In this document: piece after piece, positions 1-64,000 of the stretch
How the letters are laid out: every line of letters starts with the position of its first letter
How positions within the stretch are numbered: the stretch's first letter is position 1
Source: Mycetocola zhadangensis
GTDB lineage: Bacteria > Actinomycetota > Actinomycetes > Actinomycetales > Microbacteriaceae
Direction of reading: 5' to 3'
Assembly (NCBI RefSeq): GCF_003668565.1
Contig: NZ_RCWJ01000001.1
Span: 806,001 to 870,000, forward strand
Length of the DNA stretch: 64,000 nt
The notes under the pieces: model-generated
The model's input: the letters and a program-made list of their open reading frames with translations, nothing else
Told to the model about the DNA's origin: nothing
The model's database searches: none
Translations under genes and position numbers: made by a program

Positions 1-974
1 TGCCGCACCGTGAAGTGGAGACAATATTCTTCGGGGGAGGCACCCCCACGCTCCTGCCGGCGTCCGACCTCGTCCGGATGCTCGAGGCGGTTCGCGCGCA
101 CCACGGTGTCTCGCCTGATGCGGAAATCACGACGGAAGCGAACCCTGATTCGGTCGACGCAGGCTACCTTCGCCAACTCGCTGACGCGGGCTTCACCCGG
201 GTGTCCTTCGGAATGCAGTCCGCCGTGCCGCGGGTGCTTGCCACTCTGGAGCGAACTCATGACCCCGCGCGGGTCCCGATGGTAGTCGAATGGGCCAAGG
301 CAGCCGGCCTGCAGGTGAGTGTGGACCTCATCTACGGCACGCCGGGCGAGACGCTCGACGACTGGGAAACGTCGGTCGACGCTGCTCTCGCCACACAGCC
401 GGATCACATATCGGCGTATTCACTTATCGTCGAGCAGGGGACGAAGCTCGCTCGGCAAATCAAGTCGGGGTTTGTCGCGCTCCCTGACGAGGATCTTCAG
501 GCCGATATGTACGAGTTGATCGATGAGCGTCTCGCCTCCGCCGGGTTCTCCTGGTATGAGGTCAGCAACTGGTCCACCTCGCGATCCTCGCGATCACGGC
601 ACAATCTTGCTTACTGGCAGAGTCAGGACTGGTGGGGAGTCGGCCCGGGAGCGCACAGTCACGTTGGCGGCGTGCGGTGGTGGAACGTGAAGCATCCGGC
701 CGCATACGCGGGTCGGATGGCTGACGGGGTTTCGCCCGCGGTGGGCAGGGAAACGCTTGACGGCGACGCGCGCGAGCTGGAGCGTGTCCTGCTCGGCGCC
801 CGTACTCGCGATGGCATACAGATCAAGTCGCTGGCAAGCGAAGCGCGCGTGGCTGTTGCGGGTTTGATTGCGGATGACCTGGTTAACGCCAAAGCCGCCC
901 TCGCCGGGACGATCGAGTTGACCTTGCGAGGGCGGCTTCTGGCAGATGTTGTCGTTCGGCGGCTTACCGCCTGA
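1..974 (+). CDS. hemW: Radical SAM heme chaperone HemW (5' truncated)
   Basis: This is the C-terminal 323 residues of a HemW (formerly HemN-like) protein; the reading frame enters from the left edge at base 3. The visible part starts just before the GGGTPTLL signature of the radical SAM domain, so the CxxxCxxC iron-sulfur motif lies outside the window. It continues through the radical SAM barrel and a HemW-type C-terminal region with HNLAYWQ and GPGAHSH. HemW proteins bind heme and are thought to deliver it to target proteins; they are often misannotated as coproporphyrinogen oxidase. The gene converges on the DUF4870 gene with 16 bases between them. Confidence 0.93.
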   Translation, partial: PHREVETIFFGGGTPTLLPASDLVRMLEAVRAHHGVSPDAEITTEANPDSVDAGYLRQLADAGFTRVSFGMQSAVPRVLATLERTHDPARVPMVVEWAKAAGLQVSVDLIYGTPGETLDDWETSVDAALATQPDHISAYSLIVEQGTKLARQIKSGFVALPDEDLQADMYELIDERLASAGFSWYEVSNWSTSRSSRSRHNLAYWQSQDWWGVGPGAHSHVGGVRWWNVKHPAAYAGRMADGVSPAVGRETLDGDARELERVLLGARTRDGIQIKSLASEARVAVAGLIADDLVNAKAALAGTIELTLRGRLLADVVVRRLTA

Positions 975-990
975 CGTGCTGTTCCGCTGG

Positions 991-1614
991 CTACTTCACC
1001 ATGCGGAACGCGAAGAAGTAACGGTAGGCCTGGCCGCCGTTGACCTTCACTCCGCCGATGATGCCGAAGATGATGCCCACGATGCCGACGACAGCGGCCA
1101 ACGGGTAGAGCAGGAAGCCGATCAGGATCAAGGCGAGGACGGTGCCGACGAGGTACAGGCCCGCCACAAAGATGGTGATGGTGAGCTGGAAGTTCAGCGC
1201 CTCTTTGGCTTCCTGGCGTGTGAACGGTCCGCGGTCCTTGAAGACCAGGTAAATCACCAGTGGTGCGATCCAGCCAGCGGTACCGGCGCCGAGGAACGCG
1301 CCGAGCGCTCCGCCGAAGTGCGAAAGCGATGCCCACAGCTTGTCGTCCGCCTGCGTCAGGGGTGCACCCGGCTGGCCAGCGTACTGCTGCTGCTGCCCAC
1401 CGTACTGCTGCTGTGGTCCGCCGTACTGAGGTGCCCCGTACTGCGGCTGCTGTGAACCGTAGGGTGCCTGCTGCCCACCGTAAGGCGGCTGCTGAGGAGC
1501 CCCGTACGGTGGCTGCTGTGGAGGAACCTGGCCGCCGTAGGGCTGCTGAGGAGGAACGGGGCCACCCTCGCCCGGCGTGGGCTCTGGCTGGGGAGGGGTG
1601 TTCGGGTCGGTCAT
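991..1614 (-). CDS. DUF4870 membrane protein with Pro/Gln/Gly/Tyr-rich N-terminus
   Basis: The protein has 207 residues. Roughly the first 80 are low complexity, built from repeated PQQPYGG-like units and probably disordered and cytoplasmic. The rest carries about three hydrophobic segments (near residues 95-120, 140-170 and 172-190) with the pattern of DUF4870. The function of the family is not known; such proteins are common in actinobacteria. The ATG start at 1614 has a purine-rich stretch a few bases upstream. The gene lies between hemW (convergent) and hrcA (divergent). Confidence 0.88.
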   Translation of the reverse strand: MTDPNTPPQPEPTPGEGGPVPPQQPYGGQVPPQQPPYGAPQQPPYGGQQAPYGSQQPQYGAPQYGGPQQQYGGQQQQYAGQPGAPLTQADDKLWASLSHFGGALGAFLGAGTAGWIAPLVIYLVFKDRGPFTRQEAKEALNFQLTITIFVAGLYLVGTVLALILIGFLLYPLAAVVGIVGIIFGIIGGVKVNGGQAYRYFFAFRMVK

Positions 1615-1771
1615 GGCCTTGGCCTTTCAATCAGAGGGAGCAGTACGCCCGGCCGCATCGACGATCGTCGCTGCACAGGTGTGCGCCCGGTGGTGACCCC
1701 ACGGTACTGCGATTTACCCGACGCGAGCAACGCCAACAACAATTACGACCTCGCGAAGCGCGGCGCTAGAA

Positions 1772-1798
1772 TTGGCACTCAGGAGCAAAGAGTGCCAA
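1772..1798. promoter_or_regulatory. CIRCE operator (HrcA binding site)
   Basis: A perfect inverted repeat, TTGGCACTC - 9 bases - GAGTGCCAA, lies 57 bp upstream of hrcA. It matches the CIRCE arrangement (TTAGCACTC-N9-GAGTGCTAA) with one symmetric change in each arm. HrcA binds CIRCE, so hrcA and the following dnaJ are probably autorepressed and induced by heat. Confidence 0.93.
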
Positions 1799-1854
1799 TC
1801 CGACTCGGCTGAACGCGCGCCGACGGATTCTCAGGGAGCGGAGGGAGAACGGAC

Positions 1855-2877
1855 ATGGTCTCCGAACGAAGTCTCGAGGTTCTTCGCGTCATAGTGCAGG
1901 ACTACGTCGCCAGTCGAGAGCCGGTGGGGTCGAAGGGTATTGTCGACCGCCACTCCTTCGGCGTCAGCGCAGCGACCATCCGCAACGATATGGCGCAGCT
2001 CGAAGAAGAAGAGCTGATCAGCGCCCCGCACACTTCGTCCGGGCGCATCCCGACCGACAAGGGATATCGGCTCTTTGTCGACCAACTGGTCGAGCGTCGC
2101 CCTCTTTCACCGGCACAGAAAGAAGCGATCGAAACGTTCCTCGGCCAGTCCGTGGACCTCGACGACGTTCTGGTGCGCACGGTTCGACTGTTGTCTCAGA
2201 TCACAAACCAGGTAGCGATCGTGCAGTATCCGTCGTTCGCGCGGGCGACGGTCCGCCACGTCGAAATCGTCGGACTGAGCGATCACCGACTTCTCACTGT
2301 TCTCATCACCGACACCGGTCGTGTGGAACAACGCGTCGTGGAAATCCACGGCCCGGTCTCCCAGGAACGGCTCGAGTCGATGAAGTCGCGGGTCAACGCA
2401 ACGCTCGTCGGACTTGGGGTCGAGGAGGCGTCCGGCATCCTCGACTCGCTGACCGACGGAGCTTCGCCAGACGACACCGCGCTCCTCGAACGCATCATCG
2501 CTGCTCTCACCGACCAGTTGGCGGAATACCGGCACGACAAGCTCATCATGGCCGGGGCCGCCAATCTCGCCCGCACTGAGGAAGATTTCTCCGGAAGTCT
2601 TTACCCCGTGCTTGAGGCGCTCGAACAACAGGTCGTGCTGCTCCGGTTGTTCGGGGAGATGGCGACGGACTCCCATGGTGTCTCCGCGAGCATCGGACGG
2701 GAGAACGCGTCGTTCGGACTCAGCGAAACGTCCATCATCACGAGCAACTATCGTTCCTCTGCTGGCGAACTTGCCAGGCTCGGTGTCCTCGGACCGACGA
2801 GAATGGATTATTCAAACAACCTGGCAGCCGTGCGCGCGGTCGCACGCTACCTCTCCCGCCAGATTGGCGAAAACTAA
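1855..2877 (+). CDS. hrcA: Heat-inducible transcription repressor HrcA
   Basis: The protein has 340 residues, the normal length. An N-terminal winged-helix region (SERSLEVLRVIVQDYV, then SAATIRNDMAQLEEE) is followed by the HrcA GAF-like domain and the C-terminal GPTRMDYSNNLAAVRAVARYLS motif of the family. It represses class I heat-shock genes by binding CIRCE, and a CIRCE site sits directly upstream. The ATG at 1855 has a strong ribosome site (GGAGGGAG) 7-8 bases before it. dnaJ follows after 82 bases, a common actinobacterial pairing in which this dnaJ is separate from the dnaK operon. Confidence 0.97.
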   Translation: MVSERSLEVLRVIVQDYVASREPVGSKGIVDRHSFGVSAATIRNDMAQLEEEELISAPHTSSGRIPTDKGYRLFVDQLVERRPLSPAQKEAIETFLGQSVDLDDVLVRTVRLLSQITNQVAIVQYPSFARATVRHVEIVGLSDHRLLTVLITDTGRVEQRVVEIHGPVSQERLESMKSRVNATLVGLGVEEASGILDSLTDGASPDDTALLERIIAALTDQLAEYRHDKLIMAGAANLARTEEDFSGSLYPVLEALEQQVVLLRLFGEMATDSHGVSASIGRENASFGLSETSIITSNYRSSAGELARLGVLGPTRMDYSNNLAAVRAVARYLSRQIGEN

Positions 2878-2959
2878 TTACACTTCTGCGCGGCTCGGCG
2901 CAGTGAACTACCCGGAAGCTCCTCGAGCGCACCAGCTTCCCAACGACGAAGGGCCATGA

Positions 2960-4060
2960 GTGGCTGACCACTACGAAGTACTCGGAGTGTCGCGCGAGGC
3001 GACTACCGATGAAATCAAGAAGGCATACCGCCGGCTTGCCCGCGAACTGCACCCCGATGTGAATCCGGGCGCCGACGCGTCCGAACGGTTCAAAGAAGTG
3101 ACGCACGCCTACGACGTGCTCAGCGACGCCAAGCAGCGCCAGCAGTACGACATGGGCGGCTCCGGCGGAATGGGCGGCGGGGCGAACTTCGGTGGGTTCG
3201 GCGACATCTTTGACACCTTCTTCGGTGGCGGGCAGACCCAGCGTGGACCCAAGTCTCGGCGTGAGCGTGGCCAGGACGCCCTCCTGCGGGTCGAGATCGA
3301 CCTGGACGAGGTCATCTTCGGTACCCACCGCGACCTCGAGGTCGACACCGCAGTGCTCTGCGAGACCTGCCAGGGGTCCTGCTCCCAGCCGGGCACCTCA
3401 CCGATTACCTGCGACATCTGCCACGGGTCCGGCCAGATCCAGCGGGCAGTGCGCTCGCTTCTCGGCAACGTCATGACGTCGAGCCCCTGCGGCAGCTGCC
3501 GCGGATACGGCACGATCATCGTCTCGCCCTGCGTCTCCTGCCAGGGCCAGGGCCGCGTTCGCGCGCGTCGCTCGGTCCCCGTCGACATCCCGGCGGGCGT
3601 CGACACCGGACTGCGCCTGCAAATGCCGGGCAGCGGCGAAATCGGCCAGGCCGGTGGCCCGCACGGCGACCTCTACCTCGAGATTAAGGTGCGCAACCAC
3701 GACGTCTTCAGTCGGAACGGTGACGATCTGCTCTGCACCCTTGACGTGCAAATGACGGATGCCATCCTCGGCGTCGAGACCACAATTCACGCTCTCGACG
3801 GTGATGTGGACCTCGACCTGAAGCCGGGAATCCAAAGTTCCGAAGTGCTCACGATCAAGGGTCGCGGCGTCACCAAGCTCCGCGGTAATGGCCGTGGTGA
3901 CTTGCGCATCGGGATCCAGGTCGTCACGCCGACGAAGCTGGACCACCGCGAGAAGGACCTGATCAAGTCGTTCGCCGCAGGTCGTAAGCAGCAGGACACG
4001 CAGCTTGGACACTTCCAGCAGGGTCTGTTCTCCAAGCTCCGCGACAAGTTCCTGGGCTAA
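2960..4060 (+). CDS. dnaJ: Chaperone DnaJ (type I, zinc-finger)
   Basis: A 366-residue co-chaperone that stimulates DnaK ATPase. The J domain has HPD at residues 31-33. It is followed by a Gly/Phe-rich stretch (about 66-95), four CxxCxG-type zinc motifs (CETC, CDIC, CGSC, CVSC, about 134-200) and the C-terminal substrate-binding domain. The first zinc motif reads CETCQGS rather than CxxCxGxG. The start is a GTG at 2960 (MADHYEVLGV). It is probably cotranscribed with hrcA and with rsmE, whose start lies one base after the dnaJ stop. Confidence 0.96.
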   Translation: MADHYEVLGVSREATTDEIKKAYRRLARELHPDVNPGADASERFKEVTHAYDVLSDAKQRQQYDMGGSGGMGGGANFGGFGDIFDTFFGGGQTQRGPKSRRERGQDALLRVEIDLDEVIFGTHRDLEVDTAVLCETCQGSCSQPGTSPITCDICHGSGQIQRAVRSLLGNVMTSSPCGSCRGYGTIIVSPCVSCQGQGRVRARRSVPVDIPAGVDTGLRLQMPGSGEIGQAGGPHGDLYLEIKVRNHDVFSRNGDDLLCTLDVQMTDAILGVETTIHALDGDVDLDLKPGIQSSEVLTIKGRGVTKLRGNGRGDLRIGIQVVTPTKLDHREKDLIKSFAAGRKQQDTQLGHFQQGLFSKLRDKFLG

Positions 4061-4061
4061 C

Positions 4062-4805
4062 GTGGCGAACCTCTACCTCAACGAAACCCTCACCGAAACA
4101 CGACCCGGAGAGCTCATCGAGCTCTCCGGGCCCGAGGCCAAACACGTCACAACGGTGAGCCGAGCGAAGGTCGGAGACGATCTGTTGGTCGGAAACGGTC
4201 GTGGCCTGTTCGTGTGGGGAATCATTGAGACGATCGAGGCTGGCCGTGTCGGCATCCGCGTTTCGGCCGTCCGGAACGACGAGCCGGTCACTCCTGGCCT
4301 CGTCCTCGTTCAGGCCCTCGCCAAAGGCGACCGCGACGAGCTCGCCATCCAGGCGGCCACGGAACTGGGTGTCTCGCGCATCATCCCGTGGGCAGCCTCC
4401 CGCAGTGTCTCCCGCTGGGAGGGCCAGAAGAAGGAGAAGGGCAGGGCGAGGTGGGAAACCATCGTTCGCGAAGCGTCGAAGCAGTCAATTCGCTCGTTTG
4501 TTCCTCCCGTCGAGCCGATCGTGAGCACCGCAGAACTCGCAACGCTTGCGGCGGAGTCCAGGGTGCTGCTGCTTGAACCGACAGCGACCGACAGGCTCTC
4601 CGACTTCGCGCCGGTCGACGGCGATAAATCGTCGAGCGACATCCTCCTCGTCGTCGGTCCCGAGGGCGGAATCAGCCCGGCGGAGATCGCCAGTCTGACG
4701 GCTGCCGGCGCCAGAGCAGTCCGTTTGGGAGACACCGTTCTACGGACGTCGACTGCGGGTCCGGCGGCACTCGCCGTGCTGAACCTCGCTCTCGGGCGCT
4801 GGTAA
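4062..4805 (+). CDS. rsmE: 16S rRNA (uracil1498-N3)-methyltransferase RsmE
   Basis: The protein has 247 residues and belongs to the SPOUT family, which methylates U1498 of 16S rRNA. It has an N-terminal PUA-like region (LSGPEAKHVTTVSRAKVGD) and a SPOUT C-terminus with VVGPEGGISPAEI and LGDTVLRTSTAG, which form the knotted SAM site. I chose GTG 4062 because it follows the dnaJ stop by one base and gives the usual family N-terminus. A longer frame reaching into dnaJ has no support. It is cotranscribed with dnaJ. Confidence 0.95.
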   Translation: MANLYLNETLTETRPGELIELSGPEAKHVTTVSRAKVGDDLLVGNGRGLFVWGIIETIEAGRVGIRVSAVRNDEPVTPGLVLVQALAKGDRDELAIQAATELGVSRIIPWAASRSVSRWEGQKKEKGRARWETIVREASKQSIRSFVPPVEPIVSTAELATLAAESRVLLLEPTATDRLSDFAPVDGDKSSSDILLVVGPEGGISPAEIASLTAAGARAVRLGDTVLRTSTAGPAALAVLNLALGRW

Positions 4806-4840
4806 CGTGTCAAGCCCGGTCACAACCGTCGCTCCGTTCG

Positions 4841-4846
4841 TAGGAT
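4841..4846 (+). promoter_or_regulatory. -10 box TAGGAT for leaderless HIT gene
   Basis: TAGGAT is followed by six bases and then the ATG at 4853. This spacing places the transcription start at or next to the start codon. No ribosome-binding site precedes the ATG. The same layout recurs at several genes in this window. Confidence 0.6.
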
Positions 4847-4852
4847 AGAGCC

Positions 4853-5203
4853 ATGTCCGAAACTGAGCGCAGCATTTTCAGCCGCATCATTGCACGCGAA
4901 ATCCCAGCAACGATCGTCGCGGAGACCGACACCCTCATCGCATTCGAGGACATCGCACCGCAGGCGCCGGTTCACTTGCTGGTCGTTCCGAAGACGGAGA
5001 GCTACCGGAATGTGGCTGAGCTCGCTTCAGGCGACCCAGGTCTGATGGCCGAGATGGTCGCCCTGGCGCAGCAGCTTGCAACCGAACGCGCAGGCGGCGA
5101 CTTCCGCCTCGTCTTCAACACCGGCCCATCGGCCGGACAAACAGTTTTTCACGTTCATGCCCACGTCCTCGCTGGGCCCCTTGGAGAGGGAACACTTGCC
5201 TGA
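4853..5203 (+). CDS. HIT domain nucleotide hydrolase
   Basis: A 116-residue histidine-triad protein of the HINT/PKCI type. The catalytic triad FHVHAHVLAG lies near the C-terminus (His at about 100, 102 and 104), and the N-terminus has FSRIIAREIPA, typical of the group. Family members hydrolyse nucleoside phosphoramidates or related nucleotides; the exact substrate is unknown here. It appears to start a leaderless transcript, and its last eight bases overlap the phoH start. The HIT-phoH-ybeY order is common in actinobacteria. Confidence 0.93.
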   Translation: MSETERSIFSRIIAREIPATIVAETDTLIAFEDIAPQAPVHLLVVPKTESYRNVAELASGDPGLMAEMVALAQQLATERAGGDFRLVFNTGPSAGQTVFHVHAHVLAGPLGEGTLA

Positions 5204-6344
5204 ATCACAAGATCAATCCGCCCCGCCCGAACCGACGACACCAAACCGGGCATCGCAGGATCGGGACGCTGCATCGCCGTCGTCACCCGACACAGCCGAA
5301 GCGCGGTTGCACGTTGACGGCGTCGCGATGGTGCGACTCCTCGGCGCACAGGACCGCCTGCTTGGCACCATCGAAACCCAATATCCCCGGGTTTCGCTTC
5401 ACGTTCGTGGAAACGAAATCACCCTCAGCGGTGACCCCGATCAGGTTCGGGCCGCACGGCTGCTGATCGAGGAACTGATCGAACTCGTGAAGCAGGGACA
5501 GGACCTCGACCCGATCGAAGTGCGGTCATCGGCCCGCATTCTCGATGACGCGTCAGGGCGGCCCTCCGAGCTGCTCGGGCAGTCCATTCTCACCTCACGC
5601 GGCAAGACGATCCGGCCGAAGACCCTCGGTCAGAAAGAGTACGTCGACGCCGTTGACGAGAACACCATAGTGTTCGGAATCGGCCCCGCCGGAACCGGTA
5701 AAACCTACCTGGCGATGGCCAAGGCGGTTCAAGCGCTTCAGCGCAAAGAAGTCGAACGCATCATTCTGACCCGTCCCGCCGTTGAGGCGGGGGAGCGCCT
5801 CGGGTTCCTGCCGGGGACTCTGACGGACAAGATCGATCCGTACCTTCGCCCGCTCTACGACGCGCTCAACGAAATGATGGATCCGGAGCTCGTGCCCAAG
5901 CTGCTCGCGACCGGAACCGTTGAGGTGGCGCCCCTGGCGTACATGCGTGGTCGCACACTGAACAATGCCTTCATCGTGTTGGATGAAGCTCAAAACACCA
6001 CACCGGAACAGATGAAGATGTTCCTCACCCGTTTGGGCTTTGGCTCCAAGATGATCGTCACCGGTGACATCACGCAGGTCGACCTGCCCGTTGGGGCCTC
6101 CGGCCTCCGGCTCGTCACTCGCGTTCTCGATGGCATCAACGACATTCATTTTGCGCGGCTCACGAGCGACGATGTCGTCCGGCACAGCCTGGTCGGCCGA
6201 ATCGTCGACGCCTACAGCGAGTACGACCAGGTCAAGCAGGCAGAACGCTTCGAGCGAAGCCAGGCTCAGGAATTCGCCAATCGGGCAGAACGCAGGGGCG
6301 CCGCACCGCGCGACCGCGCCCAGAGAAGAGGAAAAAGCTCTTGA
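5196..6344 (+). CDS. phoH: PhoH family ATPase
   Basis: A 382-residue PhoH-like ATPase, probably acting on RNA. After a disordered N-terminal stretch of about 40 residues there is a KH-like region (about 45-100) and then the PhoH P-loop domain: Walker A GPAGTGKTYLAMA near residue 163, RPAVEAGE near 195, and Walker B VLDEAQNTT near 262. I place the start at TTG 5196 because GGAGAGGG precedes it at a suitable distance and the overlap with the HIT stop suggests coupling. The longer open frame upstream only shadows the HIT gene. Its stop overlaps the ybeY start (TTGA). Confidence 0.93.
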   Translation: MPESQDQSAPPEPTTPNRASQDRDAASPSSPDTAEARLHVDGVAMVRLLGAQDRLLGTIETQYPRVSLHVRGNEITLSGDPDQVRAARLLIEELIELVKQGQDLDPIEVRSSARILDDASGRPSELLGQSILTSRGKTIRPKTLGQKEYVDAVDENTIVFGIGPAGTGKTYLAMAKAVQALQRKEVERIILTRPAVEAGERLGFLPGTLTDKIDPYLRPLYDALNEMMDPELVPKLLATGTVEVAPLAYMRGRTLNNAFIVLDEAQNTTPEQMKMFLTRLGFGSKMIVTGDITQVDLPVGASGLRLVTRVLDGINDIHFARLTSDDVVRHSLVGRIVDAYSEYDQVKQAERFERSQAQEFANRAERRGAAPRDRAQRRGKSS

Positions 6345-6802
6345 GCATCGAGATCAACAACGAGTCAGCCATCCCCGTCGACGAGGCGGCGATTCTCCGG
6401 CTGGCCGACTACGCCCTCGGTGTCATGCATGTCTCGAGCGAAGCAGACCTCAACATAGTTCTCGTCGATGAGGCGGCCATGGAACAGCTCCACGTACAGT
6501 GGATGGACGAACCAGGCCCAACCGACGTGCTCAGCTTCCCGATGGACGAGTTGCGGCCCGGAACCGAAGACGCACCAACACCGGCTGGACTGCTCGGTGA
6601 CATCGTCCTGTGCCCGCAGGTCGCTGAGGGCCAGGCCGAAACCGCTGGCCACTCCACACTCCAGGAGCTACTGCTCCTGACGACGCACGGAATCCTGCAC
6701 CTGCTCGGGTTTGACCACGCCGAGCCCGCCGAGGAGCGTGAGATGTTCGGCATTCAACGCGACATCCTGCTCGGCTTCAGTGTTGAGGAGCGCCGTTCCT
6801 AG
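6341..6802 (+). CDS. ybeY: Endoribonuclease / rRNA maturation factor YbeY
   Basis: A 153-residue metal-dependent RNase involved in 16S rRNA 3' end maturation and ribosome quality control. The zinc-binding signature HGILHLLGFDH is near residues 116-126, and PTDVLSFPMDE is the usual upstream motif. It starts at TTG 6341, overlapping the phoH stop by four bases, so translation is coupled. The corC-like gene follows after three bases. Confidence 0.95.
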   Translation: MSIEINNESAIPVDEAAILRLADYALGVMHVSSEADLNIVLVDEAAMEQLHVQWMDEPGPTDVLSFPMDELRPGTEDAPTPAGLLGDIVLCPQVAEGQAETAGHSTLQELLLLTTHGILHLLGFDHAEPAEEREMFGIQRDILLGFSVEERRS

Positions 6803-6805
6803 GCC

Positions 6806-8104
6806 ATGACACTTTTTTGGTTCATTGCCGTCGCCATCCTTCTGGTGGCCTTCGGCGGCCTGATGGCGTCAGTCGACGCCGCGATCGGCGTCAAGTCACG
6901 TGCTGACATCGCCGAACTCGCGTCGACCTCGCGCCGTTCCGCATCGCTTCAGGGGATTGCTGACGACCCGAACGCGCACCTCAACGCCGTCAACTTCATC
7001 CGTATCCTCGCCGAGACCACGGCCGCCGTCCTCGTGACGCTGGCATTCGCGTTCAGCCTCGAGTCCCAGTGGCTCGTGCTGCTGCTGTCCGCCCTCATCA
7101 TGACCGCTGTTTCGTTCGTGCTGGTTGGTGCGAGCCCTCGCAGTTACGGGCGGACCCATGCGGACACCATCCTTCGCCTGGCAGGGCCGCTCGTTCGGTT
7201 CATCCGGGTGCTTCTCGGCCCCCTCGCCGACGCCCTCGTCGCCCTCGGTAACCGGGTGACACCCGGGGTCGCACGCAATGCGTCGTTCTCGAGCGAGGAA
7301 CAACTGCTGAGCATGGTCGACGAAGCGACCGAGCTCGACGTGCTCGAAGAGGACGACCGCGAGCTCATCCACAGCATCTTCGAGTTCAACGAAACTGTGG
7401 TTCGCGAGGTGATGATCCCGCGCACGGACATGGTCACCGTCGATGCGTCGGTGACCGTTCAGCAGGCCATGAGCCTCTTCCTGCGCACAGGCGTCTCCCG
7501 GGTCCCCGTCACAGACGGAGAGGTCGACGAGGTCGTCGGGATCCTTTATCTCAAGGACGTCGTCCGGCTCGTGCATGAGGGCGACGCCAAAGCCAACAGC
7601 ATTACGGTGCGCAGCCTGGCTCGCGAGGCGCTTTTCGTCCCCGAATCGAAAAAGGCCGACTCGATGCTGCAGCAGATGCAGCTCGAGTCGAATCACCTCG
7701 CCATGGTCGTCGACGAGTACGGCGGAATCGCCGGCCTTGTCACGCTTGAGGACCTGCTCGAAGAGCTCGTCGGCGACATTTCGGACGAGTACGACGCCGA
7801 CAGCCGCGAGGTTGAGGAACTGCCGGACGGAAGGTTCCGGGTGAACGCGCGGCTCGCCGTCGACGAACTCGGTGAACTCTTCGATCTTGAGCTCGACGAC
7901 GATGAAGTCGACTCCGTCGGCGGACTACTGACCAAATTGCTCGGGCGTCTTCCGGTCACCGGATCTCGAGTCGAGACCGACGGACTCGTGCTCACCGCCG
8001 AGCGCACAGAGGGGCGCCGCAAGGGCGTCAGCACCATCCTGGTCGAGCGCACCGAAGCGCTTCGGGATGTGCAGCAATCTTTCGACCAACAAGAGGAGAA
8101 GTAG
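6806..8104 (+). CDS. CNNM/CorC family protein (DUF21-CBS-CorC)
   Basis: A 432-residue membrane protein. An N-terminal DUF21 region has several hydrophobic segments (first at about 1-20, others at about 70-160). A CBS pair (about 200-320; VMIPRTDMVTVDA and MVVDEYGGIAGLVTLEDLLEE) and a C-terminal CorC_HlyC transporter-associated domain follow. Relatives are linked to magnesium or cobalt efflux; 'hemolysin' in older annotations is misleading. It lies between ybeY and era with gaps of three and two bases, the conserved order in this phylum. Confidence 0.93.
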   Translation: MTLFWFIAVAILLVAFGGLMASVDAAIGVKSRADIAELASTSRRSASLQGIADDPNAHLNAVNFIRILAETTAAVLVTLAFAFSLESQWLVLLLSALIMTAVSFVLVGASPRSYGRTHADTILRLAGPLVRFIRVLLGPLADALVALGNRVTPGVARNASFSSEEQLLSMVDEATELDVLEEDDRELIHSIFEFNETVVREVMIPRTDMVTVDASVTVQQAMSLFLRTGVSRVPVTDGEVDEVVGILYLKDVVRLVHEGDAKANSITVRSLAREALFVPESKKADSMLQQMQLESNHLAMVVDEYGGIAGLVTLEDLLEELVGDISDEYDADSREVEELPDGRFRVNARLAVDELGELFDLELDDDEVDSVGGLLTKLLGRLPVTGSRVETDGLVLTAERTEGRRKGVSTILVERTEALRDVQQSFDQQEEK

Positions 8105-8106
8105 TC

Positions 8107-9081
8107 ATGACACATGACGATCAGACAGACGGCGCCCAGGCGCCGGAAAGTAACACCGAGCACATTCAGCCCGAACGGGAGATTCTTCCCGACAACGGGT
8201 ACCGGGCGGGATTCGTCTCGTTCGTCGGCCGCCCGAACGTTGGTAAGTCAACGCTGACCAACGCACTGGTCGGGCAGAAGGTCGCGATCACCAGTTCGAA
8301 GCCGCAGACCACCAGGAAAGCCATCCGCGGCATCGTCCACGACGATGCCGGCCAGCTCATCATCGTTGACACGCCCGGTATTCACCGCCCGCGCACACTC
8401 CTCGGTGAGCGCCTTAACGACCTCGTCCAGACGACCCTCAGCGACGTCGACGTTATTGGACTCTGCGTTCCAGCCAACGAGAAGATCGGGCCAGGCGACA
8501 AGTTCATCAACGAACAGCTCGACCAGTACCCGCGGGCAAAAAAGGTGGCGATCGTCACCAAGATCGACGCTGCGCCCCGCCCGACCACTGCTGAGCAGCT
8601 TGCCGCCATTCAGGAACTCCGCGACTGGGACCTCATCATCCCCGTGTCAGCGACAAACGATCTCCAGCTCGACATTCTGGTTCGGGAGCTCATCTCACTC
8701 ATGCCGACGTCCGAAGCACTGTACCCATCGGATGCCGTTACTGACGAGAACCTCGAAGACCGCATCGCGGAGTACATTCGCGAGGCGTCTCTCGAGGGTG
8801 TCCATGACGAATTGCCGCACTCCATCGCCGTCACCATCGACGACATGATCGATCGTGAGGACAAGGACATTCTGGACATTTACGCCAACATCTTTGTCGA
8901 GCGTGACAGTCAGAAGGCCATCATCATCGGTAAGGGCGGCTCTCGGCTGCGTGACGTAGGCCAGCAGGCGCGGGTGCCGATCGAGAAGCTCGTCGGCAAG
9001 CAGGTGTTCCTCTCGCTGCGGGTGAAGGTGGCCAAGGACTGGCAGCGCGACCCGAAGCTGCTCGGACGCCTCGGCTTTTAG
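8107..9081 (+). CDS. era: GTPase Era
   Basis: The protein has 324 residues. The G domain has GRPNVGKST (about 40-48), DTPG (about 89) and the TKID specificity motif (about 157). A C-terminal KH domain carries IIIGKGGSRLRDVGQQAR. Era binds the 3' end of 16S rRNA and assists 30S assembly, which fits its position after ybeY. About 35 residues precede the G domain, slightly longer than E. coli Era. It is the last gene of the cluster; a weak hairpin follows. Confidence 0.97.
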   Translation: MTHDDQTDGAQAPESNTEHIQPEREILPDNGYRAGFVSFVGRPNVGKSTLTNALVGQKVAITSSKPQTTRKAIRGIVHDDAGQLIIVDTPGIHRPRTLLGERLNDLVQTTLSDVDVIGLCVPANEKIGPGDKFINEQLDQYPRAKKVAIVTKIDAAPRPTTAEQLAAIQELRDWDLIIPVSATNDLQLDILVRELISLMPTSEALYPSDAVTDENLEDRIAEYIREASLEGVHDELPHSIAVTIDDMIDREDKDILDIYANIFVERDSQKAIIIGKGGSRLRDVGQQARVPIEKLVGKQVFLSLRVKVAKDWQRDPKLLGRLGF

Positions 9082-9092
9082 CCTGCGTACAT

Positions 9093-9116
9093 CTGGAGGA
9101 TGATCTTCACCTCCAG
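9093..9116 (+). terminator. Possible terminator after era
   Basis: CTGGAGG and CCTCCAG form a 7-bp stem with a 10-base loop, followed by CGGCCCCTTTT. The T tract is short and interrupted, so this is only a moderate candidate. Confidence 0.4.
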
Positions 9117-9153
9117 CGGCCCCTTTTGGCAGCGCCGCGGCTGCGACACGAAC

Positions 9154-9159
9154 TAGCGT
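9154..9159 (+). promoter_or_regulatory. -10 box TAGCGT for leaderless sensor kinase gene
   Basis: TAGCGT, six bases, then ATG at 9166. No Shine-Dalgarno sequence is present, so the two-component operon probably starts as a leaderless mRNA. Confidence 0.5.
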
Positions 9160-9165
9160 TGACGT

Positions 9166-10368
9166 ATGTTCCGTCGCCTCTCGCCGCCGCAAATCACCGT
9201 GGACATCGTGGTCGCGGCGCTGTTCGGGCTCATCGTCAGTGGAATCGAACTCCCTATGACTGACGGCATGCCTCCGGTGATTGTCATAATGGGCATGACG
9301 GTTGCCCTCGCGCTTCGCCGGATCTCACCTGGGCTCGCACTCGTTGTCGCGTGGGCGGCCGTCGCCGTGCAACTCACCAGCGGCATGGAACCAGTGCCGT
9401 CGAACATTGCGATCATTGCTGTGCTGTACGCCACAGGCTGTTACGGCGAGACGTGGTTGCGGTGGGCTGGACTGGTCTCCGCTATTGGCGGTGGCGTGCT
9501 TGCCGCGACATATCTCTCGTTCTTCTATTCGCCGGGCGGCCTCGACCTCCGGAATCTGGGCAGCGTCCCCGGTATCGTCCTCGGCTCCCTGATCGGCTCC
9601 GTAGCGGCGATTTTTGTCTTCACCCTGTCGTGGACTGTCGGCTTGCTGGTGCGCACCTCCCAGGCCGCCAAGGCGGAGAGCATCCGTCGACAGCAGGCAC
9701 AGCAGGAGCAGCGCCTCGCGCAGCAGAGTGTTGTGGTCGAGCAGGAGCGCAACCGGATCGCCCGCGACATGCACGACGTCGTCGCGCACTCTCTCGCCGT
9801 CGTTATTGCGCAGGCGGACGGTGCCAGGTACGCCCAGAAGAACAATCCGGAGGCGATGGACACAACACTGGCCACGATCGCCGACACAGCCAGGGGCGCG
9901 CTCGGCGATGTGCGTCTGCTCCTCGCCGAGCTTCGTCATCGGCAGGGCGAGGGCCCGCAGCCACTGCTCACCGACCTGGACGCCTTGTTCGAACAGATGC
10001 GAAGCGCTGGGCTCGACATCCACGTCACCAAGACGGGCATGGAGCAGCAACTCCCGGCAGGGCACCAGATCTCGATCTACCGGATCCTTCAGGAGGCACT
10101 GACGAACGCACTGCGCCACGGCAACCGATTCGCTCCCGTCGATGTGGGCGTTACGTGGCAGGAATCGGGCGTCGCCGTCCGCGTGGATAACGCCGTGGCA
10201 TCCGTTCCATTCTCGTCAGACGCATTCGGTCACGGGGTTCCAGGCATGCGGGAACGAGCGGCCCTCGTCGGTGGCTGGCTGACAGCTGAACAATCGGACA
10301 ACGGGCGTTTTGTGGTGACCGCGTATGTTCCGGTGCCGAACACAGCCCAGATGGGAGTGGTGCGTTGA
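9166..10368 (+). CDS. Two-component sensor histidine kinase (HisKA_3 type)
   Basis: A 400-residue membrane kinase of the NarX/DesK-like class. About five or six hydrophobic segments occupy residues 10-165, then a coiled, Gln-rich linker. The dimerization and phosphoacceptor region reads ERNRIARDMHDVVAHSLAV (His near 203), and a HATPase_c domain with RILQEALTNALRHG and GHGVPGMRERA follows. The signal sensed is unknown. Its stop overlaps the regulator start (GTTGAGC), so the pair is coupled. Confidence 0.93.
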   Translation: MFRRLSPPQITVDIVVAALFGLIVSGIELPMTDGMPPVIVIMGMTVALALRRISPGLALVVAWAAVAVQLTSGMEPVPSNIAIIAVLYATGCYGETWLRWAGLVSAIGGGVLAATYLSFFYSPGGLDLRNLGSVPGIVLGSLIGSVAAIFVFTLSWTVGLLVRTSQAAKAESIRRQQAQQEQRLAQQSVVVEQERNRIARDMHDVVAHSLAVVIAQADGARYAQKNNPEAMDTTLATIADTARGALGDVRLLLAELRHRQGEGPQPLLTDLDALFEQMRSAGLDIHVTKTGMEQQLPAGHQISIYRILQEALTNALRHGNRFAPVDVGVTWQESGVAVRVDNAVASVPFSSDAFGHGVPGMRERAALVGGWLTAEQSDNGRFVVTAYVPVPNTAQMGVVR

Positions 10369-11051
10369 GCGAGAAGATTCGGGTCGCGCTCGTCGACGAT
10401 CAGGAACTGTTCCGTGCGGGGATCCGCATGCTCATCGATTCGCAGCCGGACTTCGAGTTCGTTGGCGAAGCCGGTGATGGTCGCGCAGCGTTTGCCCTCG
10501 CCCAGAAGACTCAGCCTGACGTGATCTTGATGGACGTCCGCATGCCGGTGATGGACGGCATCCAGTCGACGATCGCGATCCTTGAAGCAGCGGATGCCAC
10601 GGGCACCGTTCCGCCCCGCATCATTGTTCTCACAACATTCGATCTCGACGAAGGGGCCGCGCACGCCCTGCGACAGGGCGCGAGCGGTTTCCTGCTTAAG
10701 GACACCCAGCCTGGCTTCCTGCTCGCGGCGATCCGCACCGTGCACGCGGGAAACGCAGTGATCGCGCCTGGCGCAACACGAGCGCTCTTCAGCCATTTCG
10801 GTTCGAGCGCTCCCACCCGAACGGTGCCTGAGGAGTTCGCGAGCCTCACGGCTCGGGAACAGGGCATCTTCGCCCTCGCGGCGCGGGGGATGAGCAACGC
10901 TGAGATCGCGGCGGGGGAGTTCCTGAGCGAGGCCACGGTGAAGACCCACATTTCGAGGGTGCTCGGCAAGCTCCGTCTTCGAGACCGGGTGCAGCTTGTC
11001 ATCTTCGCCTACGAACACGGACTCATCACCCCGGACGCGAAGGGCGCCTGA
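10365..11051 (+). CDS. Response regulator, NarL/LuxR family
   Basis: A 228-residue DNA-binding regulator. The receiver domain has the acidic pair in VALVDDQELFRAG and the phospho-acceptor in VILMDVRMP (Asp near 57), with Lys in GFLLKDTQP (about 108). A C-terminal LuxR helix-turn-helix (LTAREQGIFALAARGMSNAEI, about 160-210) follows. The start is TTG 10365, overlapping the kinase stop. It is the cognate partner of the upstream kinase; targets cannot be read from the sequence. Confidence 0.94.
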   Translation: MSEKIRVALVDDQELFRAGIRMLIDSQPDFEFVGEAGDGRAAFALAQKTQPDVILMDVRMPVMDGIQSTIAILEAADATGTVPPRIIVLTTFDLDEGAAHALRQGASGFLLKDTQPGFLLAAIRTVHAGNAVIAPGATRALFSHFGSSAPTRTVPEEFASLTAREQGIFALAARGMSNAEIAAGEFLSEATVKTHISRVLGKLRLRDRVQLVIFAYEHGLITPDAKGA

Positions 11052-11114
11052 GGCCGCTGCATGTTCTGGGATCGGGCATCCCGCCCGTTAGCGCCACCGC
11101 GCCGTGGGCCCTGA

Positions 11115-13073
<1,959 letters not shown>

Positions 13074-13090
13074 GTTCGCTGATCCGCACG

Positions 13091-13121
13091 AAAGCCCTCC
13101 AGCCCGTGGTTGGAGGGCTTT
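13091..13121 (+). terminator. Intrinsic terminator after leuA
   Basis: AAAGCCCTCCA and TGGAGGGCTTT make a perfect 11-bp stem with a nine-base loop. The stem ends in TTT, with A residues on the other side, so it could work in both directions. Confidence 0.8.
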
Positions 13122-13184
13122 CGCCTTGGTTGAGGCACGCGGCCGGGGGAGCAACCATTCAGCTGGAACGCGAGATACTGGACT

Positions 13185-13919
13185 GTGCCCGTTTACCGTG
13201 ATGAAGGAGTGATCCTCCGCACCCACAAGCTGGGCGAGGCCGATCGCATCGTCACGCTGCTCACTCGCGAGCACGGTAAAGTTCGCGCCGTTGCTAAAGG
13301 AGTGCGTCGCACCGGCTCCAAGTTCGGTGCTCGGCTCGAGCCGTTCATGGTCGCCGACCTGCAGCTCTACGAGGGCAGGTCCCTCGACGTGATCAACCAG
13401 GCCGAGACCCTGGCCTCATACGGTGCACTGATCGCGGCGGACTACGCCAGCTACACGGCTGCCACGGTGATGGTGGAAACGGCCGACAAACTCACCGAGT
13501 CTGAGGGTTCGCTGCAGCAGTACCTTCTCCTGGTCGGCGCGCTCCGGGCACTGTCCCGGCACGACCACGACGCGACCCTCATCCTCGACTCCTACCTGCT
13601 CCGGTCCCTGTCGCTGGCCGGATGGGCGCCAAGCTTTTTCGACTGCGCCCGCTGCCAGGCGCCGGGGCCGCACCAGCACATGGTCGTGCAGCTCGGCGGG
13701 GTCGTGTGCGACAACTGCGCGCCGCCGGGAAGCCCGCGACTCGAGCAGACCGTCATCACACTCCTCGCCGCGCTGCTCACCGGAGACTGGGATGCCGCTG
13801 ACTCCAGCGACGATTCCCTCCGGTCCCGTGCGAGCGGCGTCGTCGCCGCCTACACGCAGTGGCACCTTGAGCGCGGCCTCCGATCCCTTGTCCACGTGTC
13901 ACGAGAGCGAGCACAGTAA
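13185..13919 (+). CDS. recO: DNA repair protein RecO
   Basis: A 244-residue recombination mediator that loads RecA with RecR and RecF. It has the N-terminal OB fold ([20 protein letters not shown]) and a C-terminal helical domain with two Cys pairs, CARC and CDNC, the usual RecO zinc motif. It starts at GTG 13185; a GATACT box ends five bases upstream, hinting at a leaderless start. uppS begins two bases after its stop, a conserved actinobacterial pairing. Confidence 0.95.
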
Positions 13920-13921
13920 CT

Positions 13922-14722
13922 TTGCCCAAGCCATTCACGCACAAGGACGCCGTCCCATTCCGCCCGCTCGACTGGACAGGAGTGTACCCGCCGGAGTTCC
14001 CGGCCGCCGGCGTGCCCGAACATGTCGCCATCGTGATGGACGGAAATGGGCGCTGGGCCAACCGTAAGGGTCTGCCGCGGGTCGAGGGTCACCGCGCGGG
14101 GGAGGCGGCGCTGCTCGATGTCGTCGCCGGCGCCATCCAGGTCGGGGTCAAGCACCTCTCCGTGTACGCCTTCTCCACCGAGAACTGGCGCAGGTCACCT
14201 GACGAAGTGCGCTTCCTCATGGGCTTCAACCGTGACGTTCTGCACCGACGCCGTGACCAGCTGAACGAATGGGGTGTCCGCGTGCGCTGGGCCGGTCGCA
14301 AGCCGCGCCTGTGGGCATCCGTCATCAATGAATTGCAGTACGCAGAAAAACTCACCGCAGACAACGATGTGTTGACGTTGACCATGTGTGTCAACTACGG
14401 CGGTCGGACGGAGATAACGGATGCTGTCCGCCAGCTGGCAGAGCAGGTTGCGGCGGGTACCTTGAAACCTTCTGGCATCACCGAGAAGGCCATCCAGCGC
14501 CAGCTGTACATCCCGGACCTCCCCGACGTTGACCTGTTCGTGCGGAGCTCGGGGGAGCAGAGGACAAGCAACTTCATGCTCTGGCAGAGTGCGTACGCCG
14601 AAATGGTGTTCCTCGACACGCTGTGGCCCGACTTCACCCGCGCGGACCTGTGGGAGGCCATCGGCCTTTATGTGTCGCGCGACCGGCGGTTCGGTGGGGC
14701 CGTTGACAAGCCTGGCGCCTGA
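13922..14722 (+). CDS. uppS: Isoprenyl transferase (undecaprenyl diphosphate synthase)
   Basis: A 266-residue cis-prenyltransferase that makes the lipid carrier for peptidoglycan and other wall polymers. Signatures are [13 protein letters not shown] (catalytic Asp near residue 40), [10 protein letters not shown] and [21 protein letters not shown]. The N-terminus is about 30 residues longer than the E. coli enzyme, usual in actinobacteria. It starts at TTG 13922, two bases after the recO stop. Confidence 0.95.
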
Positions 14723-14813
14723 GAGTTGCGTCGGGGCTGAGCGGATCGTCCGAACCGCGGCGTGCTTGCTCCGTCGCTCGTGCAAGGTTCTGCAGCCGAT
14801 GCCCTGCACGGTG

Positions 14814-15176
14814 TCAGTAGTAGCGCAACTCAATACTGTGCGCCAACGACACGTTGACGCCCACGATGATGACAATGAAGAGAACCGCGAATCCCACAAC
14901 GACTCCTGAAGCACGGACCCTGAACGTGTTCCTCGCGCTGGCGAAAAAGAGCAACAGCACGCTAGCAATCAGCCCGACCGCGGTTGCCGCAAGGCCGCTT
15001 TCGTCAATCTCGATCACGGGGCATTGCAGCGGATACGACTCCACGCAGGCTCCGCCGCCCATGCTCGGCGCGGCCAAAACGAGTGCGATGAACGCGACGG
15101 CAATTCCAACGCCGACAAAGCCTGGCCAGAAGCGACGGGAGCTAGCGAGTGTCAGCACACCTGATAGTCCCAGCAC
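14814..15176 (-). CDS. Small membrane protein of unknown function
   Basis: A 120-residue protein with about three hydrophobic segments (near 16-36, 62-80 and 90-108) and two Cys residues (about 44 and 52) in the stretch between the first two, which may form a disulfide outside the cell. I do not recognise a family. The GTG at 15176 has no ribosome site, and another in-frame GTG lies six codons downstream, so the start is uncertain. It converges on uppS. Confidence 0.6.
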   Translation of the reverse strand: MLGLSGVLTLASSRRFWPGFVGVGIAVAFIALVLAAPSMGGGACVESYPLQCPVIEIDESGLAATAVGLIASVLLLFFASARNTFRVRASGVVVGFAVLFIVIIVGVNVSLAHSIELRYY

Positions 15177-15289
15177 TCAGTTCGCCACGCAAGAAACTAC
15201 AAGCTGGACGAATAGCTCTTCCCGGTCGCGGCATTCCCCAATGTCGGGTGGATGTCTATGAGCGAGCTGACCCAAACAGCGCCTCGCTG

Positions 15290-15643
15290 TCAGCGAGACA
15301 GCGGCCGAAGCTGGTCGTCCGTCACGGGGAACGACACCGCGTAGTAGATCTGGGGTGCGTTCATATCGCCCCAGTCGTCCTTCTTTACGCGGATCGCATT
15401 GGGTGACACTTCAGCGATACGCACACGCAGCCAGGAGCCGTCATCAAGTTGCAACTCATGCGGGTCGGCAAGGTAGCCCAAGCCGAGTTCGTCGAGCGTT
15501 TCCTCCGCCCGCATCCAGTCCACACTGTCTGTGCGCTGACGCCCCAACAGATCGATGGCGACGAATCCCTCACCGACGGGCTTCATCCACCCCACTCGCT
15601 CGCCGTCGTCCGATCGTCGATGTTCGATCCAGTCCGCTTCCAT
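15290..15643 (-). CDS. Hypothetical acidic protein
   Basis: A 117-residue soluble protein rich in Trp and acidic residues (MEADWIEHRRSDDGERVGWM). I recognise no domain; it looks like a small beta-rich protein conserved in this lineage. The ATG at 15643 is preceded six bases upstream by TACCCT (15650-15655 on the plus strand as AGGGTA), the layout of a leaderless start. This supports it as a real gene. The tandem repeat array starts about 110 bases upstream of it. Confidence 0.65.
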   Translation of the reverse strand: MEADWIEHRRSDDGERVGWMKPVGEGFVAIDLLGRQRTDSVDWMRAEETLDELGLGYLADPHELQLDDGSWLRVRIAEVSPNAIRVKKDDWGDMNAPQIYYAVSFPVTDDQLRPLSR

Positions 15644-15649
15644 GCTCCA

Positions 15650-15655
15650 AGGGTA
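15650..15655 (-). promoter_or_regulatory. -10 box TACCCT for leaderless gene at 15643
   Basis: Read on the minus strand, TACCCT is followed by six bases and ATG. No ribosome-binding site is present. Confidence 0.4.
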
Positions 15656-15755
15656 GCGATCCGGGTCGGAGGCTGCTCAACGATGCAGGCCGTGGGATGC
15701 TCCGACTCGGCGGGACGCTGCGCGCCGTGGCGCACCACCGCCTCCGTGCCTTTGG

Positions 15756-16233
15756 TCGGTCCCTTAGGGCGCGTTCTTGCGACGAAACCGGTAGTTACGG
15801 ACCGACGAGTGCGGACACCGGTGCACGGCTCCGGCGCAGGGCCCGGGTGCGTGGTTCATCGGGCCCTTGGAGTGCATTCCCGCGAGAAAGCCGAACCTTG
15901 GAGACCGACGAGTGCACGGCCTGCGGTTCATCGGTCCCTTGGAGCGCGTTCTCGCGAGGAAACCGGATCTTGCGGACCGACGAATGCGGACACCAGTGCA
16001 CGGCTCCGGTGCAGGGCCCCGGTGCGTGGTTCATCGGTCGCTTGGAGCGCGTCCCGCGACGAAACGGGGCGTTACGGACCGACGGGTGCACGGCCTGCGG
16101 TTCATCGGTCCCGTGGAGTGCGTTCTCGCGACGAAACGGGGCGTTACGGACCGACGGGTGCACGGCTTGCGGTTCATCGGTCCCTTGGGGTGCGTTCTCG
16201 CGAGAAAACCGGTCGTTACGGACCGACGAGTGC
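15756..16233. repeat. Tandem repeat array, six units of about 72 or 103 bp
   Basis: Six head-to-tail units begin at 15756, 15859, 15931, 16034, 16105 and 16177 (lengths 103, 72, 103, 71, 72 and about 57 before divergence). Each opens with TCGGTCCC-like sequence, has GCGTTCTCGCGACGAAAC in the middle and closes with GGACCGACGAGTGC, so each has an inverted pair TCGGTCC/GGACCGA about 36 bases apart. The two 103-bp units carry a 31-base extension after GAGTGC. Long-short pairs give a 175-bp higher-order period. Units are contiguous without unique spacers, so it is not a CRISPR array. Several frames stay open across it only because of high GC. It fills the 15644-16355 gap; function unknown. Confidence 0.9.
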
Positions 16234-16355
16234 GCGGGCGGTTGCCGCGCGGCAGCCGATGAAGGTGCGTGTGTTACCGGCCACGTGGCATCCGTCGGGG
16301 AAGGAAACGCACCGGGGCGGGGAATACGCGGAAGCGAGCGCGGGTTCGCCCCAGT

Positions 16356-17036
16356 GTGAGTGAATCCATCAAGATCGACATCTGGTCAGACATCGCGTGC
16401 CCCTGGTGCTACATCGGCAAGCGCAAATTCGAGGCAGGCGCCGCCGCGTTCGCCGAGAAGGCCGGCGCAGACGCACCCGACGTGACTATCGAATACCACA
16501 GCTTCGAGCTCGCCCCCGATACCCCGGTCGACTTCGACGGTGACGAGATCGACTTCCTGTCCACCCACAAGGGCATGCCAGCCGACCAGGTCAAGGGAAT
16601 GCTCGAGCACGTCACCGGCATCGCCGAGGCCGCGGGGCTCGACTACAACTTCGACGTCCTCAAGCACACCAATACGATCAAAGCGCACCAGCTTCTGCAC
16701 TACGCCAAGGCACACGGCAAGCAGCTCGAGGCGAAGGAACGCCTGCTCAAGGCGTACTTCACCGAGGGCAGGCACGTCGGTCGGATCGACGACCTCGCCG
16801 ACCTTGCCGCCGAGATCGGACTCGACCGCGACGACGTTGTTCGGTCGCTCACCGAGGGCGAGTTCCTCTCCGACGTTCGCGCCGACCAGGCCCTCGGCCG
16901 GGAGTACGGCATCCAGGGCGTTCCGTTCTTCGTCATCGACGGCAAGTACGGCGTCTCAGGCGCACAGGAAGCAGCAACATTCGCCCAGGTTCTTGACCAG
17001 GTCTGGGCGCAACGTGAAGAAGGAGCAACGGTATGA
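16356..17036 (+). CDS. DsbA family oxidoreductase (FrnE-like)
   Basis: A 226-residue thioredoxin-fold protein. CPWC at residues 15-18 is the active site, and the insert and C-terminal pattern (GVPFFVIDGKYGVSGAQ) match the FrnE/2-hydroxychromene-2-carboxylate isomerase-like branch of DsbA. There is no signal peptide, so it probably acts in the cytoplasm on thiols or polyketide-like substrates. I chose GTG 16356; the open frame further upstream lies in the repeat-array flank. A 46-residue ORF overlaps its end. Confidence 0.9.
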   Translation: MSESIKIDIWSDIACPWCYIGKRKFEAGAAAFAEKAGADAPDVTIEYHSFELAPDTPVDFDGDEIDFLSTHKGMPADQVKGMLEHVTGIAEAAGLDYNFDVLKHTNTIKAHQLLHYAKAHGKQLEAKERLLKAYFTEGRHVGRIDDLADLAAEIGLDRDDVVRSLTEGEFLSDVRADQALGREYGIQGVPFFVIDGKYGVSGAQEAATFAQVLDQVWAQREEGATV

Positions 17037-17173
17037 GCGACAGCACGAACCGGCCGCGGCTGACTCTCCTTGGAGAAACGGATGCTGTCGCTTGCGAGGG
17101 CGACGCCTGCGTGCTTCCGTCCCTCGCCACGGTGACCGCTGCTGTCGAGAAGGCGTTCCGCTCGGGTTTCTAA
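17033..17173 (+). CDS. Small coupled protein, 46 aa, unknown function
   Basis: ATG 17033 overlaps the DsbA-like stop by four bases (ATGA), with AGGAGCAACGGT just upstream as ribosome site. The 46-residue product has two Cys (ACEGDAC) and ends AAVEKAFRSGF. Coupling to a thiol oxidoreductase and the spaced Cys pair suggest a partner or substrate, but this is inference. It is too short for most gene callers. Confidence 0.6.
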   Translation: MSDSTNRPRLTLLGETDAVACEGDACVLPSLATVTAAVEKAFRSGF

Positions 17174-17180
17174 CCCGCGG

Positions 17181-17666
17181 CTACTCCGGGTCGGTGATGT
17201 CGGCGACCGTCGCGCCGAAAGCGGTTACGAGCGCGTCGGCGTCGACGAATGCGCTGAATCCGTGCTCGCCAGCTCCAAGTGCGACCCGCCTGCCCGCTGC
17301 GGTCTCGTCGAGGAACACCGGCCACGCGTTTGTGCTCCCGAGCGGAGTGATGGTTCCGCGCGGATACCCGGTTGCCTCGAAAGCGGCATCAGCTGAGGGC
17401 ATCGACAGCTTGTTCACACCCACCAGGGAGCGCAGCTTTGCCCAGCTGATCTTCCGCCCGCCTGGAACGAGCGCGAACAGGAAATCTCCGTCGTGCCGTC
17501 TCACCACGAGAGTTTTCACTATGTCGCCAGGGTCGATGCCGAGCAGGGCGGCCGCTTCCTCGAGACTGCCCGCGGTCGGACGCGAAACGACGTCGATCTC
17601 GAGGCCGCGGGACGTGGCATCCGCTCGCATTCGATCCAAACCGGCTGCCGTGTGCTCTGCGGTCAC
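17181..17666 (-). CDS. YbaK/EbsC family aminoacyl-tRNA deacylase
   Basis: A 161-residue protein of the YbaK / ProX editing superfamily, which hydrolyses mischarged tRNA such as Cys-tRNA(Pro). It has KTLVVRRHDGDFLFALVPGG (Lys conserved), the LGSTNAWPVFLDE region and a GAGEHG motif. The start is a GTG at 17666. It is divergent from dusB, another tRNA gene, with only 33 bases between starts, and convergent with the 46-residue ORF. Confidence 0.9.
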   Translation of the reverse strand: MTAEHTAAGLDRMRADATSRGLEIDVVSRPTAGSLEEAAALLGIDPGDIVKTLVVRRHDGDFLFALVPGGRKISWAKLRSLVGVNKLSMPSADAAFEATGYPRGTITPLGSTNAWPVFLDETAAGRRVALGAGEHGFSAFVDADALVTAFGATVADITDPE

Positions 17667-17699
17667 GATAACGCCCGCTTTCTGGGAGAATTGAAGGAC

Positions 17700-18860
17700 A
17701 TGTCTGTACTGCCAACGATAAGCCCAGCCCCGGCGCTGAGGATCGGTTCACTCGACCTCGACGTGCCGGTCGTCCTCGCGCCCATGGCCGGTATCACCAA
17801 CACCGCGTTCCGTCGGCTGTGCCGCGAATTCGGTGTCGGCCTCTACGTCAGCGAGATGATCACGTCACGCGCGCTCGTTGAGCGCAACAAGGAGACGATG
17901 CGGCTGATCCAGCACCACGAATCGGAGACGACCCGAAGCATCCAGCTCTACGGGGTCGACCCGAAAACGGTGTCTGAGGCCGTGACGATCCTCGTTGCAG
18001 AGGACCGGGCCGACCACATCGACCTCAACTTCGGTTGCCCGGTGCCCAAGGTCACCCGCAAGGGCGGTGGAAGTGCGCTTCCGTGGAAGCAGGACCTGTT
18101 CCGCGACATCGTCGAGGGTGCGGTGAAGGCTGCCGGCGACGTGCCGCTCACCGTCAAGATGCGCAAGGGCATCGACGCTGACCACCTGACCTACCTCGAG
18201 GCAGGCAAGGCCGCCGAGGGCGCTGGTGTGGCGAGCATCGCGCTGCACGCGCGCACCGCGAGCGAGTTTTACTCGGGCAACGCTGACTGGTCGGCGATCA
18301 CCAGGCTCAAGGAGACCGTAACGAGTGTGCCGGTGCTCGGGAACGGTGACATCTGGTCGGGCGAAGATGCCCTGCGAATGATGAGCGAGACCGGCTGCGA
18401 CGGTGTTGTTGTCGGGCGCGGCTGCCTCGGGCGGCCGTGGCTGTTCGGCGACCTGGCCGCGGCGTTCACCGGCAGTGACGTTCGCTTCCGACCGACCCTC
18501 GGTCAGGTTGCGACGACGTTCCGCCGGCACGCCGAGTTGCTCGCCGAATTTTTTGAGAGCGAAGAACGCGGATGCCGCGACATCCGTAAGCACGTCGCCT
18601 GGTACTTCAAGGGATATCCGGTTGGCGGTGACCTCCGCGCGCGGCTGGCCACTGTCGAATCGCTCGAACAGCTCGACGAACTGCTCGCGACCCTCGACTG
18701 GACATTGCCGTACCCGGGTGCGGACGCCGAGGGCCAGCGCGGTCGCGCCGGTTCGCCGAAGCGTACGGTGCTCCCGGATGGCTGGTTCGACTCGCGCACC
18801 CTGGGTGCTGCCGGGCGTGGAACGCTGACCGAGACCGAGGCGGACACCAGTGGCGGATAG
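17700..18860 (+). CDS. dusB: tRNA-dihydrouridine synthase
   Basis: A 386-residue flavoenzyme that reduces uridines in tRNA. Signatures are VVLAPMAGITNTAFR at the N-terminus, the catalytic Cys in HIDLNFGCPVPKV (about 113), KGGGSALP, TVKMRKGI, ALHARTASEFYSG and NGDIWS. I chose ATG 17700, which gives the usual N-terminus; the long open frame upstream only mirrors the YbaK gene. Its last 11 bases overlap dgt. Confidence 0.94.
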   Translation: MSVLPTISPAPALRIGSLDLDVPVVLAPMAGITNTAFRRLCREFGVGLYVSEMITSRALVERNKETMRLIQHHESETTRSIQLYGVDPKTVSEAVTILVAEDRADHIDLNFGCPVPKVTRKGGGSALPWKQDLFRDIVEGAVKAAGDVPLTVKMRKGIDADHLTYLEAGKAAEGAGVASIALHARTASEFYSGNADWSAITRLKETVTSVPVLGNGDIWSGEDALRMMSETGCDGVVVGRGCLGRPWLFGDLAAAFTGSDVRFRPTLGQVATTFRRHAELLAEFFESEERGCRDIRKHVAWYFKGYPVGGDLRARLATVESLEQLDELLATLDWTLPYPGADAEGQRGRAGSPKRTVLPDGWFDSRTLGAAGRGTLTETEADTSGG

Positions 18861-20118
18861 CGCTCCGATTCCGGGCACATACTCGGAGCACGACAACGAA
18901 CGGGCACTGCCCGAGCAACACTCCTCACGCCGCACCGACTTCGCGCGTGACCGCGCACGGCTGCTGCACTCCAGTGCGCTGCGCCGGCTCGCCGCGAAGA
19001 CCCAGGTGCTGAGCCCGGCAGCAGGGCTCGACTTCGCCCGCAACCGACTCACACACTCGCTCGAGGTCGCACAGGTCGGGCGCGAGCTCGCCACGAGCCT
19101 CGGGCTTGAACCCGACGTCGTCGATACAGCGTGTCTCGCGCACGACCTCGGGCACCCGCCGTTCGGACACAACGGGGAGCGCGCACTCAACACCTGGGCT
19201 GAGGACATCGGCGGGTTCGAGGGCAACGCGCAGACCCTTCGCATCCTGACAAAGCTCGAGCCGAAGGTCTTTGGCGACGACGGCCGTTCCTATGGACTCA
19301 ACCTCACTCGGGCCAGCCTCGACGCGAGCTGCAAGTACCCGTGGCCAGCCGCGCAGGCTGTGACAGACCCCGGCGGCCGGGCCAAGTACGGATTCTTCGA
19401 CGACGACAGCGACGCCTTCGTCTGGCTGCGTCAGGGAGCACCCGACCGGCAGCGCTGCATCGAGAGCGAAGTGATGGACCTCTCGGACGACATCGCGTAC
19501 TCGGTCCACGACTTCGAAGACGCCATCGTCAACGAGTACATCGACCCCGCGTTCCTCAGCGCGCGGGCCGGTCACTCGTCTCTTATCGCCGCCGTCCAGG
19601 AATGGGCAGGCGCCGACTTCACCCTCGACGACATGTCGGAGGCCTTCGACCGGCTGGCCGCGCATCCGTTGTGGATGTCGAGCTGGGACGGCTCTCGGCG
19701 CGACCTCGGCAAACTCAAGAACTTCACGAGCCAGATGATCGGACACTTCGCGCAGTCGGCCACCCAGGCGACCCGTGCGGCCTACCCGCAGTCGAGCCTT
19801 ATTCGATTCGGCGCGAGCGTCGTTGTGCCGCACGAGGTTGCCGCTGAGATCGCCGTGCTCAAGGGTGTTGTTGCGGCATTCGTGATGGCGAGCGACTCCC
19901 GCCAGCCGATCTACCGCAAACAGCGCGACGTGCTCACCGACCTGGCCGAGGAACTGTACTCACAGGGGCCCGATGCGCTCGATCGCGGCTTCGCCGACGA
20001 CTGGGCCGAGGCATCCAACGATGCCGAACGCAAACGCGTCATCGTCGACCAGGTCGCAAGCCTCACCGACCAGTCGGCACTGGCGTGGCACGAACGCCTC
20101 GCAACGCTGACCCGGTAA
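18850..20118 (+). CDS. dgt: Deoxyguanosinetriphosphate triphosphohydrolase (HD domain)
   Basis: A 422-residue HD-domain dNTPase. The metal-binding residues are in RLTHSLEVAQVGR and AHDLGHPPFGHNGE, with a later Asp in LSDDIAYSVHD. The N-terminus RRTDFARDRARLLHSSALRRL is typical. It lowers dNTP levels, in keeping with its place between dusB and dnaG; dgt-dnaG is a common actinobacterial order. It starts at GTG 18850 within dusB. Confidence 0.94.
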   Translation: MADSAPIPGTYSEHDNERALPEQHSSRRTDFARDRARLLHSSALRRLAAKTQVLSPAAGLDFARNRLTHSLEVAQVGRELATSLGLEPDVVDTACLAHDLGHPPFGHNGERALNTWAEDIGGFEGNAQTLRILTKLEPKVFGDDGRSYGLNLTRASLDASCKYPWPAAQAVTDPGGRAKYGFFDDDSDAFVWLRQGAPDRQRCIESEVMDLSDDIAYSVHDFEDAIVNEYIDPAFLSARAGHSSLIAAVQEWAGADFTLDDMSEAFDRLAAHPLWMSSWDGSRRDLGKLKNFTSQMIGHFAQSATQATRAAYPQSSLIRFGASVVVPHEVAAEIAVLKGVVAAFVMASDSRQPIYRKQRDVLTDLAEELYSQGPDALDRGFADDWAEASNDAERKRVIVDQVASLTDQSALAWHERLATLTR

Positions 20119-20159
20119 ACCGGTGCCTGTGGAGAAGCTGTTCGACACCACCCGATCGG

Positions 20160-20165
20160 TAGGAT
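20160..20165 (+). promoter_or_regulatory. -10 box TAGGAT for leaderless dnaG
   Basis: TAGGAT, six bases, ATG at 20172; no ribosome-binding site. This is identical in layout to the HIT gene start. Confidence 0.6.
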
Positions 20166-20171
20166 AGACGA

Positions 20172-22037
20172 ATGGCCGGCCGTATTCGTTCAAGCGACAT
20201 CGAAGAGGTCAAGTCGCGCACGAACATCGCCGACATCGTGGGCGACCACGTCAGCCTGAAGTCTGCGGGCGTCGGTTCGCTCAAGGGCCTCTGCCCGTTC
20301 CACGACGAGCGCAGCCCCAGCTTCCACGTGCGCCCACAGCTCGGTTTTTATCACTGCTTTGGCTGCGGTGAGTCCGGCGATGCCATCTCCTTCCTGCAGA
20401 AGATGGATCACGTCACCTTCACGGATGCTGTCGAGCGGCTGGCACAGCGGGTCGGCTTCCAGCTCACTTACGAAGACGGCGAAGGCCCGAGCGACTCGAC
20501 CAACCGGGCTCGGCTGCTGGCTGCAAACGCCGCCGCCGAAACGTTCTTCCAGGAACAGCTCGCGACACCGGGCGCCGACCCGGGCCGCCGGTTCCTTGGC
20601 GAGCGGGGGTTCGACCACATCGCCGCTGCAAAGTTCGGTGTCGGGTTCGCACCCAAGAGCTGGGACGCCCTGACCAAGCACCTTCGGTCGAAGGGGTTCA
20701 CCGTTGAGGAGATCACAACAGCAGGTCTTGTCTCGCAGGGTGACCGGGGTGTCTACGACCGATTCCGGGGGCGGCTGATCTGGCCGATCCGAGACGTCAC
20801 CGGTCAGACCATCGGCTTCGGAGCGCGTAAGTTGCTCGACGACGACAAAGGTCCCAAGTACCTGAACACTCCGGAGACGCCGGTCTACCACAAGGCCCAG
20901 GTGCTCTACGGGCTCGACCTTGCCAAGCGTGACGTTTCCCGTAGCCACCGTGTTGTTGTGGTCGAGGGATACACCGATGTGATGGCGTGCCACCTGGCCG
21001 GCGTCACAACCGCCGTCGCCACCTGCGGTACGTCATTCGGTGTCGACCACATCAAAACCCTCCGACGGGTGATGGGTGACGACAACGTCAACGGCGAAGT
21101 GATCTTCACGTTCGACCCTGACGCTGCCGGGCAGAAGGCGGCCATGCGCGCCTTCGCCGAGGAGCGCCGATTCTCTGCCCAGACCTACGTCGCCGTCGCC
21201 CCGGACGGGCTCGACCCGTGCGACCTGCGGCTCAACCGCGGAGATGACGCCGTTCGACGGCTCGTCGACAACAAAGAGCCGATGTTCGAGTTCGTGATCC
21301 GCCAGACCCTGGCGAGTTTCGACCTCGAAACCGTCGAAGGCCGCGTTGGGGCACTTCGCGCGGCAGCTCCGGTCATCGCCGACATTCGCGACCCCTCCCT
21401 CCGTCCCGGCTACACGCGGGTGCTTGCCCGACACCTGGGCGTCGACCTGCCCGAGGTTCAGGCAGCCGTCTCCCGGGCCGCGAAGGGATCCGCAAGCGCG
21501 GCTGCAGACAGCCGGTCTCGCCAGGGACAGGGCAGCGGACAGGCAACCGAGGTAGTGGAGCGGCCCGCGTCCATCCGCGACCTGCCCCGCGACCCGGCGA
21601 CACGGCTTGAGCGTGACGCGCTGATGGCCATCCTCCAACACCCGGCCCTGGCCGGGCGTGAGCTGGTGCAGCGCGCCATGCTCACCACCTTTGTGAACCC
21701 GACCCTCGCCGTTGTGCGAGACGCGATCGCTGCGAGCATGGATGCCTTCGGTACCGACGCCTGGTTCACCCGGGTCAGCGAGATGGTACCGACACCGATG
21801 GTCGGGGTCGTACAGCAGCTCGCCGTTGCCCCGATCCCTGAACGGTCGGAGCGCGACCTCACGGCGTACGTAAGCGAGATCACCGTTGCGCTGATTGACC
21901 GTGAACTGCTCCGCCAGTCGCATGAGTTGCTCGGCAGGTTGCAGCGTGTCGATCCAAAGGAGCGAGAGAGCTACCGGTCGCTGCAGCGACAGCTGATGGC
22001 CCTTGAGGGCGAGCGCAGGAGCCTTCGCGAGGGCTGA
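20172..22037 (+). CDS. dnaG: DNA primase
   Basis: A 621-residue primase that makes RNA primers at the replication fork. The N-terminal zinc ribbon reads CPFH...CFGC (about 39-65). The catalytic core and TOPRIM domain follow, with VVVEGYTDVMA and FTFDPDAAGQKAA (metal-binding Asp residues), then a C-terminal helical DnaB-interaction region (about 480-620). Start ATG 20172 follows the leaderless-type box. It is probably transcribed separately from dgt. Confidence 0.97.
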   Translation: MAGRIRSSDIEEVKSRTNIADIVGDHVSLKSAGVGSLKGLCPFHDERSPSFHVRPQLGFYHCFGCGESGDAISFLQKMDHVTFTDAVERLAQRVGFQLTYEDGEGPSDSTNRARLLAANAAAETFFQEQLATPGADPGRRFLGERGFDHIAAAKFGVGFAPKSWDALTKHLRSKGFTVEEITTAGLVSQGDRGVYDRFRGRLIWPIRDVTGQTIGFGARKLLDDDKGPKYLNTPETPVYHKAQVLYGLDLAKRDVSRSHRVVVVEGYTDVMACHLAGVTTAVATCGTSFGVDHIKTLRRVMGDDNVNGEVIFTFDPDAAGQKAAMRAFAEERRFSAQTYVAVAPDGLDPCDLRLNRGDDAVRRLVDNKEPMFEFVIRQTLASFDLETVEGRVGALRAAAPVIADIRDPSLRPGYTRVLARHLGVDLPEVQAAVSRAAKGSASAAADSRSRQGQGSGQATEVVERPASIRDLPRDPATRLERDALMAILQHPALAGRELVQRAMLTTFVNPTLAVVRDAIAASMDAFGTDAWFTRVSEMVPTPMVGVVQQLAVAPIPERSERDLTAYVSEITVALIDRELLRQSHELLGRLQRVDPKERESYRSLQRQLMALEGERRSLREG

Positions 22038-22074
22038 TCGGCGCGGTTCAGCCCGGTGAGAGGGCGGCATGGGG

Positions 22075-22080
22075 CAGGAT
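22075..22080 (+). promoter_or_regulatory. -10 box CAGGAT for leaderless ABC ATPase gene
   Basis: CAGGAT, six bases, ATG at 22087. This layout favours the second of two in-frame ATG codons (22069 and 22087) as the start. Confidence 0.45.
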
Positions 22081-22086
22081 AGGACC

Positions 22087-22932
22087 ATGATCTCCTCGCC
22101 ACACACAGGTGACGCCGCAGTTGTCGACGATCTCACCATCGATTATCCGGCGCGCCGGCCAAGCCCGGCACACCGTGCCGTCGACGGCGTGAGTATCCGG
22201 GTCGGCAGCAACGAGGTGATCGGGCTCGTCGGTGAGACCGGGTCGGGTAAGTCCACACTCGCCCGGGTGCTCGCTGGAGACCTCACAAGTGCGAGGGGCA
22301 CAGACCCTGCCCCTGTAATTTCCGGTGGACAGGCGCACGTCCTCGGTCATGCGCTTCGTGGCATCCGTCGAAAAGCACTCACGCAGTTGACATTCCACGT
22401 CGCATATTTGCCACAGGATGCCGCGGCGCGGTTGTCTCCCGAACTCACGGTCGCAGACATCATCGGCGAGCCCATCCTGGCTCGTGACCGTCACTACAAC
22501 CGCAAAGCGGTCGGCTTGCGCGTCGCCACAATGCTCGACCAGGTGCAGCTGCCACTTGCGTTGCTCGACAAATACCCCTTTGAGCTCTCGAGCGGCCAGC
22601 GCCAGCGCGTGGCCATTGCACGTTCACTCGTGCTGTCCCCGCGGCTGTTCATCGCAGATGAACCGACGGCCGGGATCGACGTCACAGTTCGCGCATCGAT
22701 CAATGAACTCATTGAACGGTTGCGTGTCGAAGGAGACTTCGCCGCCATCCTGGTGAGCCACGACCTGCCCCTGCTTCGACACACCACGCGTCGTGTGGCT
22801 GCGCTGCACCAGGGCCGCATTGTGGGGCTCGCGCCGATCGATGAATTGCTCCGTGAGCGGGCACACCCATTTCTGGCGGGTCTCGCCGAGGCAGACGAAC
22901 ACTCGGTGGTCGACGCGAATCGCCCGGCGTGA
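22087..22932 (+). CDS. Orphan ABC transporter ATP-binding protein
   Basis: A 281-residue ATPase resembling the oligopeptide/dipeptide (DppD/OppD-F) class. Walker A is GETGSGKST (about 51), the signature LSSGQRQR (about 168), Walker B LFIADEPTAGID (about 190) and the H-loop VSHD (about 222). No permease or binding protein lies nearby, so its partners must be elsewhere or it has another role. Start ATG 22087 fits the CAGGAT-N6 box. tRNA-Asn follows. Confidence 0.85.
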   Translation: MISSPHTGDAAVVDDLTIDYPARRPSPAHRAVDGVSIRVGSNEVIGLVGETGSGKSTLARVLAGDLTSARGTDPAPVISGGQAHVLGHALRGIRRKALTQLTFHVAYLPQDAAARLSPELTVADIIGEPILARDRHYNRKAVGLRVATMLDQVQLPLALLDKYPFELSSGQRQRVAIARSLVLSPRLFIADEPTAGIDVTVRASINELIERLRVEGDFAAILVSHDLPLLRHTTRRVAALHQGRIVGLAPIDELLRERAHPFLAGLAEADEHSVVDANRPA

Positions 22933-22988
22933 CGCTCTCGATTTTGTGTTTCGCAAAGCTTTGGTAAAGTATTCACGCAACGAAATAT

Positions 22989-23061
22989 TCCTCGATAGCT
23001 CAATTGGCAGAGCAATCGGCTGTTAACCGGTAGGTTCTTGGTTCGAGTCCAAGTCGAGGAG
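22989..23061 (+). tRNA. tRNA-Asn (GTT)
   Basis: A 73-base cloverleaf. Acceptor stem TCCTCGA/TCGAGGA, D arm GCTCAATTGGCAGAGC, anticodon loop CTGTTAA with GTT at 23022-23024, T loop TTCGAGT. The CCA is not encoded. A strong terminator follows three bases later. Confidence 0.97.
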
Positions 23062-23063
23062 CG

Positions 23064-23100
23064 AAAAGGCCACAAGGGCTCCACCCCTGTGGCCTTTTTT
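23064..23100 (+). terminator. Terminator after tRNA-Asn
   Basis: AAAAGGCCACA(A)GGG pairs with CCCCTGTGGCC and runs into six T residues. The long GC stem with a T tract is a classical intrinsic terminator. Confidence 0.88.
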
Positions 23101-23109
23101 CATGCAGCA

Positions 23110-23150
23110 AAATAGCGCCGGCCCGGGTTTCCCCGCGGTCGGCGCTATTT
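23110..23150 (-). terminator. Terminator after def
   Basis: AAATAGCGCCG and CGGCGCTATTT form a perfect 11-bp stem around a 19-base loop, just downstream of the def stop on the minus strand. The minus-strand 3' side ends in TTTT. Confidence 0.7.
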
Positions 23151-23160
23151 CTTTTGAGGC

Positions 23161-23727
23161 TCAGGCGTCGAGGTCGTCGACCCCGGGCATCCACTGGGCG
23201 CCGGGGACACCCCAGCCCATCTTGCGGGTGACCTTCGCAACGATCTTGCGGTCGTGCTTGCCGAGCCTGTCGACGTAGAGATACCCGTCGAGGTGGTCGA
23301 ACTCGTGTTGGAGGATCCGAGCACGCCAGCCGCTCACGCGCAGCTCGACGGGGTTTCCGTCGAGGTCGACTCCTGTGACGATCGCGTCATCGCCGCGGCG
23401 CAACGGAAAGCGCTCACCCGGGAACGACAGGCAGCCTTCCGCTTCCTCCTCCTCGTCCGGTTCGCCCGCAGGCGGCGGGGTGATCCAGAGTTCCGGGTTG
23501 ATGACGACACCCCGCCACGGGCCGAACTCGTCGGTGTCGTAGCCGTAGACGAAAAGTCGGAGGGGCACGCCCACCTGAGGTGCAGCGAGGCCGACACCTG
23601 GAGCGGCATCCATGGTGTCGAACATATCGGCGACCAACTGCCGGAGGGAGTCATCAAAGACGGTCACAGGGTCAGCGGGGGAGTGCAGCACAGGGTCACC
23701 CGTGATGCGAATGGGGAGAATGGCCAT
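23161..23727 (-). CDS. def: Peptide deformylase
   Basis: A 188-residue metalloenzyme that removes the formyl group from new proteins. All three motifs are present: GVGLAAPQVG (about 45), EGCLSFPG (Cys ligand, about 102) and QHEFDHLDG (His ligands, about 149). A TAGGCT box six bases upstream of the ATG (plus-strand 23734-23739) indicates a leaderless start, arranged back to back with an identical box for the divergent DMT gene. Confidence 0.97.
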   Translation of the reverse strand: MAILPIRITGDPVLHSPADPVTVFDDSLRQLVADMFDTMDAAPGVGLAAPQVGVPLRLFVYGYDTDEFGPWRGVVINPELWITPPPAGEPDEEEEAEGCLSFPGERFPLRRGDDAIVTGVDLDGNPVELRVSGWRARILQHEFDHLDGYLYVDRLGKHDRKIVAKVTRKMGWGVPGAQWMPGVDDLDA

Positions 23728-23733
23728 TCGTTG

Positions 23734-23739
23734 AGCCTA
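23734..23739 (-). promoter_or_regulatory. -10 box TAGGCT for leaderless def
   Basis: On the minus strand TAGGCT is followed by six bases (CAACGA) and ATG 23727; no ribosome-binding site. Confidence 0.6.
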
Positions 23740-23757
23740 ACCAGTTCGCGCCCGTTG

Positions 23758-23763
23758 TAGGCT
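23758..23763 (+). promoter_or_regulatory. -10 box TAGGCT for leaderless DMT transporter
   Basis: TAGGCT, six bases (CACATC), then GTG-ATG at 23770. It mirrors the def box only 18 bases away, forming a compact divergent promoter pair. Confidence 0.6.
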
Positions 23764-23769
23764 CACATC

Positions 23770-24696
23770 GTGATGTTTGCGAGCAACGACTTCAACGAGC
23801 TGACGGCGGAGTTCGTTCGCAACCCCAGCCAACTGATCGGCATCCCACTCGCCATAATCGGTGCGGTATTCCTGTCGCTCGGCGCACAATTCCAGCACCG
23901 CGGTGTCACCAAAGTGGAGTCCACAAGCGGCGCTGACGCGACAAGCGGACTCAGCGTTCGGCAGATGAAGTTGCTGCTCACCCGGCCGTCGTGGGTGCTC
24001 GGAACGCTGATGCTCGGATTCGCGATCGCGTTTCAGCTCAGCGCCCTCGCCTTCTCGCCGCTGATCATTGTGCAGCCCCTCGGCGCGATCGCACTCGTGA
24101 TTACATCGATCCTTAACGCGCGTATCAACAAGGTGAAGCTCAACCATGCGAGCGTCGTCGCGATCGCCGCCTGTGTGGGCGGCGTTGCATTGTTCGTGAC
24201 CGTCGCCGCCCTCGTCGGTGGTGAGAAGCCGGTCTCCGACCTGGACCTCATCATCATTCTCGTCATGCTTGGTGTTGTCCTCGCGCTCTTTGCGCTCGGT
24301 TTCGTCTTTTTCCGCAAGCGGTCGAAAGCGATCTTCTTCATCCTGGCTGCCGGGATCATTTACGGTTTCGTTGCGACGCTCGCGAAGGTAGTCATCAACC
24401 GCATCGTCAACGAGAACTTCGATTGGCTCACGATCCTCTGCGTCATTGCGTTGCTCGCCGCCACCGGTATTGGCGCCTACTTCGTGCAGACGGCGTACTC
24501 GTCGGGCCCGCCAGACCTCGTCATCGCTGGCCTCACGGTCGTCGATCCGATGGTGGCCGTCGCCATCGGAATCGTCGTTCTCGACGAGGCGAGTGGGGCT
24601 CCTCTCTGGGCCGTGTTCGGGTTCGCCATCGCCGGCGCTCTCGCCGTCTGGGGAGTGTTCCAATTGGCACGGCACCATCCGCAGGTTCAGGCCTAG
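23770..24696 (+). CDS. DMT-family (EamA/NIPA-like) membrane transporter
   Basis: A 308-residue membrane protein with about nine hydrophobic segments, the first near residues 20-38 (IGIPLAIIGAVFLSLGAQFQ) and the last near 280-300. The internal repeat and motifs such as FSPLIIVQPLGAIALV and VDPMVAVAIGIVVL fit the drug/metabolite transporter superfamily, close to the NIPA-like branch. The substrate is unknown. Start GTG 23770 (followed by ATG) fits the TAGGCT-N6 box. Confidence 0.85.
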   Translation: MMFASNDFNELTAEFVRNPSQLIGIPLAIIGAVFLSLGAQFQHRGVTKVESTSGADATSGLSVRQMKLLLTRPSWVLGTLMLGFAIAFQLSALAFSPLIIVQPLGAIALVITSILNARINKVKLNHASVVAIAACVGGVALFVTVAALVGGEKPVSDLDLIIILVMLGVVLALFALGFVFFRKRSKAIFFILAAGIIYGFVATLAKVVINRIVNENFDWLTILCVIALLAATGIGAYFVQTAYSSGPPDLVIAGLTVVDPMVAVAIGIVVLDEASGAPLWAVFGFAIAGALAVWGVFQLARHHPQVQA

Positions 24697-24698
24697 AG

Positions 24699-24730
24699 CG
24701 AACCGGACTGCCCCGCTAAGAACCGGTTCG
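24699..24730. terminator. Bidirectional hairpin between convergent genes
   Basis: CGAACCGG and CCGGTTCG make an 8-bp stem with a 16-base loop at the junction of the DMT gene and the convergent flavoprotein gene; it overlaps the end of the latter. T tracts are weak. Confidence 0.35.
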
Positions 24731-25831
24731 TTCGTCGGACTTTGTGCCCCCGGTTGGCGTGTCCGAACGTATCGCCTCCGGCGGGTAAACACGACTCTGA
24801 ATGGCGCCCGCCACGTGGGCGGCGTCACGACCGACGCCCCCGATTAGCCCGCTGGTTAGCCCGAACTGAAATGGGAAGCCCACCGTGTAAAGGCCCGGCA
24901 CTGCGTCAACGACACCCCGTATGGAGATCGGCCACCCGTGCGCGTCGAGGGGGAGTCCGTCCACCCAGTCTAGATTCGGCCGATAGCCCGTCGCCCAGAC
25001 GATGGAGCGCGGCGTGAGAACGTCGCCGTCCTGTGTGACCGGTCGCCCGGCATCCGTTCCGGTTATCCTGGCCACGCGCATGATCCCGGCGCGATCGATG
25101 TCGCCTGGAGAGACCGAGATAAGCGGGGCGCCGCGGTCGTGAAAGGTGGCGGCGACTTTGCGCCCAACCGGAGTTGCCGTTGTTAGAAGGTGGCTCACCA
25201 GGGCCCAGTACGCCGCCCCAGCGAAGCGGAAGATGGCATCCGGGATGTGAGGTGTGGGGCGCCCCGCGACCGTGACGTCGTGGGACCGTGCGAGATCGAG
25301 CGCTATTTGCAGCCCCGAGGTACCGGACCCTACGACAAGCACCGTGCCCGAAGGCAAATCGTCCGGCTTGCTGTAGCCGCTGCTATGGAGCTGGCGAATG
25401 TCCGCGGCGATGTCGGTGGCGAACGCCGGGACGTGTGGCAGTGGGTGGGTGCCCGTCGCCAGAACGACCGAATCTGCCTCCATCAGTCCTGAACTGGTTT
25501 GGACGAGATATCGATCACCAGCATTCGTCACTCGTGTCACCGACGTTGAAAGGTGGACTGGAGCCGATAGGGTGCCTGCGTACACATTCAAGTAGTCAGC
25601 AAACTCATCCTTTGACGGAAGTGACGCCGGCGGAGCGGGGAATGGCAGGCCAGGAAGCCCGTCATGCACCGCTGGCGTGAACAGTCGGAGTGAGTCCCAA
25701 CGCTCGCGCCACGGGTCACCGATCGCTTCAGCTCGGTCCACCACCACACAACTGACCGACCGTTCTTCGAGCTCGTGGGCGACCGCGAGACCAGCTTGTC
25801 CCGCTCCGATGATGATGGTGGACGGTTCCAT
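24716..25831 (-). CDS. FAD-dependent oxidoreductase (CzcO/monooxygenase-like)
   Basis: A 371-residue flavoprotein. An N-terminal FAD fingerprint (IIGAGQAGLAVAHELE), a second nucleotide fingerprint (VVGSGTSGLQIALDLA, about 165-180) and the ATGYRPNLDW motif (about 300) match single-component flavin monooxygenases and related NAD(P)H oxidoreductases. The substrate is not evident. I place the start at ATG 25831, with GGAGG four bases upstream; a GTG one codon earlier is too close. It is divergent from a TetR gene with a palindrome between, so TetR probably controls it. Confidence 0.88.
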   Translation of the reverse strand: MEPSTIIIGAGQAGLAVAHELEERSVSCVVVDRAEAIGDPWRERWDSLRLFTPAVHDGLPGLPFPAPPASLPSKDEFADYLNVYAGTLSAPVHLSTSVTRVTNAGDRYLVQTSSGLMEADSVVLATGTHPLPHVPAFATDIAADIRQLHSSGYSKPDDLPSGTVLVVGSGTSGLQIALDLARSHDVTVAGRPTPHIPDAIFRFAGAAYWALVSHLLTTATPVGRKVAATFHDRGAPLISVSPGDIDRAGIMRVARITGTDAGRPVTQDGDVLTPRSIVWATGYRPNLDWVDGLPLDAHGWPISIRGVVDAVPGLYTVGFPFQFGLTSGLIGGVGRDAAHVAGAIQSRVYPPEAIRSDTPTGGTKSDERTGS

Positions 25832-25841
25832 CACTCCTCCG

Positions 25842-25858
25842 TTAGAATCAGGCTCTAA
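25842..25858. promoter_or_regulatory. Likely TetR operator (TTAGA-N7-TCTAA)
   Basis: An inverted repeat TTAGA - ATCAGGC - TCTAA lies in the short gap between the divergent flavoprotein and TetR genes. The position and symmetry suit a TetR dimer that represses both. TAGAAT inside it could also be a -10 box for tetR. Confidence 0.55.
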
Positions 25859-25882
25859 TGAGTGGAAGGGTACTCGAGCGAC

Positions 25883-26521
25883 ATGGAGACGGTCAAGGGC
25901 TCACGCCAACGATTGCGAGTCGAGCAAGCCGCGGCCACTCGAGCGCGCATCATCGAGGCGGCGACGTCGCTGTTCATGGAACGCGGTTACGTGGCGACCA
26001 CAATTGACTCTGTAGCTGAACGAGCGGGTGTTGTGGTCCAAACGATCTACAACGCGATTGGCAACAAGTCGGCTGTGCTCAACGCCGTCTTCGACGCAAC
26101 CGTTGCAGGCGCTCAGTCGCCGACGCCTGTCCCGGAGTTCATGAGCGAGCGGATGGAATCGACGAGCGAAATCGAGGAGGCGGTCGCTGTGCTCACCGAT
26201 TGGCTTGTTGAGGTGAATACCCGCGCCCACCAGATGCACAGACTGATCCGTCAGGCCGCCGCCGTCGACGCTGATGTTGACGAATTGGAACGAAACAGGG
26301 CCCTCAGGCGACTGCGCAACTACGAAGAAGCCGCGCGTCGATTTCGAGTGCTTGGAGGACTGGGAGCGGAAACAACCGATTCGGAGGTGGCCGCGTCAAT
26401 CTGGGCGGTCGGACATCCGGATACATATCGTGCGTTGATTCTGGATTCTGACTGGACGGAAACGGCATATCGTGAATGGTTGCGTGGCGCGATCCGCGCG
26501 CTAGTAACCACCGGTTCCTAG
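25883..26521 (+). CDS. TetR family transcriptional regulator
   Basis: A 212-residue regulator with an N-terminal helix-turn-helix (ARIIEAATSLFMERGYVATTIDSVAERAG split around residues 20-50, then VVVQTIYNAIGNKSAVL) and a variable ligand-binding C-terminus. It is probably a repressor of the divergent flavoprotein gene, and the inducer is unknown. The start is uncertain: ATG 25883 is used, with GGAAGGG 13 bases upstream; an in-frame GTG at 25862 would add seven residues. Confidence 0.88.
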   Translation: METVKGSRQRLRVEQAAATRARIIEAATSLFMERGYVATTIDSVAERAGVVVQTIYNAIGNKSAVLNAVFDATVAGAQSPTPVPEFMSERMESTSEIEEAVAVLTDWLVEVNTRAHQMHRLIRQAAAVDADVDELERNRALRRLRNYEEAARRFRVLGGLGAETTDSEVAASIWAVGHPDTYRALILDSDWTETAYREWLRGAIRALVTTGS

Positions 26522-26593
26522 GACAACGAGGGACTCGCGTCTCCCGGCACCATTCGGACTGGGTATCCGGTCGTGCTGACGCTGCGGTCGGCG

Positions 26594-27844
26594 TTACGGC
26601 GTTCCAGCTGCGATGACGCGGGTTGCGCGCTCGCGCAACCAGGTTCTCGTCCACGCGTCGGTCGTGAGCGAGATTGCCTTCTCATAGGCGTGTACGGCAT
26701 CGACAGTGTTCCCTGCCTGGGCGAGCAGGTGCGCACGCGTTGCCCAGGCAGGCTGAAACCGTTCAACCCCCGCGGAGGAGATTCCGTCGAGTGCGGCTAC
26801 CCCAGCTTCGGGACCGTTCAGTTCAGCGATCGTGGCTGCGCGTGCGACTTGCGCGCCGAGCGATGGTGCAACATGAAGGAGCGCGTCGTATAGCGCCAGA
26901 AGGGCTCGGTGGTCAGTTCGTCCGGTCTTTGCACGTGCACAATGAGCTGACTCGATCGCTGCCTCCAGTTGGAATCGGCCGATCTGCCGAAGCGCGTATG
27001 CGCTTCGAAGGTACGTTTCCCCGCGCTCAATTGCGACAGCATCCCACAGCGATAAATCCTGTTCGTCGAGGGGAATGGGTTCGCCGGAAGGCTCAACTCT
27101 GGCCGACGCGCGCGAACTCGATAAGCGCAGGAGCGCCGCAAGTCCGAGAGCCTCCGGTTCGTTTGGGAGGAGATCGGCGATGAGTTCTGCGAGATAGACA
27201 GCTTCGCTCGCCAGAGAATCACGCAGCGTAGTTCCGGAAATGCCACGCCAGTCGATGGCGTAGGCGCCGTAGACCGCCTCAAGAACCGCGGTGAGGCGTG
27301 CGGGCATCTCCGAGCGGTCGGGCACGTGAAATGGGATCCGGGTGTCCCGAATTCGTCTTTTCGTCCTGACGAGGCGCTGCGCCATAGCCGGTCGCGGGAT
27401 CACGTATGCGTCCGCGATCAGGTTGGCGTCGAGTCCTAAGACGGTCTGCAACATGAGCGGGGTGCGCATCGCCGGATCGATAGCGGGGTGCGCGCACGCA
27501 AAGAGCAGCGCGAGGCGCTCATCCGGGATGGAGTCAATTGATATGTCGTCCCAGGTCTCGTCGAAGCCGTTCACGTCGTGAAGAACCACCGAGGTCTGTG
27601 CGGCCGCCGAGCGGTAATGGTCGCGGAGACGATTTCTGGCCACCGTGAAGATCCATCCCTCAGGATTCGCGGGCGCCCCCGTTGCGGGCCAGATGGTGAC
27701 GGCCCGCTCGAGAGCGTCAGCGAGCGCGTCCTCCGCTGCGGCAATGTCGCCACTGCGCGCGGCGAGAAGCGCGAGCAGGCGTCCGTATGAATTTCGCACA
27801 ACCTGCTCGGCCGCCTCGCGAGCCGCTACTGGCTGCTCCGCCAT
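26594..27844 (-). CDS. ECF sigma factor, ECF42-like, with C-terminal TPR-type extension
   Basis: A 416-residue RNA polymerase sigma factor. Sigma region 2 (YGRLLALLAARSGDIAAAEDALADAL) and region 4 (about 110-180) are followed by a long helical extension of about 200 residues containing ARAKTGRTDHRALLALYDAL and repeated helix pairs. This architecture, and the adjoining DGPF/YciI gene, match ECF42, a group without an anti-sigma factor in which the extension and the DGPF partner are thought to matter. It overlaps the 3' end of the YciI gene by 19 bases. Targets are unknown. Confidence 0.9.
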   Translation of the reverse strand: MAEQPVAAREAAEQVVRNSYGRLLALLAARSGDIAAAEDALADALERAVTIWPATGAPANPEGWIFTVARNRLRDHYRSAAAQTSVVLHDVNGFDETWDDISIDSIPDERLALLFACAHPAIDPAMRTPLMLQTVLGLDANLIADAYVIPRPAMAQRLVRTKRRIRDTRIPFHVPDRSEMPARLTAVLEAVYGAYAIDWRGISGTTLRDSLASEAVYLAELIADLLPNEPEALGLAALLRLSSSRASARVEPSGEPIPLDEQDLSLWDAVAIERGETYLRSAYALRQIGRFQLEAAIESAHCARAKTGRTDHRALLALYDALLHVAPSLGAQVARAATIAELNGPEAGVAALDGISSAGVERFQPAWATRAHLLAQAGNTVDAVHAYEKAISLTTDAWTRTWLRERATRVIAAGTP

Positions 27845-28203
27845 TGCCCGTCCGCAAAGAACAGCGCGGTTGGACGAACTTCAACAACCCCGTATTGCGT
27901 CGCTGGGCACTTCTCGGCCCACGCGAGCGCAGCGTCCAGGTCGGGAACATCGATCACGAACACGCCGTTGAGCTTCTCCTTGGTGTCGGCGAACGGGCCG
28001 TCCTGAATTTGAAGGCTGCCGTTGCGAAGTGTCACGGTGGTCGACGCGGCAACAGGCTGAAGGATATCGACGTTAACCAGTGCTCCAGCGTCCGCGAGGG
28101 ACTTGGCGTAAGCATCGAATGCCGCACGAGCGGGTTCCATGTCTTCCTCGCTGATGTTCACATCCTCGGGCTCCGGGTTGTTGAGGAGAAGCGTGTACCT
28201 CAT
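27826..28203 (-). CDS. YciI/DGPF domain protein
   Basis: A 125-residue YCII-related protein with the DGPFADTKEKLNG motif that names the DGPF group, and VFVIDVPDLDAALAWAEKCP near the end. Such genes sit beside ECF42 sigma factors in many bacteria. ATG 28203 has AAAGGA seven bases upstream. It is the first gene of the two-gene operon. Its biochemical role is not settled; the fold is ferredoxin-like. Confidence 0.92.
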   Translation of the reverse strand: MRYTLLLNNPEPEDVNISEEDMEPARAAFDAYAKSLADAGALVNVDILQPVAASTTVTLRNGSLQIQDGPFADTKEKLNGVFVIDVPDLDAALAWAEKCPATQYGVVEVRPTALFFADGQWRSSQ

Positions 28204-28468
28204 GAAAGTTCCTTTCTCTGGTTGGTCAGGCTAGCGGCCAGGTTCGAGGGCCGCTACAGAGATGACGACTGAGCCCGGCGCGGATCGACACTTGTGCCAC
28301 ATTCACCCCCAAACGTGGCTGGCACTCAAAGGGCGGCACGCGAACGGGCTCCTGCAAGACCCACCACGGTCCGGATACAATGAAACCGATCGATCCCAGA
28401 AGGCTGCCAGCCAAGGGATGTGGTCGGGGGAGTTCTTTCCCGGCCGATGACGGAGGAAACCCCCCACC

Positions 28469-29731
28469 TTGCCAGATTCAGCTCACTCGAACACCGACGG
28501 CTCAGTCGATCAGCTCACTGCCGGTAAGCGACCGCTCAGAATCCTGATCGGGGCCGACACGTTCTCACCTGATGTGAACGGTGCTGCCCGCTTTGCAGAG
28601 CGCCTGGCGGCGGGAATGGTCGGACGTGGTCACGAAGTCCACGTTGTCGCTCCGGCAGCATCGCGTAAGCGTGGAACCTGGACCGAGACCCACGAGGGTC
28701 AGGAAATGACAGTGCACCGCCTCACGAGCTGGCGCTGGTACCCTCACGACTGGCTCCGCTTCGCCCTGCCGTGGACGGTCAACCGCAACGCAGCGCGCAT
28801 CATCGACGCCGTGCAGCCCGATGTCATTCATTCACAGTCGTACCTCATCGTCGGCCGTGGCCTGACAAATGAAGGTTCGAAGCGTGGCATCCGCATCATC
28901 TCCACCAACCACCTCATGCCCGAGAACGCACTCGAGTTCACCCTGCTTCCCGAGCGATTCCGAGAAGGCCTCGTCCGCTGGGCGTGGAAGCTCGCAAGAG
29001 GAAACCTCAGCCTCGCTGAAGCGGTAACCACGCCGACGCGGCGCGCAGCGGACTTCCTCGAGAAGTACACAGGCCTCACCGACGTTCATGCCATCTCGTG
29101 CGGCATTGACGCACACATGTACACCCCGAGCTTCGAGCCGCGCACCGAGAACCGCATCCTGTTTGTCGGCCGTGTCACGGGCGAGAAGCAGATCGACGTT
29201 CTCATCAAGGCGTTCGCGACCCTCGACCCCTCGCTCGACGCGAAGCTCGAGATTGTCGGGGGCGGAGACCAGAAGCGCAACCTGGAAACGCTCGCCGAGC
29301 AGCTCGGACTCGGTGACCGGGTTACCTTCACCGGGTACGTCAGCGACGAAGAACTTCGGTCGACCTACACCCGTGCCACGGTGCTTGCAATGCCATCAAT
29401 TGCAGAACTGCAGAGCATCGTGACCATGGAGGCCATGGCATCCGCTCTTCCTGTCGTCGCCGCGAATGCGATGGCGCTGCCGCACCTGGTTCACGACGAT
29501 GCAAATGGGTACCTTTTCGAGCCGGGCAACGTTTCTGAGCTTGCAGATCGATTGACGGATGTTCTCACAGCGTCAGACGACAAGCTCACGGCCATGAAGC
29601 GAGAATCGTTGCGCATGATCAAGGCGCACGACATCCAGCGCACTCTTTCAACGTTTGAGAGCATGTATCGTGGACAAGCGGTGACCGATCCGGTCACCGA
29701 GGCGATTCCCATCCAGGTGTCTGACGAGTAG
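28469..29731 (+). CDS. Glycosyltransferase family 4 (mannosyltransferase-like)
   Basis: A 420-residue GT-B glycosyltransferase. The N-terminal half has DTFSPDVNGAARFAERLA and HEVHVVAPA. The C-terminal GT4 domain has LFVGRVTGEKQIDVLIKAF, a YVSDEELRSTYTRA stretch and the acidic ExxxxxxxE region MPSIAELQSIVTMEAMAS. It resembles actinobacterial MgtA/PimB-type enzymes that mannosylate lipids, but the acceptor cannot be told. The start is TTG 28469 with GGAGGAAA upstream. tRNA-Met follows within ten bases. Confidence 0.88.
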   Translation: MPDSAHSNTDGSVDQLTAGKRPLRILIGADTFSPDVNGAARFAERLAAGMVGRGHEVHVVAPAASRKRGTWTETHEGQEMTVHRLTSWRWYPHDWLRFALPWTVNRNAARIIDAVQPDVIHSQSYLIVGRGLTNEGSKRGIRIISTNHLMPENALEFTLLPERFREGLVRWAWKLARGNLSLAEAVTTPTRRAADFLEKYTGLTDVHAISCGIDAHMYTPSFEPRTENRILFVGRVTGEKQIDVLIKAFATLDPSLDAKLEIVGGGDQKRNLETLAEQLGLGDRVTFTGYVSDEELRSTYTRATVLAMPSIAELQSIVTMEAMASALPVVAANAMALPHLVHDDANGYLFEPGNVSELADRLTDVLTASDDKLTAMKRESLRMIKAHDIQRTLSTFESMYRGQAVTDPVTEAIPIQVSDE

Positions 29732-29740
29732 ACACCGTTC

Positions 29741-29814
29741 GGGGCGGTAGCTCAGCTGGTTAGAGCAGCGGACTCATAATCCGTCGGTCACGGGTTCAAG
29801 TCCCGTCCGCCCTA
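29741..29814 (+). tRNA. tRNA-Met (CAT), elongator type
   Basis: A 74-base cloverleaf. Acceptor GGGGCGG/CCGCCCT (first pair G-U), D arm GCTCAGCTGGTTAGAGC, anticodon loop CTCATAA with CAT at 29775-29777, T loop TTCAAGT. The overall sequence is that of the elongator Met tRNA; a lysidine-modified Ile tRNA also reads CAT and is the alternative. Confidence 0.9.
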
Positions 29815-30279
29815 CAAGAAACCCGGTCACCCGAGAGTCTTGCCGACCGAAACCCTGCCGTTGAATGTGCTCGCTACTACTCGGAAGAGTTACGCATCGA
29901 TGCGGCGGCCGCGACTCGTTGCTGGACCCTAGCCGCACTTCGGCGTTCAACAGTGTGTCGACCGGAACCCCGAACAGAAATGCCAATCGGCGTGATCCGA
30001 GACCGGCGTTGCCGAGCACACGCTTGCCTGCAACTGCACGGAATCGGGTGAATGCACACCGACCGGCTCAAGCCTCACGCGCTCCGAAGCGAAGGTTGTC
30101 AGAGCACCGAGTCGAGCCGCGCGGAGGTCGCTCATGAGAGCAACCGGAAGCCTTGCAGGGTGCCTCTATCGAGGAGGATAATCTCACCCAGCAGAGCTTG
30201 TTCTGAAGCCTGCCTCGGACGCGACCGGGCGCACCCCCACCAGTGCAAGCCATCCACTCATCCTTGTTGGAGGCTCATC
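29815..30279. other. Noncoding gap after tRNA-Met
   Basis: About 465 bases with no convincing gene. Open frames here lack ribosome sites, and the minus-strand one begins inside the tRNA. GGAGG at 30269 belongs to the haloperoxidase gene. I looked for a repeat of the tRNA 3' end that would mark an island and saw none. Confidence 0.5.
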
Positions 30280-31557
30280 ATGTTCAAGAACAGGCTCAGG
30301 ATGCTCGGGGTAGCCGTTGTGGCGACCGCCGGCATTCTGGCCCCCACCGTTGCAAGTACCGCGGCCGTCGCCGACCGCCACCCAGGCGCCGATCCTGCTG
30401 TGATCGCGGAATGGAACGAAATCGCTGACCGCACCATTTTCACCGAGAACCAGACGCCGGTGCCGTCATCCTCTCTCTACTTCGGATTCGTGTCCATCGC
30501 GATGTACGACGCCGTCGTCGCGATCGAGGGCAGGTACGAGCCGTATCTCAAGCAGCGTCGCGTTCAGCAGCACGCGTCGTCGGAGGTTGCGGCCGCCACC
30601 GCGGCCTTCACCGTTCTCAGGTACTACTTTCCTAACTCGGCAGACGAGTTGCGCGCCTCCTATCTCGCCTCCTTCGAGGGCGTGCGCAGAGACGCCGCGT
30701 CCGTGCACGGCGTTCGGGTCGGACTCCGAGCCGCAGGGGCGCTGATCGCGGAGCGGCGAAACGACGGAATCGGAGTCGCTAAGCCATTCACCGAGGAACC
30801 CGCTCCCGGGGTGTGGCGGCCGACACCACCCTCGCTGACCGAGTTCGCGGTGCCCTGGCTCGGATTCGTTGAACCGCTCACCTATGATTCGCCGGCAGAC
30901 TTCCCCCTGCCCGGACCGCCTGAGATGACCAGCGAAAAGTACGCGCAGGAGTTTGTGGAAGTGCGAGACTTCGGTGAGAGCGAAGGGTCGTCGCGCACCC
31001 CCGAGCAGACCGCGACGGCGCTGTTCTTCAACTTCAACGTCGTGAGCCAACTCCAAGCGGGCCTGCGAGACGAAGTGACGCGTCGTGGGTATGACATCGT
31101 CGAAAGTGCCCGCGCGTTCGCGCTGATGGGTACGTCGCTGGCCGACACCCTGATCTCCTGCTGGCACTCGAAGTATGAGTACGGTTTCTGGCGTCCGGTC
31201 ACAGCGATCGAGCTGGCCGATACAGACGGCAATCCGGCGACCGACCCCGAGCCCGGGTGGACTCCACTTGCGCCTGTAACCCCGCCGTACCCGGACTACG
31301 TCAGTGGCCACGCGTGCAATGTAGGGGCTGCGTCTCACACGTTGAGTTACCTGTTCGGCGCTGAGACGCTCGACCTCAACTTGGTGGGAGGCGCCGTTAC
31401 CCGGCACTACGACAGTGCAGCGCAGCTGGACGAAGATACTATGAATGCGAGAATTTGGCTCGGGCTGCATTTCCGTTCGGCGATGACGGACGGTAACGAG
31501 CTCGGACACCGGGTGTCGAACTGGGTGATCGAGAACTACTTCCAACCTGTGAACTGA
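30280..31557 (+). CDS. Secreted vanadium-dependent haloperoxidase-family protein
   Basis: A 425-residue PAP2-superfamily protein. Residues 1-31 look like a signal peptide (MFKNRLRM, a hydrophobic run, then STAAVA). The vanadate/phosphate site is complete: KYEYGFWRPVTAIEL (Lys, Arg-Pro), YVSGHACN (Ser-Gly-His) and ARIWLGLHFRSAMTDG (Arg, His). Related enzymes oxidise halides with hydrogen peroxide, but some family members are phosphatases, so halide activity is inferred. ATG 30280 has GGAGG six bases upstream; the open frame further upstream is noncoding. Confidence 0.9.
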   Translation: MFKNRLRMLGVAVVATAGILAPTVASTAAVADRHPGADPAVIAEWNEIADRTIFTENQTPVPSSSLYFGFVSIAMYDAVVAIEGRYEPYLKQRRVQQHASSEVAAATAAFTVLRYYFPNSADELRASYLASFEGVRRDAASVHGVRVGLRAAGALIAERRNDGIGVAKPFTEEPAPGVWRPTPPSLTEFAVPWLGFVEPLTYDSPADFPLPGPPEMTSEKYAQEFVEVRDFGESEGSSRTPEQTATALFFNFNVVSQLQAGLRDEVTRRGYDIVESARAFALMGTSLADTLISCWHSKYEYGFWRPVTAIELADTDGNPATDPEPGWTPLAPVTPPYPDYVSGHACNVGAASHTLSYLFGAETLDLNLVGGAVTRHYDSAAQLDEDTMNARIWLGLHFRSAMTDGNELGHRVSNWVIENYFQPVN

Positions 31558-31874
31558 TGTCTGGTTCGAAAATGGACCGAGGGGAGCCCATGGGTTTCGG
31601 ACTAAAGAGTCTCTCCCGCGCAGACGCGGGGGAGGCCCTTTCCTCCCGACGTGCCCTGGCCTTTGAGCGTGTTGTTGTTCTCGCCAACGACGGTATTTGA
31701 GCCGCCCCCGGGCGCACATAACCACGTGGCGAAGGGTGCTGGGTCGGCAGCCCCCTCTAAACCGTGAGTCGGGAGAGCGCCCGTTCCGCGTGCAGGAAGA
31801 TAGATGCGTCGACCACGATTGTCGCCCGGCTCAGCGCGGTACAAGCCGCGCAATGGATTGCCGGAGAAATGCAT
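31558..31874. other. Intergenic stretch with weak hairpin and a doubtful 90-codon frame
   Basis: CTCCCGCG-CAGA-CGCGGGGGAG (31613-31634) is a hairpin followed by GCCCTTTCC, a weak terminator candidate for the haloperoxidase gene. On the minus strand a 90-codon frame (31602-31874) begins with an ATG touching the stop of the 54-residue gene. I recognise nothing in it and its composition is not convincing. Confidence 0.4.
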
Positions 31875-32039
31875 TCACATCGTTGGGTGGTCCTCGACGT
31901 CGGGTTCGGCCCGCACGACGTCAGCGATCTCTTCCTCGGGACGGGGAGGTGTGCTCTCATCAGTCTCGAGGTCGGGTGCGCTTGGCTCGCTCGGGTCGGT
32001 GGCGCGCTCCGGCGGGGAGTGCTCGATGTGTGGGGGCAT
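31875..32039 (-). CDS. Small acidic, proline-rich disordered protein (54 aa)
   Basis: A 54-residue frame starting MPPHIEHSPPERATDP and ending EDHPTM, made almost entirely of Pro, Glu, Asp, Ser and Ala. It has no hydrophobic core, so it is probably disordered. GAAGGA lies five to six bases before ATG 32039, a good ribosome site, and this is the main reason I accept it. It lies just downstream of the sulfatase gene on the same strand. Function unknown. Confidence 0.5.
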   Translation of the reverse strand: MPPHIEHSPPERATDPSEPSAPDLETDESTPPRPEEEIADVVRAEPDVEDHPTM

Positions 32040-32095
32040 ACGATTCCTTCGGTCGACAACACCCACAGCGTATACGGAGTCCCGGGCCGCCCGCG

Positions 32096-34456
32096 TCACT
32101 GTTGCGCCATCAGGCGTGCTATCTCGGTGTCGTCATCCTTGATGAGCGCGCCGGCGAGGTCGAACGTGACCGAATGGATCCTCCCAGTGAACTCGAAAGG
32201 CGGTTCGTAGCCACTGGATGCCGGCGCACCGAAGTCATAGCCGCAACTCAGGCCTTCGAGCTCGAAAAGGAATGGTGTGGTGTGGGGGAAATCGGTGCTG
32301 GCAATCAGGGCGCCGTCGAGGTAAAGCTGAGCTTTCCCAGGAACGCCCTTGCCGTTTCCAAAGTCCGGTTCTCCGGTCGGCTCGAACTCAAATCGAATCA
32401 CGTGTCGGCCTGAGGACACTGGATCAGGCGAGGACACCTCGAATTCGTCTCGCCCCACGTAGTTGTAGACGTATGTCAAGCGGCCTTTGTCGAAGTACAG
32501 GCTGTATCCGCCAGCGTCGCCTCCCTGAGCCACAAGGACACCTTCAACGCGATCCGAAGGCAGGTCCACGTCCGCCTCGATCGAGTATGGTCGATTGAAA
32601 ATCGGCGGAGCCGCGAAGGCCGGAACGACCGAACCATTCGGGTAGTAGACATATTGGCTGCGAGGCTTGGACGTTTGTGGGCGTTCGGTGGCCAGACGGG
32701 ACTGCAGTGAGCCATCCAGCGGCAGAACTTTGTACTTCTCTGCTTCAGACCACCAGAGAGCGATCATCTTTTCTAGTCGATCCCTATGGTGGGATGCCAC
32801 GTTGCGAGATTCCGAGGGATCCTCCGTGATGTCGTAAAGCTCCCACCCCTCACGGTCAAGTTGCTCCAGCAGTTCGGCTGTGATCGGGTCACCCACTTTG
32901 CGACCGACTTCTGCCGACTCGGTGAAGCTGGCGCCAGGCCACGGGCAGACAGCGCGCCATCCGTCATGGTCGATGGAACGGTGCCCGAACATCTCGTAGT
33001 ACTGAGTTGTATGAGTCGTTCGGGCGTCGGCATCCATGAAGGTGTGGGCGAAGCTGACGCCCTCGATGGGAGCTTGTCTCACGCCCCGTATGGCCTTCGG
33101 CGGTTCGATGTCGAGCGCATCGAGAACAGTGGGCACCATGTCGATTGCGTGGGCGTACTGGCTCCTGATCTCACCCCGCGCTGAAAAGCCAGCGGGCCAG
33201 GCGACGACGAACGGGTCGGCTACGCCGCCGCGATATGTTTCTCGCTTCCAGCGCCGGAAGGGAGTGTTGCCGGCCCAGGTCCAGCCCCATGGATAGTGGT
33301 TGTAGGACTTGGTACCGCCCAAGTCATCGATCCTGGCCAGCGTCTCTTCAAAATCCTCCGGCACATTGTTGAAGAAGAGCATCTCGTTGAATGACCCTGA
33401 CACGCCACCCTCGGAGGAAGCGCCGTTGTCCGAGATGATCATGATGAGCGTGTTGTCCAGCTCGCCTATCTTCTCCAGCGTGTCGAGGACACGGCCGAGG
33501 TGGTGATCCGCGTGTGTGACAAATCCTGCGTAGACCTCCATCATGCGCGAGTAAAGACGACGTTCATCATCGGAGAGCGTGTCCCATTCCGGCACGTCGG
33601 GATCGTGGCGCGATAGTTCGGCATCATGGGGAAGCAGCCCCAGTTCTTTCTGCCGGTCAAACACCGTCTCTCTGTACGCATCCCACCCCATATCGAATGC
33701 GCCGGCGTAACGGTCGGCCCATTCCTTCGGAACATGGTGAGGGGCGTGCCCGGCACCGCTCGCGTAGTACATGAAGAAGGGGCGGTCCGGAGCGTTCACC
33801 TGCGCGTCGACGATCATTTTGATCGCTTGATCCGCAAGGTCTTCGCTCAGGTGGTAGCCCTCTTCGGGCGTGGACGGTGGGCGAACCGAAGCATTGTCCT
33901 GGGTCAGGTCTGGATACCACTGGTTTGTTTCACCGCCGAGGAATCCGTAAAAACGCTCGAACCCGCGACCCAAAGGCCAACGATGGAACGGACCGGCCGG
34001 AGTGTTGTCCTCCGACGGGGAAAGATGCCACTTTCCGACCGAGAACGTGTTGTAGCCCTGTTCAACCAGTATCTCGGGGAGCATACCGTTTTCGAATGGC
34101 ATGCGACCGTCGTAGCCCGGGTAGCCTGTTGCCAATTCCATAATGCAGGCGACACCGTTGGAATGATGATTGCGTCCGGTGAGGATGCTCGAGCGGGTGG
34201 GCGAGCACAACGCTGTGGTGTGCATATTCGCGTAGCGCAGGCCGCTCGCAGCAATCCTGTCGATGTTCGGTGTGTCCACGAGCCCACCGAAACAGGACAG
34301 TTGGCCGTATCCGACGTCATCGAGGACAACGAACAGGATATTCGGCGATCCTTCCCGCGACCTTCGTGGCGCCGGCCAGGCTGGCTTTGACTCCTCGATC
34401 GTTCGTGCAACTGTCCCGGGGAACGGTTGTCCCTGTTCGTATTCCTCAATAGACAC
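32096..34456 (-). CDS. Arylsulfatase (type I, formylglycine-dependent)
   Basis: A 786-residue sulfatase, close in size to mycobacterial AtsA. The N-terminal alkaline-phosphatase-like domain has NILFVVLDDVGYG (metal-binding Asp pair, about 39-50) and LCSPTRSSILTGR; Cys84 in CSPTR is the residue converted to formylglycine. IISDNGASSEGG carries further metal ligands. A C-terminal beta-rich region of about 170 residues follows the catalytic domain. There is no signal peptide. The start is GTG 34456 with AAGGAG six bases upstream, which trims a longer frame that starts at 34633. No formylglycine-generating enzyme gene is in the window. Confidence 0.93.
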   Translation of the reverse strand: MSIEEYEQGQPFPGTVARTIEESKPAWPAPRRSREGSPNILFVVLDDVGYGQLSCFGGLVDTPNIDRIAASGLRYANMHTTALCSPTRSSILTGRNHHSNGVACIMELATGYPGYDGRMPFENGMLPEILVEQGYNTFSVGKWHLSPSEDNTPAGPFHRWPLGRGFERFYGFLGGETNQWYPDLTQDNASVRPPSTPEEGYHLSEDLADQAIKMIVDAQVNAPDRPFFMYYASGAGHAPHHVPKEWADRYAGAFDMGWDAYRETVFDRQKELGLLPHDAELSRHDPDVPEWDTLSDDERRLYSRMMEVYAGFVTHADHHLGRVLDTLEKIGELDNTLIMIISDNGASSEGGVSGSFNEMLFFNNVPEDFEETLARIDDLGGTKSYNHYPWGWTWAGNTPFRRWKRETYRGGVADPFVVAWPAGFSARGEIRSQYAHAIDMVPTVLDALDIEPPKAIRGVRQAPIEGVSFAHTFMDADARTTHTTQYYEMFGHRSIDHDGWRAVCPWPGASFTESAEVGRKVGDPITAELLEQLDREGWELYDITEDPSESRNVASHHRDRLEKMIALWWSEAEKYKVLPLDGSLQSRLATERPQTSKPRSQYVYYPNGSVVPAFAAPPIFNRPYSIEADVDLPSDRVEGVLVAQGGDAGGYSLYFDKGRLTYVYNYVGRDEFEVSSPDPVSSGRHVIRFEFEPTGEPDFGNGKGVPGKAQLYLDGALIASTDFPHTTPFLFELEGLSCGYDFGAPASSGYEPPFEFTGRIHSVTFDLAGALIKDDDTEIARLMAQQ

Positions 34457-34819
34457 CTGATACTCCTTCACCGCTCGGACCAATGTGCCCGAGCGAAAGT
34501 GGCTCTGGGATTGGAACCCGCGTGGGCAAACGCGAGTGCCCCCAGTTCGTTGGGGCTTACACTTCGCGGATGTTGGTCGGCGCGAATCACCCCGGACGGA
34601 TGAATTGTCGTATCGGGCACAGGTTTGGACCAATTAGGGAGACCCACCATCAGAACGCACGAGTAGCTGCGGCGTGCAAGCTGCGTGCGTGTGAGGGCGC
34701 ACGCGATACATCTCATACACGCAGCGTGAGGTTGAGGACCCGGCGCGGGACTATCGTCGCGTCATCCATTGAATCTCGAGACGCGCAGCAGTCACCCAAT
34801 AAGCAGAAAGGACGAGCCG
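34457..34819. other. Divergent intergenic region, sulfatase / antiporter
   Basis: About 360 bases between two outward-facing genes. It should hold both promoters, but I could not pick convincing boxes. GC is lower than in the flanking core region. AAAGGA at 34807-34812 is the ribosome site of the antiporter. Confidence 0.4.
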
Positions 34820-36073
34820 GTGACCCAATCAGCATTCGCCATCTTGATGGTGATCGTCTTGGGCTGGGCAGTGATTTCGGATCGCCTCGCTCGCTGGAAC
34901 ATTACGGGTCCGGTCGTGTTCACCGTCTCGGGCTTCCTGCTGGCAAATCCGGAGTGGGGGCCCATCTCGGTCAACATCGAGACGCAATCCGTTCATCTTC
35001 TGGCGGAATTGACGCTCGCCATGGTTCTGTTTTCTGACGCGTCCAGGGTGAACGTGTCGGACTTGAGGCACGATATCAGCGTGCCCGTTCGTTTGCTGGC
35101 TATCGGTTTGCCCCTGACAGTGCTTCTGGGCACGTTAGCCGCTGCAGTGCTTTTCGTTGATCTGAGCTGGGCGCTTGCGGGTTTCGTCGGCGCTTCGCTG
35201 GCCGCAACCGACGCAGCACTCAGCGCGCAAACCATTGGTGATGAACGCATTCCGACGCGGGTTCGACGCGCACTCAACGTCGAGAGCGGGCTCAACGACG
35301 GCATCGTCACGCCAATAGTCGTTTTCGCTCTAGCGGTCGCGGCGACTCAGCTCAGCGTCAATGGCGGGCACGAAGCAGGAGCAGGGCCGCTCGTGGAACT
35401 GGGCATCGGGGTACTCGTCGGGCTTGCCATAGGGTGGGGTGGAGCGAGGCTCATCACGTTGGGATGGCAACGCAACTGGGTCTCCTTCGGTGGACGACGC
35501 GTCGCGGCACTGGCTGCCGCACTCGGCAGTTTCGCGCTCGCCCTGACTTTCGGGGGCAATGGGTTCATTGCGGCCTTTGTCGCGGGCATCGCGTTCGGTG
35601 CGTGTATGCGGCTTGATGACTCGGCACTCCGTGAAGTCGGGGAACTGCCCGAGCTGCTCGGTCAGGTGCTGGCGTTCGGGGTGTGGTTTCTTTTCGGCGC
35701 CTCACTGGTGCCGGCAGCTCTCGAGTTCATGTCGGTTTCGACGATCCTGTACGCCGTAACCAGCCTCACTGTCATTCGGATGGTGCCAGTGGCTCTCGCA
35801 TTGCCGAGAACAGGCTTGGACACCTCAACCGCGTTGTTCATGGGCTGGTTCGGGCCGCGCGGTCTCGCTTCGGTCGTATTCGCGCTGTTGGCAATCGAGG
35901 AGCTGGGCAACTCGGAACCAGTCGGTCGCGCTGTATCCGCTGTTGCGTGCACCGTACTCCTGAGCGTGGTGCTGCATGGAGTCTCGGCCGGTCCGCTCGG
36001 GCGTCGCTACGCACTCAGGCACAACAACAACAACCTTCGCAGCGATCGCCGTGCGATGGACGCGGGGGACTAG
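34820..36073 (+). CDS. Cation:proton antiporter (NhaP/CPA1 type)
   Basis: A 417-residue membrane protein with about 12 hydrophobic segments. SGLNDGIVTP (Asn-Asp, about 155-165) is the ion-binding pair of CPA1 exchangers, and GWFGPRGLASVVFALLA (about 350-367) is the conserved late motif. It exchanges Na+ or K+ for protons; specificity cannot be read. It has no C-terminal TrkA domain. The start is GTG 34820 with AAAGGA seven bases upstream. The DUF6325 and SHOCT genes follow on the same strand, which suggests a stress setting. Confidence 0.9.
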   Translation: MTQSAFAILMVIVLGWAVISDRLARWNITGPVVFTVSGFLLANPEWGPISVNIETQSVHLLAELTLAMVLFSDASRVNVSDLRHDISVPVRLLAIGLPLTVLLGTLAAAVLFVDLSWALAGFVGASLAATDAALSAQTIGDERIPTRVRRALNVESGLNDGIVTPIVVFALAVAATQLSVNGGHEAGAGPLVELGIGVLVGLAIGWGGARLITLGWQRNWVSFGGRRVAALAAALGSFALALTFGGNGFIAAFVAGIAFGACMRLDDSALREVGELPELLGQVLAFGVWFLFGASLVPAALEFMSVSTILYAVTSLTVIRMVPVALALPRTGLDTSTALFMGWFGPRGLASVVFALLAIEELGNSEPVGRAVSAVACTVLLSVVLHGVSAGPLGRRYALRHNNNNLRSDRRAMDAGD

Positions 36074-36286
36074 CCCAGGAAGCGGGTAGGTGTGGTCACA
36101 TCGCAACGTCTTGCCGTTGCAAGCCTGTGTCGGAGAGCCCACGACAGCGAGCCGCCGCCCTGCGAAGTGACACTGATTGTTTCATCCCCGAGGGATGATG
36201 ATCACCCTGCCTCACAGCACTAGCGTCAGTCCCAACATGACCGACCGATGTTTGCGTGTCAATATACGCGCCGAGAGGAATATCCG

Positions 36287-36754
36287 ATGAAAAGCGAAAC
36301 CAGCGAAGGCACGCAGCCCACTGCTGAGGAAGCCGAATTCAAGTATGGTCCCGTCGAGATCTTTCTGATCGGGTTCGATGGAGCACACCCCGGCCCGAAT
36401 GTCCTCGACGCGATCCTCGAGCTGGTGCAGTCAGGTAGCATTCGTCTGCTCGATTTGCTCTTCGTTTCTCGCTCCAGCGACGGGGACCTCACGGTCATGG
36501 AGCTTGAGGAGATCGAGGACAAATACGGCTTGGAAGGGCTCGAGGTCCTAGAGCTCGGACTCGCCGGAGAAGAAGACGTCGATGACCTCGCCGACGCGAT
36601 TCCGCCGGACACCTCTGCGGCGCTTCTGGTCATCGAACACCTCTGGGTCCGCGAGTTCGCTCAGACGCTCTACCGAGCTGGCGGCCGCGTCCTTCTCACG
36701 GAGCGAATTCCCGCTCCGGTCATCAACGAAGTTGTCACCGCCGCAACGGCGTGA
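36287..36754 (+). CDS. DUF6325 family protein
   Basis: A 155-residue soluble acidic protein. KYGPVEIFLIGFDG, then GSIRLLDLLFVSRSSDG and SAALLVIEHLWVREFAQTL, are the conserved blocks of DUF6325, a family of unknown function. ATG 36287 has GAGAGGA upstream. The SHOCT-domain gene starts 26 bases after its stop; the two families are commonly paired in actinobacteria, suggesting joint action. Confidence 0.85.
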   Translation: MKSETSEGTQPTAEEAEFKYGPVEIFLIGFDGAHPGPNVLDAILELVQSGSIRLLDLLFVSRSSDGDLTVMELEEIEDKYGLEGLEVLELGLAGEEDVDDLADAIPPDTSAALLVIEHLWVREFAQTLYRAGGRVLLTERIPAPVINEVVTAATA

Positions 36755-36780
36755 CCCCAACCAAGCCAAAGGAGAAAATT

Positions 36781-37131
36781 ATGCTGGGTCGACGTGCAGG
36801 ACGCGGGGGGCTGCTCCGTGCTGCAGCAACTACGGCAGTTGTGGCTGGCACCGCAACGGCGGTTTCCGGTGGGGTTCGCTCGCGCCAGGAAGCAAGCGCG
36901 CAACAAGCAGCGGAGGCGCAAGCGTATGAAGCGCAGCAACAGCAGGCCCAGATGCAGGCTGCCGCTCAACAGGCAGCTCAATATCAGCAGCAGCAGCAGC
37001 AGGCGGCCGCGGCGCCATCCTCGCCAGGGGGCGACCTGCAGTCGCAACTGCAAAGCCTCGCGACCATGCACGCGCAGGGAATCCTGTCTGACGCAGAGTT
37101 CACCGCAGCCAAAGCCAAACTGCTCGGTTAA
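36781..37131 (+). CDS. SHOCT domain protein with Gln-rich linker
   Basis: A 116-residue protein. Residues 10-30 are a hydrophobic, Ala-rich segment that may anchor it. A Gln/Ala-rich linker follows, including a run of six CAG codons (36985-37002), and the last about 30 residues (LQSLATMHAQGILSDAEFTAAKAKLL) are a SHOCT domain, usually an oligomerization module. ATG 36781 has AAAGGAG upstream. It is probably cotranscribed with DUF6325. Confidence 0.87.
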   Translation: MLGRRAGRGGLLRAAATTAVVAGTATAVSGGVRSRQEASAQQAAEAQAYEAQQQQAQMQAAAQQAAQYQQQQQQAAAAPSSPGGDLQSQLQSLATMHAQGILSDAEFTAAKAKLLG

Positions 37132-37599
37132 CTGTTCCGGGCGCGCGTTCACCCGCGTTGTTCACCTCGAAAGAGGGCGACGTTGCAAATCGCATTCTCC
37201 TCACTCAACCGACGGCGCGGGGGCTCGATACGGTTGATCTGCGGTAGCGCTGAGAACGGATGCCGGTTCCACAGTCACCGGGATGTCTTCTTTGGGCGGG
37301 TGCTCGCGTGGGCTCGGTATGGCGGGTTCGAGGGAGGAACTTCTCCTGCGGGGCGCTCGCAAGCGGGCGTCACAAACTGACCGCGGAAGCTCATACCGCT
37401 GGACGATAGCGCAGACGGGACTGCGAGGCTCGCACGTCTGCGCGCGGTTGACTTTGTTTGTTGTGTCTCGCTACATTTAGACACTGTCGCGACGGGGCGA
37501 TCCTCACGACCGCGGAGGCAGTCGCGTCCGGCGCGCAAACTCGTGACTGCGTTGCCGATAGTCGGCCACAGTCGCGCGCGATCGAGGGAGATAAAAGTT
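37132..37599. other. Noncoding gap before thuA-like gene
   Basis: About 470 bases without a supported gene. The right part holds the promoter at 37448-37477. The minus-strand open frame (37275-37616) has no ribosome site and no recognisable features. Confidence 0.45.
37448..37477 (+). promoter_or_regulatory. Sigma-70-type promoter for thuA-like operon
   Basis: TTGACT (37448-37453), an 18-base spacer and TACATT (37472-37477) form a near-consensus housekeeping promoter. It predicts a transcript start near 37484 and a leader of about 115 bases before ATG 37600. Confidence 0.6.
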
Positions 37600-38298
37600 A
37601 TGGCAACCAACCGCACCGCTCTCGTTGTGCGAGGAGGCTGGGACGGGCACCAACCCGTCGAGACAACCGACCTGTTTATCCCTCACCTCGAGTCGTCCGG
37701 GTACACGGTGAGAGTAGAAGACGGCCCGGCGATTTACGCTGAGGTGGACTACATGGCGACCGTCGACCTCATCGTTCAGTGCAACACGATGAGCACGATC
37801 GAGAGGAAGGAAGTCGCCGGTCTTCGGTCCGCCATCGAAGCTGGAACCGGCCTGGCGGGTTGGCACGGCGGTATCGCGGATTCGTACCGGAACAACTCGG
37901 ACTACCTCCACCTCATCGGTGGTCAATTCGCCTGCCATCCCGGAAAACACCCCGATGAGCTGGTGGGCGATGCCTCCGACAATTTCATCGACTACCGTGT
38001 GGAAATGACCGAGGCGGGCCGCACACATCCAATCACCGTGGGGATTCCCGACTTCGACCTGACCACCGAGCAGTATTGGGTGCTCACCGACGACTACATC
38101 GATGTGCTCGCAACAACAACGCTCCCGGCTCGCGAGTGGGACGCATGGTCTCGACCGGTCGTGTGTCCCGCGGTGTGGACACGGCAGTGGGGCGCCGGTC
38201 GCATCTTCGTGGCAACCCCGGGCCATTCGGTCGAGGTGCTTCAGAACGAGCACGTCCGAACCATCGTAGAGAGGGGCATGTTGTGGGCAAGCAGGTAG
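37600..38298 (+). CDS. ThuA-like domain protein
   Basis: A 232-residue protein with a glutamine-amidotransferase-like fold of the ThuA type: TALVVRGGWDGHQPVE at the start, LAGWHGGIADSYRNN (about 85-100), HPGKHPDE and HPITVGIPDF. ThuA proteins act in disaccharide (trehalose, sucrose) use, often with a Gfo/Idh dehydrogenase, as here. ATG 37600 has AGGGAG nine bases upstream. The next gene starts 16 bases before its end. Confidence 0.87.
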   Translation: MATNRTALVVRGGWDGHQPVETTDLFIPHLESSGYTVRVEDGPAIYAEVDYMATVDLIVQCNTMSTIERKEVAGLRSAIEAGTGLAGWHGGIADSYRNNSDYLHLIGGQFACHPGKHPDELVGDASDNFIDYRVEMTEAGRTHPITVGIPDFDLTTEQYWVLTDDYIDVLATTTLPAREWDAWSRPVVCPAVWTRQWGAGRIFVATPGHSVEVLQNEHVRTIVERGMLWASR

Positions 38299-39389
38299 CG
38301 CCGCTGAAAATAGGCATCGTCGGTTGCGGCCACATCATCGGTGCCTATCTCGAGACGTTTCCCAAGCTCCAGTCGGTGCGTCTCGTCGCGGTTGCAGATC
38401 TGGATCGCTCGCGCGCGGACGCTGTTGCGGCAGAGTATGACGGGGTGCGGTCGCTCAGCGTTGACGAACTGATGGCCGACAACGAAGTACAGCTCGTGCT
38501 CAACCTGACGATTCCTGCCGCACACGCCGAAATCGCGCGTCAAGCGATCTTGGCGGGCAAACAGGTGTACGGCGAGAAACCACTCGCCGCGGACACCGTA
38601 CAGGCGGCCACGATTCTCGCCGCCGCGGAGAAAGCCGGCCTCACCATAGGCTGCGCTCCTGACACCGTGCTCGGAACCGGCACCCAAACCGCGCGGCGAG
38701 CGATCGACGACGGCCTCATCGGCACCCCGATCTCCGCCACAGCGACGATGATGACTCCAGGGCACGAGAGATGGCATCCGAACCCAGACTTCTACTACCT
38801 GCCGGGTGGCGGGCCCCTCCTCGACATGGGGCCGTACTACGTCTCAGCGCTCATCACCCTTCTCGGTCCTGTGGCTTCCGTGATCGGGGCAGCCAGCCAC
38901 ACCCGCGACTCACGAACCATCGGGTCAGGCCCGAGGAAGGGGGAGTCCATCGCCGTTTCTACGGACACACATGTGACCGGCGTGCTCGTCCACGAGTCCG
39001 GGGCCCTGTCCACGCTCGTCATGAGCTTCGACGCGGTCGCCACCCAGGCTGCAAACATCGAAATCCACGGGGAGAGAGGTTCGCTGATCGTTCCCGACCC
39101 CAACCGGTTCGACGGCGACGTCAAACTGTGTGGGCTCGGCTCGACGGAGTGGGAAACCCTCCCGGTCTCCGCAGGCTATGTTGACGCGAGCCGCGGGGTC
39201 GGGCTTCACGATCTCGCGGTTACAGAAAAGGATGTCGAACCTCGCGCGAGCGCGCGGCTCGCGTTCCACGCATTGGACGTCATGGAGTCGGTGCTCTCGT
39301 CGGCTCGGTCAGGCCAGTCGATTTCGATCAGCAGCACGTGTGAACGCCCAACACCAGTGCCGCTGACGGAGCTGAGCGTGCGGGCGTAG
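38283..39389 (+). CDS. Gfo/Idh/MocA family oxidoreductase
   Basis: A 368-residue NAD(P)-dependent sugar or inositol dehydrogenase. The Rossmann N-terminus has IGIVGCGHIIGAYLE, then YGEKPLAAD (the EKP motif with conserved Lys, about 95), and the C-terminal GFO_IDH_MocA domain with GGGPLLDMGPYYV. The substrate is unknown. The start is GTG 38283 inside the ThuA gene, so the two are translationally linked. No sugar transporter or regulator is adjacent, which is unusual for such pairs. Confidence 0.88.
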   Translation: MGKQVAPLKIGIVGCGHIIGAYLETFPKLQSVRLVAVADLDRSRADAVAAEYDGVRSLSVDELMADNEVQLVLNLTIPAAHAEIARQAILAGKQVYGEKPLAADTVQAATILAAAEKAGLTIGCAPDTVLGTGTQTARRAIDDGLIGTPISATATMMTPGHERWHPNPDFYYLPGGGPLLDMGPYYVSALITLLGPVASVIGAASHTRDSRTIGSGPRKGESIAVSTDTHVTGVLVHESGALSTLVMSFDAVATQAANIEIHGERGSLIVPDPNRFDGDVKLCGLGSTEWETLPVSAGYVDASRGVGLHDLAVTEKDVEPRASARLAFHALDVMESVLSSARSGQSISISSTCERPTPVPLTELSVRA

Positions 39390-39519
39390 GTCGTTTCGCG
39401 CCCAATGCCGGAAAAGGCTGGCGGACTCATGCTCGCCAATCTATGGTGGGTGCACGAGGGGGCACGTGCGACACCCCTGTAGTGGCGAGCACCGTCGCAC
39501 CGCAACAAAGGGGTTAGCG

Positions 39520-39921
39520 ATGAGTTATGCGACGACGATGCTTCGAGCCCATCCACGGCCGCTTCCGCACATCGATCGGGCAGCACTGGCCGAGTGCATC
39601 GAGGCCTGCATTGAAGGGGCGCAAACAGCGACGGCCTGTGCGGAAGCCTGCCTGTCAGAACCGGACCTGCCCGACCTCGCCGACTGCATTCGAGCGACGC
39701 TTGACTGTGCGGACGTTGCTGGAACGACAGCAAAAGTGTTGTCTCGCCACCCGACGTATGACGCAAACCTGCGGCGCGCACTATTGGCGGCCTGCCGAGC
39801 CGCCAGCGCGCTCAGCGCCGAAGAATGCGAGCGGCACGCCGAGCGGCACAGCCATTGCCGGGTCTGCGCCGACGCGTGTCGACGTTGTGAAGCGGCGTGC
39901 CAGCGGTTGCTCGACGTTTAG
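39520..39921 (+). CDS. Cys-rich four-helix-bundle copper-binding-type protein
   Basis: A 133-residue protein with 13 Cys, arranged as CxxxC pairs on predicted helices (ECIEAC, ACAEAC, DCIRATLDC, CRVCADACRRC). This matches the DUF326/Csp family, whose members store Cu(I) inside a four-helix bundle. It has no signal peptide, so it would be the cytosolic kind. ATG 39520 has AAAGGGG upstream. It converges on ligD with three bases between stops. Confidence 0.85.
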   Translation: MSYATTMLRAHPRPLPHIDRAALAECIEACIEGAQTATACAEACLSEPDLPDLADCIRATLDCADVAGTTAKVLSRHPTYDANLRRALLAACRAASALSAEECERHAERHSHCRVCADACRRCEAACQRLLDV

Positions 39922-39924
39922 CCG

Positions 39925-42444
39925 CTACTCGATGCGTACGTCACGGGCGGTTTTGTCCGGGCGCCAGCCGCGCCACGAGGAGTGCCGAAGCGCCCCGCTG
40001 GATGTCCACTGCAGAAATGTCACTTCGCCGACGAGTTCGGGGCGGATCCACTTTGCGTGCGAGATTTCGTCGCTTGGGGCGTCGTGCACCGGGGGAGATT
40101 CGACCGCCATCTGCGTGAACTTCTTGACCCATGACCGCCTGTCCTTATCCGTGAAGCCGGTACCGACGCGACCCGCGTAACGAATGCCTTGCTCATCGGG
40201 GATGCCGAGGACGAGCGAGCCCACAGCGTTCGTCGCGCTCCCCGCACCCGGCCGCCAGCCCACAATCACCACCTCCTGCATCATTTCGTGCTTGACCTTG
40301 ATCCAGGAGCGTGACCGTTTCCCAGGCAGATAGGGACTGTCTCGTTCCTTCGCCACAACCCCCTCGAGCCCCAGTTGCGAACTCGATTCTCGAGCGGCTT
40401 CAAAATCCCCATCGAACTCTGGCGGGACCCGGACAGGTCCGGTCGGAGTCACCACCTGCGTGAGCGCCGCTCGCCGAACGTCATAGTCGTCGCCGGTGAT
40501 GTCGTGTCCCTCGAGCTCAAGCAGATCGAAGAGCATGAGTTCGATGCTCGCCGAGCGCGCCGCCGATTCGTCCTCGCTGAGACCGGCGCGCGACTGGAGG
40601 AGGTGAAAACTCGGCCGGCCCTTCTTATCGAGAGCCACGACTTCGCCGTCGAGGACGGCAGATTGTGCGCCGACGGCATCTCGAAGCGGCTGCGCGAGTT
40701 CAGGGAACGTGTCGGTGAGGTCGTTGCCGTTGCGACTGAACAGACGGACGTCACCATCCTCGATGTAAACGACCGCCCGGTAACCGTCCCATTTCATCTC
40801 GAACGCCCAGTCGTGTTCTCCATCGAGATCCTTCGCTCCACCGGCCGCAGCGAGCATTGGCTCGATGACGGTCCGGTTGAGTGGTGTCGTCGGGGCGGTG
40901 ATGGACGACCGTTTTGTGCTCTTTCTCCGCGGCTCCTGGGCTGTTACCGCGTCCGGAGATTTCGGGGGAGACGGATGCTGTGAGCCGGTCTTCCTGGCCG
41001 TGCCGTCCATGAGGTGGATGAGCCAGTTGTTTTCCGCCCCCGGGCGCCGCGTGTGGATGAGAGCGTATTTTCGCGGCACCCCGCCGAGCCCGCCGTCTGG
41101 TCTCCCCGTGAGGGTCGCGATAACTTCTTTGCCCTCGCGCCATTTCTCCAGCTCGAACGAACCTGAGTCCCAGATACTGACCTCTCCCGCACCGTACTCA
41201 CCCTTCGGGATCCGTCCCTCAAAGGTTCCATACTCCAGCGGGTGGTCCTCGGTCTGCACGGCAAGGTGGTTCTCCGCACCGTCAAGCGGTGGCCCTTTGG
41301 GCACGGCCCAGGAGACCAGAACGCCCTCGTGTTCCAACCGAAAGTCGTAGTGCAGCCTTCGGGCATGGTGTTCCTGAATCACGAACGAGTTTCCGCTCGT
41401 GAGGGTTGCCGCCTCATCAGGCACTGGCTCGGGTGTCTTCGTTCCATCACGCATGCTGCGGTACTTCGCGAGGCGGTCCTGGGCAGCGGCTGTGCTTTCG
41501 AACCGCGCCATATGCTCCGGTGTTGGTTCGAGTCCCGCCGTCCGAGCGGGGGCCAGGGGGGCGAGCAGGTCGCCTGAACGGGCCACCCGATCAAGCACCT
41601 CCTCGAAATCGAGTTGCGCGAGGGACGGAGACTCGAGCTCCTCCCAGGTGCGCGGCGCGGCAACGGTTGGGGCAAACCGACCGCGAAGGGAGTAAGGCGC
41701 AATAGTGGTTTTCGCCCTGTTGTTCTGGCTCCAGTCGATCAGCACCTTGCCCACCCGAAGCGTCTTCTTCATGTCGCTCACGATGAGGTCTGGGTGGTCG
41801 GACTCGAGCGCCCGCGCGAGTTCGTGGGCAACGTCAGACACCTGGTCGCTGGTGAGCGAGCCGTCGAGCGCCGAGTAAAGGTGGATGCCTTTGCTTCCGC
41901 TGGTCACAGGCAAAGGGTTCAGGCCCATGCCGGTGAGGATGTCCCGCGCCAGGAGGGCAACGTGCGCGCAGTCGGGCAGGCTGAGCCCTTCGCCTGGGTC
42001 AAGGTCGAGCACGAGCCGGTCTGGATTGCGCGCGCCACCCGTGCGCTCGAACTGCCACTGCGGAACGTGTATCTCGAGTGCGGCAATCTGGGCCAGCCAG
42101 GTCAGTGTCGCTCGATCGTTGACGAGCGGATAGTCGTTGTTTCGGCTGCTGTGCTCGATCGATCGGCGCGCGACCCACTCGGGCGTTGATGCCGGGTCGA
42201 GATTCTTTTGATAAAAAACCTCACCCGGCTCGGCGGGTGTGCCCACGCCGTGCACCCACCGTTTACGGGTGGCCGGGCGCTGCGCGGTGTAGGGAATCAT
42301 CACGTCAGCGATCTCGGCGTAATAACGGAGCACATCGGCCTTGGTGGTTCCGGTCTCCGGGTACAGGATTTTGTCCAGATTCGTCAGGGTCACGCGCCGC
42401 CCGTCAACGCTCACGACCTGCCGTGAGCCGGTTTGCGCCGCCAT
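39925..42444 (-). CDS. ligD: ATP-dependent DNA ligase LigD (POL-PE-LIG)
   Basis: An 839-residue end-joining enzyme. The polymerase/primase domain is N-terminal (about 10-290, with LDLDPGEG and SGSKGIHLY). A 3'-phosphoesterase domain follows (about 350-480, FVIQEHHARRLHYDFRLEHE and PKGEYGAGEV). The ligase domain is C-terminal, with nucleophile Lys551 in EMKWDGYRA and DGEVVAL downstream. This order is that of mycobacterial LigD, the reverse of Pseudomonas. The partner Ku is not in the window. ATG 42444 has GGGGAGG upstream. It is the last gene of a padR-DUF488-ligD operon. Confidence 0.96.
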   Translation of the reverse strand: MAAQTGSRQVVSVDGRRVTLTNLDKILYPETGTTKADVLRYYAEIADVMIPYTAQRPATRKRWVHGVGTPAEPGEVFYQKNLDPASTPEWVARRSIEHSSRNNDYPLVNDRATLTWLAQIAALEIHVPQWQFERTGGARNPDRLVLDLDPGEGLSLPDCAHVALLARDILTGMGLNPLPVTSGSKGIHLYSALDGSLTSDQVSDVAHELARALESDHPDLIVSDMKKTLRVGKVLIDWSQNNRAKTTIAPYSLRGRFAPTVAAPRTWEELESPSLAQLDFEEVLDRVARSGDLLAPLAPARTAGLEPTPEHMARFESTAAAQDRLAKYRSMRDGTKTPEPVPDEAATLTSGNSFVIQEHHARRLHYDFRLEHEGVLVSWAVPKGPPLDGAENHLAVQTEDHPLEYGTFEGRIPKGEYGAGEVSIWDSGSFELEKWREGKEVIATLTGRPDGGLGGVPRKYALIHTRRPGAENNWLIHLMDGTARKTGSQHPSPPKSPDAVTAQEPRRKSTKRSSITAPTTPLNRTVIEPMLAAAGGAKDLDGEHDWAFEMKWDGYRAVVYIEDGDVRLFSRNGNDLTDTFPELAQPLRDAVGAQSAVLDGEVVALDKKGRPSFHLLQSRAGLSEDESAARSASIELMLFDLLELEGHDITGDDYDVRRAALTQVVTPTGPVRVPPEFDGDFEAARESSSQLGLEGVVAKERDSPYLPGKRSRSWIKVKHEMMQEVVIVGWRPGAGSATNAVGSLVLGIPDEQGIRYAGRVGTGFTDKDRRSWVKKFTQMAVESPPVHDAPSDEISHAKWIRPELVGEVTFLQWTSSGALRHSSWRGWRPDKTARDVRIE

Positions 42445-42447
42445 CGC

Positions 42448-42978
42448 TCAGGCCTCCCCGTCGACGGGCGGGTATGTGATGGTGAGCCCGTCGACCCTGG
42501 CGAAGCCCGTCAGAACGTGCGGCCGAATACTTGTGGCGCTCAGAACATCGTCGACCGCGAAGTCGCGAATGAGCAGCGCGTCACCGATCAGAGATCGATG
42601 GCAGCGCCACGGCACGGCCTCGGCGCACATGACAGCGACGGTCTTTCCGCTGCCCAGTGCGATCAGCTCCTCGAGCCCATTCGCGAATGCTTCGGTTTGC
42701 ATATAGTCGGCATAACCACGAAACGACGCATTGTTCCACCCGGCGTTGAGGGAGTCCTTCGATGGACGCCTCAACCCGCCAAGCGCAGGAAGATGTCGGT
42801 ACTCGATGACGCGATCCCCGAGGCTCGCGCTCAGCGCCTCGTCAGAGAACTGTCGGTTGTGTCGTGACTTCGGAACCGTCCGCACATCCGCGACGGAGGT
42901 GATGCCGTATCCGGCCAGCAGGGTCACGAACTGCTCGATCGCTTGCGTCGAGTGGCCGACGGTGAAAACATGTCCCAT
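42448..42978 (-). CDS. DUF488 domain protein
   Basis: A 176-residue protein with the DUF488 blocks FTVGHSTQAIEQFVTLLAGYGI, ADVRTVPKSRHNRQF and VAVMCAEAVPWRCHRSLI (conserved Cys residues). The function is unknown. I chose ATG 42978 because TACCCT lies seven bases upstream, as at other leaderless starts here; a GTG ten codons earlier is the alternative. It ends three bases before ligD, suggesting a DNA-related role by association only. Confidence 0.88.
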   Translation of the reverse strand: MGHVFTVGHSTQAIEQFVTLLAGYGITSVADVRTVPKSRHNRQFSDEALSASLGDRVIEYRHLPALGGLRRPSKDSLNAGWNNASFRGYADYMQTEAFANGLEELIALGSGKTVAVMCAEAVPWRCHRSLIGDALLIRDFAVDDVLSATSIRPHVLTGFARVDGLTITYPPVDGEA

Positions 42979-43011
42979 GCTTCGCAGGGTATCGACGGCG
43001 TTCGGCACGGT

Positions 43012-43590
43012 TCAAGGCCTCGACAATGTCCCGGGTCGCCTGCCACGTTGTGGACGGATGCTGCGAAGCGGCACCGCAGGATCCCCAACGTCGGTCAGTC
43101 GAGCTTCGGTCTCGCGAAGCCAGGTCAGGGCCGCTTGGGCAACGTGGTTCTCTGCTGCGACTGCCAAAGCGCCCTGCACGGAACTCGACGTATCGTGCGG
43201 ATCGCTGGCGACAGCATCCGTTATCGCCGTCCATGACCGGATCTGTCCGTTCACGATTGCGCGCCACGGAGCCCCAGGGATGCTGGAGGCGACGAGCACC
43301 TGGTCGGCCATGTCGAACCAGTCCCGAACGTCAGGCGGGGTGGGGGAGCCGAACCAGTCCTCCGCAGCCTGGCGCCCGGCCGACGTCAGGGCGTAGAGAG
43401 GAAGATTGTCGTCCGTCGCATCGTCTGACCTGATGAGCCCGGCCTTCGACAGCCGGTCAAGCGTCGAGTAGATCTGCCCGACGTTGAGCCCGGCGCGGTG
43501 CGGAGCGCGAGTGATGAGTTCGTCGCGCAACTGCAGCCCGTAGGCAGAACCGAGTGTGAGGATCGCCAGAATCGCGTCTTTCACGGCCAT
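43012..43590 (-). CDS. PadR family transcriptional regulator
   Basis: A 192-residue regulator. The winged helix-turn-helix is at the N-terminus (AVKDAILAILTLGSAYGLQLRDEL split about residues 2-26; IYSTLDRLSKAGLI about 46-60). The C-terminal half is helical, as in PadR-s2 members. ATG 43590 has GAGGAG five bases upstream, which trims a longer frame. It is first in the run padR-DUF488-ligD, but whether it regulates ligD is inference. Confidence 0.9.
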   Translation of the reverse strand: MAVKDAILAILTLGSAYGLQLRDELITRAPHRAGLNVGQIYSTLDRLSKAGLIRSDDATDDNLPLYALTSAGRQAAEDWFGSPTPPDVRDWFDMADQVLVASSIPGAPWRAIVNGQIRSWTAITDAVASDPHDTSSSVQGALAVAAENHVAQAALTWLRETEARLTDVGDPAVPLRSIRPQRGRRPGTLSRP

Positions 43591-43659
43591 GGGGCTCCTC
43601 GGGTCTCTCGCCAATCTCTACCCAGTATAGAGTTTTATGAAGACACGCCGGGTCGACAT

Positions 43660-43699
43660 AATCACATCGTTGTGATTCCTGTGCTATCTGGGGCATAAT
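43660..43699 (+). promoter_or_regulatory. Promoter with 7-4-7 palindrome before DUF3145 gene
   Basis: TTGTGA (43670-43675), 18 bases and CATAAT (43694-43699) make a plausible promoter. The inverted repeat AATCACA - TCGT - TGTGATT (43660-43677) overlaps its -35 box, so a repressor could act there. The gap to the divergent padR gene is 210 bases. Confidence 0.45.
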
Positions 43700-43800
43700 G
43701 ACGGAGACGCCTTCGCGCCACAACTGAATAACGGATGCTGCTGCTTGCTTTTTTTCACCGGTCGTTGGGGAAGACGTACCACGGGAAAAAGGAGGAAAAC

Positions 43801-44304
43801 ATGGTGGCATCTGTCGCACGAGGAGTGATTTTGGTTCACTCCTCACCGCGCGCTCTGTGCCCGCACGTTGAGTGGGCTGCCGGTCGCGCTCTTGGTCGTG
43901 CTGTGAACTTCTCGTGGGGGGACCAGCCGGTGCTGAAGGGCGCCCAGCGCGCCGAGTACTACTGGGAAGGGTTGCCCGGCATGGGCGCTGCCCTGGCTTC
44001 GTCGTTGCGCGGCTGGGAGCACCTTCGATTCGAAGTGACCGAAGACCCGACCGCCGGCTCAGACGGGGGCCGTTGGTTGCACACTCCGGACCTCGGTATC
44101 TTTTACGCACAGACAGACAGCGCCGGGAACGTTGTCGTTCCTGAGGATCGCATCCGTTACGCCATGGAGGTCGGCGGTTCGAACCCTGCCGAATTGCACC
44201 GCGAACTGCGGGTTGCGCTTGGTCAGGCCTGGGACGACGAGCTCGAACCGTTCCGCCACGCCTCTGACAACTCGAGCGTCATCTGGCTGCACAAGGTCGG
44301 TTAG
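43801..44304 (+). CDS. DUF3145 protein
   Basis: A 167-residue protein of an actinobacteria-specific family of unknown function. ARGVILVHSSPRALCPHVEWAAGRAL at the N-terminus is split by no gaps and is the hallmark. ATG 43801 has AAAGGAGG seven bases upstream, the best ribosome site in the window. It lies between padR (divergent) and fabF (convergent), separated from fabF by a strong hairpin. Confidence 0.92.
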   Translation: MVASVARGVILVHSSPRALCPHVEWAAGRALGRAVNFSWGDQPVLKGAQRAEYYWEGLPGMGAALASSLRGWEHLRFEVTEDPTAGSDGGRWLHTPDLGIFYAQTDSAGNVVVPEDRIRYAMEVGGSNPAELHRELRVALGQAWDDELEPFRHASDNSSVIWLHKVG

Positions 44305-44403
44305 GCGCTCTTCGCCCTCGAAACCCGGGGCCAACGGTGGCACGCTGTGCAGGTCGGTGATGATTCCCGACAGGTGCGGATGGTGAAACCGACTGGTCCT
44401 GAA

Positions 44404-44449
44404 ACGAACAGAACCCCGCACGGCGGTCGCCGTGCGGGGTTCTGTTCGT
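44404..44449. terminator. Strong bidirectional hairpin terminator
   Basis: A perfect 21-bp stem, beginning ACGAACAGAACCCCG and closing with its complement, around the loop GGTC. It lies between the DUF3145 gene and the convergent fabF, whose stop is two bases away. Stem strength suggests it stops transcription from both sides even without a long T tract. Confidence 0.75.
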
Positions 44450-44451
44450 GC

Positions 44452-45687
44452 TTAGAAGCTCTTGAAAGCGGCGACGGCGTTGTGGCCGCCGAAACCGAAC
44501 GAGTTGCTGATCGCCAGGAGGTCGCCTGAGCCGAGGTCGCGCGGTGACGTCACGACGTCGAGCGGGATCGCCGGGTCCTGGTTTTCCAGGTTGATTGTCG
44601 GGGGAGCTACACGTTCGTGCAGCGCCTTGACGGTGAACAGCGCTTCGATCGCGCCGGCGCCACCGAGGAGGTGTCCCGTCGACGCCTTGGTGGCGCTGAC
44701 GGCGATCGAGTCGAGGTGGTCGCCGAAGACCCGGCGCAGCGCGTTGTACTCGGCGATGTCGCCTACCGGAGTTGATGTCGCGTGCGCGTTCACGTGCACG
44801 ACATCGGTCAACGTGAGACCGGCATTCTCCACTGCGGCGATCATCGCGCGGGCAGCTGCCGATCCCTCGGGGTCGGGAGCGGTGATGTGGTAAGCGTCGC
44901 TGGTGACTGCTCCGCCGAGCACCTCGGCGTAGATCCGTGCTCCGCGGGCCTGAGCGTGCTCGAGCGTCTCAAGCACAAGGGCCGCTCCTCCCTCACCGAG
45001 GACAAATCCGTCGCGCGAGATGTCATACGGACGCGACGCAGTCGCCGGGTCGTCCATTCGCTTCGACAATGCCTGCATGGCGGCGAATGACGCGATCGGA
45101 AGCGGGTGAATCGCGGCTTCCGAACCACCGGCGATGATGACATCAGCGAGCCCGGCCTGCAGGTGCTGAAAAGCATTCGCGATCGACTCAGTGCTTGAGG
45201 CGCACGCGGAGACAACAGTGCGCTCTCCGGCACGGGCTCCGAGATCCATACCGATCGCCGCAGCTGGACCGTTGGGCATCAGCATCGGCACGGTCATCGG
45301 AAGCACACGACGAGGTCCACGCTCGCGCAGGGTGTCCCAGGCGTCAAGCAGGGTCCACACTCCACCGATACCGGTCGCCCAGTCGACGCCAAGCCGCTCG
45401 GGGTCGACCTCGGGGGTTCCGGCATCAGCCCATGCTTCACGCGCGGCGATGAGCGCAAACTGGCTGGAGGGATCGAGACGCTTGGTCTCGATGCGGGGGA
45501 GCACATCCGTTGGCTTCACGGCGGCCTGCCCGGCAATGGTGACGGGGAGCTCGTACTTGGCTACCCAGTCCTGTTCGAGGGTGCGAACACCGGATGCGCC
45601 GGCGAGGAGGCTGTCCCAGGAATCCTGGGCGGTCCCGCCGATCGGTGACGACGCACCAATTCCGGTTACGACAATTCTTTTGGTCAT
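44452..45687 (-). CDS. fabF: Beta-ketoacyl-ACP synthase II
   Basis: A 411-residue condensing enzyme of type II fatty-acid synthesis. The active-site Cys is in VVSACASSTESIANAF (about 165), the His residues in VNAHATSTPVGD (about 300) and KASTGHLLGGAGAIEA (about 338), and GFGGHNA closes it. It is last of fabD-fabH-acpP-fabF, the standard actinobacterial FAS II cluster; the gap to acpP is 119 bases. Confidence 0.96.
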   Translation of the reverse strand: MTKRIVVTGIGASSPIGGTAQDSWDSLLAGASGVRTLEQDWVAKYELPVTIAGQAAVKPTDVLPRIETKRLDPSSQFALIAAREAWADAGTPEVDPERLGVDWATGIGGVWTLLDAWDTLRERGPRRVLPMTVPMLMPNGPAAAIGMDLGARAGERTVVSACASSTESIANAFQHLQAGLADVIIAGGSEAAIHPLPIASFAAMQALSKRMDDPATASRPYDISRDGFVLGEGGAALVLETLEHAQARGARIYAEVLGGAVTSDAYHITAPDPEGSAAARAMIAAVENAGLTLTDVVHVNAHATSTPVGDIAEYNALRRVFGDHLDSIAVSATKASTGHLLGGAGAIEALFTVKALHERVAPPTINLENQDPAIPLDVVTSPRDLGSGDLLAISNSFGFGGHNAVAAFKSF

Positions 45688-45806
45688 TCGATGAAACTCT
45701 CTTGGTGCTGGTCAGCGATACAAGCGATCTCAGGGATGGCTCGTGCGGCGTGATGAGGGACCGGGTTCCGGGTCTGCCGCGACCCGGTCCTCATCATCGC
45801 AGGGGG

Positions 45807-46055
45807 CTAGCCCTGTGCTTTGACGATGAAGTCGACGGCGTCGCCGACGGTCTTGAGGTTCTTGACTTCCTCATCCGGAATCTTCACGTCGAACTTCTCT
45901 TCTGCGTTGACAACAATGGTCATCATCGAGATCGAGTCGATGTCGAGGTCGTCGGTGAAGGACTTGTCGAGCTCGACGGTGTCTGCAGCGATTCCGGTTT
46001 CGTCGTTGACGAGCTCGGCCAGGCCGGCGAGGACTTCTTCAGTGGACAGTGCCAT
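45807..46055 (-). CDS. acpP: Acyl carrier protein
   Basis: An 82-residue carrier of growing acyl chains. The phosphopantetheine Ser is in DDLDIDSISMMTIV (about 41). It is acidic, at the usual length. AAGGAGA lies about seven bases before ATG 46055, a strong ribosome site that fits its high expression. It sits between fabH and fabF. Confidence 0.97.
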   Translation of the reverse strand: MALSTEEVLAGLAELVNDETGIAADTVELDKSFTDDLDIDSISMMTIVVNAEEKFDVKIPDEEVKNLKTVGDAVDFIVKAQG

Positions 46056-46138
46056 GGTGTTATCTCCTTGAGTATCGATTGACCGTGAACCAGTCTATTG
46101 GGGTCATTGCGCCCGGTTCGGGCATATGAGGGGTGTGG

Positions 46139-47143
46139 CTAGGGGAGGACGACGACCTGGGCCGCGAATACCAGTCCGGCTCCGAAGCCGATCTGCAGGG
46201 CCAGACCGCCGGAAATCTCAGGGTGCTCCTGCAGGAGTCGATGGGTGGCGAGCGGAATGGACGCGGCGCTTGTGTTGCCTGTCGTCGCGATATCGCGGGC
46301 GATCACAACGCTCTCCGGCAACTTCAGCTGCTTGGCGAACTCGTCGATGATGCGCATGTTCGCCTGATGCGGGATGAACGCGGCGAGCTGGTCTGCGGTG
46401 ACGCCGGCCTTCTCAAGGGCTTCCTTCGCAACCTTTGCCATGTCCCAGACTGCCCAGCGGAAGACGGTCTGCCCTTCCTGGCGCAGGGTGGGCCATGGTG
46501 CTTCGCCGCGGCGGTATTCCTGCAGTGTCGCGTTCATGCCGACGGCTCCGGCCTTGGACCCGTCTGAACCCCAGACCGTTGCGGAAATGCCGGGGAAGTC
46601 GCTTGGTCCGATGACCGCTGCGCCTGCACCGTCTCCAAGCAGGAAGGAAATGGAGCGATCTTCCGGGTCGACAACGTCAGAAAGTTTCTCAGCGCCGATC
46701 ACGAGGGCGTATTTCGCGACGCCGGTGCGGATGAGCGAGTCCGCCTGGGCGATCGCATAGGGGTACCCGGCGCAGGCCGCGTTGACGTCGTAGGCGGCGG
46801 CGGGGTTCGCACCAACACGATCGGCCACCACGGCAGCCATCGACGGGGTCTGCTGGATGTTGCTGATCGTGGCGATGATCACGGCGTCGATCTGGGCAGG
46901 GTCGATGCCTGAGGCCTCGATCGCTTCCTTCGCGGCGTCGGACGCGAGGTCGACGGCGAGCACGTCCTGGCTGGCTCGGGTGCGCTCGATGATCCCTGTG
47001 CGCTGACGAATCCACTCATCAGATGAGTTGATGGGCTCAATGAGGTCGTCGTTCGGCACGGACAGGTCACCGCGAGCGGCGCCCATCCCCAAAATCCGTG
47101 TGAACGCGGGTCCCTGGGACTGCTGAAGTATAGGAATGGTCAT
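46139..47143 (-). CDS. fabH: Beta-ketoacyl-ACP synthase III
   Basis: A 334-residue enzyme that starts fatty-acid chains by condensing acyl-CoA with malonyl-ACP. Active-site Cys in VNAACAGYPYAIA (about 122), His in FIPHQANMRI, Asn in TTGNTSAASIPLA. Branched starters would fit the branched lipids of this group but cannot be told from sequence. It lies 26 bases after fabD, so the two are probably cotranscribed. Confidence 0.95.
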   Translation of the reverse strand: MTIPILQQSQGPAFTRILGMGAARGDLSVPNDDLIEPINSSDEWIRQRTGIIERTRASQDVLAVDLASDAAKEAIEASGIDPAQIDAVIIATISNIQQTPSMAAVVADRVGANPAAAYDVNAACAGYPYAIAQADSLIRTGVAKYALVIGAEKLSDVVDPEDRSISFLLGDGAGAAVIGPSDFPGISATVWGSDGSKAGAVGMNATLQEYRRGEAPWPTLRQEGQTVFRWAVWDMAKVAKEALEKAGVTADQLAAFIPHQANMRIIDEFAKQLKLPESVVIARDIATTGNTSAASIPLATHRLLQEHPEISGGLALQIGFGAGLVFAAQVVVLP

Positions 47144-47169
47144 TCGTCTCTCTCGGTTGCGGAGATTGA

Positions 47170-48084
47170 TTATGCGGAAAGCAGTTCGAGCGCTGCCGGA
47201 ATGTCAGCTGGGGTTTTGACGGCAACGGCAGGGGTGCCCTTCAGGCCACGCTTGGCGAGGCCGGTCAGCGCGCCTGCCGGTGCAACCTCAACGATGCCCG
47301 AGACGCCACTCTGAGCGAAAGCCTCCATGCAGAGGTCCCAGCGAACCGGCGAGGCGACCTGTTCGACAAGAAGCTCGACAAAACGCGAGCCATTGTCGAC
47401 GATGCTGCCGTCGTTGTTGCTCCACAAGCGAAGAGCCGGGTCGGATGCCGTCAGTCCAGCGGCAACGGATGCCAGGGATTCGCGTGCGGGCTCCATATAA
47501 CGAGAATGGAAGGCGCCAGCCACCTGGAGCGGAATCACGCGAGTTCCTGGCACGGGATCCTCCGAGAGACGGGCGAGAGCATCGAGCGCTCCAGCAACAA
47601 CAATCTGCCCACCCCCGTTGAAGTTTGCCGGCTGGAGGCCGAGTTCGTCGAGACGGCTGAGCAATGCATCGACGTCTCCGCCAAGTACCGCGCTCATTCC
47701 CGTCGGTGTCGTTGCAGCAGCCGCTGCCATCGCTCGTGCACGAGCGGCCACGAATCGCATGGCGTCGTCTTCGGTGAGCACCCCAGCACCAACTGCTGCC
47801 GTGATCTCTCCAACCGAGTGCCCCGCGATCCCCGGCACGGTCGCGGGATGTCCTGCGTCGGCAAGCGCCCGCAAGGTGAGCAGGCCAGCCGCCACGATGA
47901 GCGGTTGGGCGACTGCCGTGTCGCGGATCGTGTCCTGGTCGGATTCGGTGCCGTGCTTGACGAGGTCGACCCCCGCAGCCTCGGAGTACTGCTCGACGAG
48001 GCGAAGGTAGTCGTTGTTCTCAAGCCATGGGGAAAGGAAACCGGGAGTTTGGGAGCCCTGTCCAGGGCAGACGATTACGATCAC
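47170..48084 (-). CDS. fabD: Malonyl-CoA:ACP transacylase
   Basis: A 304-residue enzyme that loads malonate on ACP. VIVCPGQGSQTPGF opens it, the Ser nucleophile is in GIAGHSVGEITAA (about 90) and the His in QVAGAFHSRYMEPA (about 200). I chose GTG 48084: CAGACT lies six bases upstream and the frame upstream of it has no family match. A 19-bp palindrome lies just before this box. It is first of the fab genes and 101 bases downstream of fasR. Confidence 0.94.
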   Translation of the reverse strand: MIVIVCPGQGSQTPGFLSPWLENNDYLRLVEQYSEAAGVDLVKHGTESDQDTIRDTAVAQPLIVAAGLLTLRALADAGHPATVPGIAGHSVGEITAAVGAGVLTEDDAMRFVAARARAMAAAAATTPTGMSAVLGGDVDALLSRLDELGLQPANFNGGGQIVVAGALDALARLSEDPVPGTRVIPLQVAGAFHSRYMEPARESLASVAAGLTASDPALRLWSNNDGSIVDNGSRFVELLVEQVASPVRWDLCMEAFAQSGVSGIVEVAPAGALTGLAKRGLKGTPAVAVKTPADIPAALELLSA

Positions 48085-48090
48085 CGTCCT

Positions 48091-48132
48091 AGTCTGCCAA
48101 CTGACCGAGTCCCTGCTGTGTTGAACACAGCA
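48091..48132 (-). promoter_or_regulatory. fabD promoter with 19-bp palindrome (candidate FasR site)
   Basis: On the minus strand CAGACT (48091-48096) lies six bases before the fabD GTG. Upstream of it, at 48114-48132, TGCTGTGTT - G - AACACAGCA is a perfect 9-1-9 inverted repeat centred near -39 from the predicted start. In Streptomyces the PucR-like FasR binds in front of fabD; the fasR gene here is immediately upstream, so FasR is the first candidate. Confidence 0.55.
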
Positions 48133-48185
48133 CAAGAATGGGGGATTCGCTTGTGCATGTCCCACATAGCCTTTTCGGTTGCCGT

Positions 48186-49382
48186 CTAGCGGCGACGCTT
48201 AAGACCGTCGGGTTCGGCGATGGACCCGAGGATCAGTGCTGACTGAAGAATGAGCGCTTCGCGAGCGCCAGTCGCATCCCAGCCGATGACATCCGATACG
48301 CGTTTGAGTCGATAGCGAACGGTATTCGGGTGGACGAAGAGTTCACGTGCTGTGGCTTCGAGGGAACGCCCGTTGTCGAGGTAGCACCAAAGCGTTGTCA
48401 CGAGTTCCGTGGAGTGAGCGTGGAGGGGTTTGTAGATCCGCTCAATGAGTGTGGTGCGAGCTAAAGCGTCCCCGGCGAGTGCCCGTTCGGGCAGCAGGTC
48501 ATCGGCTTGCACCGGTCGCGGCGCGTGACGCCATGCGCGGGCAACCGCGAATCCTGCGAGGGCCGCACGAGCGCTCCTCGACGCCTCAACGAGCGTCGGA
48601 ACAGCGTGTCCGAGAACCAGGTAACCCGATCCAAATCCGGGTTCGAGATGTGTCGCAATCTCAACGAAGCTGAGTGATGCGGCCGTACCGATCTCCTCGT
48701 CGTCAACCCCGTGCGATGTCTCCGCCCTGCCGATGACAAGAACAAGCCTTCCGCCCTGAACACCGATGAGAACATCGGCAGCCATGTGTCGCGCGGTGCG
48801 GCGAAGCTGATCGACGTCGAGCTGTGGGGGTGTGGTTCCCACAAGAACAGCGACTTCGCCGTGGCCGTGCCAGCCCAGCGCAGCGATTCGGCTCGGAAGC
48901 TCATCGTCCGCTTCACCCGAGAGGATGGAGTCAACGACGAGGGCTTCGAGCCTGGCATCCCAGAGCCCGCGGGCCTCGGCGGCGCGGGCGTAGACATCGG
49001 CAGCCGCGAAGGCGATCTCGCGAGAATAAAGCAGGATCGCCTCGCGGAGGTCCTCACCGCCGTCCTTGATCCGCTCCTCGACAACCTCGACGGTCACACG
49101 GATGAGCTGCAGCGTCTGCTGCAAACTCACCGAGCGCAGGAGTTCGCGTGGCGCAGCTCCGAACACGTCGGCCGCGATCCACGGTGTCGACTTGGGGTCG
49201 TCGAACCAGGCGATGAACGAGGTTATGCCGGCTTGGGCAACGAGCCCGACCGCGGACCGCCGCCCTGGTGGCATTTCTGCATACCAGGGCAGCGTGTCCT
49301 CGAGTTGCTTCAGCGTCGTGGTGGCAAGCTCACCAGACAGCCGGCGCAGCCAGGCGAGCGTCTCGCCTTTTGAGCGTGGCAC
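48186..49382 (-). CDS. fasR: PucR/CdaR-type regulator of fatty-acid genes (FasR-like)
   Basis: A 398-residue regulator. The C-terminal helix-turn-helix reads LEATARELFVHPNTVRYRLKRVSDV split around residues 345-370. The middle holds a CdaR GGDEF-like region, and the N-terminus has the DUF-like helical part of actinobacterial FasR. FasR activates the fab operon in Streptomyces. Its position between aceE and fabD is the conserved one. It starts 17 bases after aceE, so it is probably in the aceE transcript. Confidence 0.87.
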   Translation of the reverse strand: MPRSKGETLAWLRRLSGELATTTLKQLEDTLPWYAEMPPGRRSAVGLVAQAGITSFIAWFDDPKSTPWIAADVFGAAPRELLRSVSLQQTLQLIRVTVEVVEERIKDGGEDLREAILLYSREIAFAAADVYARAAEARGLWDARLEALVVDSILSGEADDELPSRIAALGWHGHGEVAVLVGTTPPQLDVDQLRRTARHMAADVLIGVQGGRLVLVIGRAETSHGVDDEEIGTAASLSFVEIATHLEPGFGSGYLVLGHAVPTLVEASRSARAALAGFAVARAWRHAPRPVQADDLLPERALAGDALARTTLIERIYKPLHAHSTELVTTLWCYLDNGRSLEATARELFVHPNTVRYRLKRVSDVIGWDATGAREALILQSALILGSIAEPDGLKRRR

Positions 49383-49399
49383 GGGCGGGGTGGCGATGG

Positions 49400-52126
49400 T
49401 TAGCTCTCGCCACCGGCGTTGCCGGTGGTTCCCGCGTTGACGTCGAGGAGGTTGTATTTCTCGATCGCGCGACCGGGCAGTGACGCGTCGATTTCTCCTC
49501 GGGCCACGAGCATCTCCAGAGTGCGAACGACCATCGACGGACCGTCGATCTTGAAGTAGCGACGTGCGGCGGCGCGGGTGTCCGAGAATCCGAAGTCGTC
49601 AGCCCCAAGGGTCGCGAAGTCGCCGGGAACGAACTGGCGGATCTGGTCAGGTACCGCGTGCATGAAGTCGCTCACCGCGACAAACGGACCCTGCTCGTCC
49701 TTCAGACGTGCGGTGACGTACGGAACCTGAGGTTCGGCATCCGGGTTGAGGAAGTTGTATTCCTCAGCGCGGATCCCGTCGCGGCGCAGTTCGGACCAGG
49801 AGGTGACAGACCACACGTCGGCTGAAACACCCCAGTCCTCAGCGAGGAGGTTCTGTGCTTCGATCGCCCACGGAACGGAGACGCCGGAAGCGAGCAGCTG
49901 AGCACGCGGGCCTTCGACCTCTGAACCCTTGACCTTGTAGATACCGCGGAGGAGCCCGTCGACGTCGAGGTTCTCCGGCTCAGCTGGCTGAACGATCGGC
50001 TCGTTGTAAACGGTGATGTAGTACATCACGTTCGGGTCTTCGTGCTTACCGCCGTACATGCGCTCGAGGCCCGCACGGACGATGTGTCCGATTTCATAGC
50101 CGTAAGCGGGGTCGTACGTGACGGTTGCCGGGTTAGTCGAGGCCAGGAGAGGGGAGTGGCCGTCAGCGTGCTGGAGGCCCTCACCGGTCAGGGTAGTGCG
50201 ACCGGCCGTGGCGCCGATGATGAAGCCTCGCGCCATCTGGTCACCGGCAGCCCACAGAGCATCGCCGGTGCGCTGGTAACCGAACATCGAGTAGAACACG
50301 TAAATCGGGATGAGCGGCTCACCCTGGGTCGAGTACGTGGTTCCGATGTTGGTGAACGCAGCTGCGCCACCTGCTTCGTTGATGCCGACGTGAAGGATCT
50401 GGCCCTGGGGGCTCTCCTTGTAAGCGAGCAGAAGCTCACGGTCAACAGAGGTGTAGTGCTGCCCCTTCGGGTTGTAGATCTTCGCGGTCGGGAAGAACGC
50501 GTCGATTCCGAAGGTGCGTGCCTCGTCAGGAATGATCGGCACAATGCGGTTGCCGAAGTCCTTCGAGCGGATCAGATCCTTGAGCAGCCGGACGAACGCC
50601 ATCGTCGTGGCGATCTCCTGGGTGCCGGAACCCTTCTTCGCGATCGCGTAGGTGGAGTCGTCAGGCAGATTGATGTCTGTGTACTTCGACCGGCGCTCAG
50701 GGACGTATCCGCCGAGGGCGCGACGGCGCTCGTGCAGGTACTGAATCGCCTCGTCATCCGTACCGGGGTGGTAGTACGGCGGAAGGTAAGGGTTCTCCTC
50801 GAGCTGTGAGTCCGTGATCGGAACGCGCATCTCATCGCGGAACATCTTGAGGTTGTCCAGAGTCATCTTCTTCATCTGGTGCGTCGCGTTGCGGCCCTCG
50901 AAGGACGGACCGAGACCATAACCCTTCACGGTCTTCGCGAGGATGACCGTCGGCTGGCCCTTGTGCTCAGCGGCTGCCTTGAAGGCGGCGTACACCTTGC
51001 GGTAGTCGTGGCCTCCGCGCTTGAGGTTCCAGATCTGCTCGTCCGAGTAGTCCTCGACCAGCTTCAGCGTGCGCTCATCGCGGCCGAAGAAGTTTTCGCG
51101 AACAAACGCGCCGCTCTCTGCCTTGTACGTCTGGTAGTCGCCGTCGGGCGTCGCATTCATCAGGTTGAGCAGGGCTCCGCTCGAGTCACGGGCGAGCAGG
51201 TCATCCCACTCGCGGCCCCAGACGACCTTGATGACGTTCCAGCCAGCGCCACGGAAGAAGCTCTCGAGTTCCTGGATGATCTTGCCGTTGCCTCGCACGG
51301 GACCGTCGAGGCGCTGCAGGTTGCAGTTGATGACGAAATTGAGGTTGTCGAGTCCCTCGTTCGCGGCGACCTGAAGCTGGCCACGGCTCTCGACCTCGTC
51401 CATCTCGCCATCACCGAGGAACGCCCAGACTTGCTGGTCGCTGGCGTCTTTGATGCCTCGGTTCGTCAGGTATTTGTTGGCCTGTGCTTGGTAGATGGCG
51501 TTGATCGGGCCGAGGCCCATCGACACCGTCGGGAACTGCCAGAACTCCGGCATGAGGCGAGGGTGCGGGTACGACGAAAGGCCGTGAGGAGCGTGCGACT
51601 TCTCCTGGCGGAACCCGTCGAGCTGGTCGGTCGAGACCCGGCCTTCGAGGAACGCACGGGCATAGGTGCCGGGTGAGGCGTGACCCTGGATGAAGACCTG
51701 ATCGCCTCCGCCCGGGTGGTCCTGGCCGCGGAAGAAGTGGTTGAAACCGACCTCGTAGAGCGCGGCAGACGACGCGTAGGTCGAGATGTGCCCGCCGACA
51801 CCGATACCTGGGCGCTGTGCGCGGTGCACGGTGATCGCTGCGTTCCAGCGAATCCAGGCGCGGTACCGGCGCTCGATGTCTTCGTTCCCGGGGAACTCAG
51901 GCTCGTTTTCCGGCGCGATGGTGTTGATGTAATCCGTTGTCGGCACCATCGGAACCCCGAGGTGCAGTTCACGGGAACGCTTGAGCAGGCTCAGCATTAT
52001 TTCGCGCGCACGGCCGTGGCCGTGGGCTGCGACGAGCTGGTCGAGCGACTCTTGCCACTCCGCGGTTTCTTCGGGATCAGCATCGAAGTTGTCAACCGAG
52101 TAGGGGTCCTGGTCGTTTACAGTCAC
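49400..52126 (-). CDS. aceE: Pyruvate dehydrogenase E1 component (homodimeric)
   Basis: A 908-residue thiamine-diphosphate enzyme making acetyl groups from pyruvate. The ThDP motif starts at [15 protein letters not shown] and continues to [22 protein letters not shown] and [11 protein letters not shown] are further family blocks. Length and order match the actinobacterial AceE that works with shared E2 and E3 subunits, which are not in this window. It is beside fasR and the fab genes, linking acetyl-CoA supply with lipid synthesis. The start is GTG 52126 with GAAAGG upstream; a leader of about 90 bases may precede it (TAGGCT at 52221-52226, minus strand). Confidence 0.97.
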
Positions 52127-52285
52127 CGTCGACCTTTCTGTATGGGCAGATCGTGCCTGGTTTTCCGAGGTGCAAATGTCAGACAGGGTCGGGTTACGAC
52201 ACGCGCAGGCACCTCAGATCAGCCTAGCGACTTACAAACCCCGCGGGTGACATTGTGATGGCCGAGCGTCAAATACCCCTTCACT

Positions 52286-52314
52286 TTGGTGATGCGGATG
52301 TCGAGGTCTAGCAT
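52286..52314 (+). promoter_or_regulatory. Promoter for peroxiredoxin gene
   Basis: TTGGTG (52286-52291), 17 bases and TAGCAT (52309-52314) form a reasonable promoter, predicting a start near 52321 and a leader of about 65 bases. Confidence 0.45.
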
Positions 52315-52384
52315 GTGTTCCTGATCCGCGCGGGCATTCCTCGTGCGGCGGTACCGGGCTTAGGCCTGAAAGGAAGCAGCACCT

Positions 52385-52858
52385 ATGGCTCTGGAGAACG
52401 ACACTCGAGCCCCCGATTTCGAACTGGTCAACCAGTTTGGTGAGACCGTTCAACTGGGAAGCTTTCGCGGGAACCGAGCGGTTGCCCTGGTTTTCTTCCC
52501 GTTGGCTTTTTCCGGACGATGCACAAGCGAGCTGTGCGAGCTCCGCGATAACCTCTCACTGTTTCAGAGTGAGGGCGTCGAGTTGATGGGTATTTCTGTT
52601 GACTCGAAATTCACTTTGCGGGCGTGGGCTGAGCAGGAGGGCTACGACTTTCCGCTCCTCTCCGATTTCTGGCCGCACGGGCAGGTCAGCAAGGAGTACG
52701 GCGTCTTCCTCGGCGAGAAGGGATTCGCAAACCGCGCAACGTTCCTCATCGACATCGACGGAATCATTCGCGCCAGTTTCATCACGGCACCCGGGGAGTC
52801 ACGCTCCCTCGAGGCGTACCGCACCGCGATCGAGCGCCTGCAGTACCAGCCGGCCTGA
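52385..52858 (+). CDS. Peroxiredoxin (AhpE-like)
   Basis: A 157-residue thiol peroxidase. ALVFFPLAFSGRCTSELCELRD holds the peroxidatic Cys (usual PxxFSxxC region, about 45) and a second Cys three residues further on. The length and pattern match mycobacterial AhpE more than BCP. It reduces peroxides, which fits the nearby Mn-catalase. ATG 52385 has GAAAGGA upstream. Confidence 0.9.
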   Translation: MALENDTRAPDFELVNQFGETVQLGSFRGNRAVALVFFPLAFSGRCTSELCELRDNLSLFQSEGVELMGISVDSKFTLRAWAEQEGYDFPLLSDFWPHGQVSKEYGVFLGEKGFANRATFLIDIDGIIRASFITAPGESRSLEAYRTAIERLQYQPA

Positions 52859-52921
52859 GTGCCGCGATTTCGAGGTGCACTCGAAACCTGTGTAACATGA
52901 TCACGCTGCCTTGCGCAGTGG

Positions 52922-52994
52922 GGGCCTTTAGCTCAGCTGGTAGAGCGCCACGTTTACACCGTGGATGTCATCGGTTCGATCCCGGTAGGGCCCA
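52922..52994 (+). tRNA. tRNA-Val (TAC)
   Basis: A 73-base cloverleaf. Acceptor GGGCCTT/AGGGCCC, D arm GCTCAGCTGGTAGAGC, anticodon stem CCACG/CGTGG with TAC at 52955-52957, T loop TTCGATC. The full CCA is not encoded. Confidence 0.97.
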
Positions 52995-53002
52995 CAAACA
53001 GG

Positions 53003-53045
53003 AAAAAGGGACGGTCCGTGCAAAAGCGCGGACCGTCCTTTTTTT
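53003..53045 (+). terminator. Terminator after tRNA-Val
   Basis: AAAGGGACGGTCCG pairs with CGGACCGTCC and runs into eight T residues. It also faces the 3' end of the Mn-catalase gene and may serve both. Confidence 0.88.
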
Positions 53046-53049
53046 GTTT

Positions 53050-54009
53050 TTATTTGTTCGGTGCGACCGGCGCGTACAGCGCCTCGATGTCGGCGAGTTC
53101 CATCTCCGCTGTCGCCTGGATCAACGCCATCAGGTCCTTGTCGAGACCAGGAGCGAACTCTTCAAAACGCTCAGGTGCGATGACTGACGGGACCCCAGCT
53201 GGCGCCTGCTCGTTCGCAATGAGCTCCGTTCCATCGTTTGAAGGGGACATCCCCTGGAAGATCTTTCCCGCCTCCGATGCGCCGGTGAGATCGAACGTGT
53301 ACTGCTTGCTCTGCAGTCCCAGGTCAAGCAGTTTCTTGACCTCAGGGAACTTCTCGGCGTTGGTCTTCGGGATCGGGAGCGATGTCTTCCAGTTGACACC
53401 GAGGGTTTCGAGCGCCTTGGCGTAGGCATTCTCGTGTGCCTGATCGCGAACGATCAGGTAAGAGAGTGTCGAACGCGCGGTCTTGTTGGCGGTCATCTCG
53501 TAAATCCGGCATTTCTGGAGCCGCCCGGTCGACTCGAGCATCAGGTTGTACAGCAGGTCAAGCACAAGGTTTCCTGAGTTGTACACCCAGCTCCCGTTCC
53601 ACGGGTTGCCTGCCGCGTCAACCGGCATCGCGCCCTGCGCAGCGACGAGGTAGTGGTGGATGTTGCTCTCGGAGAGTGCGATGTTCAGCGGAGTTGCTCC
53701 GCCGGATCCGGGCTTGTCGAGCGGGTCGCCTGGTTTCCCGGAGTACTCGGGCGAACCATCGAGCAGCCGCGAGATCGTGGTGCCGATCAGTTCGACGTGG
53801 CTGATCTCCTCCGTCCCGATGCCCTGCATCAAGTCACGGTACGGCTTACCGTTCGGTCCGCGAAAATTCATCGCCTGGAACAGATACTGCATCATCGTAC
53901 GCATCTCACCGAACTGGCCTCCGAGCCCTTCCTGCAGGGCGTTCGCTGCCGCCGGATCCGGCTCGTCTGGCACTATCTCGTTGATCAGTCGTTGCACGTG
54001 AAGAAACAC
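53050..54009 (-). CDS. Manganese catalase
   Basis: A 319-residue dimanganese catalase. MFLHVQRLINEIVPDEPDP opens it, and metal ligands are in GQFGEMRTMMQYLFQ (Glu), GTEEISHVELIGT (Glu, His, about 68-80) and RDQAHENAYAKAL (His, Glu). It removes hydrogen peroxide without heme. GTG 54009 has GGGAGGT at a good distance upstream. Together with the peroxiredoxin it suggests a peroxide-defence neighbourhood. Confidence 0.94.
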   Translation of the reverse strand: MFLHVQRLINEIVPDEPDPAAANALQEGLGGQFGEMRTMMQYLFQAMNFRGPNGKPYRDLMQGIGTEEISHVELIGTTISRLLDGSPEYSGKPGDPLDKPGSGGATPLNIALSESNIHHYLVAAQGAMPVDAAGNPWNGSWVYNSGNLVLDLLYNLMLESTGRLQKCRIYEMTANKTARSTLSYLIVRDQAHENAYAKALETLGVNWKTSLPIPKTNAEKFPEVKKLLDLGLQSKQYTFDLTGASEAGKIFQGMSPSNDGTELIANEQAPAGVPSVIAPERFEEFAPGLDKDLMALIQATAEMELADIEALYAPVAPNK

Positions 54010-54410
54010 TTGTTACCTCCCAATTTGCGTCGGCGATCTGCCATATCGAACTCTTCTCCCTCAACACGGAGCGCGACAGCGGGTGGACCAATGTGGTGTG
54101 CGGGTCTAGTATTCGCTGAACGCTGGCGCGTGGCCACACACGGTTTGTACAGGTCAGAGGCAGGTTTTTCACAGACGGGCCGTACAGACTGTGACAATCA
54201 GTCGCCTGCGGTCCCGAACGAGCAGGTGTGACGCGGCAGGTTCCGCGTCGTCCCGACATTGACAGTCATCCACGCAGCCGCAGAGCGCGCAGCCTTATTG
54301 GCGCCCGTTTGCCACGACCCGGCCGCCGTTCCTCTTTATGAGCACGGCAGAGCTGTGTCCAGGCTCACGCCACGTGCGAACTGACGCGCGCCGGCACAAT
54401 CCCGGAAATC
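54010..54410. other. Divergent gap before lytic-transglycosylase-like gene
   Basis: About 400 bases with no supported gene. It must carry promoters for the catalase and for the divergent gene; a TTGACA at 54259-54264 has no -10 box at proper spacing. I see no repeats. Confidence 0.4.
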
Positions 54411-55193
54411 ATGCTCATACTCAAACGATTCACCCGCGCCCAAATTCTCATCGCAGCGGTCGTCGTCCTCGGCGTCGCCATCGCATCGTTCCTCACAATC
54501 CAGGCGAATGTTGCCAGGGTTCAGTCGATCGCGACAGGCGAACAGATAGAGGGATCGAAAACCCAGCTCGCCACCGCCCTCAACGCGACAGCCGATACCG
54601 TTTCTGAGGCCCGAGCGAACCAGCAGGCCGAAGCCGTTCTGGCCGAAGCGAACCAGGTTATTGTTGCTGTGCAGGAGAAGGTAGACACCACTCCTCTCGC
54701 CGCGAGTGTCGCGTCGCTGGCCTCATACGCGAGCCATGATGGCGACACCGTACTGGCCCTCGCTGCGTCGACACAGCAGACGGCAGCCGAAACTCAGGCA
54801 GCAGCAGTCGAAGCCGATCGTCTGGCCGCTGAAGCTGCCGCGGCAGCCGCTGCGGCGGCGGCAGAGGCGCAACGAGTAGCTAACACGCCTGACGGCGCCC
54901 GCGCTACAGCACGTGCTCTCGCCCAGTCCTCCTACGGCTGGGGCGAAGCTCAGTTCTCCTGCCTGGACAAGCTCTGGCAGAAAGAGTCCGGCTGGTCGTA
55001 CACGGCACGCAACGCATCGAGCGGCGCGACAGGAATTCCGCAGTCTCTCCCCGGGAGCAAAATGGCCTCGGCTGGCAGTGACTGGGCGACCAACGCATCC
55101 ACCCAGGTGAAGTGGGGTCTCGACTACATCCAGCGCGCATACGGGTCCCCGTGTTCCGCCTGGTCCCACTCCCAGTCGGTGAACTGGTACTAA
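54411..55193 (+). CDS. Membrane-anchored lytic-transglycosylase-like protein
   Basis: A 260-residue protein. A hydrophobic segment at residues 10-30 (ILIAAVVVLGVAIASFLTI) is a signal anchor. An Ala/Glu-rich coiled-coil-like stretch (about 40-165, with runs of Ala) follows. The C-terminal 80 residues (SYGWGEAQFSCLDKLWQKESGW, then ATGIPQSLPGSKMASAGSDW) match the SLT-like domain found in secreted actinobacterial proteins; the Glu in QKESGW would be catalytic. It probably acts on peptidoglycan. The start has no strong ribosome site. Confidence 0.82.
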   Translation: MLILKRFTRAQILIAAVVVLGVAIASFLTIQANVARVQSIATGEQIEGSKTQLATALNATADTVSEARANQQAEAVLAEANQVIVAVQEKVDTTPLAASVASLASYASHDGDTVLALAASTQQTAAETQAAAVEADRLAAEAAAAAAAAAAEAQRVANTPDGARATARALAQSSYGWGEAQFSCLDKLWQKESGWSYTARNASSGATGIPQSLPGSKMASAGSDWATNASTQVKWGLDYIQRAYGSPCSAWSHSQSVNWY

Positions 55194-55246
55194 GCCACAC
55201 CAGGCAACTCGGCACAGGGCCGGCCCAGGAAGCACCACGCTTTCTG

Positions 55247-55252
55247 TAGGCT
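55247..55252 (+). promoter_or_regulatory. -10 box TAGGCT for leaderless nif3-like gene
   Basis: TAGGCT, six bases (GGCCCT), GTG at 55259; no ribosome-binding site. Confidence 0.55.
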
Positions 55253-55258
55253 GGCCCT

Positions 55259-56077
55259 GTGCCATATTCACTTCGCGAGGTCTCCGACGTCATCGAATCG
55301 CTGTGGCCCATCGCCGGAGCCGAAGGCTGGGATGCCTCAGGCTTAATTGCTGGCCACCCCGACGATTCCGTCTCCCGTGTGCTGCTCGCGGTCGACGCGG
55401 TCGCAGACACCGCAAGTGAAGCTCTCGACATCGGTGCCGACCTTCTCCTGGTGCACCACCCGCTTTTGCTTCGCGGCGTGACGACCGTCGCGGCCGATCG
55501 GTATAAGGGGTCGATTCTGACCCGGTTGATTCGCGGCAACTGCGCGCTTCTGGCCGCGCACACCAACGCCGACGTGGTGAGCGACGGAACCTCAGGTGTC
55601 CTGGCCACGCTGCTCGGCCTCACCAACATCACTCCTCTCGTTCCTTCCGCCGACGGCGAAACCGGCATCGGCAGGGCCGGCCGGCTACCCGAGCCGCGAA
55701 CGCTTGGTCATCTGGCGCACTCGCTGGCCAAGATTCTCCCGGCGACCGCGACAGGCATTCGTGTCTCCGGCGACTACGACAGCATCATTGAGTCGGTGGC
55801 GTTGTGCGGTGGTGCGGGTGATTCTCTGTTATCGACGGATGCCGTCACTCGCGCAGACGTGTATGTCACGAGCGATCTTCGGCACCATCCCGCCTCGGAA
55901 GCCCGAGAGCAGGCGGGTCTGGGTCACGGCCCAGCTCTGATCGATGTGTCGCACTGGGCAAGCGAATGGCTCTGGCTCGATGTCGCCGCCGCTCAGCTGC
56001 GTGAACGACTTCCGGATCTGACCGTTCAGGTGAGCGACATCCGCACAGACCCCTGGGACTTCGTCGTCACGCAGTGA
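55259..56077 (+). CDS. Nif3-like dinuclear metal-binding protein
   Basis: A 272-residue NIF3/YbgI family protein forming hexameric toroids. Metal ligands are in LLVHHPLLLRG, AHTNADVVSDG and, near the end, DVSHWASEW. A proposed role is GTP cyclohydrolase I type 2, but this is not established. The start is GTG 55259 behind a TAGGCT box. The next gene follows closely, a conserved pair. Confidence 0.92.
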   Translation: MPYSLREVSDVIESLWPIAGAEGWDASGLIAGHPDDSVSRVLLAVDAVADTASEALDIGADLLLVHHPLLLRGVTTVAADRYKGSILTRLIRGNCALLAAHTNADVVSDGTSGVLATLLGLTNITPLVPSADGETGIGRAGRLPEPRTLGHLAHSLAKILPATATGIRVSGDYDSIIESVALCGGAGDSLLSTDAVTRADVYVTSDLRHHPASEAREQAGLGHGPALIDVSHWASEWLWLDVAAAQLRERLPDLTVQVSDIRTDPWDFVVTQ

Positions 56078-56124
56078 CGATCCCTTCCTATAACTCCAAA
56101 CTCGAAAACCACAAGGGAACCGAC

Positions 56125-56862
56125 GTGAAATCTAGCCTCGCCGAGCAGAAGAAACTGCTTGAACTGCACACCATCGATTCCGGGCTCGCCCGCGTCGCCC
56201 ATCGCGAGAAGAGCCTGCCCGAGATCGCTGAACACGTCGCGGTCTCCAAGGAACGCACCGAACTCAGCGCGCGCCTGGCCGCGGACCTCGGTGAGCTCGA
56301 GGACGCGAAGACCGAGCTTGGCCGGCTGGAGTCCGACGCCGGAGTCGTTGACGCACGAATCGCGCGTGACACCGAGCGCGTGAACCACAGCTCGAGTGTG
56401 AAAGACGTCACAGCGCTCGAGTCTGAGCTCGAATCGCTGTACCGCCGCAAGACGAACCTCGAAGATATGGAACTTGTGGTGATGGAACGGGTCGAGATCG
56501 CCGAAGCACAGCTTTCGGCGACTCGCGACCTCGACAATGACCTGGCTGAGAAGCTGCAGGATATTGCGAACCGGCGCAAGGCTGCCCTCGACGAACTGGC
56601 GCAGGAACATGCCACTCTGAGCGCACAGCGTGGGCTGCTTGAGGACTCGGTCGCGAAGGACCTGTTGTCCCTCTACGAGAAGCTGCGTGCCAAGACCGGA
56701 ACCGGCGCTGCCCTGTTCCAGGCGGGAACCTGCGGCGCCTGCACCATGTCATTGACCGGAAACGAACTCGCGAAAGTGCGTGCCGCCGAGATCGACGAGG
56801 TGCTCGAGTGCCCCGAATGCGGCGCCATCATGGTGCGCACCGAAGAGTCAGGGCTCTGGTAA
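56125..56862 (+). CDS. Zinc-ribbon coiled-coil protein (C4-type, CT398-like)
   Basis: A 245-residue protein. The first about 180 residues are a long coiled coil of charged heptads, and the C-terminus has a C4 zinc ribbon (CGAC...CPEC, about 205-230). It is widespread beside nif3-like genes, but its function is not known. I chose GTG 56125, with AAGGGA six bases upstream; an in-frame start at 56074 overlapping the previous gene is possible. Confidence 0.88.
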   Translation: MKSSLAEQKKLLELHTIDSGLARVAHREKSLPEIAEHVAVSKERTELSARLAADLGELEDAKTELGRLESDAGVVDARIARDTERVNHSSSVKDVTALESELESLYRRKTNLEDMELVVMERVEIAEAQLSATRDLDNDLAEKLQDIANRRKAALDELAQEHATLSAQRGLLEDSVAKDLLSLYEKLRAKTGTGAALFQAGTCGACTMSLTGNELAKVRAAEIDEVLECPECGAIMVRTEESGLW

Positions 56863-56889
56863 TCGAACTCTGAGCCGTTCGCCGACGGG

Positions 56890-56895
56890 TAAGCT
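56890..56895 (+). promoter_or_regulatory. -10 box TAAGCT for rnpB
   Basis: TAAGCT ends six bases before G56902, just before the first bases of the P1 helix of RNase P RNA. Confidence 0.5.
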
Positions 56896-56901
56896 CGAAC
56901 T

Positions 56902-57272
56902 GTGAATGGGTCGGCAAGACGGCCGCGTCGCCAGCAATGGCGCCGAGGAACGTCCGGGCTCCAAAGAGCAGGGTGGTGGGTAACACCCACCCGGGGTAAC
57001 CCGCGAGACAGTGCAACAGAAAGTAGACCGCCAGGCGCGAAAGCGTTTGGTAAGGGTGAAACGGTGGTGTAAGAGACCACCAGCGGCCGGGGTGACCCGG
57101 CCGGCTCGGTAAACCTCGCCCGGAGCAAGGTCAGACAGAGGACTATGGGGCTGCTCGTCCCGTCCTCGGGTGGGCCGCTAGAAGGCTGCGGCAACGTAGC
57201 CTCGAGAGAGATGGTCGTCCAGGGTGTGAAAGCACCTGAACAGAACCCGGCGTATCAGCCGGCCCATTCACC
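56902..57272 (+). ncRNA. rnpB: RNase P RNA, bacterial class A
   Basis: Conserved regions are present in order: GAGGAACGTCCGGGCTCC (CR I), ACAGAAAGTAGACCGCC, GGTAAGGGTGAAACGGTG, and the closing GAACAGAACCCGGCG. The ends pair as P1: GAATGGG.CGGC at 56904 with GCCGGCCCATTC ending at 57269. It processes tRNA 5' ends. The exact ends are within a few bases. The zinc-ribbon gene is upstream and ppgK converges on it. Confidence 0.95.
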
Positions 57273-57277
57273 CGCAC

Positions 57278-58048
57278 TCAGCTCAGCGGTGGGATCGTGC
57301 GCACGGCGAGTGACGCTGCGCCGAGGATACCGGCGTTGTTGCGGTGAACAGCAGGAACGATCGGCGTGGTGAGCGTGAGCCGCGGCAGGAACTGCTCATG
57401 GTGTTTCGAGACGCCTCCTCCGACGACAAACAGGTCGGGGGAGAAGTACATCTCGAGCCGTGAATAGTAGGTCTGCAGCCGCTTGGACCAGTCTTTCCAC
57501 GACAGCCCCTCGCGCTCACGAGCCGCATTCGATGCGCGCGTTTCCGCGTCGACACCATCGATCTCGATGTGCCCGAACTCAGCATTCGGGACGAGGACAC
57601 CGTTGTGCAGAATTGCTGTGCCGATACCGGTGCCGAGGGTCGTCATCAGAGCAACACCCTCGATTCCCTTCGCAGCGCCGAACTGCGCTTCTGCGTAACC
57701 GGCAGCATCCGCATCGTTCACAAATGTGATGTCCCGCTTGAGAGTTTCTTCGAAAAGAGCCTCGGCCTCGAGGCCGATCCACTCCTTCGAGATGTTCGCT
57801 GCCGACAGGGTGACGCCGTGCTTGACCACGGCGGGGAAGCAAACGCCGACCGGAATGTCGGGGTGGGGAAGGCCCAGCCGGTCGATGAGTTGCGCGGTGA
57901 CCTCGAGGATGCCCTCAGGGGACCCGCCGGCCGGTGTGGGCACCTTGATGCGCTCGGTCACGAGTGTGCCGGTTGCCAGGTCGACAATGGCGCCTTTGAT
58001 TCCGGTTCCGCCGATGTCGATTCCGACGGCGGTTGTGGTGCTCGTCAT
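57278..58048 (-). CDS. ppgK: Polyphosphate glucokinase (ROK family)
   Basis: A 256-residue kinase that phosphorylates glucose with polyphosphate, often also ATP. The phosphate motif is [13 protein letters not shown] (about 9-21), the catalytic Asp in [13 protein letters not shown] (about 110) and [11 protein letters not shown] follows. This enzyme is typical of actinobacteria. Its ATG overlaps the map stop by four bases, so the two form an operon. Confidence 0.95.
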
Positions 58049-58926
58049 GCCGTTGCTCCTGATGGCAGGGTGAGGATGTCAGCGCCGGACTCGGTGACGA
58101 CGAGGGTGTGCTCAAACTGCGCGGTCATGCTCTTGTCTTTGGTGGTCACTGTCCAGTCGTCTGCCCACATGTCCCACTCGTGGGTTCCGAGGGTGAGCAT
58201 GGGCTCGATGGTGAACACCATGCCGACCTCCATCACCGTGTCGTACTGGGGAGCCGAGTCGTAGTGCGGGATGATCAGGCCGGAGTGGAACGCCCGGCCG
58301 ACGCCGTGCCCGGTGAAGTCGCGGATGACGCCGTAGCCGAAGCGTTTGGCATATGACTCGATGGCTCGGCCGATTACGTTGACCTGGCGGCCAGGTGCGA
58401 CGGCTTTCATGCCGCGTCGCAGGGCTTCTTCGGTGCGCTCGACCAGGAGTCGCACCTCATCCCGGGCCTCGCCTGCGATGAAGGTACGGTTGCTGTCGCC
58501 GTGGACCCCATCGACGAACGCCGTGATGTCGATGTTGACGATATCGCCGTCCTCGAGCACGGTGTCGTCGGGGATGCCGTGGCAGACGACCTCGTTGACC
58601 GAGCTACAGAGCGACTTCGCGAACCCGCGGTAGCCGAGTGTGGATGGATACGCGTCGTTCTCGATGAGATAGCGATGCCCGATCTCGTCAAGCTGGTCAG
58701 TTGTGACGCCAGGCCTGACGTTCTCGCCAACGAGAGCGATGGCATCCGCTGCAATTCGTCCTGCCCTGCGAATTCGTTCGACGTCCTCCGCCGAGTAGAC
58801 GTCAGTTCCGGTGTACTTTGCCGGGGCTTTCTTGCCGACATACTCTGGACGGGAAATACGCGGGGGAACCTGGCGCTCGGGGGAGCGGACGCCGGGAATC
58901 AGATGGCCGTTCATGTCCTTGGGCAT
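58045..58926 (-). CDS. map: Methionine aminopeptidase
   Basis: A 293-residue enzyme removing N-terminal Met. Metal ligands appear in [20 protein letters not shown] (two Asp), [11 protein letters not shown] (His), FTIEPML (Glu) and AQFEHTLV (Glu). An extra N-terminal stretch of about 40 residues marks the type Ic form with an SH3-binding-like PxxP region ([10 protein letters not shown]). ATG 58926 has TAAGCT seven bases upstream (plus-strand 58934-58939), so it is probably leaderless. Confidence 0.95.
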
Positions 58927-58933
58927 AGGATCA

Positions 58934-58939
58934 AGCTTA
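58934..58939 (-). promoter_or_regulatory. -10 box TAAGCT for leaderless map
   Basis: On the minus strand TAAGCT is followed by seven bases and ATG 58926. Confidence 0.45.
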
Positions 58940-58961
58940 GCGATCCAGAGAGGGGCACCTC

Positions 58962-59150
58962 GTGGCCGAAGATCCGTCGAAGCAATACTGGTACAACATG
59001 AAGACCGGGCAGGTTGAACGCGGCTATCAGTCGCCGTCCGTCGACCGTGCAGGTCCGTTTGCGACCGAGGCCGAAGCGACACACGCGCTCGACAAGATGC
59101 GGGCGAACAGTCGCAAGTGGGCCGAGGAAGAGGAAGCCGACGACCGCTGA
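58962..59150 (+). CDS. Small SPOR-like protein (62 aa)
   Basis: A 62-residue hydrophilic protein: [16 protein letters not shown], then [19 protein letters not shown]. The aromatic start and the GPFxTEAEAxxAL stretch resemble a reduced SPOR domain and are common in actinobacteria beside map. GTG 58962 has GAGAGGGG upstream. It is divergent from map and convergent with panB. Function unknown. Confidence 0.8.
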
Positions 59151-59157
59151 GGCTGGC

Positions 59158-59991
59158 CTAGTGGTAGCTGTACTCGTCACCCGGGTAGACGCCGTCAGCA
59201 ACCTCGGTGCGGAACGTGGATACGGCATCGGTGAGGGCACCGCGCAGGTCAGCGTACTTCTTCACGAATGAGGGTATGCGACCGGTGGTGAGGCCGGCGA
59301 AGTCGGTCCACACGAGCAGCTGACCTGACACGTGCGGTCCGGCGCCGACACCGATGGTCGGGATGTCCAGTTCGGCCGTGACCCGCTCAGCCGCTTCGGC
59401 CGGGACCATTTCAAGGACGACGGCGAACGCACCGGCGTCCTGAACGGCACGCGCGTCGCGCATCAGCTGGTCGAACGCGTCGCCGCGACCCTGGATGATG
59501 TGCCCGCCGAGGCCGTGCTCGCTCTGGGGGGTGAAGCCAATGTGTCCCATCACCGGAATGCCTGCCGAGACGATGCGGCGGATCTGGTCGTGGCTGCGTT
59601 CCCCGCCTTCGAGCTTCACAGCCTGTGCCCCGGTCTCTTTCATAAAGCGCAGCGCGGTCTTGAGCGCTTCTTCCGGACCGTTTTCATATGAGCCGAACGG
59701 CATGTCAGCGACGACCAGAGCGCGCTTGGCCGCGCCAGCGACCGCGCGAGTGAGTGGGATGAGCTCGTCGATCGTGACCGGAAGTGTTGTGTCGTACCCG
59801 AGCACCGTGTTGCCGGCCGAGTCGCCGACGAGCAGGAAATCGATGCCGGCCTCGTCGAAGATTGTCGCGGTGAGCATGTCGTAGCTGGTGAGGCCGGTGA
59901 TCTTGATGCCCTGCTCTTTGGCACGCTGGAAGTGGCGGGTGCGCACCCGGGCGGGGCTGGTCGACGGTGCTGGCTTCATAGACTCGCTCAT
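59158..59991 (-). CDS. panB: 3-methyl-2-oxobutanoate hydroxymethyltransferase
   Basis: A 277-residue enzyme of pantothenate synthesis. Signatures are TSYDMLTATIFDEAGIDFLLVGDS (metal Asp), ADMPFGSYENGPEEAL and VKLEGGE, and IPTIGVGAGPHVSGQ near the end. It uses 2-oxoisovalerate, the same substrate as leuA. TAGACT lies seven bases before ATG 59991 (plus-strand 59999-60004), suggesting a leaderless start. It is divergent from glnA2. Confidence 0.95.
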   Translation of the reverse strand: MSESMKPAPSTSPARVRTRHFQRAKEQGIKITGLTSYDMLTATIFDEAGIDFLLVGDSAGNTVLGYDTTLPVTIDELIPLTRAVAGAAKRALVVADMPFGSYENGPEEALKTALRFMKETGAQAVKLEGGERSHDQIRRIVSAGIPVMGHIGFTPQSEHGLGGHIIQGRGDAFDQLMRDARAVQDAGAFAVVLEMVPAEAAERVTAELDIPTIGVGAGPHVSGQLLVWTDFAGLTTGRIPSFVKKYADLRGALTDAVSTFRTEVADGVYPGDEYSYH

Positions 59992-59998
59992 GACCGTC

Positions 59999-60004
59999 AG
60001 TCTA
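59999..60004 (-). promoter_or_regulatory. -10 box TAGACT for leaderless panB
   Basis: On the minus strand TAGACT is followed by seven bases and ATG 59991. Confidence 0.45.
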
Positions 60005-60053
60005 GCTACCGGGATTATGGTCCAGCCTGCCTGCGTCGAGGTGTGGGAACGGA

Positions 60054-60059
60054 TAGCCT
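60054..60059 (+). promoter_or_regulatory. -10 box TAGCCT for glnA2
   Basis: TAGCCT lies 37 bases before ATG 60097 and leaves a short leader that contains AGGGGAG as ribosome site. No clear -35 box was found. Confidence 0.4.
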
Positions 60060-60096
60060 ATGAGGGCAGCCAGCGCGGAACAGCTAAGGGGAGTGA

Positions 60097-61452
60097 ATGG
60101 ACAAGCAGCGTGACTTCGTTCTTCGTACTATCGAGGAGCGGGGAGTCAAGTTCGTTCGACTGTGGTTCACCGACGTCGTCGGCACACTCAAGTCAGTTGC
60201 TATCGCCCCGGCTGAGGTCGAGGGAGCCTTCGCTGAAGGGCTCGGCTTCGACGGTTCAGCCATTGAAGGCCTGAGTCGTTCATACGAGTCCGACCTGCTT
60301 GCTGTGCCTGACCCCACCACGTTCCAACTGCTTCCATGGCGCGGCGAGATCGACCCGACCGCACGGATGTTCTGCGACATCACCACGCCCGACGGGCTCC
60401 CAGCCGTCTCGGACCCCCGCAACGTTCTCAAGCGCACACTCGCCAAGGCCGCCGACCGCGGGTTCACGTTCTACACCCACCCTGAGATCGAGTTCTACCT
60501 GCTCAAGTCAGCCAAGCTCGGCAAAGAAGGGCCAGTCCCAGTCGACTCGGCCGGCTACTTCGACAACGTCCCCGGTGGCACTGCCCATGACTTCCGTCGC
60601 CGGTCGGTCCGGATGCTCGAAGATCTTGGTATTTCGGTCGAGTTCAGCCACCACGAGGCTGGCCCTGGCCAGAACGAGATCGACCTGCGCTATGCGGACG
60701 CCCTGACCACGGCTGACAACATCATGACGTTCCGCACGGTCATCAAAGAGGTGGCGATCGAGCAGGGCGTCTACGCCACGTTCATGCCGAAACCCCTCTC
60801 GGACCAGCCGGGCTCGGGCATGCACACGCACATGTCGCTCTTCGAAGGTGACAGCAACGCATTCTATGAGGCAGGTGCGCAGTACCAGCTCTCCCGCGTC
60901 GGCCGTCAGTTCATCGCTGGCTTGCTGCAGCACGCTCCTGAAATCACCGCCGTCACCAACCAGTTCGTGAACTCGTACAAGCGTCTGTGGGGAACTGTCG
61001 GCCGCAACGGACTGGCCGAGGCACCGAGCTTTGTCACGTGGGGACACAACAACCGTTCCGCACTCGTCAGGGTTCCCCTGTACAAGCCGAACAAGGGCGG
61101 GAGCGCGCGTGTCGAATACCGCGCTATCGACTCAGCAGCCAACCCGTACCTGGCGTACTCGTTGCTCCTGGCCGCCGGGCTCAAGGGCATCGAAGAAGGA
61201 TACGAGTTGCCGCCCGAAGCTGAGGACAACGTCTGGAGTCTCAGCGACTCCGAACGTCGCGCGCTTGGTTACTCGGCGCTCCCTGCCAGCCTCGACCACG
61301 CCACGCAGCTGATGGAAGAGTCCGAGCTCGTTGCCGAGACACTCGGAGAGCAGGTGTTCAACTATGTCCTCGCCAACAAACGGCAGGAGTGGCAGGAGTA
61401 CCGCGCCCAGGTGACGCCGTACGAACTCGAGAAGAACATCGAAATCCTCTAA
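60097..61452 (+). CDS. glnA: Glutamine synthetase, type I alpha (GlnA2-like)
   Basis: A 451-residue enzyme making glutamine. GFDGSAIEGL, HPEIEFYLL, GMHTHMSLF, the NKGGSARVEYR region (substrate Arg) and SANPYLAYSLLLAAG are family blocks. It lacks the long C-terminal adenylylation segment of GSI-beta, which fits the actinobacterial GlnA2 type; the adenylyltransferase next door probably acts mainly on GlnA1. ATG 60097 has AGGGGAG upstream. glnE starts 23 bases after its stop. Confidence 0.94.
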   Translation: MDKQRDFVLRTIEERGVKFVRLWFTDVVGTLKSVAIAPAEVEGAFAEGLGFDGSAIEGLSRSYESDLLAVPDPTTFQLLPWRGEIDPTARMFCDITTPDGLPAVSDPRNVLKRTLAKAADRGFTFYTHPEIEFYLLKSAKLGKEGPVPVDSAGYFDNVPGGTAHDFRRRSVRMLEDLGISVEFSHHEAGPGQNEIDLRYADALTTADNIMTFRTVIKEVAIEQGVYATFMPKPLSDQPGSGMHTHMSLFEGDSNAFYEAGAQYQLSRVGRQFIAGLLQHAPEITAVTNQFVNSYKRLWGTVGRNGLAEAPSFVTWGHNNRSALVRVPLYKPNKGGSARVEYRAIDSAANPYLAYSLLLAAGLKGIEEGYELPPEAEDNVWSLSDSERRALGYSALPASLDHATQLMEESELVAETLGEQVFNYVLANKRQEWQEYRAQVTPYELEKNIEIL

Positions 61453-61475
61453 CGATGCGACGGTAGCGACACCGA

Positions 61476-64000
61476 ATGCGACGCGACCAGACAACGCTGA
61501 GCGAACTCGCTCGGCTCGGTTTCTCCGGGCTGAGCGGTGTTCGCGCGCTCCTGGACGAGCTCGACACCACTGTGGCAGTTGATCGTGAACTACTGCTTCC
61601 CCTGTTCGGACGGGCAGCGGACCCCGACCAGGCGCTGACCAGCCTCGTGCGTCTCGGGCGTTCACACCCCGTGCAGGTGAGCGAGCTGCTGACCAGCGCC
61701 GGGCGCACCAAAACTTTGGTCCGGATCCTCGGCGCGTCAAGCGGACTTGCTGACTTTCTCCACCGCCACCCCGACGAATTGTTACGGCTCCCTGATCGGC
61801 CTCGCCGACTGCCGACCCGTGAAGAGTTGGTCGACAGCCTGCTCGATTCTGTCGGAGCCGTGGATGGCTTCGCCGAACACACCGAGGAAGATGGTTGGCT
61901 GCGCCTCCGGGTGCGATACCGCCGTTGGCTCGCGCGCATCGCAGCGCACGACTTGCGAACAGACGATCCAGTCGCCGCGTTTGACGATGTTGCCCTTGCG
62001 CTGTCGGATGCCGCGGCTGCGGCATTCGAAGCATCGATCGCTGTCGCTCGGACCCAAATCACCCAGCCGGGTAACGGGCCAATGGTGTTCAGTGAAGATG
62101 AGGTGCGTGCGACCCGGTTCGCGGTCATCGGAATGGGTAAGGCAGGCGCGGGCGAACTCAACTACGTCAGTGACGTCGATGTGATCTTCGTCGCCGCGGG
62201 TAACGAGAGCGCGGGGCTTTCGAACCCCCGCGCCATCGACGTTGCCACGCGACTGGCCATGCTCTCCATGCGGGGCCTCGGCCAGGCGGGCATCGAGCCC
62301 GAGTTGTGGGAAGTTGATCCGAACCTCCGTCCGGAAGGCAAGCAGGGCGCGCTCGTCCGCACGCTCGATTCGCATCTCGCTTACTACGAACGTTGGGCGA
62401 AGAGCTGGGAATTCCAGGCGCTGCTCAAAGCTCGGCCGTTCGCGGGTGACCTGGAGTTGGGTGGAGAGTACGTCGACGCTGTGGCGCCCCTCGTATGGTC
62501 GAGCGCTTCCCGGGAGAACTTCGTGGACTCCGTCCAGCGGATGCGCGAGCGCGTGACTGAGAATATCCCCGCTGACGAGGTGCACTATCAACTCAAGCTT
62601 GGCCCTGGCGGGTTGAGAGACATTGAGTTCACCGTTCAATTGCTCCAGCTCGTCCACGGGGCCGTCGACGAGCAGGTGCGCCAACGAAGCACGCTCGGCG
62701 CGCTCGAGGCATTGAGCGCAAACAGCTACATCGGGAGGGAAGAGGCTAACGCCTTCGCCGCCGATTACCGACTGCTTCGGGTTCTTGAGCACCGGTTACA
62801 GCTGGGCAGCCTTCGCCGCACGCACCTCATGCCGCAAGACAAGGATGAACTGCGTGTGCTGGCCAGGGCGTCCACCCTGGCCCCTAACGCCGATGCGCTC
62901 GTCACACTGTGGGAAAGCACCAAGCATGAAGTGCGCAGCCTCCACGAGCGCTTGTTCTATCGTCCCCTTCTCGCAGCGGTCGCTGCGCTCCCGGAGGAGG
63001 AGGTTGCGCTCAGCCCCGCACAGGCCGAAGCGCGCCTCGCCGCGATTGGCTTCCGTGACCCGAAGGGCGCGCTTTCCCATATCGCCGCGCTCACCACCGG
63101 TGTGTCTCGGCGGGCGACCATCCAGCGGCACCTCCTGCCGGTCATGCTTCGCTGGCTGGCGGATGGTGCCGACCCTGACTATGGGCTCATTGCGTTTCGC
63201 CGACTGAGCGAATCGCTTGGCGGCACTCACTGGTTCCTGCGGACATTGCGCGACTCATCCGGCGTTGCGGAGCGCCTCACCCGAGTGCTTTCCGGATCCC
63301 GCTTCATCGGTGAGCTGCTCGACCACATCCCCGAAGCCGCCGCCTGGCTCGCCGACGACAGTGACCTGCACAGTCGGTCGCTCAGCGCGATCGAAGATGA
63401 GATGCGGGCTATCCTCGCGCGTCACGACACCGATGCCGCGGCCGCACAGGCCATTCGTCGGGTGCGGCGTCGAGAGATTCTCCGGCTTGCGCTCGGCGGC
63501 GTCCTCGACGTGATCGAACTGCCCGAGCTGAGCAGGGGATTGACCGACATCACGACAGCGACGATCCGTGGTTTGCTTCGGTTGATCCGCCGTACCGAAG
63601 GCCTCGGCGAAAACGACCTCGAGTTCGCTGTGATTGGCATGGGGCGTTACGGTGGAGCAGAGTTGGGCTTCGGGTCCGATGCCGATGTGATGTACGTGTA
63701 CCGGTCAACGGCCCTGGATAAGGAACAGACGCACAAGGCCGCGAACCGGATCGTCTCCGAGCTCAACCGCCTGAGCGAAGACCATCGCCTACCGCTCGAC
63801 CTCGACGTGGACCTTCGGCCCGAAGGGAAGAACGGCCCAGTCACGAGGTCCCTTGATTCCTACCGCGCGTATTACAGCCGGTGGTCGCTAGCCTGGGAGG
63901 CGCAGGCTCTTCTCCGCGCGCAGGGCGTCGCGGGGGACTCAGCCCTCATCGCCGATTTCGAAGAACTCGCTGATGCGATTCGTTACCCGGCGGAGATCTC
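61476..64000 (+). CDS. glnE: Glutamine synthetase adenylyltransferase/deadenylyltransferase (3' truncated)
   Basis: About 841 residues of a protein usually near 1000; the frame is open to the right edge. It controls GS by adding or removing AMP. Two nucleotidyltransferase domains are seen: IGMGKAGAGELNYVSDVDVIF (about 220-240) and AVIGMGRYGGAELGFGSDAD (about 720-740), the second being complete but for its end. VDPNLRPEGKQG and VDLRPEGKNG follow each. ATG 61476 gives the usual start; no ribosome site is visible, and it is probably cotranscribed with glnA2. Confidence 0.95.
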   Translation, partial: MRRDQTTLSELARLGFSGLSGVRALLDELDTTVAVDRELLLPLFGRAADPDQALTSLVRLGRSHPVQVSELLTSAGRTKTLVRILGASSGLADFLHRHPDELLRLPDRPRRLPTREELVDSLLDSVGAVDGFAEHTEEDGWLRLRVRYRRWLARIAAHDLRTDDPVAAFDDVALALSDAAAAAFEASIAVARTQITQPGNGPMVFSEDEVRATRFAVIGMGKAGAGELNYVSDVDVIFVAAGNESAGLSNPRAIDVATRLAMLSMRGLGQAGIEPELWEVDPNLRPEGKQGALVRTLDSHLAYYERWAKSWEFQALLKARPFAGDLELGGEYVDAVAPLVWSSASRENFVDSVQRMRERVTENIPADEVHYQLKLGPGGLRDIEFTVQLLQLVHGAVDEQVRQRSTLGALEALSANSYIGREEANAFAADYRLLRVLEHRLQLGSLRRTHLMPQDKDELRVLARASTLAPNADALVTLWESTKHEVRSLHERLFYRPLLAAVAALPEEEVALSPAQAEARLAAIGFRDPKGALSHIAALTTGVSRRATIQRHLLPVMLRWLADGADPDYGLIAFRRLSESLGGTHWFLRTLRDSSGVAERLTRVLSGSRFIGELLDHIPEAAAWLADDSDLHSRSLSAIEDEMRAILARHDTDAAAAQAIRRVRRREILRLALGGVLDVIELPELSRGLTDITTATIRGLLRLIRRTEGLGENDLEFAVIGMGRYGGAELGFGSDADVMYVYRSTALDKEQTHKAANRIVSELNRLSEDHRLPLDLDVDLRPEGKNGPVTRSLDSYRAYYSRWSLAWEAQALLRAQGVAGDSALIADFEELADAIRYPAEI

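Follow-up and report, generated by a model that had tools for sequence, protein, structure and literature searches.

What is the array of repeated units that occupies the gap to the left of a dsbA-like gene in the genome of Mycetocola zhadangensis (G000), and what keeps it there? The array lies in a window of 64,000 nucleotides, by which we mean the whole stretch of DNA that was analysed. A preliminary description of this window had offered three readings of the repeat, namely an RNA, a protein-binding array or a selfish repeat, and had given its units a length of 72 or 103 bp.

The unit of the window array

All six units that had been reported were found in place by TRF (score of the array 574) and by direct reading, filling positions 15752-16230. 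They also stood out in an above-chance motif count: of eight matches to ATCGGTCCSTT in the window (at most one mismatch), six are array units, and shuffled sequences gave a mean of 2.54 and a maximum of 7. The unit itself had to be redefined. Its body comprises 58 nt (57 in unit 4), and the lengths of 72 and 103 bp correspond to this body plus a spacer of 14 or 45 nt, the five spacers measuring, in order, 45, 14, 45, 14 and 14 nt. The body is a 58-bp dyad-symmetric element, TTCRTCGGTCC-N36-GGACCGAYGAA, with inverted arms 36 nt apart (Table 1); units 2 and 4, which are missed by the exact pattern, differ from it in only a few arm bases.

An assembly artefact of G000 appears unlikely from the sequence, because arrays of the same type occupy the orthologous gap of M. 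manganoxydans (G001). A coding array was considered and rejected: 72 nt is divisible by 3, 103 and 175 are not, and the long ORFs across the array are for this reason read as probable by-products of the repeat. The DsbA-like identity proposed for the plus-strand gene was borne out by Pfam. The uppS gene precedes the dsbA-side gap in G001 and G003, and the uppS-dsbA gap spans 1633 bp in G000, including both minus-strand ORFs, 386 bp in G001 and 59 bp in G003; in the latter two there is too little room for the 117-aa ORF beside the present content.

The array had been taken for the sole repetitive region of the window and the repeat for one limited to a single gap, and neither view held. Further tandem rows were listed by TRF within 1371-1523 and at 54591-54656. 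Moreover, the pattern TCGGTCCN{20,50}GGACCGA has 20 places throughout G000 (reversed control 1), 21 in G001 (0) and 3 in G005 (1), and none in G002, G003 and G004 (0, 1 and 1), the six genomes G000 to G005 all being from Mycetocola.

Table 1. Positions of the array elements, spacers and flanking ORFs in the window, and places of the type C palindromes
Feature	Position	Strand	Remarks
Element 1	15752..15809	no strand	58 nt, A arms
Element 2	15855..15912	no strand	58 nt, arm departures TCGGGCC / AGACCGA
Element 3	15927..15984	no strand	58 nt, canonical arms on both sides
Element 4	16030..16086	no strand	57 nt, left arm TCGGTCG
Element 5	16101..16158	no strand	58 nt
Element 6	16173..16230	no strand	58 nt
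45-nt spacers	15810..15854 and 15985-16029	no strand
14-nt spacers	15913-15926, 16087-16100, 16159-16172	no strand
ORF left of the array, 117 aa	15290..15643	-	without Pfam match
Second small ORF left of the array, 120 aa	14814-15176	-	without Pfam match
DsbA-family thioredoxin-fold gene right of the array	16356..17036	+	Pfam DSBA, E 1e-40
Type C palindromes	L063:269, L064:5008, L065:3160, L050:2239, L222:6095

Arm types, length and symmetry

Small arrays of elements built on the same plan are also present elsewhere between genes in G000 and in G001, and elements with other arms were found in two further Mycetocola genomes, G004 and G005. We distinguish three arm types, termed A, A' and B, which differ on both sides of the element. 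The A' arms, TTCATCCGTCAC...GGGACGGACGAA, occur in G004 and carry C7/G52 in place of the G7/C52 of type A. The B arms, TTCGGTGGTCRC...GYGACAACTGAA, are changed relative to A at pairs 5, 6 and 11, partly to G-U; in G001 they are interspersed with A units at equal spacing, one B unit lying 127 nt from the last A unit. G005 harbors one array of seven B units and another of two A'-like units, and more than one arm type coexists within G001 and within G005. The element ends read TTCRTC/GAYGAA, or TTCGGT with GACARYTGAA-like right ends (alignments A1 and A4), and one arm variant, TTCGTCGG, includes the letters CGTC. Within the arrays, the units run head to tail.

The length of the element is exactly 58 nt in 53 of the 62 elements listed for the three arm types and four species. 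This applies to 31 of the 39 A elements (seven others have 57 nt and one has 63 nt), to all seven A' elements and to 15 of the 16 B elements, the remaining one having 59 nt. A search of G000 with an open gap of 20-50 nt yielded cores of 49-50 nt (57-58 with the arms) at 19 of 20 places and of 55 nt at the other. Conservation of arms and length is inflated in these figures, because the elements were located via their arms and the A' and B scans in G004 and G005 admitted 55-61 or 57-59 nt only. Left out of the counts were a 55-nt match within an endonuclease-like gene of G004 (L181:682), a degenerate fourth unit at L049, half-units next to L049, L052 and L054, and L053, a duplicate array. The latter belongs to a stretch of at least 10 kb that is doubled at 100% identity between L051 and L053 (G000:C3 ~12.4-22.5 kb and G000:C4 ~320.6-330.7 kb), reflecting either a recent duplication of the segment or a doubling by the assembly.

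Comparison between arrays gave an arm identity of 85% in G000, 88% in G001 and 87% for G000 versus G001. The corresponding values for the interiors were 46%, 60% and 44%, and shuffled interiors reached 29%. Within arrays, the arms are 92-95% and the interiors 76-81% identical. The arms are conserved more than the interiors, with the bias of an arm-based search in this comparison, and the differences between units are structured. The distances between element centres are mostly 71.5-73, 81-83.5 and 102.5-103 bp, near 7, 8 and 10 helical turns; further spacings over the four species, 80, 85.5, 95 and 185 bp, are off phase. The first 34 junctions gave a phasing R of 0.89, which became weaker once G004 and G005 were added, and the agreement of the non-modal spacings with the modal phase has p 0.0075 if they are independent and 0.10 if each length is counted once. 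Helical phasing of the elements is therefore suggestive only.

Symmetry was analysed in 46 of the 53 elements of 58 nt (types A, A' and B), six A elements and one B element, each with a sister unit from the same array, having been excluded. The dyad register comprised 73.9% paired cells versus 31.6-45.3% when slid by 1-3 positions. In this set, 144 double-changed cells were counted versus 92 (sd 10) in shuffles, and the covariation score was 0.296 versus 0.189 in shuffles (slid, at most 0.113); for both measures none of 500 shuffles was as high. The pairs with a double change (20 versus 18.3; 61 of 500 shuffles as high) and the pair types (54 versus 51.6; 106 of 500) were unexceptional, these being the measures least prone to inflation by relatedness. 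Of the five measures, three show the two halves changing jointly from one subfamily to another, and the two least sensitive to relatedness do not. Pair 7-52 is standard in all 32 A and A' rows and in none of the 14 B rows. Within subfamily A (38 elements), the dyad register again prevailed (68.4% paired cells versus 28-48% slid) and no covariation was observed, 363 of 500 shuffles being as high for paired cells and 405 of 500 for the covariation score; pair 4-55 is non-standard in 16 of these 38 elements. Thus, the dyad register is clear, but the number of independent events behind the double changes, between three subfamilies, is small. The constant length and the agreement of the two halves suggest that something reads the mirror shape.

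Could the shape be read as RNA? The six window units, folded one by one, did no better than shuffles (z -0.24 to +1.56), and the interiors of G000 are hardly more symmetric than shuffled ones (151 versus 125 pairs; mean folding z +0.15). Units of G001 fold better than with shuffled interiors (mean z -1.7), some of them far below (z down to -5.6), which would fit a structured RNA or a transcription terminator, as would the position of 8 of 19 arrays between convergent genes. The same hand count, however, includes nine arrays between co-directional and two between divergent genes. Inspected units are not followed by a T-run, and a separate hairpin with T's was seen by eye apart from the array, upstream of L049. 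A search of Rfam 15 returned no match for the array at the gathering threshold (best E 0.82, 18.9 bits versus 59.5 needed), and covariation within subfamily A is absent, as noted above. We consider an RNA or terminator highly improbable. Of the three readings offered by the preliminary description, the RNA is accordingly disfavored by folding, Rfam and mixed gene orientation, whereas the protein-binding array and the selfish repeat stand.

Shared loci and distribution of the elements

Four loci carry arrays in at least two species, often with different arms. Downstream (3') of a DUF305 gene, arrays are present in four of six species, with three A units in G000, two A in G001, two A' in G004, where two additional units lie behind the following gene, and seven B in G005; no array was found within the 1.5-kb flanks of this locus in G002 and G003. 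The dsbA gap holds six A units in G000 and two A plus two B units in G001, and the 59 bp of G003 are without a unit. The convergent gap between an RDD-family gene and ahcY contains three A units in G000 and two A'-like units in G005, the genes of the latter being identified by eye from translations. In the gap before nucS, G001 has two A units followed by one B unit, and G004 has a single A' unit (gene identified by eye). The loci are thus common to species while the arm types differ between species. The varying number of units at the DUF305 locus (3, 2, 2, 7) is what a neutral, functionless tandem repeat (VNTR) generated by slippage would produce. Such a repeat would not be expected to hold a length of 58 nt and to keep the dyad register across three arm types, nor to occur at single-unit loci such as L061 and L182, and we regard this explanation as quite improbable.

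The 20 array-adjacent proteins scanned with Pfam belong to unrelated families or have no match. An endonuclease-like gene (REase_MTES_1575/DUF559, an assignment with Pfam scores near or under the cut-offs) lies beside the DUF305-locus array in all four species with an array there (L054, L056, L181 and L183). In G004, arrays flank it on both sides, and in G002 and G003 the gene and the array are both missing. By tblastn over the collected loci the gene was found at no other array; weaker relatives are located at L082, in another genus near its dsbA, and at L185 in G005, where no array was found.

The preliminary description had proposed to search for the repeat across the family with copy counts, its absence from all relatives, together with random-looking differences between units, being the outcome that would speak against it; the repeat was found in relatives. 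A tighter A pattern had at least one match in 27 of 249 genomes of the Microbacteriaceae, with 19 in G000 and 20 in G001, and the other genomes had 1-3 matches each, which is the range of the reversed control. The A' pattern matched in 25 of the 249, with 1-3 matches each and one in G004. The exact B pattern was found in one of 160 family genomes, G001, at five places, all at A arrays; this is an undercount, because units with a diverged right arm, such as the seven B units of G005, escape the match. An extended A pattern gave 14 stretches in the GTDB collection, seven in M. manganoxydans and seven in six unrelated organisms. No matches were obtained in plasmids and phages (blastn) or in viral contigs (pattern).

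Selected stretches of G003 (240 kb) and G002 (160 kb) contained no element with these arms, and neither did 800 kb of reversed sequence in the same scan; 400 kb of G005 contained two arrays, one of them a targeted locus. As two of six species are without DUF305 arrays and the stretches of G003 and G002 are empty, the elements look dispensable at the level of the genus. Titles and abstract openings of the papers listed in literature searches yielded no account of a 58-bp Mycetocola palindrome family, which apparently has not been described before.

Half-arms occur mainly as pairs in G000. Matches to TTCRTCGGTCC numbered 43 versus 9 in the control, 34 of them within arrays and 9, i.e. the control level, outside, which led us to reject a transposon parent in this genome. 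The corresponding counts were 26 versus 2 in G001 and slightly above the control in G003 (10 versus 4) and G005 (7 versus 3).

Other palindromes were met alongside. Type C palindromes (ATCGGTCCCAAAGGG-like, core of 51-53 nt; Table 1) are each solitary, three in G001 and one each in G000 and G002. A further palindromic repeat, GCGAAGCTTCGCTCTCGAGCGGATTGAGCGGCGCGGCAC, precedes the pre-nucS element, twice in G001 (L060 upstream flank) and in diverged form in G004 (L172). Genus g57 has elements of ~56-59 nt whose interiors vary and whose arms resemble TTCRGGTCGCAC/GTGCGACCYGAA (L110, L111, L112 and L090), one of them upstream of a dsbA homologue. They occupy four places in three of five genomes (control one place), one of the four being 36 nt long, and could not be joined to the Mycetocola family by alignment (A3). 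Three genomes of genus g77 contain a hairpin of ~53 nt, TTCGGTCC...GGACCGAA, with a changing interior (L025, L026 and L027) beside a gene end that, from its C-terminal residues, we take to be a beta-ketoacyl synthase. From their similar ends, the g57 elements and the g77 hairpin are possible cousins of the Mycetocola family.

Known repeats and a candidate reading protein

How does this family relate to known systems? CRISPR was rejected: the spacers are mostly 14, 24-25 or 45 nt long and recur within arrays, and no cas gene was found among the 20 scanned neighbour proteins. MIRU and other actinobacterial intergenic repeats form small tandem arrays at several loci with variable copy number. By that description the Mycetocola arrays resemble them in being small, intergenic, present at several loci and variable in copy number, and differ in having a palindromic unit of fixed length and spacers that vary. 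In phased arrays of operators or of sites for nucleoid proteins, symmetric sites lie at helical spacing. The Mycetocola sites are likewise symmetric, with main centre distances of ~72, 82-83 and 103 bp, but the flanking genes are unrelated among those scanned.

The attC sites of integrons carry the core motifs GTTRRRY/RYYYAAC around cassettes. Conserved outer arms around a variable, imperfectly paired interior recall such sites, and the elements could in principle serve an integron-like or other site-specific recombinase. However, many arm ends read GTTCRTC, which mismatches the attC core at the fourth base, the spacers of mostly 14-45 bp are too short for cassettes, no cassette-sized gaps were present in the inspected arrays, and no recombinase is encoded among the 20 scanned neighbours. 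Recombination sites are scarcely to be expected here, and attC was rejected.

In form, the family is nearest to the REPINs of Pseudomonas and Enterobacteria, yet without their defining RAYT and tag. In the excerpted account of PMC3116915, REPINs have two inverted conserved ends and a spacer constrained in length and pairing, and form ordered tandem clusters that repeat their flanks; GTAG-class REPs usually exceed 100 copies per genome, according to an excerpt of PMC2817692. The Mycetocola elements agree with that partial outline in being extragenic, with inverted ends, a length-constrained interior and tandem clusters, and their length and dyad register correspond to the described constraints, interior pairing being weak in G000 alone. 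They differ in copy number, the 20 and 21 places in G000 and G001 amounting to tens rather than hundreds, in being predominantly arrayed, and in occupying loci common to species. The profile PF01797 (Y1/RAYT transposase) found nothing in any of the six Mycetocola genomes and was positive in five of 14 known genomes used as control, including E. coli, and the element ends are without a GTAG tag. Because both RAYT and tag were looked for and not found, we do not file the family as a REPIN.

The CGTC-REPs, as excerpted from PMC3733652, have stems of 8-9 bp with loops of 4-5 nt, an unpaired CGTC tag at one end and mostly a CCA tail, occur mostly as head-head dimers, and are known from five other phyla. 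They are palindromic and, in the same excerpt, without a dedicated transposase, which likens them to the Mycetocola elements, as do the letters CGTC in one arm variant. The latter, in contrast, have arms of 11-12 bp placed 34-36 nt apart, head-to-tail units and the CGTC inside the arm.

The main rival to our preferred explanation starts from these likenesses. The family could be a selfish, REPIN-like miniature element whose transposase has been lost or escapes recognition, the arrays being tandem duplications that persist selfishly or as relics. The plan shared with REPINs, the CGTC-type REPs as a precedent lacking a dedicated transposase and the missing DUF305-locus array in two of six species argue for it. 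In contrast, no Y1 transposase was found in any of the six genomes of the genus, and half-arms outside the arrays of G000 do not exceed the control. Furthermore, loci within one genome have diverged interiors with the same arms, and are thus not recent copies, and loci are common to different species. We regard the selfish element as a tangible possibility that is nevertheless doubtful.

We tentatively favor, at somewhat under an even chance, a REPIN-like palindrome that is recognised in trans by a putative DNA-binding protein and kept in tandem arrays. Fixed length, dyad register, two-sided arm types, shared loci and, with the bias of the search, a higher conservation of arms than of interiors are observed; the binding protein, maintenance in place and any benefit to the host we infer. 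The element would be two-fold symmetric, with inverted arms of 11-12 bp at a fixed distance and a faster-evolving, partly symmetric interior. A trans factor, most likely a candidate DNA-binding protein acting as a symmetric oligomer, would recognise the arms, whether these are present as duplex DNA or in an extruded hairpin. Invariant length, dyad and arm sequence are what such a symmetric factor would need. Arrays would gain and lose units through duplication of an element together with its spacer, and the units of one array would be most alike for this reason. As species diverged, the elements would have been kept at a small number of intergenic positions, with turnover of the interior and of the arm type (A, A', B). 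That one locus can carry different arm types suggests a factor whose specificity or identity shifts, with the sites following, or a replacement of sites in place by conversion.

In a more far-reaching version, the elements would constitute a recognition system used by the host, in which a predicted protein binds arrayed 58-bp palindromes at few fixed loci, its specificity having shifted between species and the arrays having been rewritten on both arms; this version we hold to be unlikely. The understanding of short palindromic repeats is most advanced in those cases that a RAYT transposase accounts for. The Mycetocola elements form an actinobacterial REPIN-like family in which no RAYT was found, with shared loci and with changing arms and interiors. 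With this family one can therefore address whether it is the host that retains palindromes of this kind or whether they persist selfishly, and look for the protein that reads them.
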